Positions 1-49,552 of a DNA stretch of 49,552 bases are shown here, piece after piece. Below the pieces are notes generated by a model, which was given only the letters and a program-made list of their open reading frames with translations, had not been told where the DNA came from and searched no databases. Origin of the DNA: Thermoproteota archaeon (GTDB lineage Archaea; Korarchaeota; Korarchaeia; Korarchaeales; Korarchaeaceae); assembly GCA_027492205.1 (NCBI GenBank), contig JAOZFN010000003.1, positions 1-49,552 of the forward strand, in the 5' to 3' direction. Position numbers and translations under genes: made by a program. Each line of letters opens with the position of its first letter. Position 1 is the first letter of the stretch.

Positions 1-3
1 CCC

Positions 4-864
4 TTGATTGAGCTGAGGGACGTTTGGTTCAGGTACGAGGGCTCGGGTTCGCCCGCGCTGAGGGGGGTCAGCCTCGAGATCAGGAGGGGTGAGTTCGTCC
101 TGCTGCTCGGGGCAAGCGGCGCCGGAAAGTCCACCCTGCTGAGGACCCTCAACGGCCTAATACCGCACTTCTACCCCGGCGAGATGAGGGGGAGGGTCGT
201 CGTCGATGGCCTTGACACCAGGGAGGCTCAGGTCTCCGAGCTGGCCAGGAGGGTGGGGCTGGTCTTTCAGAACCCCGAGAATCAGCTGGTGACCAACCTC
301 GTGGAGAGGGAGATCGCGTTTGGGCTGGAGAACCTGGGCCTCAGCAGGAAAGAGATGCGGGAGAGGGTCAGATCCGTCGCAGAGGAGTTGGGGATAGGGG
401 AACTCCTGAATAGACCCACCGGGAGTCTGTCTGGGGGAGAGAAGCAGCTGGTTGCCATAGCGTCGGTTCTGGCGATGGGGCCCGGTTACGTGGCCTTAGA
501 TGAACCCACATCAGAGCTGGATCCGAGATCGGCCGAGGCCGTCGCGGAGGCGCTGAAGAAGATTCACCGGGATGGGAGGACGGTAGTCGTGTCCGAGCAC
601 AGGCTCGACGTCTTCGCCCCCCTGGCGACACGGGCGGTGGTGATGGACCGAGGGAGGGTCCTGGCGGACGGAGACCCAACAGAAGTGTTGGTTAGGAGGG
701 ATGTGATCGAGTCCGGGGTGCTCCCGCCCAGAGTAGTGCAGATCTACCTGGTGGCCAGGGACCGCGGCCTCCTAGATGGGTGGACGGGGAGGGCTCCCCT
801 GTCCGTGGAAGAGTGCTTGGGGATGTTGAGGGAACTTAGAAGATGGGGGGGCGGTCGCCCTTGA
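4..864 (+). CDS. ecfA1: ECF transporter energy-coupling ATPase, copy 1
   Basis: ABC-type ATPase of an energy-coupling-factor (vitamin/metal uptake) transporter at the cytoplasmic face of the membrane. Visible motifs are Walker A GASGAGKST (about residues 36-44), Q-loop FQNPENQ, signature LSGGE, Walker B YVALDEP and a switch histidine in SEHRLD. The C-terminal extension after the nucleotide-binding domain is typical of EcfA/CbiO. The TTG start lies three bases into the window, so the true start could be upstream. The next ATPase gene overlaps it and a T-component follows; no S-component is visible, so the substrate is unknown. The first 279 bases of the window are nearly identical to 858-1136 (see findings). 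Confidence 0.9.
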   Translation: MIELRDVWFRYEGSGSPALRGVSLEIRRGEFVLLLGASGAGKSTLLRTLNGLIPHFYPGEMRGRVVVDGLDTREAQVSELARRVGLVFQNPENQLVTNLVEREIAFGLENLGLSRKEMRERVRSVAEELGIGELLNRPTGSLSGGEKQLVAIASVLAMGPGYVALDEPTSELDPRSAEAVAEALKKIHRDGRTVVVSEHRLDVFAPLATRAVVMDRGRVLADGDPTEVLVRRDVIESGVLPPRVVQIYLVARDRGLLDGWTGRAPLSVEECLGMLRELRRWGGGRP

Positions 865-1685
865 TTGAGCTGAGGGACGTCTGGTTCAGGTACGAGGGCT
901 CGGGTTCGCCCGCGCTGAGGGGGGTCAGCCTCGAGATCAGGAGGGGTGAGATCCTCGTCGTGCTGGGCAGCAACGGCGCCGGAAAGTCCACCCTGCTGAG
1001 GACCCTCAACGGCCTAATACCGCACTTCTACCCCGGCGAGATGAGGGGGAGGGTCGTCGTCGATGGCCTTGACACCAGGGAGGCTCAGGTCTCCGAGCTG
1101 GCCAGGAGGGTGGGGCTGGTCTTTCAGAACCCCGAGCGGATGTTCTTCTCGGAGACCGTACTTGAGGAGTTGACTTTCGGACCCCTAAACTTCGGGATGG
1201 ACGTAGAGGACGCCAGAAAGAGGGCCCTGGAGGTAGCTGAGGAGATGGGCCTGACCGAGCTTCTGAGTAGACCTCCCTGGTCCCTCAGCGGAGGTGAGAT
1301 GAAGAGGCTGTCAATAGCCTCGGTGCTCACGATGGATCCGGCGTACGTCGCGTTGGACGAGCCGACGGTCGGTCAAGACGCGAAAAACAAGGCGAGCATC
1401 TGCTCCTTGATCAGGAGGGTGAGAGAGGAATCGAGGGGTGTTATCGTGGTGACTCACGATCTAGAGTGGGTTGTCGACTTAGAGCCCGACAGGATAGTAC
1501 TCATGGAAGGCGGATCTATAGCTGCGGACGGCGGGAGGGAGATACTCGCCGATGGGAGTAGGCTGAGGGAGGTCGGGCTATCGCCGCCCGTGTGCGCTAT
1601 GGTCTCAGAGAGGCTGGGGATTGGACCGAGGCTAACTCCGCGAGAGGTTGTAGAGGGAGTCTTAGCTGGGAGGGGGTTCGGTTGA
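843..1685 (+). CDS. ecfA2: ECF transporter energy-coupling ATPase, copy 2
   Basis: Second ABC ATPase of the ECF module, expected to pair with copy 1. Motifs are Walker A GSNGAGKST, Q-loop FQNPER, signature LSGGE, Walker B YVALDEP and switch THDLEW. The start is either ATG 843, overlapping copy 1 by 22 bases, or TTG 861, which matches the start context of copy 1 exactly. After about codon 98 the two ATPases diverge strongly, as expected for the two different members of an EcfA/A' pair. The C-terminal domain is about 60 residues. The EcfT gene begins at a TTG overlapping this stop codon, so the three genes are probably co-transcribed. Confidence 0.9.
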   Translation: MGGRSPLIELRDVWFRYEGSGSPALRGVSLEIRRGEILVVLGSNGAGKSTLLRTLNGLIPHFYPGEMRGRVVVDGLDTREAQVSELARRVGLVFQNPERMFFSETVLEELTFGPLNFGMDVEDARKRALEVAEEMGLTELLSRPPWSLSGGEMKRLSIASVLTMDPAYVALDEPTVGQDAKNKASICSLIRRVREESRGVIVVTHDLEWVVDLEPDRIVLMEGGSIAADGGREILADGSRLREVGLSPPVCAMVSERLGIGPRLTPREVVEGVLAGRGFG

Positions 1686-2398
1686 TCTCGCTGGGTGTCC
1701 TGAGAGGAGAGGAAGGTTCCCTCGGCTGCAGGATGTGTCTGGCTCATCCGGCCTCTAAACTCCTGTGGATGGTGTCCTTCTCTTCTCTCCCGCTGGTCAT
1801 ATCGAGTCCCGCGTATCAAGTCATCCTACTACTCCTGGTCACCCTCACGTCCCTTGGGGGAGGGGTGGGCCTTCGCCCCCTCTCTGCGGTCAGGCATTTA
1901 GCGGTCCCAATAGGGGCTATAGTTGTCCTGAACTTCGTGTTCACTAGAGATCTCGTGTTTTCCGTGGGCATGGGGCTGAGAATGTTTTCCATGGCGGCGG
2001 CGGCCTTCCTGTTCTTCGCAGTTACGGATCCGATGGAGGTGGCGGACCTGCTAACCATGATGGGGGCGCCTCCCCCCGTTGCGCTCGCCGGTATGGTGGC
2101 CGTCAGATTCGTACCCGTGATGATCGAGGACCTCAGGGGGATCGCCGCCGCCCAGAGGAGCAGGGGGTATCGGTCCGACGTCGGAGGACCCGTCGAGAGG
2201 ATCAGGAAGCTGGCCCCAATATTGATCCCCGCCCTAGTCTTGGTGGTGAGGAGGAGTCAGGCGGTCGCCGAGTCCGTTGAGTCGAGGGGCTTCGGCAGTG
2301 GGAGAAGGTCTCTCTACCCAGATTACAGGTTTAGGAGGGTCGACCTGCTCTTGGCGTCTTGGGCCCTGATACCATGGTTTGCGATTCTAATCTCGTGA
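1682..2398 (+). CDS. ecfT: ECF transporter T-component (EcfT)
   Basis: Integral membrane transmembrane component that couples the two ATPases to a substrate-binding S protein. It is about 238 residues with hydrophobic segments near residues 26-55, 60-90 and 100-130 and a last one near the C-terminus. The diagnostic cytoplasmic coupling region contains two A-x-R-x-R-G-like motifs: AAQRSRGY and AESVESRGFGSGRRS. An earlier in-frame start at 1592 would run 94 bases into the ATPase gene; TTG 1682, overlapping the ATPase stop codon, is a better choice. The S-component is not in the window. Confidence 0.85.
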   Translation: MISLGVLRGEEGSLGCRMCLAHPASKLLWMVSFSSLPLVISSPAYQVILLLLVTLTSLGGGVGLRPLSAVRHLAVPIGAIVVLNFVFTRDLVFSVGMGLRMFSMAAAAFLFFAVTDPMEVADLLTMMGAPPPVALAGMVAVRFVPVMIEDLRGIAAAQRSRGYRSDVGGPVERIRKLAPILIPALVLVVRRSQAVAESVESRGFGSGRRSLYPDYRFRRVDLLLASWALIPWFAILIS

Positions 2399-2682
2399 CT
2401 GAGAGGCCCCCCTCTCCTTCCACTGCGACAATTGGGGAGGCCACCGCACCGACCCATTGGACTGGAATTGGGTAAATTTCAACTCCGGCCCATATTGTAC
2501 CCGGAGCTGTCAGAGTGGAAGCCGCGGTCTCCCTCCCGTTGATAGAGGCACTCCTCTGCATTGTGTTTCTGCGCAGGAAAAACATGAGAATCATTCTAAG
2601 GTCGCCCCTCGTCAAATATGAACTCGCTTAATTAGACCAATCTTTCAAGTCGAAGCAGAGTCGGAAAACTCGAACTCGGAAA
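2399..2682. other. Intergenic region upstream of orc1/cdc6; candidate origin and promoter
   Basis: There is no convincing gene here. A TATA-like TTAATTAG at about 2630-2637 sits in an AT-rich stretch (2612-2655) and can serve the orc1/cdc6 gene. An element at 2418-2437 resembles an origin recognition box: TTCCACTG, a spacer with ACAA, then GGGG. An inverted half AGTGGAAG lies at 2514-2521, and a dyad CTCCGG/CCGGAG at 2483-2506. One forward frame (about 2472-2629) reads like the hydrophobic, Arg/Lys-capped C-terminus of a membrane or surface protein but begins at a stop codon, so it could be a remnant. Confidence 0.35.
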
Positions 2683-3894
2683 TTGGAGGTGGGGGATCGG
2701 TTGGCAGCAAGGTATTCTCACCTAAATTCGATTCCTAGTGGCAGAAACGTGAGGATAATCCAGGATAGAAGGGTTCTCTCGGACGCCTACGTCCCAGAAA
2801 CCTTGCCGGGTAGGGACGAGCAGATCCTCATGTTTGAGGAGCACCTCGAGCCCCTCCTGTTTAATGAGCCCCCCTCCCACCTAGCCTTCACCGGGATGGC
2901 TGGCACGGGCAAAACTGCCGTGGCCAAGCACGTCCTGAGGCACAAGAGCGAAGAACTCCGAGGGGCCCCCGTCCGCTTCATCTACATCAACTGCTCTCAG
3001 GCCAACACCTCTTACCGCGTCATGTACCAACTGAACAGGGCCTTCGGGATCCTGGTGCCCCCAAGTGGCTATCCCTACGACGTCCTCGAGGACAACTTCA
3101 GGAAGGCGTTCTTGGAGGCCGACGTGAGGATGTTCCTGGTGTTGGACGAGGTTGATCTCCTGGTCAGGAGGGACGGCGGGCGGCTCCTCTACTCCCTCAC
3201 CAGAATGAACTACGATCTGGACCTGAGGAGGAACTCCGTCACCGTGCTGGGGATATCCAACACCCTGAATTTCCTAGACAGGCTTGACAGGAGAGTTTTG
3301 AGTTCGTACAACCCTGACAGGATATTCTTCCAACCGTATTCGGCAGATGAGCTCTACAACATTCTCCTCCAGAGGGCCAGGCTCGGCCTGAGGCCGGGCT
3401 CTTGGGAGGACGCGGCCCTCAGGAGGATAGCCGCCAAGGTGGCGAGGGAAGGCGGTGACGCCAGGAGGGCCATAGATCTCCTGCGCATGGCCGCCACACT
3501 TGCGGAAAGGGATAGATCCGGGAAGTTGACCGAGGATCACGTGGGGCAGGCCGAGATTCGGGTGGACGAGAGTGAGGTCCAGGTGGCCATTAGAACCCTC
3601 CCGTTTCACCACCTGCTGGTCCTCAAGGCCGCCGTGGACCTCCTCCTGGCCGGAGATCCGAGGCCAGGCACTGGAAAGATATACGAGAGGTACGAGAGGT
3701 ACGCCAGAAGGTTCCTCGTGAGCCCTCTCACGATGAGGAGGGTGAGCGCGATCCTGAGGGAACTTGAATCCCAGGGAATCATCGAGATAGAGATGAGCTA
3801 CGGAGGCGCGAGGGGGAACACGAAAGTCGTTAGAGGGACGGCCCTACCGCCTCTTCGCCTCAAAGAGATCTTGAATGAGGTCACGCGGGTGTAG
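2683..3894 (+). CDS. orc1: Orc1/Cdc6 replication initiator
   Basis: AAA+ ATPase that recognises replication origins and loads the MCM helicase. The N-terminus carries the family pattern of an R-R-V-L-S/YVPETLPGRDEQI segment. Walker A is GMAGTGKTAV (about residue 70), Walker B is FLVLDEVD (about residue 150) and sensor-1 is GISNTLNF. A winged-helix DNA-binding domain occupies the last 100 or so residues. The 403-aa length is normal. TTG 2683 is the longest start; GTG 2689 is an alternative. It converges on the PolD small-subunit gene and overlaps its 3' end by 14 bases, so two replication genes are neighbours. The upstream region is a candidate origin. Confidence 0.93.
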   Translation: MEVGDRLAARYSHLNSIPSGRNVRIIQDRRVLSDAYVPETLPGRDEQILMFEEHLEPLLFNEPPSHLAFTGMAGTGKTAVAKHVLRHKSEELRGAPVRFIYINCSQANTSYRVMYQLNRAFGILVPPSGYPYDVLEDNFRKAFLEADVRMFLVLDEVDLLVRRDGGRLLYSLTRMNYDLDLRRNSVTVLGISNTLNFLDRLDRRVLSSYNPDRIFFQPYSADELYNILLQRARLGLRPGSWEDAALRRIAAKVAREGGDARRAIDLLRMAATLAERDRSGKLTEDHVGQAEIRVDESEVQVAIRTLPFHHLLVLKAAVDLLLAGDPRPGTGKIYERYERYARRFLVSPLTMRRVSAILRELESQGIIEIEMSYGGARGNTKVVRGTALPPLRLKEILNEVTRV

Positions 3895-5461
3895 GCGACC
3901 TCAGATCCAGGGGCCTCACGCTTAGGTCGTGGAGAGAGAGGACCGGGTATATCCCAGGGGTCGCCGTTATCCCCATCTTCTTTATGTACGGCGTCTCGGC
4001 CTGGAATGTTCCGGAGTTTATCAGCCTGACGCCCCTGTAAACCCCAACTCCAAATATGTGAACATGTCCCATGTGGACGACCTCTGGGACCTCCTCAATC
4101 ACGAGCCAGTCTTTAGACTCGGGCGCAATCGGATGTTCCCCGTACATCGGCGCCAGGTGCCGCGCCCTGAGGAGCTGCCTCATCGCGGAGACGACCGTCC
4201 TTCCGGTGGGGGGCTGGAGGCCGGGGACGTACTTGAACACCGTGTTGAGGCTCCTCCCGTGATACAGCAGTATCCTGACTCCCTCCAAGTTGACAACGGC
4301 CGGGTTTCCGACGGCCAAGAAGTGGTTAACGGAATCGATCAGGGGCCTCAAGAACCTCTCGGGAACTTTGGGCTGTGGCTCCGCCTGTCTCACCGGTTCG
4401 TGGTTGCCTGGAATGTACACGACGCGGATGTGACTCGGGAGCATTGACAGGAGACGCGCCGCTTCTTCGTACTGCCCATAGATGTCTTTAATCTCTAGCT
4501 CATCTTCCTGGCCGGGGTAGATGCCTACTCCGTCCACGAGGTCCCCGCATATCAGGAGGTACCCGACATCCTTGGCGTCCTCGCTCTTCAACCAGTCGAC
4601 GAATCTCCTCCACAGGTCCTCGAGGAAGTAGCTGCTCCCGACGTGAACGTCTGAAATGAGGACGGCCCTCTTACGGGACCTTGACCTGTTAGGCGTGAAC
4701 CCCCTGGGGACATCCGGGTGGTGGATTGCGTCCGTCCGGAGGGTTCCCCTCCTGGGATCCACCTCGCCGCTCACAACTATCAGCTGGTCCATCATCACCA
4801 TCTCCGCCGCCCTGTAGAGATCACCCTCTTCTCTGGGGACGAAGACCCTTATCTGATCGCTCTCGTCCTCCAGGACAATGACAAAGCCCCTCCTCGTGGA
4901 TCGCTTCTCCGCGACCAGCCCAGCAATGTGGGCCCTCGACAGCCTCTCCGCCCTGAGGCGGACTTGTGATGGCGTGTAGAGGTTGTTCTGAAACCTCTTT
5001 CTGACTATCCCGAGGAGCCTCCTGAATCTGTCTTGAAAGTACTCAACGAACTCTTCAGGAACGCCCCTCCTGACGGAGAGGACGGGGTCAAGCTCAACTC
5101 TGACCCACTCGCCGACCTGAGCAGAGCGTGCGGCGGTGGGCCCTTTGCCTTCTTCGATTCCCCATCTCTCCACGTCGACGACCTTCGTCGACCGACCTGT
5201 CGCTTTAACCCTGGATTCACTCACTCGCGTCGCTTCCGCTTCGCCCAGAATTCTCTTGATGGAGTCCTCGTCTAGTACCGGGGGGAATTCGTCCCCCCCA
5301 CCCTCAAGCGCCGCGAGGAGGTCACGGGCGCTATAGGCTCCACCCGTAATCAGCCTCAGCGCCCCGGGCGTGAGGTGGTACCCCCTCTCGGCGAGGGTCA
5401 GAATCAGGCTCCTGACCGCCTCTCCCCTCTCCTCTCCGTTGAGGACGCTGCCCTCCCTCAC
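3881..5461 (-). CDS. polB: DNA polymerase D small subunit (DP1, 3'-5' exonuclease)
   Basis: Proofreading and structural subunit of the archaeal replicative polymerase D. The C-terminal half is a calcineurin-like phosphoesterase with metal-binding motifs SDVHVGSS, CGDLVDGVG, PGNHEP and MGHVHIFGVG. An OB-fold domain precedes it (about residues 170-260). The N-terminus is the usual poorly conserved helical region. GTG 5461 gives a 4-base overlap with the stop of the upstream GTPase gene and is preferred; ATG 5485 is an in-frame alternative (534 aa). It is the last gene of a minus-strand operon. The large subunit DP2 is not in the window. Confidence 0.93.
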   Translation of the reverse strand: MREGSVLNGEERGEAVRSLILTLAERGYHLTPGALRLITGGAYSARDLLAALEGGGDEFPPVLDEDSIKRILGEAEATRVSESRVKATGRSTKVVDVERWGIEEGKGPTAARSAQVGEWVRVELDPVLSVRRGVPEEFVEYFQDRFRRLLGIVRKRFQNNLYTPSQVRLRAERLSRAHIAGLVAEKRSTRRGFVIVLEDESDQIRVFVPREEGDLYRAAEMVMMDQLIVVSGEVDPRRGTLRTDAIHHPDVPRGFTPNRSRSRKRAVLISDVHVGSSYFLEDLWRRFVDWLKSEDAKDVGYLLICGDLVDGVGIYPGQEDELEIKDIYGQYEEAARLLSMLPSHIRVVYIPGNHEPVRQAEPQPKVPERFLRPLIDSVNHFLAVGNPAVVNLEGVRILLYHGRSLNTVFKYVPGLQPPTGRTVVSAMRQLLRARHLAPMYGEHPIAPESKDWLVIEEVPEVVHMGHVHIFGVGVYRGVRLINSGTFQAETPYIKKMGITATPGIYPVLSLHDLSVRPLDLRSPTPA

Positions 5462-6228
5462 GTCATGTCTCCGCAAGCGCACCACACCTCCACCAGCATG
5501 TCAAAAAGTTCATCGAGGCCCCTTTCCTCTCTGGCTGAGATTAGCGCAACCCGCTGCGCGGTTCTGAACTCTTTTACGGCCTCAAGAAGATCTGAGAGGG
5601 CTTCTGACGCGACCCCACGGCTCTGGAGGATTAGATCCCTAGTCTCGCCCCTAAGCACAGATGTCCAGATCTCCTTCAGCCGCTCGCCACCCCCCAGGTC
5701 GGCCTTGTTCAGCGCCGGAATAACCCCCACATCGAGCTTCAGCTCGATGATCTTCGCGAGGAGGGCCGCCGTGAGGAGGTCCTCAACCATAACGTTTGAC
5801 TCGACTTCACCGAGGAAGACGGCTGTCGTCCTGGAGAAGCGAGCGGAGATCGCGTCAACTATCCTCCTGCCGGACGCCCTGAGGGCGAATGCCTCTGCCT
5901 GCCCTGGGGTGTCGACGATCATGAAGTCGGTGTCCACGGATTCGAGTCCACTAACGAGTCTCTCGAGGTTCTCGTCCTCCGCGAGGATATCGATCGCCCT
6001 CAGTATGGCGCCGTTTGGGCCCAGCCCTTCCCTCTCCATCACGTCTTCGACCGTCACCAACTCCCTGACGTCGTACGCTGGCTCATAGGGTATCCTCCTG
6101 ACCCCAGGATCTAGGTTGACGGCGCTCGCTCTCAGCCCCCTTCTCTTCATCCACCTGACAAGGGCGCCGGTCAGAGTGGTCTTACCGGTCCCCGCGAGTC
6201 CCATCACCAAGGCCACGTCGGTCGTCAT
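5458..6228 (-). CDS. GPN-loop GTPase
   Basis: Small GTPase of the GPN/XAB1 family; eukaryotic members assist nuclear RNA polymerase assembly and the archaeal role is unsettled. It is 256 aa. Walker A is GLAGTGKTT (residues 10-18), the GPN insertion motif is at residues 70-72, the DTPGQ G3 motif and the NKAD base-specificity motif are present. ATG 6228 is chosen because it overlaps the upstream gene's stop by 4 bases; longer in-frame starts run through the neighbouring gene. It lies between a phosphohexomutase and PolD DP1, with overlapping ends implying translational coupling. Confidence 0.9.
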   Translation of the reverse strand: MTTDVALVMGLAGTGKTTLTGALVRWMKRRGLRASAVNLDPGVRRIPYEPAYDVRELVTVEDVMEREGLGPNGAILRAIDILAEDENLERLVSGLESVDTDFMIVDTPGQAEAFALRASGRRIVDAISARFSRTTAVFLGEVESNVMVEDLLTAALLAKIIELKLDVGVIPALNKADLGGGERLKEIWTSVLRGETRDLILQSRGVASEALSDLLEAVKEFRTAQRVALISAREERGLDELFDMLVEVWCACGDMT

Positions 6229-7568
6229 CCCACCCCCAGCTCCCTGAGCGCGGAGATAGCGATCCCCCTCAGCTCGGTGAGCCCCTCCTCCCTCTCTGAC
6301 TCCGCGTAAATCCGAATCTTGGGCTCTGTCCCGCTCACCCGCAGGAGGATCCAACCGTCCTCTAGTATGAGCTTGACTCCGTCGAGCCTGCTGACTTCGA
6401 CAATCCTCCCACTAAGGGCCTCTTCCACCCTCGAGACCAGGGCCCTGAAGACCGCTTGCCTGTCTCCCTCGAAGAGAAAGCTCATCCTAAACTGATGATA
6501 CTTTGGGACGGCCTCCAGAGCCTCCCTCAAGGAGCCGAACTCCTCGACGGCCCTGAGGACGAGCGTTGAGGCCATGATCCCGTCGAAGAAGGGTCCCCAC
6601 TCGGGCACCATGATCTTCCAGGGCTCCGTCACCAGATCCGCCTCCCAGCCCTCTGACGCCCTCCTAAAGTACTCGCTGTGCAGGTCCCCCAGCCTCCACT
6701 CCACGACCTCTCCTCCTTGGGACCGTACGAGGTCTCGGATCCCCCACCCAATGTCCACGGAGACTATCACCCTCCTCGCCCGCAGCACCAGCGCGGCCAG
6801 CGAGGAGACGGCGTACTGCGGGACGAACTGCCCGGAGCCGTCGACGACCGCCACCCTGTCTGCGTCACCGTCCCAAGCTATCCCCATCTCGGCTCTCAAC
6901 CTTCTCACTAGGTCCCCGAGTCCAGCCAGGTTCTCACGAGTCGGCTCTGAGGGCCTGCCGGGAAACCTCCCGTCGACCCAGTCGTTCACAGTCGTGACCT
7001 CCGCGCCCATCCTCGATATGACCTCCGGGGCGAGGTTCGAGGCGCAACCGTTCCCCGGGTCCAATACGACCCTCGTGGCGACCTCGGAGCTGGAGATCCT
7101 CAGCAGGTCTCGAACGTAGTCGGTGGGCGTGTAGCCCGAGGGCGTGACCTCAGGTCTCCTCTCCGGGAGCCGAGGGCGCGGGAGCCCGTCGATCTCGCCC
7201 TCAATTTTCCTCTCCTCCTCCCGGGTGGCCTCCGCCCCCCTCGAAGATATGGCCTTGAAGCCGTTGAATTCTGGAGGGTTGTGGCTGGCGGTGACGTATA
7301 TTCCCGCGATTCCCTGCACCTTGGCCGACCTGCAGGTCACGGGCAGGGGCGCGAGCCCCAAGAGCTTGACGTCTTTACCCTCGGACAGCACCCCGCTGAT
7401 GACAGCCGCAGCCAGGGACGGGCTGCTGAGCCTCCCATCCCAGCCGACGAGGAAGGGCTCGCTTTCCATCACTCTCGCGACTGCCCTACCAAACCTCAAC
7501 GCTGAGACTTCGTCGATCTGGACCCCGTAAACCCCCCTGACGCCTGCGGTGCCGAACAGTTTCCCCAT
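6225..7568 (-). CDS. Phosphomannomutase / phosphoglucosamine mutase family
   Basis: Alpha-D-phosphohexomutase that interconverts hexose 1- and 6-phosphates for nucleotide-sugar synthesis. The phosphoserine loop is TASHNPPE (residues 93-100, catalytic Ser 95), the metal loop DGDADR (about 233), and the phosphate-binding loop near the C-terminus is VSGTEPKIRIY. The 447-aa length is normal. The FGTAGVRG N-terminus fits archaeal phosphoglucosamine/phosphomannomutases; sequence alone does not settle which sugar is used. ATG 7568 begins a three-gene operon. A TATA box at 7584-7590 lies 16-22 bases upstream, which implies a leaderless or nearly leaderless message. Confidence 0.88.
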   Translation of the reverse strand: MGKLFGTAGVRGVYGVQIDEVSALRFGRAVARVMESEPFLVGWDGRLSSPSLAAAVISGVLSEGKDVKLLGLAPLPVTCRSAKVQGIAGIYVTASHNPPEFNGFKAISSRGAEATREEERKIEGEIDGLPRPRLPERRPEVTPSGYTPTDYVRDLLRISSSEVATRVVLDPGNGCASNLAPEVISRMGAEVTTVNDWVDGRFPGRPSEPTRENLAGLGDLVRRLRAEMGIAWDGDADRVAVVDGSGQFVPQYAVSSLAALVLRARRVIVSVDIGWGIRDLVRSQGGEVVEWRLGDLHSEYFRRASEGWEADLVTEPWKIMVPEWGPFFDGIMASTLVLRAVEEFGSLREALEAVPKYHQFRMSFLFEGDRQAVFRALVSRVEEALSGRIVEVSRLDGVKLILEDGWILLRVSGTEPKIRIYAESEREEGLTELRGIAISALRELGVG

Positions 7569-7583
7569 GCCTCCACCGAGCGG

Positions 7584-7590
7584 TTATATA
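7584..7590. promoter_or_regulatory. TATA box shared by phosphohexomutase (-) and tRNA-Ser (+)
   Basis: TTATATA sits about 26 bases upstream of the tRNA-Ser 5' end on the plus strand and about 16 bases upstream of the phosphohexomutase ATG on the minus strand. No other TATA-like sequence lies in the 47-base spacer, so both divergent units may use this box. Confidence 0.5.
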
Positions 7591-7615
7591 CCCGGGGCGT
7601 GATAAATGGGTGGGT

Positions 7616-7726
7616 GCCGGGGTACCCTAGCCAGAGGGCCTCCGGCCCGGCGAAGCCAAGGGGCCGGACTCGAGATCCGGTGGCCTCTCGGAGGCCACGT
7701 GGGTTCAAATCCCACCCCCGGCGCCA
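7616..7726 (+). tRNA. tRNA-Ser (CGA) with large D-loop insertion
   Basis: Acceptor stem GCCGGGG pairs with CCCCGGC, followed by discriminator G and an encoded CCA. The anticodon stem CCGGA/TCCGG encloses loop CTCGAGA with anticodon CGA at 7671-7673. A long variable arm and T-arm GTGGG/CCCAC are present. The D-stem CCCT (7625-7628) pairs with AGGG (7659-7662), but the loop between them is 30 nt and contains a GGGCC/GGCCC hairpin (7636-7648). This is far larger than a normal D-loop and points to a noncanonical intron whose exact ends are unclear. Confidence 0.85.
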
Positions 7727-7732
7727 CCAACC

Positions 7733-10072
7733 CTACTTTATGTTGTGGAGCCTCCTGAGGTCGTCCTCGAAGGGCTTCAGCTCCTCGGGGATCTCCACGC
7801 TGATCTCATCGCTCAGCCTGAGGCCAGACTCCTTCTTCATCTTCCAGACCATGCTGTTGAACTCCATGAGCCTCTTGCCCAGCGCCTTGTACTCAGTCTC
7901 CCACCTCTCGTCGGGCTCCGGCATGCTCTCCCTGTGGACCGATCCGCCGTAGAGCTCCCTCCAGAGGTAGTCGGTGATGTGCGGCGTCACGGGGGCCAGC
8001 CACCTGAGGACTGCCCTGAGGACCGTGTGGAGAGTCCACCTGGCGGCGTTCACGTCTTCCTGCGGAATTTCCCCGTCTCCGTAGGCTCGAGCCTTCGCTA
8101 GCTCGATGTAGTGCGGGGCGAAGACCTGCCAGACAAACGTCCTGGCCGAGTTGGCCGGGTCAAAGAAGTCGAACTTCTCGTACCCCTCCAGCGCCCTCTT
8201 GAGGTAGTCGTTCATCTCCCCCAAGATCCAGAGGTCCGTGGGCTTGAGCTTGGGCTCCCCCTCGGGCATCGGGAACGCAGAGATGAACCTGGCCACGTTC
8301 CACAGTTTCTGCAGGAACTTGAAGGCCCCGGCTATCTTGGCCTCGGATATCCTGAAGTCGGAGCCGTGGTGGGCCTCTGCGGCGCCGAAGAACCTGACCG
8401 CGTCGGCGCCATACTTCTCGAACATGGGCCAGGGGTAGATTATGTTCCCCAGCGACTTGTGCATCGCCCTCCCGCGCGCGTCGAGCCCCATCCCGCCGAT
8501 CCACACGTGCTTGAACGCGTGCCTCCCGGTGGCCAGGTATACCCTGACCAGCGTGTAGAAGAGCCAGGTCCTCACTATGTCCTTCCCCTGAGGCCTAAGG
8601 TCAGAGGGACCGCCCAGCTTCCTGTAGAGGTCCTCGTTCCACCCGTACCCATTGTAGACTAGGGGGGATATCCCGGAGTCCATCCACGTGTCGAACACCC
8701 TGTCCTCTCCCACGAATCCCTCGGTCGACCCGCAGTGGGGGCACCTGTCGAACGGCGGGTCCTCCTTCCAGGGCTGGTAGTACTTCCCGGTAGGCGGGAC
8801 CACCGGCTTCCCGCAGGACTTGCAGTACCAAACCGGAATCTCTGTGGCGTAGTACCTCCTCCTTGAGATGGGCCAGTCCGTGTCGACCGAGTCTATCCAG
8901 TCGAGCAGGTACTGAACCGACCAGTCGGGGTAGAACCTCATGTCCTCAAGGGCCGCCCGCCTGATCTCCTCGAGGAAGTCCATCTGCTTCAGGTAGTACT
9001 CCTTCATGGGGACTATCTCAATGGGTGTCTTGCACCTCCAGCAGACGGGCGTTCGGTGCTCTATCGTCTCAACCCTCTCGACGTACCCCGCGGCCTTGAG
9101 ATCCTCGATTATGGCCTCCCTCGCCTCTTTAATGGTCATTCCGGCGTATTTCCCCGCGCGCTCGTTGAGTCTCCCGTGCTCGTCCACGATTATGGTCGGC
9201 TCGAGGCGAAGCTCCCTGAACAGCTGAACGTCGGCCTTGTCGCCGTAGGAGCAGACCATGACCAGCCCGGTCCCGAACTCGGGGTCGGCCGCAGGGTGTT
9301 CTAGGACCGGGACTTCCCTGCCGAGCGGGGTCTTCACCTTCTTCCCGCTCAGCCACCAGTACCTCTCGTCGTTGGGATTGTAGATGACGGCCGCGCAGGC
9401 GGGGAGGAGCTCTGGCCTCGTGGTGGCTATCGTGACGGTCTTCCCGTCCTCTGTCTCGAACTTTAGGTAGACGATGACGGACTTCAGGTCCTTGTACTCG
9501 ACCTCCGCGTCGGCTAGGGTGGTCTGACACCTCGGGCAGTAGTTGTTGGGCCTGTAGTCCTCGTACACATACCCCTTGTTCCACGCGTCGATGAAGGTGG
9601 CCTGGGTGACCGCCCTCCACATCTCGCTGTCCGTTCTGAACACGTTGTCGAAGTCGGCGCTGATGCCGAGCCGCTTGCTGATCTTGACGATGTCCATCTC
9701 GCTCTCGTCGAGGAACTGGGCGCAGAGCTTCAGGAACTCCTCCCTGGGGTACTCCCTCATGTGGATTCCGTACCGCTTCTCGGTCTCCACCTCAACCGGC
9801 AGGCCGTTCCTGTCGATCCCCATGGGGAAGTAGACCTCGTAGCCACGCATCCTCAGGGACCTCGCGATCATGTCGATCTGGGAGTAGTGAATCGCCGCGG
9901 CTACGTGCCACTTCCCGCTTGCGTAGGGCGGGGGGGTGTCTATGGAGAACTTGGGCTTCTCCGAGTCGGGGTTGAACGCGTAGAGCTTCTCTCTCTCCCA
10001 AATCTCCTGAATTTCCAGCTCCATATCAGGGAGCCAACGCTTCTTCTCTATCTTGGGGGAGAACTTCGACAT
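7733..10072 (-). CDS. valS: Valyl-tRNA synthetase
   Basis: Class I aminoacyl-tRNA synthetase charging tRNA-Val. It is 779 aa. The HIGH region reads GKWHVAAA (about residues 53-60) and the KMSKS region reads AMHKSLGN, both in the relaxed form of some archaeal ValRS. The editing domain carries TTRPE. Zinc-binding pairs occur in NYCPRCQTT and in the CP region (YCKSCG, RCPHCG). DTWMDSGISPL and DLRPQGKDIVRTW are archaeal ValRS hallmarks that exclude Ile/LeuRS. It is the last gene of a DUF99-PfkB-valS operon and lies 6 bases from the convergent tRNA-Ser. Confidence 0.9.
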   Translation of the reverse strand: MSKFSPKIEKKRWLPDMELEIQEIWEREKLYAFNPDSEKPKFSIDTPPPYASGKWHVAAAIHYSQIDMIARSLRMRGYEVYFPMGIDRNGLPVEVETEKRYGIHMREYPREEFLKLCAQFLDESEMDIVKISKRLGISADFDNVFRTDSEMWRAVTQATFIDAWNKGYVYEDYRPNNYCPRCQTTLADAEVEYKDLKSVIVYLKFETEDGKTVTIATTRPELLPACAAVIYNPNDERYWWLSGKKVKTPLGREVPVLEHPAADPEFGTGLVMVCSYGDKADVQLFRELRLEPTIIVDEHGRLNERAGKYAGMTIKEAREAIIEDLKAAGYVERVETIEHRTPVCWRCKTPIEIVPMKEYYLKQMDFLEEIRRAALEDMRFYPDWSVQYLLDWIDSVDTDWPISRRRYYATEIPVWYCKSCGKPVVPPTGKYYQPWKEDPPFDRCPHCGSTEGFVGEDRVFDTWMDSGISPLVYNGYGWNEDLYRKLGGPSDLRPQGKDIVRTWLFYTLVRVYLATGRHAFKHVWIGGMGLDARGRAMHKSLGNIIYPWPMFEKYGADAVRFFGAAEAHHGSDFRISEAKIAGAFKFLQKLWNVARFISAFPMPEGEPKLKPTDLWILGEMNDYLKRALEGYEKFDFFDPANSARTFVWQVFAPHYIELAKARAYGDGEIPQEDVNAARWTLHTVLRAVLRWLAPVTPHITDYLWRELYGGSVHRESMPEPDERWETEYKALGKRLMEFNSMVWKMKKESGLRLSDEISVEIPEELKPFEDDLRRLHNIK

Positions 10073-10090
10073 GGGCTCACCCCTGCGGCC

Positions 10091-11041
10091 TCATCCCTCC
10101 TCCAGGCGCGTCCTGTACTCGCGGTATAGGTCGGGGTGGGACCTCATTAAAAAGACGCGGAGCCTGCCGATCGCCATCCGCCGGGTAGGAGCGCCCTCGG
10201 CACCAAACGCCTCGTATATGAAGCTGGCTACGCTAGAGGCAAATAAAGCCGACCAGACGGGGTCCCCCGTCCTCATGAACTCGGAGACGAAGGCTGCAGC
10301 CGACACGTCCCCCGCGCCCCCGGGGTCCACGATCTTCTCGGGGGGCACCACCGGGATCCTAAAGACCCTCCCGTCGAACGCGAGCAGGGCCGACTCCGCC
10401 CCACCCTCCCGGGTCATAAAGGCTATCTTAGCGCCAGATTCTAGGAGAGACTTCAGCTTGCCCTCATCGCCCCTTCCAGTGGCGAGGTAAGGGAGTTCCG
10501 GCTTGCTCGTGATTATTATGTCCGCGGCCCCCTCGAGGCCCTTGGACGGGTTCCACCGGGCGAAGCGGATCCACCCACCTCTTATCCTCCTCCGGACGTA
10601 CCCCTGAGGGTCCACTGCCAGGAGCCTGCACCTCCTCCCTACCTCGAGGAGCGTCTCCTTCGGGATCTCTCGGTATATGGGAGATACGAGGGCTGCCTCG
10701 CAAGACACCCCCAGCCTCTCAACTTCCTCCCGCGCTATGGCCTCCCCAGCGCGCCTCAGCCGGAGGGTCCTATCCTCCCCCCTGTAGAAGAGCTCGTACG
10801 AAGAGGTCGATCCCGACCTGATGAGGCCAGATAGATCAACCTTCGCTTCTAGGAGGGGCTTTAGGTCTCTTTCTGGCTTAACCTCAGGGCCGCACTTCGC
10901 CAACACGCCTGACCTCACGCCAAGTCTGGATGCGGCAAGGGCTGCGTAGAACGAGCTCCCCGCAACCCTCTCCGCGAACCCCGCCTCGGTGTGTATCAGG
11001 TCTATGGATATGTTCCCCACGGCCAGGAAGGTCACCCTCAT
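10091..11041 (-). CDS. PfkB-family carbohydrate/nucleoside kinase
   Basis: ATP-dependent sugar or nucleoside kinase of the ribokinase fold, 316 aa. The N-terminal substrate motif region is GNISIDLIHTEAGF followed by AGSSFYAALAASRLG (PfkB signature 1). The C-terminal DPGGAGDVSAAAF carries the catalytic Asp of signature 2. The substrate cannot be named from sequence. It lies between DUF99 and valS with gaps of 30 and 18 bases, suggesting one transcript. Confidence 0.85.
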   Translation of the reverse strand: MRVTFLAVGNISIDLIHTEAGFAERVAGSSFYAALAASRLGVRSGVLAKCGPEVKPERDLKPLLEAKVDLSGLIRSGSTSSYELFYRGEDRTLRLRRAGEAIAREEVERLGVSCEAALVSPIYREIPKETLLEVGRRCRLLAVDPQGYVRRRIRGGWIRFARWNPSKGLEGAADIIITSKPELPYLATGRGDEGKLKSLLESGAKIAFMTREGGAESALLAFDGRVFRIPVVPPEKIVDPGGAGDVSAAAFVSEFMRTGDPVWSALFASSVASFIYEAFGAEGAPTRRMAIGRLRVFLMRSHPDLYREYRTRLEEG

Positions 11042-11071
11042 GCCCCGACGCCAGGGCTTCAGGTCCGGTCG

Positions 11072-11650
11072 CTATAAGGTTCGCCGCGCGAGTCCGACCA
11101 CGGATTTCCCTATGAGGTCCGCCAGCCTCAGGGGCTCGGGGACCTTGGACTCGATCTGCCACCTAGTGACGACCTCCCAGAGCTCACTCCGATCTAGCCC
11201 GACGCTGGCGCAGTATATCTCCCCGCGGGGGGTGGCGAGCGGCGCGTATGGGGGGTTCTTCTCGAGCACCCGAAGGTTCTCGCTCAAACCGTGAGATATC
11301 ATGGCCCTCCTGACTAGGCTCCACCGGGGCGGCCTCTCCAGCACGGCCACGACGGGCGCGCCGGTCCTCTCCCAGATCTCCCTGAGGTTGAGGGGGTTGA
11401 AACCGGCGACCACCGTGCCGTGGGTGAATACCACCCGTGCCTCCTTCCCTACTTCTTCATGCATCGAGGCGACCGCCTGAGTCGCGTCGGACCCGTCCAC
11501 CTTGACGTCGGTCGTGAGCACCTTCTCGACGACGCCTCCACGCATGAGGACCCCGATGAGCCAGGTCCTCTCGTCCTGGCCCCTCACGAAGGGACAGTCG
11601 TCCACTCCCAGGGCCCGCGCTCCCGCCTTCAACGCGCCCATCCGAAGCAT
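11072..11650 (-). CDS. DUF99 (UPF0215) family protein
   Basis: Conserved archaeal protein of unknown function, 192 aa. It has the family's early GVDDCPF motif, the LIGVLMRGG strand, an S/T-rich D-G-x-D-A-T turn (VDGSDAT), VFTHGTVVAGFN and PVVAVLERPP. ATG 11641 is an alternative start three codons in. It is divergent from GGGP synthase with a 34-base spacer and is first in the operon with a PfkB kinase and valS. Confidence 0.8.
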   Translation of the reverse strand: MLRMGALKAGARALGVDDCPFVRGQDERTWLIGVLMRGGVVEKVLTTDVKVDGSDATQAVASMHEEVGKEARVVFTHGTVVAGFNPLNLREIWERTGAPVVAVLERPPRWSLVRRAMISHGLSENLRVLEKNPPYAPLATPRGEIYCASVGLDRSELWEVVTRWQIESKVPEPLRLADLIGKSVVGLARRTL

Positions 11651-11684
11651 GATTTATCTAAACATCGGCCTCCCCCCGCCTGAC

Positions 11685-12464
11685 ATGAGGGCACCCAAAC
11701 TCGGCCCGGTGGAATCGAGGCTGGCCGAGGCCGCCGCGGAGAGGGCTCTGTTGGCCGTGCTCATCGATCCCTTCAACGTCGAGCCGAACGAGGCGGGTCG
11801 CGTGGCTGCGGAGGCCGAGGCCGCCGGAGCCGACCTGATACTGATCGGCGGGTCCGTCGGCGCCGGTCTCAAGCTTCACCCCGTCGTCCGAGCCGTCAAG
11901 GAGGCCGTCTCCATACCGGTCATACTCTTTCCAGGGAACGTGGACGGCGTGTCCCCGGAGGCGGACGCCCTCCTCTTCATGTCCCTCCTGAACTCCAGCA
12001 GCACCTATTGGATAGTTGAGGCGCAGGCCCTCGCGGCCCCCGGGATCAAGGCCATGGGGCTCGAGGCCATCCCCACGGCCTACCTGATAGTGGAGCCCGG
12101 CGGGTCGAGCGCGGCGGGGTGGGTCGGGAGAGCCAGGCAGATACCCAGGGCCAAGCCGGAACTCGCGGTGGCCTACTCCTTGGCCGCGGAGTTGATGGGG
12201 ATGAGGTGGGTCTACCTCGAGGCGGGGAGCGGGGCAGCCCAGCCGGTCCCCGTCGAGATGGTCACCGCCGTGAGGAGGCACACGGGCCTGGGTGTCATAG
12301 TGGGGGGCGGGATCAGGTCGCCCGACCTCGCCCGGGAGAGGGCCGCGGCCGGGGCCGACGTCATAGTGGTGGGCACGTACGTCGAGTCTGGAGAGACCGC
12401 GGAGAAGGTTTCCAGCCTCTCAGAGGCCGTCAAGGAGGGATCCCGGCTCAGAAACAGTTTTTAA
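11685..12464 (+). CDS. Geranylgeranylglyceryl phosphate synthase
   Basis: Makes the first ether bond of archaeal membrane lipids from glycerol-1-phosphate and geranylgeranyl diphosphate. TIM-barrel prenyltransferase of 259 aa. LLAVLIDPFNVE carries the metal/phosphate-binding Asp; LILIGGSVG, ILFPGNVDGVSPEADALLFMS split by family elements, YLEAGSGA and VGGGIRS are the phosphate-binding loops. ATG 11685 fits; the longer frame upstream runs antisense to DUF99. A TATA-like TTTATCTA at 11653-11660 is about 25-30 bases upstream, so the mRNA is probably leaderless. Confidence 0.93.
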   Translation: MRAPKLGPVESRLAEAAAERALLAVLIDPFNVEPNEAGRVAAEAEAAGADLILIGGSVGAGLKLHPVVRAVKEAVSIPVILFPGNVDGVSPEADALLFMSLLNSSSTYWIVEAQALAAPGIKAMGLEAIPTAYLIVEPGGSSAAGWVGRARQIPRAKPELAVAYSLAAELMGMRWVYLEAGSGAAQPVPVEMVTAVRRHTGLGVIVGGGIRSPDLARERAAAGADVIVVGTYVESGETAEKVSSLSEAVKEGSRLRNSF

Positions 12465-12466
12465 AC
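12457..12466 (+). promoter_or_regulatory. TATA box for tRNA-Gln
   Basis: GTTTTTAAAC is centred about 28 bases before the tRNA-Gln 5' end and overlaps the stop codon of the GGGP synthase gene. The T-run could also help end that gene's transcript. Confidence 0.5.
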
Positions 12467-12489
12467 CCGGACGCCCCCGTGCGGGGCGG

Positions 12490-12567
12490 AGCCCCGTGGT
12501 GTAGCCAGGTCAAGCACGCCGGGCTTTGGACCCGGAGACCCCGGTTCGAATCCGGGCGGGGCTACCA
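12490..12567 (+). tRNA. tRNA-Gln (TTG)
   Basis: Acceptor AGCCCCG/CGGGGCT, discriminator A, encoded CCA. Anticodon stem CCGGG/CCCGG encloses loop CTTTGGA with anticodon TTG. T-arm CCCGG/CCGGG with TTCGAAT. No intron is seen. Confidence 0.93.
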
Positions 12568-12636
12568 GTCAGTCCAATCCAGCCGGGCCGGCGGTCAAGC
12601 CCGACCACCGGTCCAATCCACGCGCGGGCGATAAGC

Positions 12637-13155
12637 GTGCACCTCAAGTTCGTCGCGGACGCGATGGTCGCCCACCTCGCTCGGTGGCTCAGGGTCATGG
12701 GGTACGACGTGCTGGATCACACCCAGTGCGGCGAGGACGACGCCGAGATACTCGAGTGCGCGCGCTCCACGGGTAGGGTCATCATCACGAGGGACGAGGA
12801 CCTCCACGCCAGGGCGGTCAGGGTGGGCTTAAGATCGCTGCTCCTGCGATCTGGGGAGGTCGAGCAGGCGTTGGCCTGGATCGCCCACGAGACGGGGATA
12901 GACCTGTCCATCGACCTGTCGCGGACCAGGTGCCCCCTCTGCAACTCTCCCCTCGTCAGGGTTCCCTCGGTCGAGGCGCACGGGGCCCCAGACTACGTTC
13001 GAGAGAGGTACAGTGACGTGTACGTCTGCGAGAGCTGCGGAAAGATCTACTGGCCGGGGTCACACTTCACACGCATGCAGGCGACCCTCGCCAGGGCTAG
13101 GGAGGCCCTCAAGAAACTTAAGAGCGGCGAGAGCCGAGGAGGAACGGGCCGATGA
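12637..13155 (+). CDS. Mut7-C RNase-domain protein (PIN-like plus zinc ribbon)
   Basis: Protein of the Mut7-C family, predicted to be an RNA-cleaving PIN-like domain. The N-terminal part carries acidic residues in the family positions (FVADAMVAHLARWLR; ILECAR; IITRDEDL). The C-terminal half is a zinc ribbon with CPLC and CESCGKIYWPGSHF. It is 172 aa. GTG 12637 is chosen because the longer frame runs back into tRNA-Gln. The cellular target is unknown. It stands alone, 69 bases after tRNA-Gln and convergent with cysS. Confidence 0.83.
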   Translation: MHLKFVADAMVAHLARWLRVMGYDVLDHTQCGEDDAEILECARSTGRVIITRDEDLHARAVRVGLRSLLLRSGEVEQALAWIAHETGIDLSIDLSRTRCPLCNSPLVRVPSVEAHGAPDYVRERYSDVYVCESCGKIYWPGSHFTRMQATLARAREALKKLKSGESRGGTGR

Positions 13156-13211
13156 TGACTGGTGACGGCCGGGATAGGTGACCTCACTGACCTACCCTGA
13201 GGCCCGGGAGT

Positions 13212-14642
13212 TCACCCCTCGATCCACCAGACGGTCTCCTCTCCGCGATCCTCCAACCTGATGCCGAGCTCCCCCAGGCGAGACCTTATCGTGTCCGCAA
13301 GATCCCAGACCTTCCTGCGCCTCAGCTCCGAGCGGACCTGAACGAGAAGGTTGACGACCCTCTCAAGCTCGGCGGACGAGCCCCCGGAGGTGACCTCGAA
13401 CCCGAGAACCCCCATGAGGTCCCTCAGCGCGGCTACAGCCTCGGCCGCCACGTTGGGCGCCAGGGACTCCGAGGTCACCTTAGAGGCGGCGGCGCTTATG
13501 GCGTCAAGGGCCGCGAGGGCCTTGGGCGTGTCGAAGTCGTCGCTCATGGCCTCAAAAAATGCCGCTCGAGCCGAGAGGATCCTATCCCTGAGCTCGAGGT
13601 CCCCAGAGGACAGGCTGTGCGACGGGCCGCTCTCCCTGAGGTAGGCCTCCGCCCTCATTAGGGCCGACCGCCAAGACTCCAACCTGCTCCCCGCAGCCCT
13701 GACGGCCTCCGGAGAGAATTCTAGGGGCGACCTGTAGTGTGCCGACAGGAGGAACGCCCTCAGGGCCTCGGCCCCGAACTCCTCCACAGCGCCCTTCACC
13801 GCGAAGTAGTTCTTCAGGGACTTCGCCATCTTCTCCCCCTTCACGGTGACCAGGCCCACGTGCATCCAGTACCTGACGAAGGGAGACCTGCCGGTGTAGG
13901 CCTCCATCTGGGCGATCTCGTTCTCGTGATGCGGGAAAACCAGGTCCTGGCCCCCGCCGTGGACGTCAATCTGCGGTCCTAGGAGCCTGAGGATCATCGC
14001 GCTGCACTCGATGTGCCACCCCGGCCTGCCTGGACCCCAGGGACTCGGCCAGCTGGGCTCTCCCGGGGCGGCAGCCTTCCAAAGGGCGAAGTCTTCGGGG
14101 GACCTCTTTCCCTCGCCCGGCTCGACCCTGGCGCCGGCGACCAGGTCCTCGATCCTGACCTTCGAGAGCTTCCCGTACTCGGGGAACGTTGAAACGTCGA
14201 AGTAGACGTCACCCCTCTCCGTCGCGTAGGCGTGCCCCCTCTCGATGAGGCCCTCCACGACGCGGATCATATCGTCGATGTAGTCTGTTGCCCTGGGGAC
14301 CACGGTGGGTAGGGAGACCCCGAGCATCGACATGGCCTCGAAGTACTCCCTCTCGTACCTCTCCGCCACCTCTCGGAAGGAGACGCCCTCCTCGTTGGCC
14401 CTCTTAATGATCTTGTCGTCTATGTCGGTTACGTTCGTCACGAGGGAGACCCTGTACCCGAGCCTCTCCATGTACCTCCTTACGACATCGAAGAACACGG
14501 CGGGCCGCGCGTGCCCGATGTGCGCCACGTCGTAGACGGTCGGCCCGCACACGTACATCCGGACATTAGGTGGATCGAGCGGGCTGAACTCCTCCTTAAT
14601 CCCACGGAGAGTGTCGCTCAGCCTGAGCGCCGGCAAGTACAT
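13212..14642 (-). CDS. cysS: Cysteinyl-tRNA synthetase
   Basis: Class I synthetase charging tRNA-Cys, 476 aa. VCGPTVYDVAHIGHARP carries both the first zinc cysteine and the HIGH motif (about residues 42-45). The second zinc cluster region is WHIECSAM...GGQDLVFPHHENE, and the KMSKS motif is KMAKSLKNY. Length and C-terminal helical domain are normal. It starts divergently from tyrS; ATTAAAAC at 14666-14673 lies 24-31 bases from its ATG and is a plausible common TATA box. Confidence 0.95.
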   Translation of the reverse strand: MYLPALRLSDTLRGIKEEFSPLDPPNVRMYVCGPTVYDVAHIGHARPAVFFDVVRRYMERLGYRVSLVTNVTDIDDKIIKRANEEGVSFREVAERYEREYFEAMSMLGVSLPTVVPRATDYIDDMIRVVEGLIERGHAYATERGDVYFDVSTFPEYGKLSKVRIEDLVAGARVEPGEGKRSPEDFALWKAAAPGEPSWPSPWGPGRPGWHIECSAMILRLLGPQIDVHGGGQDLVFPHHENEIAQMEAYTGRSPFVRYWMHVGLVTVKGEKMAKSLKNYFAVKGAVEEFGAEALRAFLLSAHYRSPLEFSPEAVRAAGSRLESWRSALMRAEAYLRESGPSHSLSSGDLELRDRILSARAAFFEAMSDDFDTPKALAALDAISAAASKVTSESLAPNVAAEAVAALRDLMGVLGFEVTSGGSSAELERVVNLLVQVRSELRRRKVWDLADTIRSRLGELGIRLEDRGEETVWWIEG

Positions 14643-14665
14643 CTCAGCGGCCCGTCGATGTTGGG

Positions 14666-14673
14666 ATTAAAAC
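14666..14673. promoter_or_regulatory. Shared TATA-like box between cysS and tyrS
   Basis: ATTAAAAC (GTTTTAAT on the other strand) is the only AT-rich box in the 61-base divergent spacer. It lies about 24-31 bases from either start codon, so one box may direct both synthetase genes. Confidence 0.4.
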
Positions 14674-14703
14674 CTGATTGGGCGCCGGTCGGCGGGAGCC
14701 GAG

Positions 14704-15846
14704 TTGCAAGAGGACAGGGTTAGGGCGGTTCTGGAGAACGTTGCTGAGCCGGTTGAGGAGTTTGTGATGACCATGGACGAGCTGACGGAGATCGCGAAGA
14801 AGCCTCGGCCGACCACTTACATCGGATACGAGCCCTCTGGCCCGATCCACGTGGGGGTCCTCTTCACCATACAGAAGCTCGCGAAGCTGGCGAGCTTGGG
14901 ATTCCACTCCATCGCGCTGATGGCCGACCTCCACGGCTTCCTGAACGGGAAGGGTTCCCTGGAGATCCTGAAGGAGGTCTCTCTTACCTACTGGAGGGAG
15001 GTCTTCACCACCCTCGGGTCTCCCGACATAGACATCGTGCTTGGAAGTGAGTACCAGCTCACGGCGGACTACGAGCTGGACATGCTCACGCTCTCCCAGA
15101 GGGTGACTGCAAGGAGGGCGTGGAGGGCTATGTCCATGATCGCCAGGGAGACGGAGCACCCCACCGTGGGTCAGCACATCTACCCGATCATGCAGGCCCT
15201 AGACATAATCTACCTGGGCTGCGACCTGGCCATGGGGGGCACAGACCAGAGGAGGATACACGCCCTAGCGAGGGAGCTCTTCGGGTCTAAGATAGAGCTG
15301 AGGCACGAGAAGTGGGTTCCCGTCGCCGCGCACTACCCGCTGGTGCCGGGCCTCCTGCCGGGCGGGAAGATGAGCAGCTCCATCCCGAAGTCTCACATTG
15401 CGGTCCACGACCCTCCAGAGGTCATCAGGAGGAAGATGAGGGCGGCGTTCTGCCCTCCCCCCGGAGACGAGCAGTACGACGAGGAGGGCAAGCTTGTCAA
15501 CCCTATACTGGCCATGTTCAAGATGGTGATCCTCCCTAGGGAGGGCAGGATCACTCTCCCGAGGGCCAGGGCGGCGGGGGGCGGGGAGGTCGAGGTCTCC
15601 GAATGGGGTCAGCTCTTCGACCTCTACCAGAGGGGGGAGCTGCACCCGCTCGACCTGAAGAACTTCGCCGCTGAGTACTTCATCGAGAGGTTCCGCCCGG
15701 TGAGGGATAAGTTCGAGTCAGATCCCTCCCTGATCGAGCCCCTTTACAGGCTCCAGCGTTGGCAGTGGGAGCACGGGCTCTTGGGTGATGCCGAATGGGA
15801 AGAGGTGAGGAGATCCCTCTCCCCGTACTTGGGAGAGATCTCGTGA
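14704..15846 (+). CDS. tyrS: Tyrosyl-tRNA synthetase
   Basis: Class I synthetase charging tRNA-Tyr, archaeal form, 380 aa. YIGYEPSGPIHVGV holds the HIGH variant (HVGV); LMADLHGFLNGKG, QHIYPIMQALDI and LGCDLAMGGTDQRRIH line the tyrosine site; GGKMSSS is the KMSKS loop. TrpRS was considered, but the YEPSG and GGTDQRRIH patterns fit TyrRS. The TTG start follows a short divergent spacer. The stop overlaps the start of the downstream NAD(P)HX repair gene (GTGA), so the two are probably co-transcribed. Confidence 0.92.
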   Translation: MQEDRVRAVLENVAEPVEEFVMTMDELTEIAKKPRPTTYIGYEPSGPIHVGVLFTIQKLAKLASLGFHSIALMADLHGFLNGKGSLEILKEVSLTYWREVFTTLGSPDIDIVLGSEYQLTADYELDMLTLSQRVTARRAWRAMSMIARETEHPTVGQHIYPIMQALDIIYLGCDLAMGGTDQRRIHALARELFGSKIELRHEKWVPVAAHYPLVPGLLPGGKMSSSIPKSHIAVHDPPEVIRRKMRAAFCPPPGDEQYDEEGKLVNPILAMFKMVILPREGRITLPRARAAGGGEVEVSEWGQLFDLYQRGELHPLDLKNFAAEYFIERFRPVRDKFESDPSLIEPLYRLQRWQWEHGLLGDAEWEEVRRSLSPYLGEIS

Positions 15847-17324
15847 TAGAGTCTCCGGACGAATTGTTCGTGCTCGAGGAGAACGCCGAGTGGCTGGGAG
15901 TCACCCGCCTGCTCATGATGGAGAACGCCGCCGGGGCCGTGGTCAGGGCCGTGGAGGAGGTCCTGGGCGGCACGCTGAGGGACAGGAGGGTGTTCGTGTT
16001 CTGTGGGAGGGGGAACAACGGCGGCGACGGAATAACGGCGGCCAGGAGGATGGCCGCGCTCGGCGCCAGGGTCACGGTTATACTCGCGGGCGATCCTTCA
16101 GCAAGAGAGGCCTCCTACAACTTCGGGGTCATTAAGAGGGGAGTCTCCGTTGAGATCCGCCGCTATCCCGACCTCCCCGATGGGGAGCCCGACGCGGTGG
16201 TTGACGCCCTGCTGGGCACCGGCGTGAGGGGAGCGCCCAGGGGGGTCGTTGCCCAGGCAATCGAGGTCATCAACTCTCTGGGGGCCAAAGGGATCCCCGT
16301 CATTGCCGTCGACGCGCCCTCCGGCCTGAACCCGTTTACCGGCGAGGCCCCTGGCGCAGTCGTCAAGGCCAGCGTGACGGTCACGTTCCACGCCAGAAAG
16401 CCCGGGCTCAGGTCCGACCTCTGCGGGAGGGTGATCGTCGCCGAGGCGGGCGCGCCCGCGGAGTCGCTCCTCTACTGCGGCCCGGGAGACGTGAAGGTAA
16501 TCCTAAAGCCGAAGAGACCTCCTTGGTCCCACAAGGGGGACTTCGGCAGGGTTCTAGTGGTCGGCGGATCCTCGCGGTACACGGGGGCCCCGGCCATGGC
16601 CGCGATGGCCGCCCTGAAGGCCGGCGCCGATCTGGTGTCCATCGCCGCCCCCCGCTGGGTTTCCGCGACGATAAAGCCAATCTCGCCCAACCTCATCGTC
16701 CTCCCCTTGGAGAGTCAGGATCGGCTAGGGTCCGACGACGTGGACCTCGTGATCAGGGAGGCAGAAGGCGCCGACGCGGTCCTGCTCGGTCCGGGCCTTG
16801 GGGCAGATTCTGAGACCATCAGGTCGGCCGGAGAAATCTTGGGGAGGCTGAGGGATCTTGGAAAGCCGACGGTCGTCGACGCCGACGGGCTGAAGGCCGT
16901 CCCTCAGGACGGGGGGTGGCCCGGGCTGGTGATAACGCCACACGCAGGCGAGTTCCGGAGGATATTCGGCGAGGCTCCGGGCCCCGAACTCGGAGAGAGG
17001 GTGGGCTCCTGCCTACGCGCGGCCCGCGAACTAGGGGGAACGATTCTACTGAAGGGCCACGTCGATGTGATATGCTCTGGTGAAAGGGTGAGACTAAACG
17101 TCACGGGAAATCCCGCCATGACGGTAGGCGGGACGGGTGACGTCCTATCAGGCGTGACCGCCGCATTCCTGGCCATGTCGGGGAATCCGTTCAGGGCCGC
17201 CTCTGCCTCAGCGTTCTTGGTTGGACTGGCCGGAGACCTGGCGTTCGAGAGCCTCTCGTACTCGCTGACCGCCCAGGACGTCCTGGAGCACATACCGACG
17301 GCCCTCAAGAGGATAGGCTACTGA
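15843..17324 (+). CDS. nnr: Bifunctional NAD(P)HX epimerase / dehydratase
   Basis: Repairs hydrated NAD(P)H. The N-terminal YjeF-like epimerase (about residues 1-210) has CGRGNNGGDG and DALLGTGVRGAPRG. The C-terminal ribokinase-like ADP-dependent dehydratase (about 215-490) has KGDFGRVLVVGGS, GPGLG, VVDADGLKA, ITPHAGEF and GGTGDVLSG. It is 493 aa from GTG 15843, which overlaps the tyrS stop by 4 bases; an ATG at 15795 lies inside tyrS and is less likely. It is the last ordinary gene before the CRISPR island. Confidence 0.93.
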   Translation: MIESPDELFVLEENAEWLGVTRLLMMENAAGAVVRAVEEVLGGTLRDRRVFVFCGRGNNGGDGITAARRMAALGARVTVILAGDPSAREASYNFGVIKRGVSVEIRRYPDLPDGEPDAVVDALLGTGVRGAPRGVVAQAIEVINSLGAKGIPVIAVDAPSGLNPFTGEAPGAVVKASVTVTFHARKPGLRSDLCGRVIVAEAGAPAESLLYCGPGDVKVILKPKRPPWSHKGDFGRVLVVGGSSRYTGAPAMAAMAALKAGADLVSIAAPRWVSATIKPISPNLIVLPLESQDRLGSDDVDLVIREAEGADAVLLGPGLGADSETIRSAGEILGRLRDLGKPTVVDADGLKAVPQDGGWPGLVITPHAGEFRRIFGEAPGPELGERVGSCLRAARELGGTILLKGHVDVICSGERVRLNVTGNPAMTVGGTGDVLSGVTAAFLAMSGNPFRAASASAFLVGLAGDLAFESLSYSLTAQDVLEHIPTALKRIGY

Positions 17325-17626
17325 CGAGGGGCATAAGCCGAGACCGACGAGTGGAGGGCCCCGTCTGACCCGGTCCTTCGCTGGCCGGAAGGATCCCCAG
17401 AGAAAGTAATAAGGACCGGCGAGGGGAGTCCGCTCAGGGGACTATGAGCGATAGCTCCACAGCCTGATCTTGTGACGAGACTCTCCGCTACCGAGTCCCC
17501 CTCAACGACCTTAACCTTCTTGAGCTCAAATCCGGATCACAAAAGTCGCAATCCAAAAAAGTGAGGAGAGGCAAGATAGGGCAAGGAAGAAAGCGCGTTC
17601 TGGCCTCTCAGACACCTGCTCAGCCC
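17325..17626. other. Gene-free stretch before the TnpB remnant
   Basis: No gene can be supported here. On the minus strand it follows the decayed tnpB end and would be the right-end (omega-RNA/terminal) region of an IS200/IS605-type element, but neither a clear hairpin end nor a target-site boundary is recognised. A minus-strand frame of about 70 codons from near 17542 down to 17330 is open but resembles no family known to me. Confidence 0.3.
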
Positions 17627-17880
17627 CTACAAGCCGTTCTGAGGGGTCTTTCCCTGTCTGGTAGAACCTTCATTCAGGGCTTTCTGGGGGAACGGATCCT
17701 CCCCACATCTCGCAGCCTCTCCTCACTACGTTCATGGCCCCAACGACACCGCGATCGCCTTCGAATCCGCACCGTCGGCACTTCAATATCCGGAGCCACT
17801 TTAAGCAAGTTTGGCCTACACATCGGATATTATGATGGGGTCCCCTTGGGATTTACGTGAGCACCTTGCGGCCATATTTG
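17627..17880 (-). pseudogene. tnpB: TnpB C-terminal fragment, decayed (IS200/IS605 family)
   Basis: Remnant of a TnpB RNA-guided nuclease in three reading frames. The order is a VNPKGT segment with an in-frame TAA (17830-17832) and YPMC, then the zinc-ribbon CRRCGFEGDRGVVGAMNV in a second frame, then a KALNEGSTRQGKTPQNGL tail in a third frame ending at a TAG (17627-17629). Intact family members read CxxCGFxADRDVxxAxN; here the residue after the DR is Gly, so a catalytic-region Asp is also lost. The N-terminal three quarters of the protein is missing: the fragment abuts a truncated CRISPR repeat at 17881/17882. At least two frameshifts and one stop make it non-functional. Confidence 0.85.
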
Positions 17881-17881
17881 C

Positions 17882-20484
17882 CAGTCGGGGCCTGATTGCA
17901 ACGTCGGCAGGATCGACCGGAAGCCCGGCAAGTTCTACTACGTGGACAGGTTTTAATCGCCCCCTCAGTCGGGGCCTGATTGCAACCGATCTATTCTCCA
18001 CGTATCCATACCTATACATCGGCGGCCCAAAGGTTTTAATCGCCCCCTCAGTCGGGGCCTGATTGCAACGGCTGGACCTCCTCCCCGTCGACTGGCTCCC
18101 GCCGGAGGTCTCGTTTTAATCGCCCCCTCAGTCGGGGCCTGATTGCAACTTTCACGTAGATGGGTGAATCAGTCCACACAGTAAGGCGTATGTTTTAATC
18201 GCCCCCTCAGTCGGGGCCTGATTGCAACTCCTCGCGTTGCCAGCGTGCAGGTTGGTGCAGGTCACCCTGTGTTTTAATCGCCCCCTCAGTCGGGGCCTGA
18301 TTGCAACATGGACGTCAGTTCCCGCCCCCACCCGCCGGCCCTCGTTAGTTTTAATCGCCCCCTCAGTCGGGGCCTGATTGCAACTGGACCGACGCCGACG
18401 ACGGAATAGACATAGACGATTACGATGCCTATGAGTTTTAATCGCCCCCTCAGTCGGGGCCTGATTGCAACTACGGCTACCTGGCCGCCAGGGGCGCGGT
18501 GATAAGGGTCTGGCCCGCCGGTTTTAATCGCCCCCTCAGTCGGGGCCTGATTGCAACCTGGCTTCGCAGTGATACAGCACCGCACTTGGCAGAAGTTCAG
18601 TTTTAATCGCCCCCTCAGTCGGGGCCTGATTGCAACGTCCGGCTTTTCGTCGGCCACCTTCCTCCACAAACTGCGCGAATAGTTTTAATCGCCCCCTCAG
18701 TCGGGGCCTGATTGCAACTCGGCCCGACCCCGGCCGCCGTCTCGGCGTCCCCCCCGGGTTTTAATCGCCCCCTCAGTCGGGGCCTGATTGCAACCTTCTG
18801 TGGCTCAAGTTCAGGGGGATTCCGGTCAAGCTTCACCCTGTTTTAATCGCCCCCTCAGTCGGGGCCTGATTGCAACCGGGGGCGGGTGGTAGTATATGTA
18901 GAGTCCGGGTTGCAGAGTGATCGTTTTAATCGCCCCCTCAGTCGGGGCCTGATTGCAACTATCGCGAAGACCCTTACAGTAACCGCGAAGTTTGCGGGAA
19001 CGGCGAACTAGTTTTAATCGCCCCCTCAGTCGGGGCCTGATTGCAACCCAGAGGCCGGACTTCACCTCGAACCCCACGCTGACGGCCACGTCGGTTTTAA
19101 TCGCCCCCTCAGTCGGGGCCTGATTGCAACGTGTTGTCAACCGTGCAGTATGACGGCAGGTCGTCTGGATCGTTTTAATCGCCCCCTCAGTCGGGGCCTG
19201 ATTGCAACAGGACATGGAAGCCTACCTGTACTACGTCCCACCGGGCTTCAGGTTTTAATCGCCCCCTCAGTCGGGGCCTGATTGCAACTGGTCGTGAACG
19301 AGTCGATGACGCACATAGCTGCCTCCGCGTTTTAATCGCCCCCTCAGTCGGGGCCTGATTGCAACGTGTCGCTCGGCACGGTGAAGTCGTAGTAGTAGAT
19401 GCCCGGTTTTAATCGCCCCCTCAGTCGGGGCCTGATTGCAACGAGGGAGGCTCTGGAAGTACGGGTACGGATACACGGGCCTGACGATTGGTTTTAATCG
19501 CCCCCTCAGTCGGGGCCTGATTGCAACCGCGAGCTGGAAGATAGTGAAGGATCAGAGCGGGTACGTCAAGATATACTGTTTTAATCGCCCCCTCAGTCGG
19601 GGCCTGATTGCAACCTATGTCTCCGCGCTTGTCATGAAGAGTTGGAGCGGCAGTTTTAATCGCCCCCTCAGTCGGGGCCTGATTGCAACTTATAGTCGCG
19701 GGGGCCGCGGCGGTGCTGAGAGCTAAGTTTTAATCGCCCCCTCAGTCGGGGCCTGATTGCAACGAGGTAGTCGCGGCACTTGATTATGTATCTGTACTGC
19801 TTTGCGACGAGTTTTAATCGCCCCCTCAGTCGGGGCCTGATTGCAACGCGAGGAATGGCCTGACGCCCGAGTCGCGGCACGAGATACTGCTGTTTTAATC
19901 GCCCCCTCAGTCGGGGCCTGATTGCAACAGGTCCACCCAAGTTTTGACGTGCGGCTGCACTTGGGCGGGTTTTAATCGCCCCCTCAGTCGGGGCCTGATT
20001 GCAACGCGAGGAATGGCCTGACGCCCGAGTCGCGGCACGAGATACTGCTGTTTTAATCGCCCCCTCAGTCGGGGCCTGATTGCAACGGTAGTAGTAGAGG
20101 TGGTGGTGGTGGGGTGGAGCTAAAGGGTTTTAATCGCCCCCTCAGTCGGGGCCTGATTGCAACGTCTTATAAGGCTAAAATCTGCTCGTGTATGGAGGTG
20201 TGTGGCGTTTTAATCGCCCCCTCAGTCGGGGCCTGATTGCAACTACGAGGGTTACATGTCTCGCGGGGAGTTCTTAAGGTGGCTGGTGAGTTTTAATCGC
20301 CCCCTCAGTCGGGGCCTGATTGCAACTCTTTAAGAGTGCAGAGGAGCTCCAGTCAAGTGGATAGTCTATGTTTTAATCGCCCCCTCAGTCGGGGCCTGAT
20401 TGCAACCGAGAAAAGGTTTCTCTGCTCTGAATCGATTTACGATATTGGTTTTAATCGCCCCCTCAGTCGGGGCCTGATTGCAAC
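17882..20484 (-). CRISPR. CRISPR array, 32 spacers, 37-bp repeat
   Basis: There are thirty-two identical 37-bp repeats plus one truncated 21-bp copy at 17882-17902. Full repeats start at 17950, 18033, 18113 and so on to 20448. Spacers are 37-51 nt. Read on the minus strand the repeat begins GTTGCAATC and ends GATTAAAAC, with a GCCCC/GGGGC hairpin and a 7-nt loop. Minus-strand transcription is inferred: the truncated copy is at the low-coordinate end, while the other end has a leader-like region with a TATA box. The plus reading (ending ATTGCAAC) cannot be excluded from the repeat alone. Spacers at 19848-19891 and 20006-20049 are identical. Confidence 0.97.
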
Positions 20485-20691
20485 CCTCGCTCTACCTAGC
20501 TACTCTCCCCGGACGCGACTAGGAGGCTACGTCTCTATCTCGGTCATAGCGCTGATCGAGGTTTTCGGTCCGGACCTTATAAAGATCAGCGCGATTCCAC
20601 AGTATTGCCTCCTTCCTGTACTAACGAAATCGTTAGTGCGCAAATGACGAATATGCAACACTTTTTCTACAACATAGTGCACCTACACTAT
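20485..20691. promoter_or_regulatory. Array leader and csa3 control region
   Basis: This 207-base region separates the array from csa3. CCTTATAAAG at 20575-20584 can be read as a TATA box on either strand: toward the array on the minus strand, with about 90 bases of leader, and toward csa3 on the plus strand. Two perfect dyads follow on the csa3 side: ACTAACGA-2 nt-TCGTTAGT at 20620-20637 and ACATAGTG-6 nt-CACTATGT at 20672-20693. The second reaches the GTG start of csa3. They are placed as operators for a repressor such as Csa3. Confidence 0.6.
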
Positions 20692-21360
20692 GTGACGGTT
20701 AGGCGTAGGCTTTTCTCCACGGCCGTGGGGTATAGCGAACAACTGATGCTGAGAGCTTATCTAGCCGTAGGAATTAGAGAGGGCGATCGCATTCTCTTAA
20801 TAAGGTCGGAAAAAGAGGATGATCAGGCTAGGAGAGCTGAACATAACTTTAGAACGCTGATTGAGGGCCTGAGGCCTGGAATAGACATAGAGTCAGTTTC
20901 CATGGATCCGATGGATTTCGAGGGTAACACGGTGAAGCTGGTGAGGTTGTATGCCGAGGCTAAGAAGTCTGGATACTCCATTGTGGTGAACCCAATAGCC
21001 GGGCTCAGGGCGCTCGGCCTAGTCCAGATCCTCGCCCTAACCTTCGTTGGTGGTCAAGCAACCATCCATCTGGAGACGGGGGGAAGCGTAGAGTTGGTGA
21101 ACATACCCAGCTTTACTCCTCGCATAAGGGAGGAGAGGATAAGGGTTCTCATGGCAGTTGGGAGGGATAAGGGGCCTAAGCAGGTGGCAGAGGAACAGAA
21201 TATCACCCTACCTACGGTCTACAGGCATCTGAAGTCCCTTAGGGGTGAAGGTTTGCTGGACGGCTCTGGGAGGCTCACCATACTCGGGAGGGGCCTGATC
21301 GAGCTCTACCGGTGCGGGCTCATTTCTCCCGCTGCACGGAAATCGAATCATGTTAATTGA
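20692..21360 (+). CDS. csa3: Csa3 CRISPR transcription regulator (CARF + winged HTH)
   Basis: Regulator of type I-A CRISPR loci that senses cyclic oligoadenylate-type ligands through a CARF domain. The N-terminal Rossmann-like part has the family start FSTAVGYSEQL, VVNPIAGLRAL as the conserved ligand loop and a strand/helix pattern to about residue 140. A winged helix-turn-helix follows (KQVAEEQNITLPTVYRHLKSL). GTG 20692 is preferred because it gives the normal Csa3 N-terminus; the longer TTG frame from 20605 covers the two dyads. It is first of the plus-strand cas block and may control its own promoter. Confidence 0.88.
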   Translation: MTVRRRLFSTAVGYSEQLMLRAYLAVGIREGDRILLIRSEKEDDQARRAEHNFRTLIEGLRPGIDIESVSMDPMDFEGNTVKLVRLYAEAKKSGYSIVVNPIAGLRALGLVQILALTFVGGQATIHLETGGSVELVNIPSFTPRIREERIRVLMAVGRDKGPKQVAEEQNITLPTVYRHLKSLRGEGLLDGSGRLTILGRGLIELYRCGLISPAARKSNHVN

Positions 21361-21424
21361 ATTTACATCTTGTTGATAGAATCAGTTAAATTACTCTGGG
21401 AATCACTAGACTCAGGTCGGCCCT

Positions 21425-21847
21425 ATGTCCCTAGCAGGTGCGAGCAATAGGGCTCGGCTGGTAACCCTTCTCGAGGAAGATCCAGGCATCTACTTCTCCT
21501 TCAGAAGGGTTGCTGGCGTCCTACACTTCGTCGTCGAGCATGGAAGCATAAAGAACTACTTCCACGAACTAAAGCTCCTCGGGGTTGACCGTCCAGAGAG
21601 GTTTTCGTATATACTAGCCAGGGCCTTCGAGGAGTTCAGGAGGGAGATTCGCGAGGAGCCCATGAGACGTGAGGCACGAGGCGTCCTGAAAACCTTCGGC
21701 TTTAGGGAGGGTAGCGATCTTACGAGAGATTTTGAGGTCGTAACGAGGCTATACGTTCAGTACGGGAAAGAACTCCTTAACCAGCTCTTGGCCACAGTAT
21801 CGGCCCCATGCCCTGTTTGTGTGAGCGAGGTGATTGAAACTGGGTAG
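21425..21847 (+). CDS. csa5: Csa5-like small subunit of type I-A Cascade
   Basis: Small, mostly helical 140-aa protein directly upstream of cas7, the normal position of the Csa5/Cas11 small subunit, which stabilises the Cascade-target complex. The assignment is mainly positional; sequence resemblance is weak. A CPVC pair sits near the C-terminus. A TATA-like GTTAAATT at 21385-21392 lies about 33-40 bases before the ATG, so the interference operon may have its own promoter distinct from csa3. Its end overlaps the TTG start of cas7. Confidence 0.6.
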   Translation: MSLAGASNRARLVTLLEEDPGIYFSFRRVAGVLHFVVEHGSIKNYFHELKLLGVDRPERFSYILARAFEEFRREIREEPMRREARGVLKTFGFREGSDLTRDFEVVTRLYVQYGKELLNQLLATVSAPCPVCVSEVIETG

Positions 21848-22922
21848 CCCACTCGATTTTGAGCCCAGGTATATGAGCCTCGCCGCGAAGTTGGTTTTGA
21901 ATGTTCACGACCTCAACAACGAGAGAGCTGAGGAAATTAGAACAGTCCCCGTCATTTACGAGGTTAACGGGCGTTGGAAGATCGTCTCTGAGGCGGTGGC
22001 CGTAAGCGGACAGATGCTCAAGCACTGGCACTTAGCCTCGATGGTAAACATCGCTGAGGCGCGAGATCTCATTGACAAGGTGGGCTTTTGCGGTAGATGC
22101 AGAAAGAGGGAGGGGATCAGAGTCTCAAGGGACGATGCCGTCGCTCTCGCCAAGAGGCTAAGCAAACAACCTAAGAACCTCACGGAGAAGGACATAATCG
22201 AGGCTTGCGCAGGTGAGGATGTCCACGGCTTCCTCTTGACAAACCCCATTACAATCAGAAGGGAGTCTCTGGTTAGATTCTCTTGGATGCTTCCCTGTTT
22301 CTTAGAGGAGGCTTTGGAGAGTTCGGGGACGGTAACCCCATACAAGGTTGTCATCCACACTAGGAACGTGAGGGCCCCAGGGAAAGGCGCATCTGACGCA
22401 AGCTCTAGCGAGACCCGTGATGAAGGAGGCTTGACCTCAGAGGAATACCAGTCCGAGAGGAGGACTCCCGAGCAGATGCCGTTCTACAGATCGTATGCAT
22501 CAGGCATATATGGATTTATTTCAACTGCAGACTTGGCTCACATCGGATTTTCATTTAACGACTTAGAGCCCATAGGAAATAAGGAAAGGGTGATGTTGAG
22601 GAGAAAGCTCCTGATAGAGGCCTATGCGCCCATGCTATCAGGTCTCGGGGCATCTCTCTCTAGAGCTCTGCCGGCGTCGGCCATACTGGAGCTCATGGTC
22701 GTCTTCAGCGACGGACCTCTGCCAGCACCGGTGCATCCAATATATCCAAGCTACCTAGAGCGAAATATCAGACTCTACCACGATCAGGCCAAGGCCTTGG
22801 GATCAAATCTCATGGTGTTCCTGTGGACCAAGGAACCAACCGACCTGATGAATAGAGAAGCTGAATTCCCGAGACTTCGAATCGTTGGCAGCCCCGTAGG
22901 CTGGATAGGGGAGGTGATCTAG
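21834..22922 (+). CDS. cas7: Cas7 (Csa2) Cascade backbone protein
   Basis: RAMP-fold subunit that polymerises along the crRNA. The family features are an N-terminal LVLNVHDLNN strand, RTVPV, the AVAVSGQMLKHWHLASMV helix and the FYRSYASGIYGFISTADL segment. It is 362 aa, longer than Sulfolobus Csa2 (about 320). The extra length includes a CGRC cysteine pair near residues 86-89 and a low-complexity S/E-rich loop (about 180-210). TTG 21834 overlaps the previous gene by 14 bases; ATG 21873 is an alternative starting at MSLAAKL. Confidence 0.88.
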   Translation: MKLGSPLDFEPRYMSLAAKLVLNVHDLNNERAEEIRTVPVIYEVNGRWKIVSEAVAVSGQMLKHWHLASMVNIAEARDLIDKVGFCGRCRKREGIRVSRDDAVALAKRLSKQPKNLTEKDIIEACAGEDVHGFLLTNPITIRRESLVRFSWMLPCFLEEALESSGTVTPYKVVIHTRNVRAPGKGASDASSSETRDEGGLTSEEYQSERRTPEQMPFYRSYASGIYGFISTADLAHIGFSFNDLEPIGNKERVMLRRKLLIEAYAPMLSGLGASLSRALPASAILELMVVFSDGPLPAPVHPIYPSYLERNIRLYHDQAKALGSNLMVFLWTKEPTDLMNREAEFPRLRIVGSPVGWIGEVI

Positions 22923-22949
22923 CTCAAGAAATCCTGAGAGTTCTTTAGG

Positions 22950-23915
22950 GTGCTGGCCTTGAGGCTCGTCGCCGTCGGTGGGTCCATGCTGATACCCATG
23001 TTTTCAGCGAGGGACCCCCTCTCTCACGGCGTCAGACTGTCGTATCTCCTCCCGCCCCCAACTACCCTTCTTGGCGCCTTTGGATCCGGTCTCGGCCTAA
23101 CTCTCGGCATTCCAAGAGGTGAGTGCCCGGCAGGGGGTAGGCAGGTCAGAGACGTACTGAGGTATGCCCTCGAAGAATCCGCGTTGGCGATCGTTAAGCC
23201 CGAGGGCCCCATAATCAAGTCTGCTCAGATGTGGAAGCTTGTTAACTTAGAGAAGGAGAGCACCTCCAAGTCTAGTAAGAAAGAGTCGGAGAGGGGCTTA
23301 CATGACGCATTCGAGGCTGAATACATCTCTTCCTCAAAGATCGGCCTTACGTTCATCGTGGACCTAGACCTCTTGAGCGAGGGACTATCTGAACTGGCCT
23401 CATCCGCGTGCGCGGACCCCACTATTAGATCCGTTGGTGACGTGGGGCTGGGTCCAGAAGACCTTGTGAAGGCTATTACGCTCATGGATAGGTTGGGCTC
23501 GACGGAGAACCTTGGGAGAGTCACACATGCCTCTCTACTTTCGATAAAGAACGTAGAGACTTCAGGCTTGCTTGACTCCTGTGTGCCCTTAGAGTGGATC
23601 CAATCCGTAGAGGCAGCGAGGCCTCACGAGTCGGCCGAGCAGATCATCCTGCCAGTAAACAGATTCGTGTCTAACCGCGTGAGATCCGCTAAGGCAGATA
23701 AGATCAAGGGTAGAGAGTGGTCCCGAGTATGGTTCTTGGCGCCCCTGAGGCCCGGTACCAAGAGGATGAGGGGTAAGCGCATCCCTGTGTACGAACCAGC
23801 GCCGATCAGGGTGCAGGCCAATGATGGTTACGTCGTGGCGACTCTGGAGGATCCTAAGGGCGAGTTGAGGTTCGTCACCGTTCTCCCAGAGGACATCGCT
23901 AGGGAACTGGGGTGA
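22950..23915 (+). CDS. cas5: Cas5 (type I-A)
   Basis: RAMP-fold Cascade subunit that caps the 5' handle of the crRNA. The N-terminus has the Cas5 signature: hydrophobic strand, FSARDPLSHGVRLSYLLPPP and TTLLGAFGSGLGL with its glycine-rich turn. It is 321 aa, long for Cas5a (about 240-260), with a charged S/K-rich insert near residues 100-120. GTG start 27 bases after cas7. Its stop overlaps the start of cas3' by 4 bases. Confidence 0.85.
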   Translation: MLALRLVAVGGSMLIPMFSARDPLSHGVRLSYLLPPPTTLLGAFGSGLGLTLGIPRGECPAGGRQVRDVLRYALEESALAIVKPEGPIIKSAQMWKLVNLEKESTSKSSKKESERGLHDAFEAEYISSSKIGLTFIVDLDLLSEGLSELASSACADPTIRSVGDVGLGPEDLVKAITLMDRLGSTENLGRVTHASLLSIKNVETSGLLDSCVPLEWIQSVEAARPHESAEQIILPVNRFVSNRVRSAKADKIKGREWSRVWFLAPLRPGTKRMRGKRIPVYEPAPIRVQANDGYVVATLEDPKGELRFVTVLPEDIARELG

Positions 23916-25798
23916 CAGCTTTGGGCGAGTGGCTCCGAGACGTAAAGAAGGTCTACGAACTCGCCCACCAAAGACCATTCAGACCTCGGCAGGCGCAGGA
24001 GGTCGCCATAGATGGCATGGAGAGGGCTTTCGAAGAATTCAGCGAAGGCGATGAGGTCAGACCCATACTGGTCAGGCTGCCAACCGGTTACGGCAAGACG
24101 CTGGTGGGCCTGTCTGCAATGATTCACCAGGCCGCCTCCGGCCGCTGGTTAACCCGAGGGCTGGTCTATACTCTCCCTACGAGGACCCTGACCCGAAGGC
24201 TCTGGGAGAGCTCAACGAACTTGCTGAAAGCCGCAGGTCGCGGGTTCCGCCGCGAGGGAGAGGCTCAACTTATGGGGCCCTACCGCGCAGTCAGAGAGTT
24301 TCATGGGGGCAACCTAGATGCGTCTCACTTCGCCGCCACGGTGGCGGTCAGTACGTTCGATGTCTTTGCGCTGGCCTACGCCCGTAGGAGCAGGGCGGGA
24401 TTTCACTTAGAGCTCCCAGCGGGCGTGATAGCGACCTCATACGTGGTCTTCGATGAGGCCCACATGCTGAGAGACGACTACTCCTACACTCACCTCGTCA
24501 TGGGGAGACTCGTGAGACATCTAACATCGGCCGGAGTTCCCGTGGTGGTGATGACGGCCACGATGCCTAGGACCCTGGAGGAGATGGTGTTCGACGGAGA
24601 GGAGCCCATCAGACTCCCTGATGATCAGTCCTACTTTGGTACAAAGGAAGAAGAGTACAGAGGGAGGATCAAGTCGATTGAGCTTCAAGATTTTGAGAGC
24701 GAAGGCGCTAGCGTGGAATATGTCGTAGAGTTCGTGTCAGAAAACCTTAGGAGGGGAGATCGGCGGATCTTGCTAATTCTAAACGAGGTAGGCCGGGCCA
24801 TTCTGTTCTACAAGCGGCTGGCGAAGGAGTTGGGGGGTAAGGCCAAGGTAGGCCTGATCCACTCCAGAATATACAAGCAGGATAGGGACAGGAGGGAAGC
24901 TGAGGCATTTCGTGCCCTAGGAAAGGAACCTGAGGGCCCTTACGTACTTGTCGCCACACAGGTCGTGGAAGCTGGACTCGACGTAAGTTCTGATCTGCTC
25001 ATCACCGACTGCGCGCCGCTAGACTCCCTCGTTCAGAGGCTTGGGAGGTGCGCCAGATGGCCTGGAGAAATAGGAAACGCCTTAATTCTCAGATATCCCA
25101 AAGTGGGGCGTCCCTACCCTCAAGATCTCGTGGATGAGTCCTGGGAGGCTCTGAGAGACGCTAAGTCTGACGGAGAAAGGGCCAACAACTTGCTAGACCC
25201 AGCCTATGTCATGAGAAGTCTGGACGATGTCTATCAGGGTCTGGCAATAAAGCCCCTCTCCTCAAGGTTGGAGGAGTACCTTGCGTACTTGGACGGCCTC
25301 GGCTTGACCACCTTCTCGGCGAACAGGAACGTGATGAGGACCGTCATGGCGAGGCCGGATGCCTTCTTCACGTTGGTCGTTCCTGCGGGGAGGTTCGAGA
25401 TATTTGAACTGTCGAGGGGCGAGGACTGTTGGACCGTGGCCATGGAGCGCGTTACAGACTACTCGGGCGTTCTTGAGGGCTTGAGAGAAGGTAAGGTGGT
25501 TGCATTAGAGGCTCTCTGGGCCATGAATCACAGCTTCTCCGCGAACAGGAGGGTCGTGAAGAGAGGGGACGAGTTCAGGCCCTTCGTGCTGCATCAGATC
25601 ACCCCTAATGGTGGGAAGCAAGCGATAGAGCTGAGGCTAATTCAAGCCTTCCGAGGTGGAGACCAGATCTCTCTCTACGCTCTTAAGAGAGCCGAGGAAA
25701 TCCCGTGGGAGGGCATATTCCTCCTGAACCCAGAGATGTATGACGAAGAAGCAGGATTGGGCGTTATATCAAGGGAGGGTGAGCAGAATGCCGATTAG
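23912..25798 (+). CDS. cas3: Cas3' helicase
   Basis: Superfamily 2 helicase that unwinds target DNA during type I interference. Walker A is LPTGYGKT (residues 56-63), motif II DEAH (181-184), motif III TATMP (215-219), and motif VI in QRLGRCAR; VATQVVEAGLDV is motif V. No HD domain is present: the nuclease is a separate gene, as in subtype I-A. At 628 aa it exceeds typical I-A Cas3' (about 500), with an extra C-terminal domain after about residue 500. GTG 23912 overlaps cas5 by 4 bases; the end overlaps cas3'' by 11. Confidence 0.92.
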   Translation: MTALGEWLRDVKKVYELAHQRPFRPRQAQEVAIDGMERAFEEFSEGDEVRPILVRLPTGYGKTLVGLSAMIHQAASGRWLTRGLVYTLPTRTLTRRLWESSTNLLKAAGRGFRREGEAQLMGPYRAVREFHGGNLDASHFAATVAVSTFDVFALAYARRSRAGFHLELPAGVIATSYVVFDEAHMLRDDYSYTHLVMGRLVRHLTSAGVPVVVMTATMPRTLEEMVFDGEEPIRLPDDQSYFGTKEEEYRGRIKSIELQDFESEGASVEYVVEFVSENLRRGDRRILLILNEVGRAILFYKRLAKELGGKAKVGLIHSRIYKQDRDRREAEAFRALGKEPEGPYVLVATQVVEAGLDVSSDLLITDCAPLDSLVQRLGRCARWPGEIGNALILRYPKVGRPYPQDLVDESWEALRDAKSDGERANNLLDPAYVMRSLDDVYQGLAIKPLSSRLEEYLAYLDGLGLTTFSANRNVMRTVMARPDAFFTLVVPAGRFEIFELSRGEDCWTVAMERVTDYSGVLEGLREGKVVALEALWAMNHSFSANRRVVKRGDEFRPFVLHQITPNGGKQAIELRLIQAFRGGDQISLYALKRAEEIPWEGIFLLNPEMYDEEAGLGVISREGEQNAD

Positions 25799-26627
25799 GA
25801 CATTCTCTTGCCGATTTGCGGGAGAATGCGTCTTCAGGGGGCGAGAGTTCTGCGGAGATGGTGAGGCACCTGCCACCCTCCCGCTGAGATCTTATCACCC
25901 TGACCCCTCTAAGGGGGAACTCCCAGAGTGCTACGTTCACCACATCGCTAGGTCGCTCGAATTCTGGAGGTCACAGAAAGACAGGTTTGCCCGTAGCCTG
26001 GCGCGGCTGATGAGGCACTCCCTCGGCCTTGAGCTGAATCGGGATCAAGTCGTCGACGCAGTATCTCTCCTTGTGGCCCATCACGATGCTGGTAAGCTCA
26101 CTAGAAACTATCAGGAGGGGGTTAGAGGATATAGGCACGAACTGATAAGCGCGTTTTTGCTCTGGGATCGGGCCCTCATGCTAGGGCAGGAGTTTGGATT
26201 AGGCGAGGCTGACAGGATGCTACTTGCAGCCGCTCTCACCTCGGCTTGCTATCTACACCATGAGGCTATACAGGTAATGTTTCGCATGTGGGATGTGAGG
26301 GCGCCGACATATGGGGATCTCCTGTCAAGACTGAGCAGATTAGAAGTGGAGACCCTCCCGTATGCTAAAGAACTCGTGGAGTGGCAAGAGAGGGAGGCCA
26401 CTGGCAGGATCTTAGGCCACTTTGACTGGCCGCGTTGCATCAGAGGACGGGAAATGGTTTCAAAGTTGGCTAAAGCTGTGACCCTGGTCGACGGCGCGGC
26501 CAATCCCGTAGAAGTGAGGATGACAGTCTCGGCTCTTCTCTTGGCGCTCACGTATGCGGATAACGTCGCAGCAATGCAGAGGGGAGGGGCCGTGCGCAGC
26601 TTCCACAGGGCAATATTGGGGGTATGA
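25788..26627 (+). CDS. Cas3'' HD nuclease
   Basis: Stand-alone HD-family nuclease that degrades target DNA with Cas3'. Metal ligands are visible: YVHHIARS (His 51/52), AHHDAGK (His 99, Asp 100), YRHEL (His 117) and YLHHEA. It is 279 aa from ATG 25788, which has a strong ribosome-binding site (GGGAGGGTGAG) a few bases upstream; a longer in-frame start at 25740 is rejected for that reason. The N-terminus has three closely spaced cysteines (residues 8, 14, 22), an unusual extra that might bind metal. Overlaps cas8 by 4 bases (ATGA). Confidence 0.9.
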   Translation: MPIRTFSCRFAGECVFRGREFCGDGEAPATLPLRSYHPDPSKGELPECYVHHIARSLEFWRSQKDRFARSLARLMRHSLGLELNRDQVVDAVSLLVAHHDAGKLTRNYQEGVRGYRHELISAFLLWDRALMLGQEFGLGEADRMLLAAALTSACYLHHEAIQVMFRMWDVRAPTYGDLLSRLSRLEVETLPYAKELVEWQEREATGRILGHFDWPRCIRGREMVSKLAKAVTLVDGAANPVEVRMTVSALLLALTYADNVAAMQRGGAVRSFHRAILGV

Positions 26628-28201
26628 ACTTGGCGGAAGTTACGTACCGGAGAACTGGCGATAAGATCCTCGATTCCCTCGTTTTGGCGGCCCTCACAGA
26701 TCTGACAGAGAGGCTGCGAGGAGAGGTTGAGTGGTATCCCGTAGATCCCCTCGGCGAGCCAAGTCTGATCAGGGTGAGCCTCCCTCAGGCCAAGACTGCA
26801 CTCGAAGTCAGGACTCAGCTGGCGCGAGAACTCGCCAGGGCCGTTAGGTCCTACTTTGTTGGCAGATCTCTTAGCGCGATTCGAGTTAATACCGGTGGTC
26901 GGGGAAAGCCGATTGAGAGGGATTTTTGCCTGTTCTGTTCCATGAAAAGCAGGCATAGGTGCCCAAGCGTAGACCTACTCGAAGCTGTGCGTGCGTTCGC
27001 AGAAAGCCCCACCGAGCATGCCCGGGAGGACAAGACGAGCACCCTTCTATCAGAGGTGGAACTTCAAGTGGCCTCAGAGTTGCTATTGTTTGTCGGCAGG
27101 GAGGGATTGGTCCTCGACGATCTGAAGGGAGGCGTCAAAAGGGGCCTGGAAGACTGTATGAAGAGACAAGATCCTTACAAGTTGCGCGAGATCTTAAGCA
27201 GACTAGGTAAGAAAGAGTTGAAAAAGATCAGGCTGAGGAGCCCATATCAACTCTTCTCCTTCTTTCCGTCAGGGATGAGGAAAACGAGGATCTCCGAGAT
27301 CAAGAATATCCCTGGGGGGCCGAATCCACCTCCCTATCTGATCTTAAGGCTCATCGTCAACGAATTAGCCCGCAGCGGGTCTCTAAATGAGTGGTCCCCA
27401 TTCGCAGTGTCTAAGGGGAAAACTAGCGGAGCAGAATCTCTCTATATATTCTTGTCTCCATACTGGTCAAAGGGAAAGTACGTATGGGACGGCAGGTATG
27501 AATCATCGTCTTCCTCCGTTCCGAGACAAATAGCCGCTCTGGCGCTCTACGGGACGTCGTTGCTAGGCCTATCGTGGCTGGCAGGCGTAGCGGTCTCTTT
27601 ACTCCTTATCCCACCTACACTCCCAGCGAACCACGCAGCGGCGGTGAAGCAGCTGAGCTTAGCCAGGCGGTTCGTGCGACTGACGAGCTTCGGCGAGTAC
27701 CAGAGCTATATTCTAGACAGGCGGATCTTGGCGTCACTGCCAGGGAGAGTTAAGTATCTTCCGATACTGACGAACTTGGACATTCCAGCGTTGGCAGAGC
27801 TTGCTAAGGGCGGATGGAAGTTCCTTCTAGTTGAGTTCGACACTAGACAAGGGATGCCTCAAAACCCAAGAAACTTCAGGGAGGAGGATCCAGGGCAGCT
27901 GGCAAGGTTCTTGATCGACTTGGGAGAGCACTTCAGCGAATTCAGAGAATGGATTCACTTCCTTATGAGCGCGTTTAGAATGGAAAAACACAGGAGAGAA
28001 GCGTCTGAAGTTCTGCTGGAGATAAGGAATGCGATAGTGTTTGGAGATCCATCGCGACTATCCATCGCGCTTGATAGATCGCTTAGGTTAGTCAAAACCA
28101 ACAATAGCCTAAGCTGGGGGATTTATGCTATCCCAAGAGGGAAGGCAGTCTCTCGAATGATCGAAGCAATTCAGAGGGCGGAGTCCGAGGTGTCGGATTG
28201 A
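26624..28201 (+). CDS. cas8a: Cas8 large subunit (type I-A)
   Basis: Large subunit of Cascade, expected to recognise the PAM and recruit Cas3. Assignment rests on position (between cas3'' and cas6), 525-aa length and the cysteine cluster FCLFC...RHRC (Cys 102, 105, 113), similar to the zinc site in many Cas8 proteins; overall sequence is divergent. A hydrophobic segment near residues 305-335 is probably buried rather than membrane-spanning. ATG 26624 overlaps the cas3'' stop. Function is inferred from context more than from sequence. Confidence 0.72.
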   Translation: MNLAEVTYRRTGDKILDSLVLAALTDLTERLRGEVEWYPVDPLGEPSLIRVSLPQAKTALEVRTQLARELARAVRSYFVGRSLSAIRVNTGGRGKPIERDFCLFCSMKSRHRCPSVDLLEAVRAFAESPTEHAREDKTSTLLSEVELQVASELLLFVGREGLVLDDLKGGVKRGLEDCMKRQDPYKLREILSRLGKKELKKIRLRSPYQLFSFFPSGMRKTRISEIKNIPGGPNPPPYLILRLIVNELARSGSLNEWSPFAVSKGKTSGAESLYIFLSPYWSKGKYVWDGRYESSSSSVPRQIAALALYGTSLLGLSWLAGVAVSLLLIPPTLPANHAAAVKQLSLARRFVRLTSFGEYQSYILDRRILASLPGRVKYLPILTNLDIPALAELAKGGWKFLLVEFDTRQGMPQNPRNFREEDPGQLARFLIDLGEHFSEFREWIHFLMSAFRMEKHRREASEVLLEIRNAIVFGDPSRLSIALDRSLRLVKTNNSLSWGIYAIPRGKAVSRMIEAIQRAESEVSD

Positions 28202-29001
28202 TGCCTGCCTTCGTGACTGTCAAGTTGTACCCTTCAACCACATTGATCTACGAGATCCCGTCCTCAGGCAAGCTGGCTCAGAGCTTATTCTTCAAGACCC
28301 TTGGATCGGCCGACCCCGAGTTAGCGCGCGAGATCCATGACGATCCTGCCTGCTCTGGTCTCAGCGCTCCATACGCCGTGAGCAGAATAACCACGGGTAG
28401 GCAGTACGTCCATGGGATATCTGCGGCTGTTGCGCCCGGGGATCATGTGAGGCTGACTGTAAAGCTCCTCAGGGATGACTTGCTTGACCCACTTCTGAGG
28501 GGTCTGGCATCGGGGGAGTTTGAGCTTAATCGTGTCCCAGTAACCCCAATGGAGGTCAAGTTTCACAGAAAGCGCTACGACGACCTGTGGAGAGACAGTC
28601 CTATTGCGCGGAAGGTTTCCTTTAGGTTCCTGACTCACGCTCTCATTGGAAAGGCCTTCCCGCCGTCCCTTAGCACTCTCCTTGAGAGACCCATAGCCGC
28701 TTGGAATGCTTGGGCTCCGGAGTACCTGAAGTTTGACGAGGAGCACCTTAAGGGTCTCGAGCTGGCCGCTCCTACATCGCCCAGTTGGCTGAGAGAAGGT
28801 GCCGTGAGATTGTGGCATGGAACGCAGAGGAGAGAGTACATAGGTTACTTGGGGCAGCTCACCTACGACCTGAGGCGACTAGACTCCTTCTCCGGCAGGA
28901 TCCTAGCTACTCTCGCAAGGTTTTCTGAGTTCTCTGGGATAGGCACTAAGACTACCATGGGATTTGGCGTTGTAAGGGTTAGTCTCGGAGTTTGGAGGTA
29001 A
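28201..29001 (+). CDS. cas6: Cas6 crRNA-processing endonuclease
   Basis: Cuts the pre-crRNA within the repeat and usually leaves an 8-nt 5' handle. It is 266 aa, close to the family norm. The C-terminal glycine-rich loop GIGTKTTMGFGVVRV is the Cas6 hallmark, and tandem RAMP folds are consistent with the strand pattern. ATG 28201 shares its A with the cas8 stop; TTG 28198 is also possible. It is the last gene of the cas block and converges with the L10 gene. Confidence 0.88.
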   Translation: MPAFVTVKLYPSTTLIYEIPSSGKLAQSLFFKTLGSADPELAREIHDDPACSGLSAPYAVSRITTGRQYVHGISAAVAPGDHVRLTVKLLRDDLLDPLLRGLASGEFELNRVPVTPMEVKFHRKRYDDLWRDSPIARKVSFRFLTHALIGKAFPPSLSTLLERPIAAWNAWAPEYLKFDEEHLKGLELAAPTSPSWLREGAVRLWHGTQRREYIGYLGQLTYDLRRLDSFSGRILATLARFSEFSGIGTKTTMGFGVVRVSLGVWR

Positions 29002-29132
29002 AGTAGATTTCTTAGATTCCTTAGTTTAGTCATGAGTAACTCAAGCCCTAGACCTTACTAATTGGCGTATTCAGCGCTAAACATCGTGCTGAGAGACTGG
29101 GATCGCTCGAAATGACTCTCCATTCGAAAAGA
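29002..29132. other. Convergent spacer between cas6 and L10
   Basis: 131 bases between two converging stop codons. T-rich runs just after cas6 (about 29006-29031) could end the cas transcript. No L12 gene or fragment of one is found here. Confidence 0.4.
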
Positions 29133-30020
29133 TCAGGAGGAGAGGCCGAGGGCGGCCTCCAGCGCCCTCGCCCTTGCGGCCGCCTTCCTCAGGATGAGTT
29201 CGGCGGTCTTAGGCGATACCCACCCGATCTCGCTGGCGAGGGCCAGCGCCTTCTGCGCCGCCCTGGCCACGATGGGCTCGACGGTCTTGTCCGTGACGAT
29301 GCCCTGCTCGACGGCCAGCGATATTCCGGCACCGGCGGCCCTGCTCAGCTCTTTCAGTATCTCCTCCCTCGTCTTGGCGAGCACTTCCGGGGACCAGAAG
29401 ATGCCCTCCTTGTCCACGGCGCCAGAGACCTCAAGCCTGACCTCGACCGGCTTTATCCCGAGGGCCTTCAGTATCTCCGCGATCTGCGCCTGGACCTTCT
29501 CGCCCCTCTTGACTATCACGAAGTCCTCGGAGATGGATATCTTGCCCCCCACGATCTTGGTGGGGACGCCAAGTGCCCTGAGGTCGGTCAGTATCGGGCC
29601 TGGGGCCAGGTCCGTGGGTCCGGCCGGTATCACTATGTCCTCCTTCGCCACCTCCCCGGGCATTATGTCTACGTTGACCGTTTTCTCCCTGAGCTTCTGG
29701 TAGAGCCTCCACGGGCTCTCCTTGCTGAAGATTATCATGAGCCTCTGCGGCACGTGGTCGAGGAGCTTGTTCAGTCCCTCCCTGAAGTCGACCTTTGAGA
29801 AGGCTATCGGGACTAGCCTCTTCTTCACGACCATCAGCTTCGTGTCCGGGGCGAGCTCCTTTCTGATCCTCTGCAGGAAGTCCGCCGGGGATCTTCCAAA
29901 GTCGGCGAACATGACCGTTGGGAACTCCTTGGCTCCCTCGACTATCTTGCGAACCATCTCCTCCTTCCTGAGCCTGGCCGGGCTCTTCCTCTTCCTGGCC
30001 CTCACTTCCGCGGAGCTCAT
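29133..30020 (-). CDS. rpl10: Large ribosomal subunit protein L10 (P0)
   Basis: Stalk base protein that anchors L12 dimers to the ribosome. It is 295 aa. The N-terminal RNA-binding domain includes MFADFGRSPADFLQRIRKEL-type elements and the middle P0 domain is present. Three consecutive amphipathic helices at the C-terminus (about residues 215-293) form the L12-binding spine. The usual acidic tail ending in a GLxxLFG-type motif is missing: the protein ends at ALEAALGLSS. ATG 30020 overlaps L1. No L12 gene follows, unlike most archaea. Confidence 0.92.
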   Translation of the reverse strand: MSSAEVRARKRKSPARLRKEEMVRKIVEGAKEFPTVMFADFGRSPADFLQRIRKELAPDTKLMVVKKRLVPIAFSKVDFREGLNKLLDHVPQRLMIIFSKESPWRLYQKLREKTVNVDIMPGEVAKEDIVIPAGPTDLAPGPILTDLRALGVPTKIVGGKISISEDFVIVKRGEKVQAQIAEILKALGIKPVEVRLEVSGAVDKEGIFWSPEVLAKTREEILKELSRAAGAGISLAVEQGIVTDKTVEPIVARAAQKALALASEIGWVSPKTAELILRKAAARARALEAALGLSS

Positions 30021-30715
30021 CTCTTCCTTCGCCTCCCACCCATTGCGGCCTCGACCCTTATCGCGGGCCCCATCGTGGTCTTGACGTACACGGCCTCCAG
30101 CACTCCCAGATCACCGTACTTCCTCTCCAGGGCGGCCAGCACGGCCTTAATGTTCTCCACTATCTCGTCGGGATCCATGTCCCTCGTGCCCACCCGCGCG
30201 TGGATGACGGGCTGATCCCTCATCCTTACCCTCACGGACCTCTTCAGCCTCTGGATGGTGTCCGGCAGCTGATCCACCCTCGTGGCCGGGAGCGGAATGG
30301 GCATCTTGTTCCTGGGGCCGAATATAGGGCCTATGTCCCTGGCCAGCTTGGGTAGGGCGTCGGCCTGGGCGACGAAGAAGTCGAACCTGTTGGCCAGCTT
30401 CCGGAGTTCCCTCTTGTTCTTGGCCACGCTGAGGATCTCGGCCGGGTCGAAGACCGCGTCCGCCCCGGCGTCCCTCGCCTTGGTCGCGAACTCTCCCGTC
30501 CCTATGACCGCCACCTTGGCCTCCTTCCCCTTCGGCGCGTGTGGGAGCGCGACTATCTCGTTGATCTTGAGGGACGGGTCCTTCTTGAGATCCAGCCCCC
30601 TGAACACCACCGTGAGGTCAACGGACTCCTTGAACCTCCTCCGGGGGCTCTCCTCTATGGCCCTCCTCACGGCCTCCCTCAGGGGATCTTCCAACGCGGA
30701 GATCGTAACGGCCAT
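30017..30715 (-). CDS. rpl1: Large ribosomal subunit protein L1
   Basis: L1-stalk protein binding 23S rRNA, and in some archaea its own mRNA. It is 232 aa. The two-domain pattern is visible: FKESVDLTVVFRGLD, the domain-II insert with FDFFVAQADALPKLARDIG, GPRNKMPIPLPA, then KTTMGPAIRVE. ATG 30715 is preferred over an upstream in-frame start at 30724. It sits 22 bases after L11 and overlaps L10 by 4 bases. Confidence 0.95.
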   Translation of the reverse strand: MAVTISALEDPLREAVRRAIEESPRRRFKESVDLTVVFRGLDLKKDPSLKINEIVALPHAPKGKEAKVAVIGTGEFATKARDAGADAVFDPAEILSVAKNKRELRKLANRFDFFVAQADALPKLARDIGPIFGPRNKMPIPLPATRVDQLPDTIQRLKRSVRVRMRDQPVIHARVGTRDMDPDEIVENIKAVLAALERKYGDLGVLEAVYVKTTMGPAIRVEAAMGGRRRKR

Positions 30716-30737
30716 GATCAACACCCCTCACGCCTAT

Positions 30738-31229
30738 TCAGGATCCCTCCTCCTTCAAGAGGTCGTCCCAGAGACCTGCGTCGACGTCCTTGATGGCCTC
30801 CTTGGGGTGCTTTCCCTCCACGGTCATGCCAACGCTGACGGCCGTGCCGAGCACCTGCTTCACCGCCGACTTCAGGCTGGTGGTGTTCATGGACTCGAGC
30901 TTCATCTTGGCTACCTTCACGATCTGCTCCCTCTTCAGGTCACCGACCGACTTCGAGCCAGCCTCGCCCGATCCCTTCTCAACACCTATCTCTCGGATCA
31001 GCAGCATTGAGGTCGGGGGGAGGCCGACCCTCACCTCGTACTGTCTGGTCTCCAGATCGACGATTATCTCGACTGGGACCTTCATCCCCGCGTATTCCTT
31101 CGTCTTCTGATTTATCTCGCCTACTATCCTGCCTATGTCAACTCCGAGGCCGCCCAGCGCCGGGCCGATCGGCGGCCCAGGCGTGGCCTTTCCACCTTCC
31201 ACGAGGACCTTGACGACCTTCTTGGGCAT
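30738..31229 (-). CDS. rpl11: Large ribosomal subunit protein L11
   Basis: Binds the GTPase-associated centre of 23S rRNA. It is 163 aa. The N-terminal KVLVEGGKATPGPPIGPALGG region is diagnostic, and the C-terminal rRNA-binding domain has VKVAKMKLESMNT and VLGTAVSVGMTVEG. ATG 31229 (MPKKVV) is preferred over 31238. Third-to-last gene of the ftsZ1-secE-spt5-L11-L1-L10 operon. Confidence 0.95.
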   Translation of the reverse strand: MPKKVVKVLVEGGKATPGPPIGPALGGLGVDIGRIVGEINQKTKEYAGMKVPVEIIVDLETRQYEVRVGLPPTSMLLIREIGVEKGSGEAGSKSVGDLKREQIVKVAKMKLESMNTTSLKSAVKQVLGTAVSVGMTVEGKHPKEAIKDVDAGLWDDLLKEEGS

Positions 31230-31250
31230 CTGGTACACCTCCTCAGCCTA

Positions 31251-31784
31251 TCAGGCTTCCTCTTCCCCAGGAGGAGCCTCCTCCCCCTTCTCCCCTCCCT
31301 TCTCCACCAGCTTGACGCTGTCGACGGGGAGTTGGACCTCCCAGTCTCGCTCGATGTCGAGCAGCCTCGCCGTTATCAACTTTCTCCCCTTCCCCGAGGG
31401 TGAGGAGAGGACGAGCGCGCGGAATCCCTTGAAGTTACCCCTGATTATCTGGACTACGTCCCCCGGCTCTATCTCAATCTTCTCGGGCTCCCTGTAGAGG
31501 AGGGCGTCGATCTCCGAGAGCGGGACGGGACTGCCGGGGAGCATCTTTGCCCTGGACACTCCCTTCACGAGCTTCCTGACCTCGTACTCCCTGTCGGCCT
31601 CTAGGAACAGGTAACCCCTCAGCCTGGGGACGAAGAGGATGGATCTCACTCCCAGCCGTGAGTACTCTGCCTTCTTGGCGAGGAGCTTTATGATCCCGGC
31701 CTCTTGCCCAGCGGGCACCTTCACGACGAAGAAGAAAGCCCGCCCCTCTCGCTCCTCGCCTCTGCCTCCGGCGCCCTCGCTCAT
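31251..31784 (-). CDS. spt5: Transcription elongation factor Spt5/NusG
   Basis: RNA polymerase processivity factor. It is 177 aa. The NGN domain has FFFVVKVPAGQE and the RLRGYLFLEA segment; the KOW domain has IEPGDVVQIIRGNFKG. An acidic/basic charged N-terminus and E/P-rich C-terminal tail flank these. ATG 31784 is chosen because a longer frame up to 31919 would cover secE. It has a 20-base gap to secE, the classic secE-nusG arrangement. Confidence 0.93.
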   Translation of the reverse strand: MSEGAGGRGEEREGRAFFFVVKVPAGQEAGIIKLLAKKAEYSRLGVRSILFVPRLRGYLFLEADREYEVRKLVKGVSRAKMLPGSPVPLSEIDALLYREPEKIEIEPGDVVQIIRGNFKGFRALVLSSPSGKGRKLITARLLDIERDWEVQLPVDSVKLVEKGGEKGEEAPPGEEEA

Positions 31785-31804
31785 CGCCCAAGCACCCTCG
31801 GAGC

Positions 31805-31981
31805 CTATACCTGCCCCCCGCTCATCAGGGTGACGGCCAGCTGCAGGAGGAAGCCGATCAACCCGACGAGCAAGAAGCCCAAGAACGTTATCTTGAAGAC
31901 CGTCCAGAGGTCGTCCCACGTGGGCTTTCTAGCCACCTTGAGCGTCCTCTTGATGGCCTCTAAGATATCCTCGCCCACCAA
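31805..31981 (-). CDS. secE: Preprotein translocase subunit SecE (Sec61 gamma)
   Basis: Small single-span translocon subunit of 58 aa. The N-terminal amphipathic helix reads EDILEAIKRTLKVARKPTW, followed by DDLWTVFKITFLGFLLVGLI (the start of the transmembrane segment) and a short end MSGGQV. The start is TTG 31981 or GTG 31978; a purine-rich GAGGTGGGG lies just upstream. It lies between ftsZ1 and spt5, where SecE is expected. Too short to be picked up by a 60-codon cutoff. Confidence 0.9.
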   Translation of the reverse strand: MVGEDILEAIKRTLKVARKPTWDDLWTVFKITFLGFLLVGLIGFLLQLAVTLMSGGQV

Positions 31982-31998
31982 TGCGGCCCCACCCCACC

Positions 31999-33192
31999 TC
32001 AGACGCCCTCAATCCCCAGGTCGCTCAATATATCCTTCTTGCTCCTGGCGGCCGGTCTCCTGATCCCTATCGTGGGCTTAGTGGGCTCCAGGGGACTCAC
32101 CGCGGCCTCCCTCTCAATCTTCGCCTCCCTCACCACGCCTTCCAGCTCCTCTATGTAGGGTGAGGTCACCCCGGTGACGATGAGGAGTACCTGGACCACC
32201 CCCTCCAAGTCGTCCTCTATCCTGGCGCCCCAGATCACGTTTGCCTCCGGGTCCAGCGCGCTGACCACGGTCTCGACGACCCTCTTCATCTCCTGCAGGG
32301 ACAGGTCCGGTCCGCACGTTATGTTCACCACGGCGGCCTTGGCGCCCGAGATGTCCGCTTCGAGCAGTGGGTTCGCGAGCGCGTCTTCCACGGCCTCAAC
32401 GGACCTGTCCTCCCCCTCGCTCTCTCCGAACGCGAGTATAGCAGGTCCACCGCGCTCCAGGACGGCTCTAAGGTCGGCGAAGTCTACGTTGATGAGCCCG
32501 GGCTTGGTCACCAGCTCGACGACGCCCTTGACCGACCTGGCCATTATCTCGTCCGCTATCAGGAACGCCTCGTGCAGGGGGCGGTCGCCGACCAGCTCCA
32601 GTATCCTGTCGTTGTTCACGATCACGACGGTGTCAGAACTCTTCAGGACGTTTGCGAGCCCCTCTCTGGCGATCTCGTTTCTCCTTCTCCCCTCGGCCTC
32701 GAAGGGCAGGGTGACCATCGAGACCACCACGGCCCCAAGTTCCTTCGCGACGCTCGCTATCACGGGGAGCCCGCCGGTGCCGGTCCCGCCGCCGAGGCCG
32801 GCCATCAGAAAGACGATGTCCGATCCGTCCAGCAGCTCCCTGATCTCCGGCTCGCTCTCCTTTGCAGCCTCCTCGCCTATCTTGGGGTCCCCTCCAGCCC
32901 CGCTCCCGCCGCATAGCTCCCTTCCGAGGAGGAGCTTCCTGTCGGCGACGCTCTCTAAGAGGTGCTGGGCGTCGGTGTTGGCCGCCACGGTGACGACGCC
33001 CTCCAGCCCGAGCGCGTTCAGCCTGGTGACCGTGTTGCTACCTGCGCCACCTACGCCAACAATGACGATCTTCGCCCTCACCCTCTCGAGGAACTCCCTG
33101 AGGTACTGGTCCTCCAGCGCCTCCCTGCGTACTTCTGAGGCTCCTGTGGGCGGAGATAGGGCCCTTTTAGCTAACGACTTCACCTCAATCAC
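31999..33192 (-). CDS. ftsZ1: Cell division protein FtsZ, copy 1
   Basis: Tubulin-like GTPase that forms the division ring. It is 397 aa. The VGVGGAGSNTV loop (residues 46-56) and tubulin signature GGGTGTG (134-140) are intact; the T7 loop contains NVDFADLRAVL, with the catalytic Asp. The start is GTG 33192. A TATA box at 33231-33240 is about 40 bases upstream. First gene of the operon with secE, spt5 and ribosomal proteins. The other FtsZ in the window (40414-41661) clearly diverges. Confidence 0.95.
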   Translation of the reverse strand: MIEVKSLAKRALSPPTGASEVRREALEDQYLREFLERVRAKIVIVGVGGAGSNTVTRLNALGLEGVVTVAANTDAQHLLESVADRKLLLGRELCGGSGAGGDPKIGEEAAKESEPEIRELLDGSDIVFLMAGLGGGTGTGGLPVIASVAKELGAVVVSMVTLPFEAEGRRRNEIAREGLANVLKSSDTVVIVNNDRILELVGDRPLHEAFLIADEIMARSVKGVVELVTKPGLINVDFADLRAVLERGGPAILAFGESEGEDRSVEAVEDALANPLLEADISGAKAAVVNITCGPDLSLQEMKRVVETVVSALDPEANVIWGARIEDDLEGVVQVLLIVTGVTSPYIEELEGVVREAKIEREAAVSPLEPTKPTIGIRRPAARSKKDILSDLGIEGV

Positions 33193-33230
33193 CTCACTAA
33201 CTTACTCAAAACCGCGCGGTCCCGCCGCTC

Positions 33231-33240
33231 ATATTAAATA
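33231..33240 (-). promoter_or_regulatory. TATA box for ftsZ1 operon
   Basis: TATTTAATAT on the minus strand is about 40 bases before the GTG start of ftsZ1, which would give a short 5' UTR. It is the best promoter candidate for the six-gene operon running down to L10. Confidence 0.5.
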
Positions 33241-33284
33241 TGGTGGTAAGCGATACGTCGAGCGCGGCGTTGCGCCGAGTCGGT

Positions 33285-33375
33285 GGGCCCGTAGCTCAGC
33301 CTGGTAGAGCGCCGGCCTTGCACGCCCCGCCAGGAAAGCCGGAGGTCGCGGGTTCAAGTCCCGCCGGGTCCACCA
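33285..33375 (+). tRNA. tRNA-Ala (TGC) with 14-nt intron
   Basis: Acceptor GGGCCCG/CGGGTCC contains the G3:U70 pair that marks alanine tRNAs; discriminator A and encoded CCA follow. Anticodon stem CCGGC/GCCGG, anticodon TGC at 33319-33321. The loop is interrupted after position 37 by a 14-nt intron (33323-33336), the standard archaeal intron site. Confidence 0.9.
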
Positions 33376-33430
33376 CCCATCCCCTCCCGAGGGAACCTTA
33401 ATATTGGGTGGTCCAGCCGCCAGCGGTCGA

Positions 33431-33525
33431 GGGCCCGTGGCTCAGCCTGGCAGAGCGCCCGGCTGATAACCCGTCTGGTGGTGGAAACCGGGAGGTCGCG
33501 GGTTCAAGTCCCGCCGGGCCCACCA
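33431..33525 (+). tRNA. tRNA-Ile (GAT) with 18-nt intron
   Basis: Acceptor GGGCCCG/CGGGCCC, discriminator A, encoded CCA. Anticodon stem CCCGG/CCGGG, anticodon GAT at 33465-33467. An 18-nt intron (33469-33486) follows position 37. A TATA-like CTTAATATT lies about 30 bases upstream. It lies 55 bases after tRNA-Ala, whose body it closely resembles. Confidence 0.9.
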
Positions 33526-33549
33526 CCCATCTCCCGAGGGTGTCCCTCG

Positions 33550-34614
33550 TTGAGGCTCTGGGTCGACATAGTGAACTCGCCCCACGTCAGGCTCTTTGAG
33601 AGGTTCCTGTCCCTGTTCTCGTCGGATTTAGAGGAGGTATTGGTGACTACCAGAAGGTACGGGGCCCTCCCAGACCTCGTTCAAAGGCTGATCTCTCCCA
33701 TTCTGGGCCAGCGCTCGGAGATCCTAGTGGTCGGCGAGAGGGAGGCGGATCGGGTCGGAAAGCTGAAGTCCCACCTGTCCCGCGTCTCGGCCCTCGCAGA
33801 CCCGGTCGCCGAGTTCGGGCCCGATGCAGCCATCTCGAAGGCCTCTCCCGAGCTCGCGAGGGTGGCCTTTGGACTAGGGGTCCCGTCGGTGATCGCGAAT
33901 GACAACGATGAGAGCGCGTTCGTATGCAGGCTATCCTTCCCGCAGGCCGACTCGATAGTAGTCCCCGAGTCTTTTCCCGATCGAGTCATCTTGGCCAGCG
34001 GGGGGTCACTGCGGGCGACGAGGAAGTTCCGGGGAGTCTTCGAGGTCGCGCACGTCCTTCAGCACTTCGATCGGGGACCATTCGAACCGGTTCGACCGGA
34101 GGACCTTGGGGTCGAGCCGGGCGGGTACGTGATCTTCCGGCCGGAACCCTTCGGCGCCTCTTACCTCACGGGGGCCGCCAGGTCGCCCCAGTACCTCAGG
34201 GAGATTTCGCGCAGATACGACGTCCTCGTGATCCCACGGGGACCGGAGGACGAACCTCTCTGGCGGAGGGAGGGCGCCAAGGTGGTTTCGCCGCCGGTCG
34301 ACTTCCTGGATCTGGCGTCGCGGGCGGCGGCCGTCGTGGGGGCCGGCGGGACGATGACCCGCGAGGCCGCCCTCCTTGGGGTTCCCGCGGCATCAGCCTT
34401 TCCCGGCAGGGAGCCCTGCGTCAGCCTTGAGCTTGAGCGGCTAGGGTTGATCTACAGGCTCAACGACCCGGTGGACATCCACGAATTCCTAGACCTTGCG
34501 AAGGACCGCGCGGCCTGGGAGCGGCGGGCCAGGGACTACATTCACTCCGCAGAGGATCCAGCCAAGGTCCTTTGGGAGGAGGTCAATCGCGTGGTCGAGC
34601 GCCGGAGAGCTTGA
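33550..34614 (+). CDS. DUF354 family protein (glycosyltransferase-like)
   Basis: Conserved archaeal protein of the DUF354 family, distantly related to the GT-B fold of UDP-sugar transferases; no reaction is proven. It starts WVDIVNSPHVRLF, matching the family's W-x-D-x-x-N-S-P-H start, and near residues 260-300 has VVGAGGTMTREAALLGVP, a loop like that binding nucleotide-sugar in GT-B enzymes. TTG 33550 gives the right N-terminus; the longer frame from 33478 runs into tRNA-Ile. It is followed by a convergent membrane-protein cluster likely to act on lipid-linked sugars. Confidence 0.8.
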   Translation: MRLWVDIVNSPHVRLFERFLSLFSSDLEEVLVTTRRYGALPDLVQRLISPILGQRSEILVVGEREADRVGKLKSHLSRVSALADPVAEFGPDAAISKASPELARVAFGLGVPSVIANDNDESAFVCRLSFPQADSIVVPESFPDRVILASGGSLRATRKFRGVFEVAHVLQHFDRGPFEPVRPEDLGVEPGGYVIFRPEPFGASYLTGAARSPQYLREISRRYDVLVIPRGPEDEPLWRREGAKVVSPPVDFLDLASRAAAVVGAGGTMTREAALLGVPAASAFPGREPCVSLELERLGLIYRLNDPVDIHEFLDLAKDRAAWERRARDYIHSAEDPAKVLWEEVNRVVERRRA

Positions 34615-34837
34615 CCCTGATCACGGCCGCCCTCACGGAGAGGTACCAGCCTCCTAGGGCAGCGGCTAGCGCCGCCAGCCCGGCCAGCACCTTTAACCCC
34701 TCAAGGATGAGGTTTCCCGCGGCCCAGTTCGTCACGAGGACGCGACCAATCAGGTAAGCTGCCAACATGAGGGCCCAGCCCTCTAGCACGAGCGCGACGC
34801 CGACCAACATCCCCCTGTCGACTCCCATGACGCTCAC
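34583..34837 (-). CDS. Small two-span membrane protein, unknown
   Basis: 84-aa protein with two hydrophobic segments (about residues 8-34 and 46-68) and a basic C-terminus. No family is recognised. GTG 34837 gives a 4-base overlap with the stop of the upstream PNPT-like gene; GTG 34840 and ATG 34828 are alternatives. It overlaps the end of the DUF354 gene by 32 bases on the other strand. Co-transcription with the PNPT-like gene suggests a role in the same membrane pathway. Confidence 0.5.
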   Translation of the reverse strand: MSVMGVDRGMLVGVALVLEGWALMLAAYLIGRVLVTNWAAGNLILEGLKVLAGLAALAAALGGWYLSVRAAVIRVKLSGARPRD

Positions 34838-35826
34838 CACCCCGGAGTCAGGGCGAGGAGAGTCAGCACCGCCAGGAGCGCGGACAGGCCCGTGAGGAGG
34901 TGAGCCTCCCTGACGACCTCCGGCTCGGTCTTGGGCCTGTCGAGCGTGAGTATCGATATGAGGGTTATCGGGGCGGCCGGGTCCGGATTCGCCCTGATCA
35001 AACCACGGGAATCGACCAAGACGGGTCTCCTGGCAATCTGCCGCCTCTCCCTCAGTCCGCCCACGCTGCTCAGCAGGAAGAACCCCGAGACCATGAATGG
35101 CAGCATCGCAATCAGCAGGAAGGCCTCAAGCCCGTCGTACACCGGAATGGCGCTGAGGGCGGCCCCTATGGACAGAGAACCAACGTTGCCCGAGAACACA
35201 CGTGCTGGGTACCTGTTGTACCGGTAGTAGGCCAGCAGAGCGAGCCCCAGGACGAGGGCCAGCTGCGCGGTCGCGACCCCGCCGGTCAGCGCGCCGATAG
35301 CGGCCATGGCGCCGCAGGCGATTGCGACGCTTAGGGGCATCATCCCGTTCAGCGCGTCGTACATGTTGACCGCGTTCGTGACCACAGCCGCGTACGCGGG
35401 CACCAGTACGTTTATGGCGATGAAGAGCCTCGCCCTGCCCAGGATCGGGAGAAGGGGCCTTGGGTTCACCGCGCCCGCCGCGATCAGGGGCGCCGCAACC
35501 CCGAGCGTCAGGGTTGGCTTGAGCACCCCGCCAAGGTCCACCCGGTCGTCGAGCGCGCCGATCAGGGCCCCCGCGGCCGCAGCCCCCACGAACCCCACGG
35601 AGTGGGCCGAGCGGGTCAGCGCCCAGAGGAGGGCAGCTCCTACCGTGGCCCCAACGAAGACGGCGAACCCGGCCCCCTCTGGCACCTCAGGGTGGCCAGG
35701 CTTGTGCACGTCCACTCCGACCATCCCCCTCCGGCGCAGCCTCACCTCGAGGCGCCTGGTGAGCAGGTCCGTCACCGCGCCCGCCGCTGCGGCGGAGATC
35801 AGCGCGGCCGCGAGTTCTCCGAGCAT
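34834..35826 (-). CDS. Polyprenyl-phosphate GlcNAc-1-P transferase-like (MraY/WecA/Alg7 family), copy A
   Basis: Multi-span membrane protein (about ten segments, 330 aa) of the PNPT family, which links a sugar-1-phosphate to a polyprenyl phosphate carrier for N-glycans or envelope polymers. Motifs: DVHKPGHPEVPEGAG near residue 40, the metal site ALDDRVDLG (about 95), TNAVNMYDALNG (about 145) and RYNRYPARVFSGNVGSLS, the fourth family motif. Substrate is unknown. It is divergent from a paralogue at 35880, with one TATA box in between, and the small membrane protein follows. Confidence 0.85.
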   Translation of the reverse strand: MLGELAAALISAAAAGAVTDLLTRRLEVRLRRRGMVGVDVHKPGHPEVPEGAGFAVFVGATVGAALLWALTRSAHSVGFVGAAAAGALIGALDDRVDLGGVLKPTLTLGVAAPLIAAGAVNPRPLLPILGRARLFIAINVLVPAYAAVVTNAVNMYDALNGMMPLSVAIACGAMAAIGALTGGVATAQLALVLGLALLAYYRYNRYPARVFSGNVGSLSIGAALSAIPVYDGLEAFLLIAMLPFMVSGFFLLSSVGGLRERRQIARRPVLVDSRGLIRANPDPAAPITLISILTLDRPKTEPEVVREAHLLTGLSALLAVLTLLALTPGW

Positions 35827-35848
35827 TCGGTCGACCCCCTCCTTCCCG

Positions 35849-35858
35849 TTTATTAAAT
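35849..35858. promoter_or_regulatory. Central TATA box between two divergent PNPT genes
   Basis: TTTATTAAAT sits 22-23 bases from both ATG start codons (35826 minus, 35880 plus) in a 53-base spacer. A single box therefore appears placed to drive two leaderless transcripts in opposite directions. Confidence 0.55.
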
Positions 35859-35879
35859 GGGGGACCTTGTCGTCAGAGG

Positions 35880-36812
35880 ATGCTCGAGTGCGCCCTTCCT
35901 CCGCTGCTGTCGCTGGCGCTGACGGCCGCCGCGCAGAGCAGGTGGATCGCGATCTCTGAGTCGAGGGGATGGACCGCGAGAGACGTCCACAAGCCCGTGA
36001 AGCGCTTCTGCGTCAGCGCGGGGGCGCTACCCTCGGTGGCGGGGGCGGCCGCGGGTCTCCTGACCCTGAGTCTCCTCACCAGAAGTGCCGAACTAGGCGT
36101 TGTACTCGCGGTACCACTCTTCCACGCGGCCATGGGGATCTACGATGATCACGTGGGCCTCTCCAATCTTGAAAAGGTGATCCTTGGGGCCGTCCCGTTC
36201 CTCCTCCTCCAGCCCCAGCCGAGACGCATCCTGTGGCTATCTATGCCAACGTGGGCATTTCCAGTCTGGGCCGCCCTTCTGGGGACGTTCTCCGTTAATG
36301 CGATCAACATACTGGCGGGATTCAACGGGATAGAGGCGGGCTACTCCTTCCTGGTAGCGCTGGCGCTGGCGATCCACGCGTGGCTCTCCGGAGATCTGCT
36401 GACGGTTGCCGTGTCGCTCGTCTTCCTGGCTGCCCTCGTCCCCTTCCTCCGGTACAACGTCTACCCGGCCAGAGCATTTCCCGGCAACGTCGGCACGTTC
36501 TTCATGGGCGGGTACCTGGCCACTTACGCGCTTCTGGCCGGACTAGACTGGGTACTCATCCTGATGCTCTCACCTCACGCGGTAGACTTCCTCTTGAAGG
36601 TCTTCCGGTGGGGGAGGACTTCCACCAAGGGGAGATCGAGGGTCCTCCCCGACGGCAGGCTCGCTCCACCCCCCCACCTCTCGCTGGTGGGCCTGCTCCT
36701 CAGGGTCCGAAGGATGACCGAGCCCCAGCTGGTGTTATCGATCCTGACGCTCGGCGCCGCCATGCTGGCCCTAAGCCTGTTCTTGCAGCCTCTCGTACAT
36801 GCGCCAGCTTAG
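35880..36812 (+). CDS. Polyprenyl-phosphate GlcNAc-1-P transferase-like, copy B
   Basis: Second PNPT-family membrane protein (310 aa). Motifs: RDVHKPVKRFC (KP kept, but the VPE-GG element after it is not recognisable), metal site IYDDHVGLSN, VNAINILAGFNGIEAG and RYNVYPARAFPGNVGTFFMGG. It keeps all catalytic-region motifs and looks active, but is quite different from copy A. Whether it acts on another sugar or lipid is unknown. Its 3' end overlaps gcvPB on the opposite strand by 42 bases. Confidence 0.85.
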   Translation: MLECALPPLLSLALTAAAQSRWIAISESRGWTARDVHKPVKRFCVSAGALPSVAGAAAGLLTLSLLTRSAELGVVLAVPLFHAAMGIYDDHVGLSNLEKVILGAVPFLLLQPQPRRILWLSMPTWAFPVWAALLGTFSVNAINILAGFNGIEAGYSFLVALALAIHAWLSGDLLTVAVSLVFLAALVPFLRYNVYPARAFPGNVGTFFMGGYLATYALLAGLDWVLILMLSPHAVDFLLKVFRWGRTSTKGRSRVLPDGRLAPPPHLSLVGLLLRVRRMTEPQLVLSILTLGAAMLALSLFLQPLVHAPA

Positions 36813-38312
36813 GATGGGCTTTCTGGCGGCGAGCACTTCGTCGAGTCTGCCGACGGCCGTGGAGCGAGGCGCCGTCTTGAGGATATCCGGATCCTCGTAC
36901 GCCTCCCGCAGCGCCCTCTCCAGGGCGGCCACGTACCTGTCAAGCTCCCTCTTGCTGTCCGACTCGGTCGGCTCTATCATCAGAGCCTCCTCCACAATCA
37001 ATGGGAAGTACATCGTCGGCGGGTGAACCCCGAGGTCGAGCAGCCTCTTAGCGATGTCCAGCGCCCTGACCCCTGTCTCCCTCCTGAGAGTCTTCAGGCT
37101 GATCACGAACTCGTGCTTGCACGGATCCTCCGCGCCGTACTGTATCGACACGCCCCTCAGCCTGCGTACCTTGCTGAGAACGTAGTTCGCGTTCAGCACG
37201 GCGGCACCGGATACCGCCCTCACTCCCTCCGATCCCAGGCGCTTGAGGTACGCCCACGCCTTCACCACCACCCCGAAGTTCCCGTAGAACGCCCTAACCC
37301 TGCCGATGGTCTTTGGCACCGAGTAGTCCAGGTAGTATCCGTTCTCCCCTCTCCTCACCAGCGGGACCGGTAGGAAATCTTTCAGCCCGTCAACGACTCC
37401 CACCGCCCCGGCGCCGGGACCCCCCGAACCGTGAGGGGCTGAGAACGTCTTGTGCAGGTTGAGGTGGGCGACGTCCACGCCCATGTCGGAGAGGAGGACC
37501 CTCCCGAGGATGGCGTTGAGATTTGCCCCGTCGTAGTAGATCAGGCCGCCGGCCCCATGCACCAGGTCTGCTATATCCAGAATCTCGGTCTCGAACAGTC
37601 CGAGCGTATTGGGGTTTGTGAGCATCATCCCGGCGGTGCGCTCACCGACGGCCTCCCTGAGCGCGGCCATGTCCACCCTGCCCCTCTCGTCGCTCGGGAT
37701 CTTGACCACCTTGAACCCAGCCATGGCCGCGCTGGCGAAGTTGGAGCCGTGTGCCGACACCGGGATCAGCATCTCGTCCCGCTGCGACTCGCCCCTGTCC
37801 TCGTGGTATGCCCTGATCATCAGCGCCCCCGTGAACTCCCCGTGGGCCCCGGCGGCGGGCTGAAGCGTGTAGTGGGGGAGTCCCGTGAGCTTGGCCAGCA
37901 TCTCGGCCAACTCGAACATTATCTGCAGAGCCCCCTGAACAGTCTCCTCGGGCTGATAGGGGTGAAGCCTGGTCACCTGTGGGAGGGCGGCCAGCCTCTC
38001 GTGCAGCTTCGGGTTGTACTTCATCGTGCATGAGCCGAGCCAGTAGGACCCGCTGTCGACCCCATAGTTCATCTCCGCGAGGCGAGAGAAGTGCCTCGCC
38101 ACTTCTGGGGCGGCCAGGGACGGCAGCCGCAGGTCCCTCCTCATCAGGTTCTCGGGGACCAGCTCCTCAGGTGAGTCAACTCCCAGCTCCTCCAACAGCT
38201 CCGGCTCCACCCTGAAGCGGTAGTAACCGTCGCCGTGCGATAGCTCGAACAGGGTCGGCTCTAGGATATCTCGGCCCGCAGCCCACCTGGCCTGCCTGAA
38301 CTCACCCTCCAC
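36771..38312 (-). CDS. gcvPB: Glycine dehydrogenase (decarboxylating) subunit 2
   Basis: PLP-bearing subunit of the P-protein, which decarboxylates glycine and passes the aminomethyl group to lipoyl-GcvH. It is 513 aa, the usual length of the split form. The PLP lysine lies in NLHKTFSAPHGSGGPG; GSCTMKYNPK, QPAAGAHGE and YYDGANLNA are further conserved sites. ATG 38312 follows gcvPA by one base, so the two subunits are co-expressed. GcvH is at 44978; GcvT is not in the window. Confidence 0.95.
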   Translation of the reverse strand: MEGEFRQARWAAGRDILEPTLFELSHGDGYYRFRVEPELLEELGVDSPEELVPENLMRRDLRLPSLAAPEVARHFSRLAEMNYGVDSGSYWLGSCTMKYNPKLHERLAALPQVTRLHPYQPEETVQGALQIMFELAEMLAKLTGLPHYTLQPAAGAHGEFTGALMIRAYHEDRGESQRDEMLIPVSAHGSNFASAAMAGFKVVKIPSDERGRVDMAALREAVGERTAGMMLTNPNTLGLFETEILDIADLVHGAGGLIYYDGANLNAILGRVLLSDMGVDVAHLNLHKTFSAPHGSGGPGAGAVGVVDGLKDFLPVPLVRRGENGYYLDYSVPKTIGRVRAFYGNFGVVVKAWAYLKRLGSEGVRAVSGAAVLNANYVLSKVRRLRGVSIQYGAEDPCKHEFVISLKTLRRETGVRALDIAKRLLDLGVHPPTMYFPLIVEEALMIEPTESDSKRELDRYVAALERALREAYEDPDILKTAPRSTAVGRLDEVLAARKPILSWRMYERLQEQA

Positions 38313-38313
38313 G

Positions 38314-39720
38314 TCACTTCACCTCCCCCAGCGCCGCGACAAGCGCGTCCAAGTCCGCCTTCGAGTGTCTCTCCGTCGTCGCGATCAGGACGCTGTCTCC
38401 GAGCTCCGGGAACCACCTGCCCACCCAGGGGCCTATCAAGATCCCCCTCTCGACGAGCCTCCTGACCGCCGCCCGCCAGTCGACGGACTCGGCGGACACC
38501 AGGAACTCCTTGAAGTGGAAGGAGTCGAATCTTGGCGCCGACAGGCCCGGAATCTCGCTGATCCTCCTCTGCAGGTAGTGAGAGTTGGCCAGGATCTTCT
38601 CTCCGAGGGTTCGCATCCCGCTCGGCCCTAGGAGCGCCAGGTAGACCGCGGCCCTGATGGCCATTAGGGCCTCGTTGGTCGTGATGTTGGAGGTCGCCCT
38701 TTCCTGCCTTATGTGCTGCTCCCTCGTCTGCAGGGTCATGACGTAGCCACGCCTCCCGTCGGCGGTCCGCGTCATTCCTATGACCCTCCCAGGGAGCTGG
38801 CGTATGAGCCTCGGTTCTGCTCTGGTGGCGAAGATCCCGAGGTATGGCCCGCCATAGCTCATGTAAAGCCCTAGAGGTTGTCCCTCGCCCACGACTATGT
38901 CCGCGCCCATCTCCCCCGGCGCGCGGAGCACGCCCAGGGCCGATGGGTCGACCCCCACAACCATGAGACCCCCGGCTCGGTGAACCGCGTCTGCAGCTCC
39001 CTCAACGGGTTCTTCTGCGACTCCGAAGAAGTTAGGGTACTCTAGGTAGACCATGGCGGTGTCCTCATCGACGGCCTCCTCGATCCGATCCAGCGGGACG
39101 GTCCCCCGGCTCCGATCGAAATTGATCTCCCTTATCTCGGCGTGGGGTCCAACGTATGTTCTGAGAACCTCAAGCCTCTCGGGGTGGGCGCTCCTCGGGA
39201 CGACCAGAACGCGGCGCCTCGTCACCCTCAGCGCCATCCGGGCGGCCTCGCCGAGAGCCGTGGACCAGTCATAGAGGGAGGAGTTGGCGGCTTCCATTCC
39301 GGTAAGCTCGCAGATGAGTGATTGGTACTCAAAGAGGGCTTGAAGAGATCCCTGCGAGATCTCAGGCTGGTAGGGAGTATAGGCCGTGTAAAACTCCTGC
39401 TTACCGGAGACTTCGTCGACGAGCGCCGGGACGTAGTGGTCCCAGGACCCTCCCCCCATGAAGCACTTCAAGTTCCAAGCTCCTAAGTTTCTCCCCAGGA
39501 TCTTCTCCGCCTCCGCCTCGACGGAGACCTCGTCTCCTCCCTCGCCAATATCGGGCGACTCCCTGAGCAGCGCCAATTCGGGCACGTCTCGAAATAGTTC
39601 TTCCACGGAACCCACGCCCATCTCGCCCAACATCTCCTCGATCGTTTCCTCATCCCAATTGGGGATGAGACCCGTTACCGGCCTAACAGCCTCCCGCCCT
39701 CCAGAGTCTTTCCCTCTCAA
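38314..39720 (-). CDS. gcvPA: Glycine dehydrogenase (decarboxylating) subunit 1
   Basis: Partner subunit of the split P-protein, 468 aa. The N-terminus contains the family start [13 protein letters not shown] and [48 protein letters not shown] and [10 protein letters not shown] are diagnostic. TTG 39720 is the longest start; the conserved part begins some 18 residues in, so a later start is possible. Upstream lies a 469-base stretch with several dyads. Confidence 0.94.
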
Positions 39721-40189
39721 GGGAGATCGCAGCAGCCCGAGGTCATACGATAATTAGATTCTCCCTCAGACCCCCCGGCGACCCACGGTTCTGGGAAGAC
39801 TCTCATGTAGGGGGCTTGATGAAACTTCCGAGCGAAAGTTTCACCCATATAGGCCCTCCCCCACGACCGGGCCGGTACCGACCCGAAGTTATTTCTAAGA
39901 TAGATAACATCAGCCTCCACGCTCGTCCATCTAATCTAAACCAGTTAATCTATCCCTCAATGAGGTGCGTTACCTCATTTCCATGCAGATATAGTCTCCC
40001 GTAGCTAGATATTATCAAATCAATGGGAGTTTCCTTATAGGATCCTTGGATCGAAGTTGCGCACGTCGGCCGCACACTCGATCCAACCCTCCTTTGTGGG
40101 TCGGGAGTCGGCTCCAACAGACCCTTTATTTGACGACTCGTAGACTAAGCTGTCCCGCGGGCACATATAACCCGCGGGAGCGTATAAGT
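39721..40189. promoter_or_regulatory. Long intergenic region between gcvPA and the RHH gene
   Basis: No gene is supported. It is clearly more AT-rich than its surroundings. Perfect dyads: GAAACTT-8 nt-AAGTTTC (39821-39842) and AATGAGGT-5 nt-ACCTCATT (39959-39979). A TATA-like CTAATTATC on the minus strand at about 39750-39758 could serve gcvPA. The right end holds the RHH gene's promoter. The dyads might be operators, or structures in an unidentified small RNA; nothing like a known glycine riboswitch is seen. Confidence 0.4.
40154..40178 (+). promoter_or_regulatory. Paired CCCGCGGG palindromes around the RHH/ftsZ2 TATA box
   Basis: Two identical 8-bp palindromes CCCGCGGG (40154-40161 and 40171-40178) flank the TATA element CACATATAAC (40162-40171), with starts 17 bp apart. 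The ATG of the RHH gene is at 40190, so the message is leaderless. RHH dimers typically bind such paired short palindromes, so self-repression is a reasonable guess. Confidence 0.65.
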
Positions 40190-40414
40190 ATGTCAGAGGG
40201 TTACCGGGCCAGGAGAACCGGGTCCGACGGTGTCTTTTCCCCCGCCGTCGTGTCAGTAAAGCTCCCTATAAGCCTCCTCAACCAGCTCGAGATCCTTAGG
40301 GACGCACTTGGCTACTCGACGAGGAGCGAGCTCATTAGAGATGCCCTCAGAGAGTTCATCTTGAGCAGGCACCGCCTCATTGGCGCCTACTCTCCAGAGG
40401 GAGGTGGGGCGTGA
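40190..40414 (+). CDS. Ribbon-helix-helix transcription regulator upstream of ftsZ2 (CdrS-like)
   Basis: 74-aa protein with a CopG/Arc-type RHH fold: beta strand VVSVKLP (residues 20-26), helix ISLLNQLEILRDALG, turn YSTRSE and helix LIRDALREFILSR. The first 19 residues are a basic extension. ATG 40190 is about 23 bases after the TATA box. The stop codon overlaps the ftsZ2 start, so they form one operon, like the CdrS-FtsZ2 cell-division operon of haloarchaea. A DNA target is suggested by the palindromes in its own promoter. Confidence 0.85.
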   Translation: MSEGYRARRTGSDGVFSPAVVSVKLPISLLNQLEILRDALGYSTRSELIRDALREFILSRHRLIGAYSPEGGGA

Positions 40415-41661
40415 TGGCTAAGATGATAGAGGACGCCCTTCGACTCAAGTCTGAGCTTCCTAGTCCCTCCTCGCCGGAGGAGGACCCCCTGAGCATGATA
40501 AGGAGGATAATGAAACCCGAGCAGACTGAAGACGACATCCCCGACATCTACGCCGACGTCCTCGGAGTCTCCTCGCCAGAGGTCGGCGAGGCGAACATAG
40601 TGATCGTTGGCGTCGGCGGCGCGGGCTGCAACACGGTGAATACGATCATGAAGGTGGGCATAACCGGCGCCAGGGCCGTCGCCATCAACACTGACAAGAG
40701 GCACCTCGACAAGGTCAACGCCCACATGAAGGTCCTCATCGGCGAATCCATCACCGGGGGCCTGGGGGCTGGTGGCTACCCAGAGATAGGCAGGGCCTGC
40801 GCCGAAAAGGATGCCTACCTCATCGCTGATGCCCTGGGGAAGAGGCCAGACCTCGTATTCATCGCGGCGGGGATGGGCGGGGGCACTGGCACGGGGGCGG
40901 CGCCGGTAGTGGCGAAGATAGCCAAGGACAAGGGCGCTATAGTGATATCGGTCGTGACTCTGCCCTTCAAGTACGAGGGTCCGCCCAGGATGGCAAAGGC
41001 CGTAGAGGGCGTCAAGAGGCTCGCGGAGTACTCCGACACCATCGTCACGATCTACAACGATAAGCTGCTCAGGTTCAAGAACCTCCCACTCGACGAGGCC
41101 TTCGCGGTAGCGGACTACTTCCTCGCCATCATGGTGAAGGGGATCACAGAGATCATAACCAAGAGGGCCCTCGTCAACGTGGACTACGCGGACATCATGG
41201 CTCTGATGAGCACGGGCGGACTGGCCGCCGTCGGCATCGGCGAGGCGAGCGGCAGGAAGGGAGAGAGAGTTGAGGCCGCCATCAGAATGGCCATGGAGAA
41301 CCCCTTGGTCGACTTCAAGCCGGACGGGGCCAGAGGGGCGATACTGGTGGTCTTAGGAGGGAAGAGCATGACCTTGGAGGAGGTTCACAAGGCCGCAGAG
41401 ATAGTCTCCTCAAAGCTCGCACCCAACGCGGTGTTCAAGTGGGGGGCCGACATAGATTCGTCGCTCGGCGACAGGATCAGGGTAATCCTGCTCTTCTCCG
41501 GGATCAGGGGACCAAACATCATCATAAGGCAGAAGACCGGGGTTCCCGCCATCGCCGATCCAACGATCAGGGGGCTAATCGGCGCGCGGGAGGAGCCAGA
41601 GCCTAGGGAGAAGGTACTTCAGGAAGTGCTCCAGATAGTTCCGGCAATGACCTTCGATTGA
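40414..41661 (+). CDS. ftsZ2: Cell division protein FtsZ, copy 2
   Basis: Tubulin-like division GTPase, 415 aa. VGVGGAGCNTV (residues 66-76), signature GGGTGTG (155-161) and T7 region NVDYADIMALM with its catalytic Asp are intact. A longer N-terminal extension (about 60 residues, P/E-rich) sets it apart from copy 1. ATG 40414 shares its A with the RHH stop; GTG 40411 is an alternative. In archaea with two FtsZ, one usually sets the ring and the other constricts; which is which cannot be told here. Confidence 0.95.
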   Translation: MAKMIEDALRLKSELPSPSSPEEDPLSMIRRIMKPEQTEDDIPDIYADVLGVSSPEVGEANIVIVGVGGAGCNTVNTIMKVGITGARAVAINTDKRHLDKVNAHMKVLIGESITGGLGAGGYPEIGRACAEKDAYLIADALGKRPDLVFIAAGMGGGTGTGAAPVVAKIAKDKGAIVISVVTLPFKYEGPPRMAKAVEGVKRLAEYSDTIVTIYNDKLLRFKNLPLDEAFAVADYFLAIMVKGITEIITKRALVNVDYADIMALMSTGGLAAVGIGEASGRKGERVEAAIRMAMENPLVDFKPDGARGAILVVLGGKSMTLEEVHKAAEIVSSKLAPNAVFKWGADIDSSLGDRIRVILLFSGIRGPNIIIRQKTGVPAIADPTIRGLIGAREEPEPREKVLQEVLQIVPAMTFD

Positions 41662-41690
41662 CCCCCGACCTCCTCTCTTTGTCCATTATT

Positions 41691-42803
41691 TTACAAAACC
41701 TTGACCAAGGTCTCTTCCCTATACCCCGTCACGACCCTTAGGTATCCCCTGAACTTCGTCCTCAGCTCCTCTTTAATGTCGAGTCTGAGTTCCCTGAGCT
41801 TGGCCAGCTTGGCGGGATGAGATATCACCATTAGATCAGTTTTGTCCAGCCTCTCTAGGACTCTTTCTGATATCTGCTGGTTGCCCCGACCGAGCAAAAC
41901 GCCGGAGCCGCCCACCGGTGTGAGGATTAGCTTGACCGGGCCAGCGTGTCGATCCACTATAGCCTCGAGCTCGCGGGCGTCCACATCCTTTGCAATCAGG
42001 CGATTCCCAAGGGCGACATCCACGCCCAGAGGAGTTTTCTCTATTCCCAACCTTGCCGCCACCTTGGAGACCGTGGATCCAGGGCCTAGGATGTAGAGGG
42101 TATCGGGATCCATATTTTCGGCTAGATAGGCAGCTATCCCGTCGTAGACGGCCTCGTCTCCCCCCCGAGTCGGCTCCTTGGTGTATTGAATGTGGGCGGG
42201 GTCGTCGGGGGTGATCGCGAATCCCTTCAGCTCCAGTCTGAGTTCTCCCTGGCGATAGAGGTCCTCGGCGGCGTCAACTATCTCAGCAGTGCGGACGCCA
42301 ACGCGCCCCTCCACGTACTCGGCCGCCAGGAGACCGGCATCCTCTGGCGAGTATGCGAACACCCCAGAGAACATCTTCACGCCCGCAGGTATTCCCAAGA
42401 TGGGGACCTTTTGATCCACCGCAGAGACCACGTCGGCCGCGGTGCCGTCGCCCCCGCAGAACAGTATTAACGCGACCCCTAACCCGCACATCCTCCTGGC
42501 GGCCTCCACAGTGTCCTCGGGCGTACTCTCACAGGAGTTCGGAACTTCGAGGACCTTCGCGATGCGGGCCCCGACCCTCTTCAGGGTCTGCTCCCCCATG
42601 ACCCCGCGCGGTGAAACGAACTGAACCTCCGGGATTCTGGCCAGCAGGATCCTGACAGCCCTCTCGGCCTTGATCGGAGATGTGGGCCTGTATCCCCGGC
42701 TTAGGGCGGTCTTCACGATCCACGGCGCGTCGGTACCCTTGAACCCTGCTGGTCCGCCCAGTCCGGCTATGGGGTTCACTATGAGCCCGATGAGCCTCTT
42801 CAC
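41691..42803 (-). CDS. ATP-NAD kinase family protein (AcoX-type)
   Basis: Predicted NAD kinase-like enzyme (370 aa). It starts LIGLIVNPIAGLGG, a family N-terminus, and has the GGDGTAADVVSAV loop with the catalytic Asp and GIPAGVKMFSGVFA. A second domain extends from about residue 190 with TPVGGSGVLLGRGNQQIS. AcoX-like members have NAD kinase folds but not all have proven activity. GTG 42803 start. It is divergent from the RadB-like gene across 31 bases and convergent with ftsZ2. Confidence 0.85.
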   Translation of the reverse strand: MKRLIGLIVNPIAGLGGPAGFKGTDAPWIVKTALSRGYRPTSPIKAERAVRILLARIPEVQFVSPRGVMGEQTLKRVGARIAKVLEVPNSCESTPEDTVEAARRMCGLGVALILFCGGDGTAADVVSAVDQKVPILGIPAGVKMFSGVFAYSPEDAGLLAAEYVEGRVGVRTAEIVDAAEDLYRQGELRLELKGFAITPDDPAHIQYTKEPTRGGDEAVYDGIAAYLAENMDPDTLYILGPGSTVSKVAARLGIEKTPLGVDVALGNRLIAKDVDARELEAIVDRHAGPVKLILTPVGGSGVLLGRGNQQISERVLERLDKTDLMVISHPAKLAKLRELRLDIKEELRTKFRGYLRVVTGYREETLVKVL

Positions 42804-42834
42804 GAGGGGGCCCCAACGGAACTCCCGTTAAAAG

Positions 42835-43485
42835 TTGGCAGATACCCAGCCCTTGGTGCTCCTAGACCTGCTGAAACTTGCCCCCGGCCTCACGCTGATA
42901 CACGGCCCACCGGAGGCCGGTAAGACGACCGTAGCCACAATGCTCGCGCGGGAGATGGCCGCTCATGGGCGAGAGGTGATCTACTTTGACACCTCGCCCG
43001 CAGGCGAGGGGGTATCGAGGCTGTACTCCACGATAGTTGGGGCTGAATTGGCCGCGGAGAGGATAAAGGCCGTGGTTGCCCCCCCAAACCGGCTCCGCAG
43101 ACTCATAATCCCGATTCTCGCGAGATTCGGCGGGGCCCCTCCAGACTTGATAGTGGATGAGCTGTCGGCGATTTTTCTCTCAATCGCGGCGACTACTCCG
43201 GCGGACGATGTGAAGGCTCGCTCCAGGGCGTACAGAGAGATGCTAGCCGTCGCCGCCCTGATGAGGGCCTACGGAGAGGGAAACTCCGTCACGTGCATAG
43301 CGGCGGTCGACGACACGACGGAGGGTCTGCCCGTGGGGGGTCGTGCCCTCACGGCGCTGACGTCCTCCTCCATAGCCGTCGTGAGGAGCGAGCGCGGGGT
43401 AAGAAAGATCGTGGTCGAGCAGGGCCCCTCTGAGGGCGTGGAAGTTGAGTTTCGAGTGACAGAGTGGGGGCCGACGCTCCTTTAA
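42835..43485 (+). CDS. RadB-like RecA-family ATPase
   Basis: 216-aa RecA-fold ATPase without the HhH N-terminal domain of RadA. Walker A is GPPEAGKTT (about residues 25-33), Walker B-like LIVDELSAIF (about 102). Size and architecture resemble the archaeal RadB paralogue, which modulates recombination; similarity to KaiC-type ATPases was also considered. TTG start. It lies one gene upstream of RadA and in the same direction, with CarS in between. Confidence 0.7.
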   Translation: MADTQPLVLLDLLKLAPGLTLIHGPPEAGKTTVATMLAREMAAHGREVIYFDTSPAGEGVSRLYSTIVGAELAAERIKAVVAPPNRLRRLIIPILARFGGAPPDLIVDELSAIFLSIAATTPADDVKARSRAYREMLAVAALMRAYGEGNSVTCIAAVDDTTEGLPVGGRALTALTSSSIAVVRSERGVRKIVVEQGPSEGVEVEFRVTEWGPTLL

Positions 43486-43517
43486 ATCGAGGGCTCCTTC
43501 CTCCCAACACGACCGAA

Positions 43518-43997
43518 ATGGAGCAGGTAGCCGCCCTCGTGAGGGAAGCACTCTGGTTCGTTCTACCAGCGTACTTCGCCAACGCGGCACCCGTCGTACT
43601 GGGTGGAGGGCCACCACTGGACGGCGGGAGAACATGGAGGGACGGCAAACCCCTTTTAGGCAGCAACAAGACCTTAAGGGGGTTCATCTCCGGAGTGCTC
43701 ATGGGCACCCTCGTGGGGGCCGCCCAGGGGAGAACCCTGGCGGGGTTTCTTATGGGGTTGGGGAGCATGCTGGGGGATGCCCTGGGCTCCTTCATCAAGA
43801 GGCGGCTGGATCTGAAGCCGGGGGATCAGGCGCCGGGACTGGACCAGCTCGGATTCCTCTTGGTCGCGCTTATGTTGGTGTACCCGATGGAGAGGCCCGA
43901 TTCGGACGTGCTCCTTACAGCGGTCCTTATTACACCGATCGTCCATGTGGCAACCAACGCGGTCGCGGTCCTCCTCGGCCTCAAGAGGTGGTTATGA
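43518..43997 (+). CDS. carS: CDP-archaeol synthase (CarS, DUF46)
   Basis: Membrane CTP:2,3-di-O-geranylgeranylglycerol-1-phosphate cytidylyltransferase that makes CDP-archaeol for polar lipid synthesis. It is 159 aa with about five membrane segments. Family motifs: PAYFANAAPVVLGG near the N-terminus, GKPLLGSNKTLRGF and GSMLGDALGSFIKRRL. ATG 43518 is preferred; the longer frame overlaps the RadB-like gene. Its stop overlaps the TTG start region of radA by no more than two bases' gap. Confidence 0.9.
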   Translation: MEQVAALVREALWFVLPAYFANAAPVVLGGGPPLDGGRTWRDGKPLLGSNKTLRGFISGVLMGTLVGAAQGRTLAGFLMGLGSMLGDALGSFIKRRLDLKPGDQAPGLDQLGFLLVALMLVYPMERPDSDVLLTAVLITPIVHVATNAVAVLLGLKRWL

Positions 43998-43998
43998 C

Positions 43999-44931
43999 TT
44001 GGCCGAGGTTCGGGAGTTCTTGAAGGCGAGAGGCTATCCGGATTGGATAATAGAGCGGATCCAAGCATGCTTTTCGTCGGTAAAGGAGCTCTCAATGGTC
44101 CCCCCGGGAGTCTTAGCTGAGTCCTGCGGGGTGGACGCAAAGATCGCTAGGGAAATCGTGCGCCAAGCTGCAGAGGCAACCGTCTACCTGAGGCCCGCGA
44201 TCGAGGTGGCCCGAACCCCCAAGAAATACCTCAAATTCTTGGTGAAGTCCATAGACGAACTCCTCGGCGGGGGCCTTCCAAGAGGGTCTCTCGTTGAAAT
44301 ATACGGAGAACCCGGGGTTGGCAAGACGCAGACCGCCCTTCACCTCGCCGTTAACGCCCTCCTTCCTACGGACGAGGGCGGTCTGGGTGGGAGGGTGGTC
44401 TACGTGGACACCGAGGGGGGGTTCTCCCCAGACAGAGTGGCCGCCATGGCGAGGGCGAGGGGCATGGAGCCAGAATCCGCCCTGGAACGCATATCCGTGG
44501 TGGAAGTTCGGACGGTGGAGGCTCTGTTGGTCGCGCTAACCCGCGCACGCGATGAGGTCAAGGCGGGGGCAGTCCTCGTGGTTGTGGACTCCCTCCTCTC
44601 GCCCTTCAGGCAGGAGTATTCGGGTCTTGGCATGCTCGCCGCTAGGCAGCAGAGGCTCGCAGCGGCGCTCGGGGAGCTGGGAAGGGCGGCAGACCTCGGC
44701 GCCGTCTGCGTGATCACCAACCACGTCATTGGGAAGACGGGGGGGCTTCAGCGCTACTCCCCGGCGGGGGGATACGTCCTGGGCCACGCCCCCGACCCCG
44801 TGCTGCTGATCAGGCGATCCGTCAGGAATAGGCGCATCCTGAGCGTAGTTGACTCCTCACACCTCCCGCCCGGGGAGGCGCTGTTTGCAATAACGGAAGC
44901 CGGGCTCGTCGATGTGGAGGGGCTTGCGTAA
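43999..44931 (+). CDS. radA: DNA repair/recombination protein RadA
   Basis: Archaeal Rad51/RecA-type recombinase, 310 aa. The N-terminal helix-hairpin-helix-like domain (about 1-60) is followed by the ATPase core: Walker A GEPGVGKT (residues 103-110), Walker B VLVVVDSLLSPFR, ARQQRLAAALGELGRAAD and the TNHVIGK region of the DNA-binding loop. It is slightly shorter than typical RadA (320-350 aa), and an FxxA-like polymerisation element is not obvious. TTG 43999 is chosen: it follows AAGAGGTGG by a few bases. Confidence 0.88.
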   Translation: MAEVREFLKARGYPDWIIERIQACFSSVKELSMVPPGVLAESCGVDAKIAREIVRQAAEATVYLRPAIEVARTPKKYLKFLVKSIDELLGGGLPRGSLVEIYGEPGVGKTQTALHLAVNALLPTDEGGLGGRVVYVDTEGGFSPDRVAAMARARGMEPESALERISVVEVRTVEALLVALTRARDEVKAGAVLVVVDSLLSPFRQEYSGLGMLAARQQRLAAALGELGRAADLGAVCVITNHVIGKTGGLQRYSPAGGYVLGHAPDPVLLIRRSVRNRRILSVVDSSHLPPGEALFAITEAGLVDVEGLA

Positions 44932-44977
44932 ACGTTCTATAATTGGAGGCCCACGGCTTCCCCTCGGGTGTTGTCTC

Positions 44978-45400
44978 TTGGATCAGGTGCCGAGGGATCG
45001 AAAGTATACTAAGACCCACGAGTGGGCGAAGCTCGAGGACGGGCGGGTCAGAGTGGGGTTGACGAAGCACGCGATCGACTCCCTCGGAGACCTCACGTAC
45101 GTCGAGGTGAAGTCAATAGGCACCGAGGTGGAGAGGGGTGGCGAGCTGGGTCTAGTGGAAAGCAACAAGGCGGTAGAACACATCTACGCGCCTGTCAGCG
45201 GAAGGGTGGTGGAGCTTAACTCGGACGCTGGAGTGATAGAGGAAGGTGGTACCGAGATCACGGGGGAACTCGAGGTTATCTCAGAGGACCCCTACGGGCA
45301 AGGATGGATAGTGATCCTTGAACCCACCAAGCTTGATGAGGAGTGGGACCAGCTCCTCTCTCCAGAGGAGTACGAGAAGCTCCTCGCTGAGGAGGGCTGA
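44978..45400 (+). CDS. gcvH: Glycine cleavage H protein
   Basis: Lipoyl carrier protein that receives the aminomethyl group from the P-protein, 140 aa. The start region has YTKTHEWAKLEDGRVRVGLT; the lipoylated lysine is in VESNKAVEHI; GVIEEGG and the end WIVILEP are conserved. TTG 44978 or GTG 44987 is the likely start; the longer frame is not needed. It lies in a recombination/repair gene context, 5 kb from gcvPA/gcvPB. Confidence 0.94.
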   Translation: MDQVPRDRKYTKTHEWAKLEDGRVRVGLTKHAIDSLGDLTYVEVKSIGTEVERGGELGLVESNKAVEHIYAPVSGRVVELNSDAGVIEEGGTEITGELEVISEDPYGQGWIVILEPTKLDEEWDQLLSPEEYEKLLAEEG

Positions 45401-45412
45401 GGTCAGGGGGAC

Positions 45413-47635
45413 TTGTCCGCACCCCTCGAAAACCCCTTCATAGACCCAGACGCCGTCGAGTACAGGAGGTACCAGGTCGAACTCGCCAAGAGGGCACTGA
45501 AGGGGAACACTCTGATATCGCTTCAGACGGGTCTCGGCAAGACGGTAATAGCCGCGCTGGTGGCGGCCGAGAGGCTGCGACAGAGACCCGAGGGGAGCGT
45601 ACTGGTGCTGGCGCCGACCAAGCCGCTGGCCTCTCAGCACCTATCCACCTTTCGAAGGATCATGAGGTTGGAGGAGGGGGCCTTCCGCCTCGTAACCGGT
45701 GAAGTCCCGCCGATCAGGCGCGAGGCGATCTGGCACTCAAGGGCCAAGCTATTCTTTGCCACCCCTCACACCGTCTGGAACGATGTCGTCTCAGGGTCAC
45801 TGGACCTGAGGGGCTTTTCGCTGTTGGTGTTCGACGAGGCCCACAGGGCCGTCGGAGCCTACCCCTACGTGAGGATCGCCCAGGCGTACCTAACCTCGAC
45901 GCGCGACGGCCTGATCTTGGCCCTCACGGCCACCCCTGGCTCACCCGAGGGTCGCCTCAGGGAGGTCACCAAGTCTCTGGGCATCAGGGAAGTGGTTATC
46001 AAGACCAGGGACAGCCCTGACATCCGCCCTTATGTCGCCCCCCTAAAGACAACGGTCGTCAAGGTGAGCCTTCCCTACAAGCTCAGGGCCGCCTTGGAGC
46101 TGCTGAGAGCGGATCTGACGCTAGTCGTCCGAGAACTCGCGGCGGAAGGCCTCCTCTCCGGAAGGCCGGATTACCGGATCCCCCTCCGAGAGCTTCTGAC
46201 GCTGAGATCACGCCTGTCCACAGAGGATAGCCCGGACTCTAGGGCAGCGCTCGCGAAGGTCGCTCTGGCGATAAAGTTGAGACACTTGATAGACGTCGTC
46301 TCGAGTCAGGGCCCGAGACAGGCCCTCGCCTACCTCGAGAGGCTTGCCTCCGCGCCTAGGAGGGGGAAGTCGGACAGGATGCTCTTGGACCTTCCCTCCG
46401 TCAAGAAGCTCCCAGAACTCCTCCGAGGGTCAACTCACCACCCGAAGCTCGACGTGCTGAAACGCCTCCTCAGGGAGCGGGCCTCTCGCGACCCGAGCTT
46501 CAAAGCAATCGTCTTCGTCAGCCTGAGGGACACGGCCAACCTGGTCCTTCAGGAACTCACGGGGGTGAAGGGCGTCAGACCAGCCAAGTTCTACGGACAG
46601 GCGTCACGGGCCGGAGGGAGGGGGATGAGTCAGGCCGATCAGCGCAGAGTCCTTGAGGAGTTCTCCGCCGGGATCTACAACGTTCTCGTGGCGACAAATG
46701 TGGCTGAAGAGGGTCTGGACATACCCGAGGTAGACCTCGTCGTCTTCTACGATCCAGTCCCCTCAGCGATAAGGCACGTGCAGAGAAAGGGCAGGACCGG
46801 CAGGGGGAGGCCCGGGGAGGTGGTGGTCCTGCTCACGGTGGGGGCTGAGGAGTGGGCGTTCTGGAGGGCGGCGAGGGGGGAGCGGCAGGTGATGGCCGCC
46901 AGACCCTCCACCGACTTGACGACCTTCACCGTCCCCTCAACCACCCTACAGGCCGAAAGACCGGCTGAGAGAGATGTCACGGTGGTTGTCGACACTAGGG
47001 AACTCCAGAGCGAGGTTGTGAGGGAGATGGCGCTGATGCCGGACGTGAAGGTCTCCGCGTCGAGGCTGGAGGTCGGGGACTTCGTGCTCAGCGACAGGGT
47101 CGCCGTGGAGAGGAAGACCGTGGAGGACCTCGCGGCCTCCCTTGTCGACGGGAGGATCTTTGAGCAGATTCACCGCCTGAGGGAGGTCTACGAGATCCCC
47201 ATACTGCTGATCGAGGGTAGAGACCCATACAGACCCTCCAGGCGCGGGGTGAGCCCGAAGTCCCTCATGGGTCTCGTGTCATCCCTGGCCCTTATGGGCG
47301 TTCCCGTCCTGTGGGCGAGAGACCACAAGGACACGGCCCAAATACTCAGGCTGATCGCCAGGAGAGAGCAGCTAGAGCGCAGGCGAAGGGTGGTCCTCAA
47401 GAGAGCACCCGCCAAGAGCCTAAGCGAGGACATGGAGAGGGTGCTCTCGTCCATACCCGGCGTCGGTCCCGAGACCGCGCGAAAGCTTCTGAAGAGGTTC
47501 GGTTCGCTGATAGCTGTGTTTAATGCGGACAGGGATCAGCTGATGGAAGTGAGGGGGGTAGGACGGAAGCTGGCGGACTTCATCTACGGTTTCGTGAGGA
47601 GGCCCTACGGCGGGGAAGAGGGTGAGCCGGATTGA
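45413..47635 (+). CDS. hef: Hef helicase-nuclease (XPF/FANCM family)
   Basis: Fork-processing enzyme that unwinds and cuts branched DNA. It is 740 aa. SF2 helicase: motif I LQTGLGKT (residues 37-44), motif II DEAH (about 139), motif III TATPG, motif VI region HVQRKGRTGR. An XPF-type nuclease domain follows with VDTRE, VGDFVLSD and VERKTVEDLAASL (ERK motif). The C-terminus has a helix-hairpin-helix pair (SSIPGVGPETARKLLKRFGS and VRGVGRKLA in separate hairpins). TTG 45413 start. Its stop overlaps the next gene by 4 bases. Confidence 0.93.
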   Translation: MSAPLENPFIDPDAVEYRRYQVELAKRALKGNTLISLQTGLGKTVIAALVAAERLRQRPEGSVLVLAPTKPLASQHLSTFRRIMRLEEGAFRLVTGEVPPIRREAIWHSRAKLFFATPHTVWNDVVSGSLDLRGFSLLVFDEAHRAVGAYPYVRIAQAYLTSTRDGLILALTATPGSPEGRLREVTKSLGIREVVIKTRDSPDIRPYVAPLKTTVVKVSLPYKLRAALELLRADLTLVVRELAAEGLLSGRPDYRIPLRELLTLRSRLSTEDSPDSRAALAKVALAIKLRHLIDVVSSQGPRQALAYLERLASAPRRGKSDRMLLDLPSVKKLPELLRGSTHHPKLDVLKRLLRERASRDPSFKAIVFVSLRDTANLVLQELTGVKGVRPAKFYGQASRAGGRGMSQADQRRVLEEFSAGIYNVLVATNVAEEGLDIPEVDLVVFYDPVPSAIRHVQRKGRTGRGRPGEVVVLLTVGAEEWAFWRAARGERQVMAARPSTDLTTFTVPSTTLQAERPAERDVTVVVDTRELQSEVVREMALMPDVKVSASRLEVGDFVLSDRVAVERKTVEDLAASLVDGRIFEQIHRLREVYEIPILLIEGRDPYRPSRRGVSPKSLMGLVSSLALMGVPVLWARDHKDTAQILRLIARREQLERRRRVVLKRAPAKSLSEDMERVLSSIPGVGPETARKLLKRFGSLIAVFNADRDQLMEVRGVGRKLADFIYGFVRRPYGGEEGEPD

Positions 47636-48156
47636 GATACGTCTTCAAGCTGGTACGAGACCGGACAGGGCCCGTCAAGCTCTTATCCTACGTACTCGTC
47701 GCGCTCTCTAGGCTGAACGGGTTCACCGACAGGATGCTGGTGAGGCCGGGACATGCTCCGCCGGTTAGGGCGACCCGGGAGTTCGTCGTCGCAAGGTTGG
47801 CAGCGGACAGGGAGTTTCTGTTCGACTCGGGTGCCGCGCTGAGCGCCATATACGCCGCGAGACAGTCCGAAGAGCCAACAATAGAGTTCAGGTTCAGGGT
47901 GACTATCAAGTACTACTACAGGACCGACAGGGGGAGGATCATTACCCTCAGGTACGATAGGTACGACCTCACGGTTAGAACGGTAGAGGATGGAGTCTTA
48001 CTGGAACTTTCAATGCTTGGAGGGCTGTCTAGGACAGATCCCACGTCTCTGGTGGACATGATAGTCGAGGAGGCGCGATCCGCATCGGGTTCCACCGTCC
48101 CAATTAACGTCTCCGTTGTCCCCCCTGGCGATACTCTCGGAGGATCCGCTCGATAA
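47632..48156 (+). CDS. Unknown protein coupled to hef
   Basis: 174-aa protein with no family recognised. The predicted pattern is mixed, with a beta-rich middle (EFRFRVTIKYYYR, IITLRYDRYDLTV, GVLLELSM) that could be a small alpha/beta or SRPBCC-like fold; no membrane segment or catalytic motif stands out. TTG 47632 overlaps the hef stop (TTGA), so it is probably translated from the hef transcript. Its 3' end overlaps the p27-like gene on the opposite strand by 53 bases, so the last few codons are uncertain. Confidence 0.65.
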   Translation: MRYVFKLVRDRTGPVKLLSYVLVALSRLNGFTDRMLVRPGHAPPVRATREFVVARLAADREFLFDSGAALSAIYAARQSEEPTIEFRFRVTIKYYYRTDRGRIITLRYDRYDLTVRTVEDGVLLELSMLGGLSRTDPTSLVDMIVEEARSASGSTVPINVSVVPPGDTLGGSAR

Positions 48157-48487
48157 CCTCGACCGTCTCGACGATCTCCCTGACCCTCGAGATTTCTTGG
48201 TGATCCACCTCTCCAAGCTCGATAGAGCTCACGCTCCTATCTAGCAGGCCTATTAGCGCGTCCCTCAAGGCCATAAGGGAGTACATGGCCCTCGCCTCGG
48301 CCGCCTCCTCTTCAGACGACACTAGTACGTACTTCGTCCCACAAACCGCGCACACGACCTCGTCTCCCGCTTGGAAGAGGGGGGACCCACATCGAGGGCA
48401 AGTCTCCGAGAGCATCCTCCACCCTCGCTTTAGGGCCTCTGCCAGCTTGGCGGACTTATCCTCGGTCTCGTCCCTCTCCATCTCCAA
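48104..48487 (-). CDS. Sjogren/scleroderma autoantigen p27-like zinc ribbon protein (UPF0148)
   Basis: Conserved archaeal protein of unknown role, 127 aa. The zinc ribbon CPRCGSPLFQAGDEVVCAVCG (split as CPRCG and CAVCG) is near residues 30-50, preceded by the family KRGWRMLSE. The C-terminal half is helical and charged. ATG 48487 or ATG 48481 may be the start. It is divergent from the UPF0147 gene. Confidence 0.82.
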   Translation of the reverse strand: MEMERDETEDKSAKLAEALKRGWRMLSETCPRCGSPLFQAGDEVVCAVCGTKYVLVSSEEEAAEARAMYSLMALRDALIGLLDRSVSSIELGEVDHQEISRVREIVETVEVIERILREYRQGGQRRR

Positions 48488-48570
48488 AGCGGGGGCCGCG
48501 GGGGGACTTTAAATAGGGATTAGTCAAACAATTTGAATTGAGCCCTAGTCGGTTTTGGGAGGTGGTTGCA

Positions 48571-48855
48571 ATGCCTAGGAGGTCTTCGGCCAAGAAGGCC
48601 GAGTACGAGAAGTTCATCTCGGATGCCATCCAGATGTTAGATCGGATCTCCCAGGATCGGGGGGTGCCGCGTAACATAAGGAAGGCCACCACCGACGTGA
48701 TCGACGCGCTGAGGGACGAGTCCCTCTCCTACGGAGTCAGGGCCAGCAAGGCCATATCGCTCCTAAACGAGATCATAAGCGACATAAACATGCCCCCGCA
48801 GACCAGGTCCCAGATCCTCCTGGTTGTGGGCCTTCTGGAGCGGATCAAGGACTGA
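48571..48855 (+). CDS. UPF0147 family protein
   Basis: 94-aa helical protein of the conserved archaeal UPF0147 family, function unknown. Family pattern: the repeated short helices DRISQDRGVPRNIRKATTDV and VRASKAISLLNEIISDINMP, PQTRSQI. ATG 48571 is preceded by GGGAGGTGG at about 48557-48565, a good ribosome-binding site that decides against the upstream in-frame ATG 48538. Confidence 0.87.
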   Translation: MPRRSSAKKAEYEKFISDAIQMLDRISQDRGVPRNIRKATTDVIDALRDESLSYGVRASKAISLLNEIISDINMPPQTRSQILLVVGLLERIKD

Positions 48856-48898
48856 GGCCGCCAAGCATATATTCGGCTCCCCCCATCCTTTGAGGGGC

Positions 48899-48991
48899 GC
48901 CGGGGTAGCTCAGACTGGGAGAGCGCCCGGCTGAAGGCCGGGAAAGTTAGACACCGGGCGGTCGTGGGTTCAAGTCCCACCCCCGGCACCA
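48899..48991 (+). tRNA. tRNA-Phe (GAA) with 16-nt intron
   Basis: Acceptor GCCGGGG/CCCCGGC, discriminator A, encoded CCA. Anticodon stem CCCGG/CCGGG, anticodon GAA at 48933-48935, G at 37. A 16-nt intron (48937-48952) follows position 37. A TATA-like CATATATT (about 48866-48873) lies about 26-33 bases upstream. Confidence 0.92.
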
Positions 48992-49114
48992 TCTATTCAG
49001 CTGTTGACCCGCGTGTTCGGAGTTCCCACCCCGCGAGTCAGAGTCGTAGTATCTTGCTAGGGCTTCCCGGGGGTCACCTTGCTCTCGAGGGAGGAAGAAG
49101 GTGGCGCTCAGGTC

Positions 49115-49203
49115 TGGTGCGGGGGGTGGGATTTGAACCCACGCGGGCCTACGCCCACCCGGTCCTGAACCGGGCGCCTTGGACCAGGCTTGGCTACCCC
49201 CGC
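49115..49203 (-). tRNA. tRNA-Leu (CAG)
   Basis: Acceptor GCGGGGG/CCCCCGC, discriminator A, encoded CCA. Anticodon stem CCCGG/CCGGG with loop TTCAGGA and anticodon CAG. The long variable arm fits leucine. TATA-like GTTTTAATAC at 49230-49239 is about 27 bases upstream on the minus strand. No intron. Confidence 0.92.
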
Positions 49204-49255
49204 CCGAGCCTACTCCCCTATTCTGCCCGTATTAAAACGTTAGGAGGTGATCGGG

Positions 49256-49333
49256 TGGTGCTCCGGCCGGGATTTGAACCCGGGTCTGGGGCTCGAAAGG
49301 CCCCTATGCTTGGCCTGGCTACACCACCGGAGC
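49256..49333 (-). tRNA. tRNA-Glu (TTC)
   Basis: Acceptor GCTCCGG/CCGGAGC, discriminator A, encoded CCA. Anticodon stem GGGGC/GCCCC with loop CTTTCGA and anticodon TTC. TATA-like CTTTATTT at about 49361-49368 lies about 28 bases upstream. No intron. Confidence 0.92.
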
Positions 49334-49379
49334 ACCGGGTGGCGGCTAATGGTCGGGGGAAATAAAGGTTGGCTCAGGG

Positions 49380-49552
49380 TCAGATGGGCACCCCGAGCCT
49401 GTTCTCGAGCTTCTCCCGAAGGTAGCTCACGAACAGCTCCTTGAGTTCCTTCGCAGACGGGCTCATCGCCTTGAAGATCTCTAGCTCAGCCTTCTTCTTG
49501 TTCTTCAGGAACCACTCGTTCTCTCTCTGCCAGAACGGGTGCTGCAGGTTCG
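49380..49552 (-). CDS. Unknown protein, C-terminal end only (truncated by window)
   Basis: Open frame entering from beyond the window end and stopping at a TGA (49380-49382); about 56 residues are visible. They are charged and helical (for example FLKNKKKAELEIFKAMSPS and LFVSYLREKLENRLGVPI). No family is recognised from this fragment. Codon use matches the neighbours. Confidence 0.6.
   Translation of the reverse strand, partial: NLQHPFWQRENEWFLKNKKKAELEIFKAMSPSAKELKELFVSYLREKLENRLGVPI

Follow-up and report, generated by a model that had tools for sequence, protein, structure and literature searches.

The locus considered here raises the question of why a CRISPR array should stop in the middle of a repeat, directly against the tail of a tnpB gene. 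It lies in a window of 49,552 bp, which is the whole of contig C10 of an archaeal genome of 1.94 Mb in 17 contigs. The features on which the argument turns are the following.

17324 to 29133, no strand: interval between nnr and rpl10, 11,808 bp in the window, holding the island
17440 to 17505, plus: C/D-box-like small RNA element, from an alignment with L011, L015, L017, L018 and L020
about 17628 to 17881, minus: C-terminal tnpB remnant, ~79 residues (about 324–402 of 402), interrupted by frameshifts and an in-frame stop
17882 to 17902, minus: truncated trailer-end CRISPR repeat, the first 21 nt of the sense repeat kept and the last 16 nt missing
17882 to 20484, minus: whole CRISPR array, 33 repeats (32 full and 1 truncated)
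17903 to 20484, minus: the array without its cut repeat, with 32 perfect repeats of 37 bp and 32 spacers of 37–51 bp
20485 to 20593, minus: leader, with a promoter-like box, GCGCTGATCTTTATAAGG, common to both arrays of contig C1
20605 to 29001, plus: cas operon of the type I-A kind, from profile matches (Pfam, NCBIfam, PADLOC), in the order csa3, ORF 21425 (csa5 position), cas7/csa2, cas5a, cas3', cas3'', ORF 26624 (cas8 position), cas6

The junction of tnpB and the last repeat

The repeat of the array, GTTTTAATCGCCCCCTCAGTCGGGGCCTGATTGCAAC, occurs in 32 exact copies between 17950 and 20484, and the locus has the identical repeats, the unique spacers of even length and the one-sided leader of a CRISPR array. 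At its left end, the piece at 17882–17902 matches the repeat at 21 of 21 positions, whereas the 16 bases preceding it agree with the missing part of the repeat at only one position. The repeat is therefore cut abruptly and not worn. This supports the view of an earlier note on this DNA that an abrupt break accounts for the partial repeat better than slow decay, a contrast being offered by two diverged repeat-like units beyond the trailer of the array at C1:71541. The exact 21-mer, CAGTCGGGGCCTGATTGCAAC, is found 33 times genome-wide, every time in the window array, and its reversed pattern, used as a control, has 0 occurrences in the whole genome.

On the other side of the breakpoint, which falls at 17881/17882, lies the tnpB remnant. 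With the genome's own intact TnpB (L006, contig C11) as the reference, tblastn places residues 337–402 at 17822–17628 on the minus strand (53% identity, E 5.8e-14) and, as a weak piece in another frame, residues 324–337 at 17859–17818; blastn of the remnant against the L006 gene gives 78% identity over 107 bp (E 1.5e-17). The remnant also matches the Pfam profile Cas12f1-like_TNB (PF07282) at E 6e-8, with 33.1 bits against a cut-off of 26.3, a score obtained from hand-joined frames with an X at the stop, a single frame reaching 20.4 bits only. The alignment to a full TnpB and the profile match both bear out the earlier identification of the fragment, which contains the C-terminal zinc-finger domain of IS200/IS605-type TnpB. 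Similarity in tblastn extends to within 22 bp of the break, and the ~22 bases from there to the junction (KYGRKVL-like) resemble TnpB on visual inspection alone. That the partial repeat sits directly against the fragment is thus confirmed, with the coordinates of the remnant corrected to about 17628–17881 on the minus strand, and the claim that the break falls inside tnpB coding sequence and also inside the repeat finds support in the tblastn alignment and in the repeat comparison.

The remaining four-fifths of tnpB, its 5'/N-terminal part, is absent from the window by tblastn with L006; the full RuvC nuclease, with its N-terminal and middle parts, is lacking, and the piece is a remnant rather than a working member of the family. 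An orphan 5' piece, for which the earlier note had proposed looking, was not found elsewhere in the genome either: PF01385 (OrfB_IS605) matches just the two intact copies, but given the shortness of this domain and the weak match of one of these copies, absence is not proven. The remnant is related to the tnpB copies resident in the genus (L006, L010). As for the ends of the element and an omega RNA, the 3' flank of tnpB, compared with L010 and L006 (29 and 542 of 1000 shuffles, respectively), is not clearly above shuffles, and an apparent GGCCAGAACG motif, considered as marking the transposon's right end near 17596, was set aside as not clearly better than shuffles.

Orientation of the array and the cut end

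The 18-bp box, GCGCTGATCTTTATAAGG, is found to the right of all three arrays, the two of contig C1 and the one in the window, its side relative to the repeats being constant. Measured from the 17th base of the box, the repeat is 90, 75 and 91 bp away in the three arrays, the last value being that of the window. Because of this shared position, and because the sense repeat of C1 ends in ATTGAAAG, a known 3' motif of repeats (CRISPRDetect, PMC4869251), the window array is taken to read on the minus strand without reservation, with its leader on the right and the cut repeat at the trailer, or oldest, end. A leader on the left, suggested by the ATTGCAAC end of the plus-strand repeat, is ruled out by the right-side box of the three leaders. 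The proposal that 17882–17902 marks the lost end of the array is likewise supported, the position of the leader making this the trailer end. In this orientation, crRNAs are expected on the minus strand, starting with ATTAAAAC, and for the spacer at 17903–17949 a crRNA whose 3' end is either unprocessed or trimmed would be expected.

In a folding comparison with shuffled sequences, the full sense repeat does better (z −2.6), unlike the truncated repeat joined to tnpB (z +1.0). Because the cut repeat forms no better hairpin than shuffles in this comparison, the final spacer unit is probably without a normal Cas6 site. It is the only unit that would have no complete repeat hairpin downstream for Cas6, and the expected effect is small; the remainder of the array should be unaffected, its leader end and 32 whole repeats being intact, and the array is presumably still functional. 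Partially deleted or degenerate leader-distal repeats are on record in the description of CRISPRDetect (PMC4869251), beyond which searches of the literature on trailer ends yielded nothing. As in those cases, the last repeat far from the leader is incomplete; the difference is that here the outside sequence can be named, as the tail of a tnpB gene.

The island and the origin of the junction

In the relatives G002, G004 and G006, the stop of nnr is separated from that of rpl10 by 11, 2 and 5 bp, respectively. In the window this separation is 11,808 bp, and by this comparison of gene order the array, the cas genes and the tnpB tail lie within inserted DNA, a CRISPR-Cas island. This island (array, cas operon and tnpB remnant) is ~11.5 kb long and of lower GC, with 51–57% in the cas genes against about 58–68% outside it. 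The assembly of the sister genome G001 breaks inside nnr and has no rpl10, and gives no verdict on the ancestral state. No direct repeat or target-site duplication was recognised at the edges of the island (the longest shared exact word, 10 bp, was taken as none), and no 5' part of tnpB was found at its right edge (29002–29133). The earlier note mentions neither this island context nor the leader nor the minus-strand orientation of the array.

The conserved block at 17440–17505 has a counterpart between tyrS and rpl10 in relatives from another genus of the family, and the copy in the window is diverged (ATGAGCGA, ACCGAG). Its C/D-box reading was made by eye, with no Rfam match, as was the case for Rfam over the whole of 17000–21000.

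The simplest account begins with the array as the memory of a type I-A-like module, which forms the island between nnr and rpl10. The leader at the right end of the array directs minus-strand transcription, so that the left end is the old trailer. A tnpB gene of the IS200/IS605 kind, on the minus strand, may first have stood just beyond this trailer. A single illegitimate join would then have connected an internal site of tnpB with one in the last repeat, taking 16 nt of the repeat, possibly more repeat-spacer units, and four-fifths of tnpB from its 5' side. The tail of tnpB would have decayed afterwards by frameshifts and a stop, or its decay may already have been under way. That one such join, most simply a deletion from tnpB into the last repeat, made the junction is the explanation to be preferred, and a reasonably probable one. 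The interpretation of the earlier note, in which the remainder of tnpB went missing along with that of the array end or the two were joined by recombination, is supported in part: the abrupt join stands, and a joint loss is less certain, as the junction may equally be the left boundary of a CRISPR-cas island joined into tnpB.

Such a boundary is a tentative alternative of lower probability. In it, a horizontally transferred CRISPR-cas module would have been joined by illegitimate recombination into a tnpB resident between nnr and rpl10, the junction being the left boundary of the incoming island and the same join having cut the last repeat. This fits almost as well as a later deletion, as the junction does sit at the left edge of the island, the island has the lower GC, its neighbours are otherwise syntenic, and the remnant is related to the genus-resident copies L006 and L010. 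An insertion into tnpB should, however, have left the 5' part of the gene at 29002–29133, where it is absent, so that an extra deletion is needed, and the flanks have no direct repeat longer than the 10-bp exact word. The event may have been a deletion, which is favoured because one step suffices when tnpB and array are already side by side, whereas the boundary requires the further loss of the 5' part of tnpB. No relative with this repeat (24 in the family and 29 in the phylum; it was found in its own genome only) or with an intact tnpB at this site was found, nor the intact element or longer array that the earlier note had suggested seeking in related genomes.

It is very improbable that the trailer repeat decayed slowly in the ordinary way and that an unrelated tnpB remnant came to abut it by chance. 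Degeneration is frequent in trailer repeats (PMC4869251), and the array at C1:71541 has its two diverged units beyond the trailer end, but the 21 kept bases here are perfect, the next 16 are at chance level, and the similarity to TnpB runs to within 22 bp of the break. That arrays are difficult to assemble would speak for a chimeric join at 17881, yet this is highly unlikely because nnr, on the left side, and rpl10, on the right side, are direct neighbours in G002, G004 and G006; the break moreover lies within the contig, and 21 bases of repeat stand on the tnpB side of any overlap-based join. Hardly any probability attaches to a scar of self-targeting, in which a lost spacer against the neighbouring transposon (or a TnpB guide RNA against the array) would have left survivors that deleted spacer and target together. 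The junction of tnpB and repeat is a real but ordinary rearrangement scar at the edge of an acquired CRISPR-Cas island.

Both sides of this scar have known counterparts. In Haloquadratum walsbyi, internal deletions of IS200/IS605-type elements leave short C-terminal tnpB remnants (PMC3119063), in which, as in the window, the C-terminal end alone survives, with frameshifts and stops; the deletions there are within the elements, whereas the other side of the break here is a CRISPR repeat. Mobile elements also meet and disturb CRISPR arrays, as do a MITE in H. walsbyi (PMC3119063) and an IS21-family element in Xanthomonas citri (PMC6889575), but those elements keep intact ends and have array units to either side, neither of which is true here. 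A type V-like partnership of TnpB and CRISPR was considered and rejected, and there is no support for a functional tie between TnpB and CRISPR, because the gene is a broken 3' remnant at the far, trailer end of a type I-A-like array. Little functional effect of the junction is expected. Its value is modest, in that it settles which way the array reads and which end was lost, and shows the module to be an island separating two genes that otherwise adjoin.

The cas operon and the second CRISPR locus

Cas7/Csa2, Cas5a, Cas3', Cas3'' and Csa3 are all present, as is typical for type I-A, with Cas5a and Cas3' above the NCBIfam type cut-offs and Csa2, Csa3 and Cas3'' below them. The operon resembles type I-A CRISPR-Cas in having csa3, cas7/csa2, cas5a, separate cas3' and cas3'', and cas6, and differs in its lack of adaptation genes: no cas1, cas2 or cas4 was recognised at the window locus, and cas1 and cas4 are found only at a second CRISPR locus on contig C1, which has arrays at 71541–77790 and 84531–86169 and the sole Cas1 of the genome at C1:82551. 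The ORFs at 21425–21847 and 26624–28201, which fit Csa5 and Cas8a in place and size, have no significant family in Pfam, NCBIfam or PADLOC and are possibly very divergent csa5 and cas8a subunits. A search of genome contigs with Csa2 reached only distant loci (31–37% identity), of no use for synteny. Just before csa3, at 20620–20640, stands a palindrome, CTAACGAAATCGTTAG, which could serve the regulator Csa3 as an operator.

Spacer 3 of the window (18070–18112, 43 bp) differs by one end base from a spacer of C1 (about 74078–74119, 42 bp). The two have the same sense and are flanked by different repeats, and are likely independent captures from one source by one common machinery; a spacer common to two arrays is on record in Haloquadratum (PMC3119063). 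The shared leader box and the one shared spacer suggest that the window module relies on the adaptation genes of another locus. The whole array has no match among phages and plasmids, and the repeat piece and two spacers have none among viral contigs. Within the window array, spacers 25 (19848–19891) and 27 (20006–20049) are identical over 44 bp, a duplication.

At the second locus, the two repeat-like units beyond the trailer end of the 78-repeat array lie at C1:71390–71502 and are of another sequence (CTTTCAACCCTGCCGCAGGAGGCGGCAAATCTGCTTC and a divergent version of it). Between cas6 and cas1, at C1:79066–82539 (L073 6567–10040), there are three ORFs, one of which encodes an ATPase with weak BrxD-like similarity.
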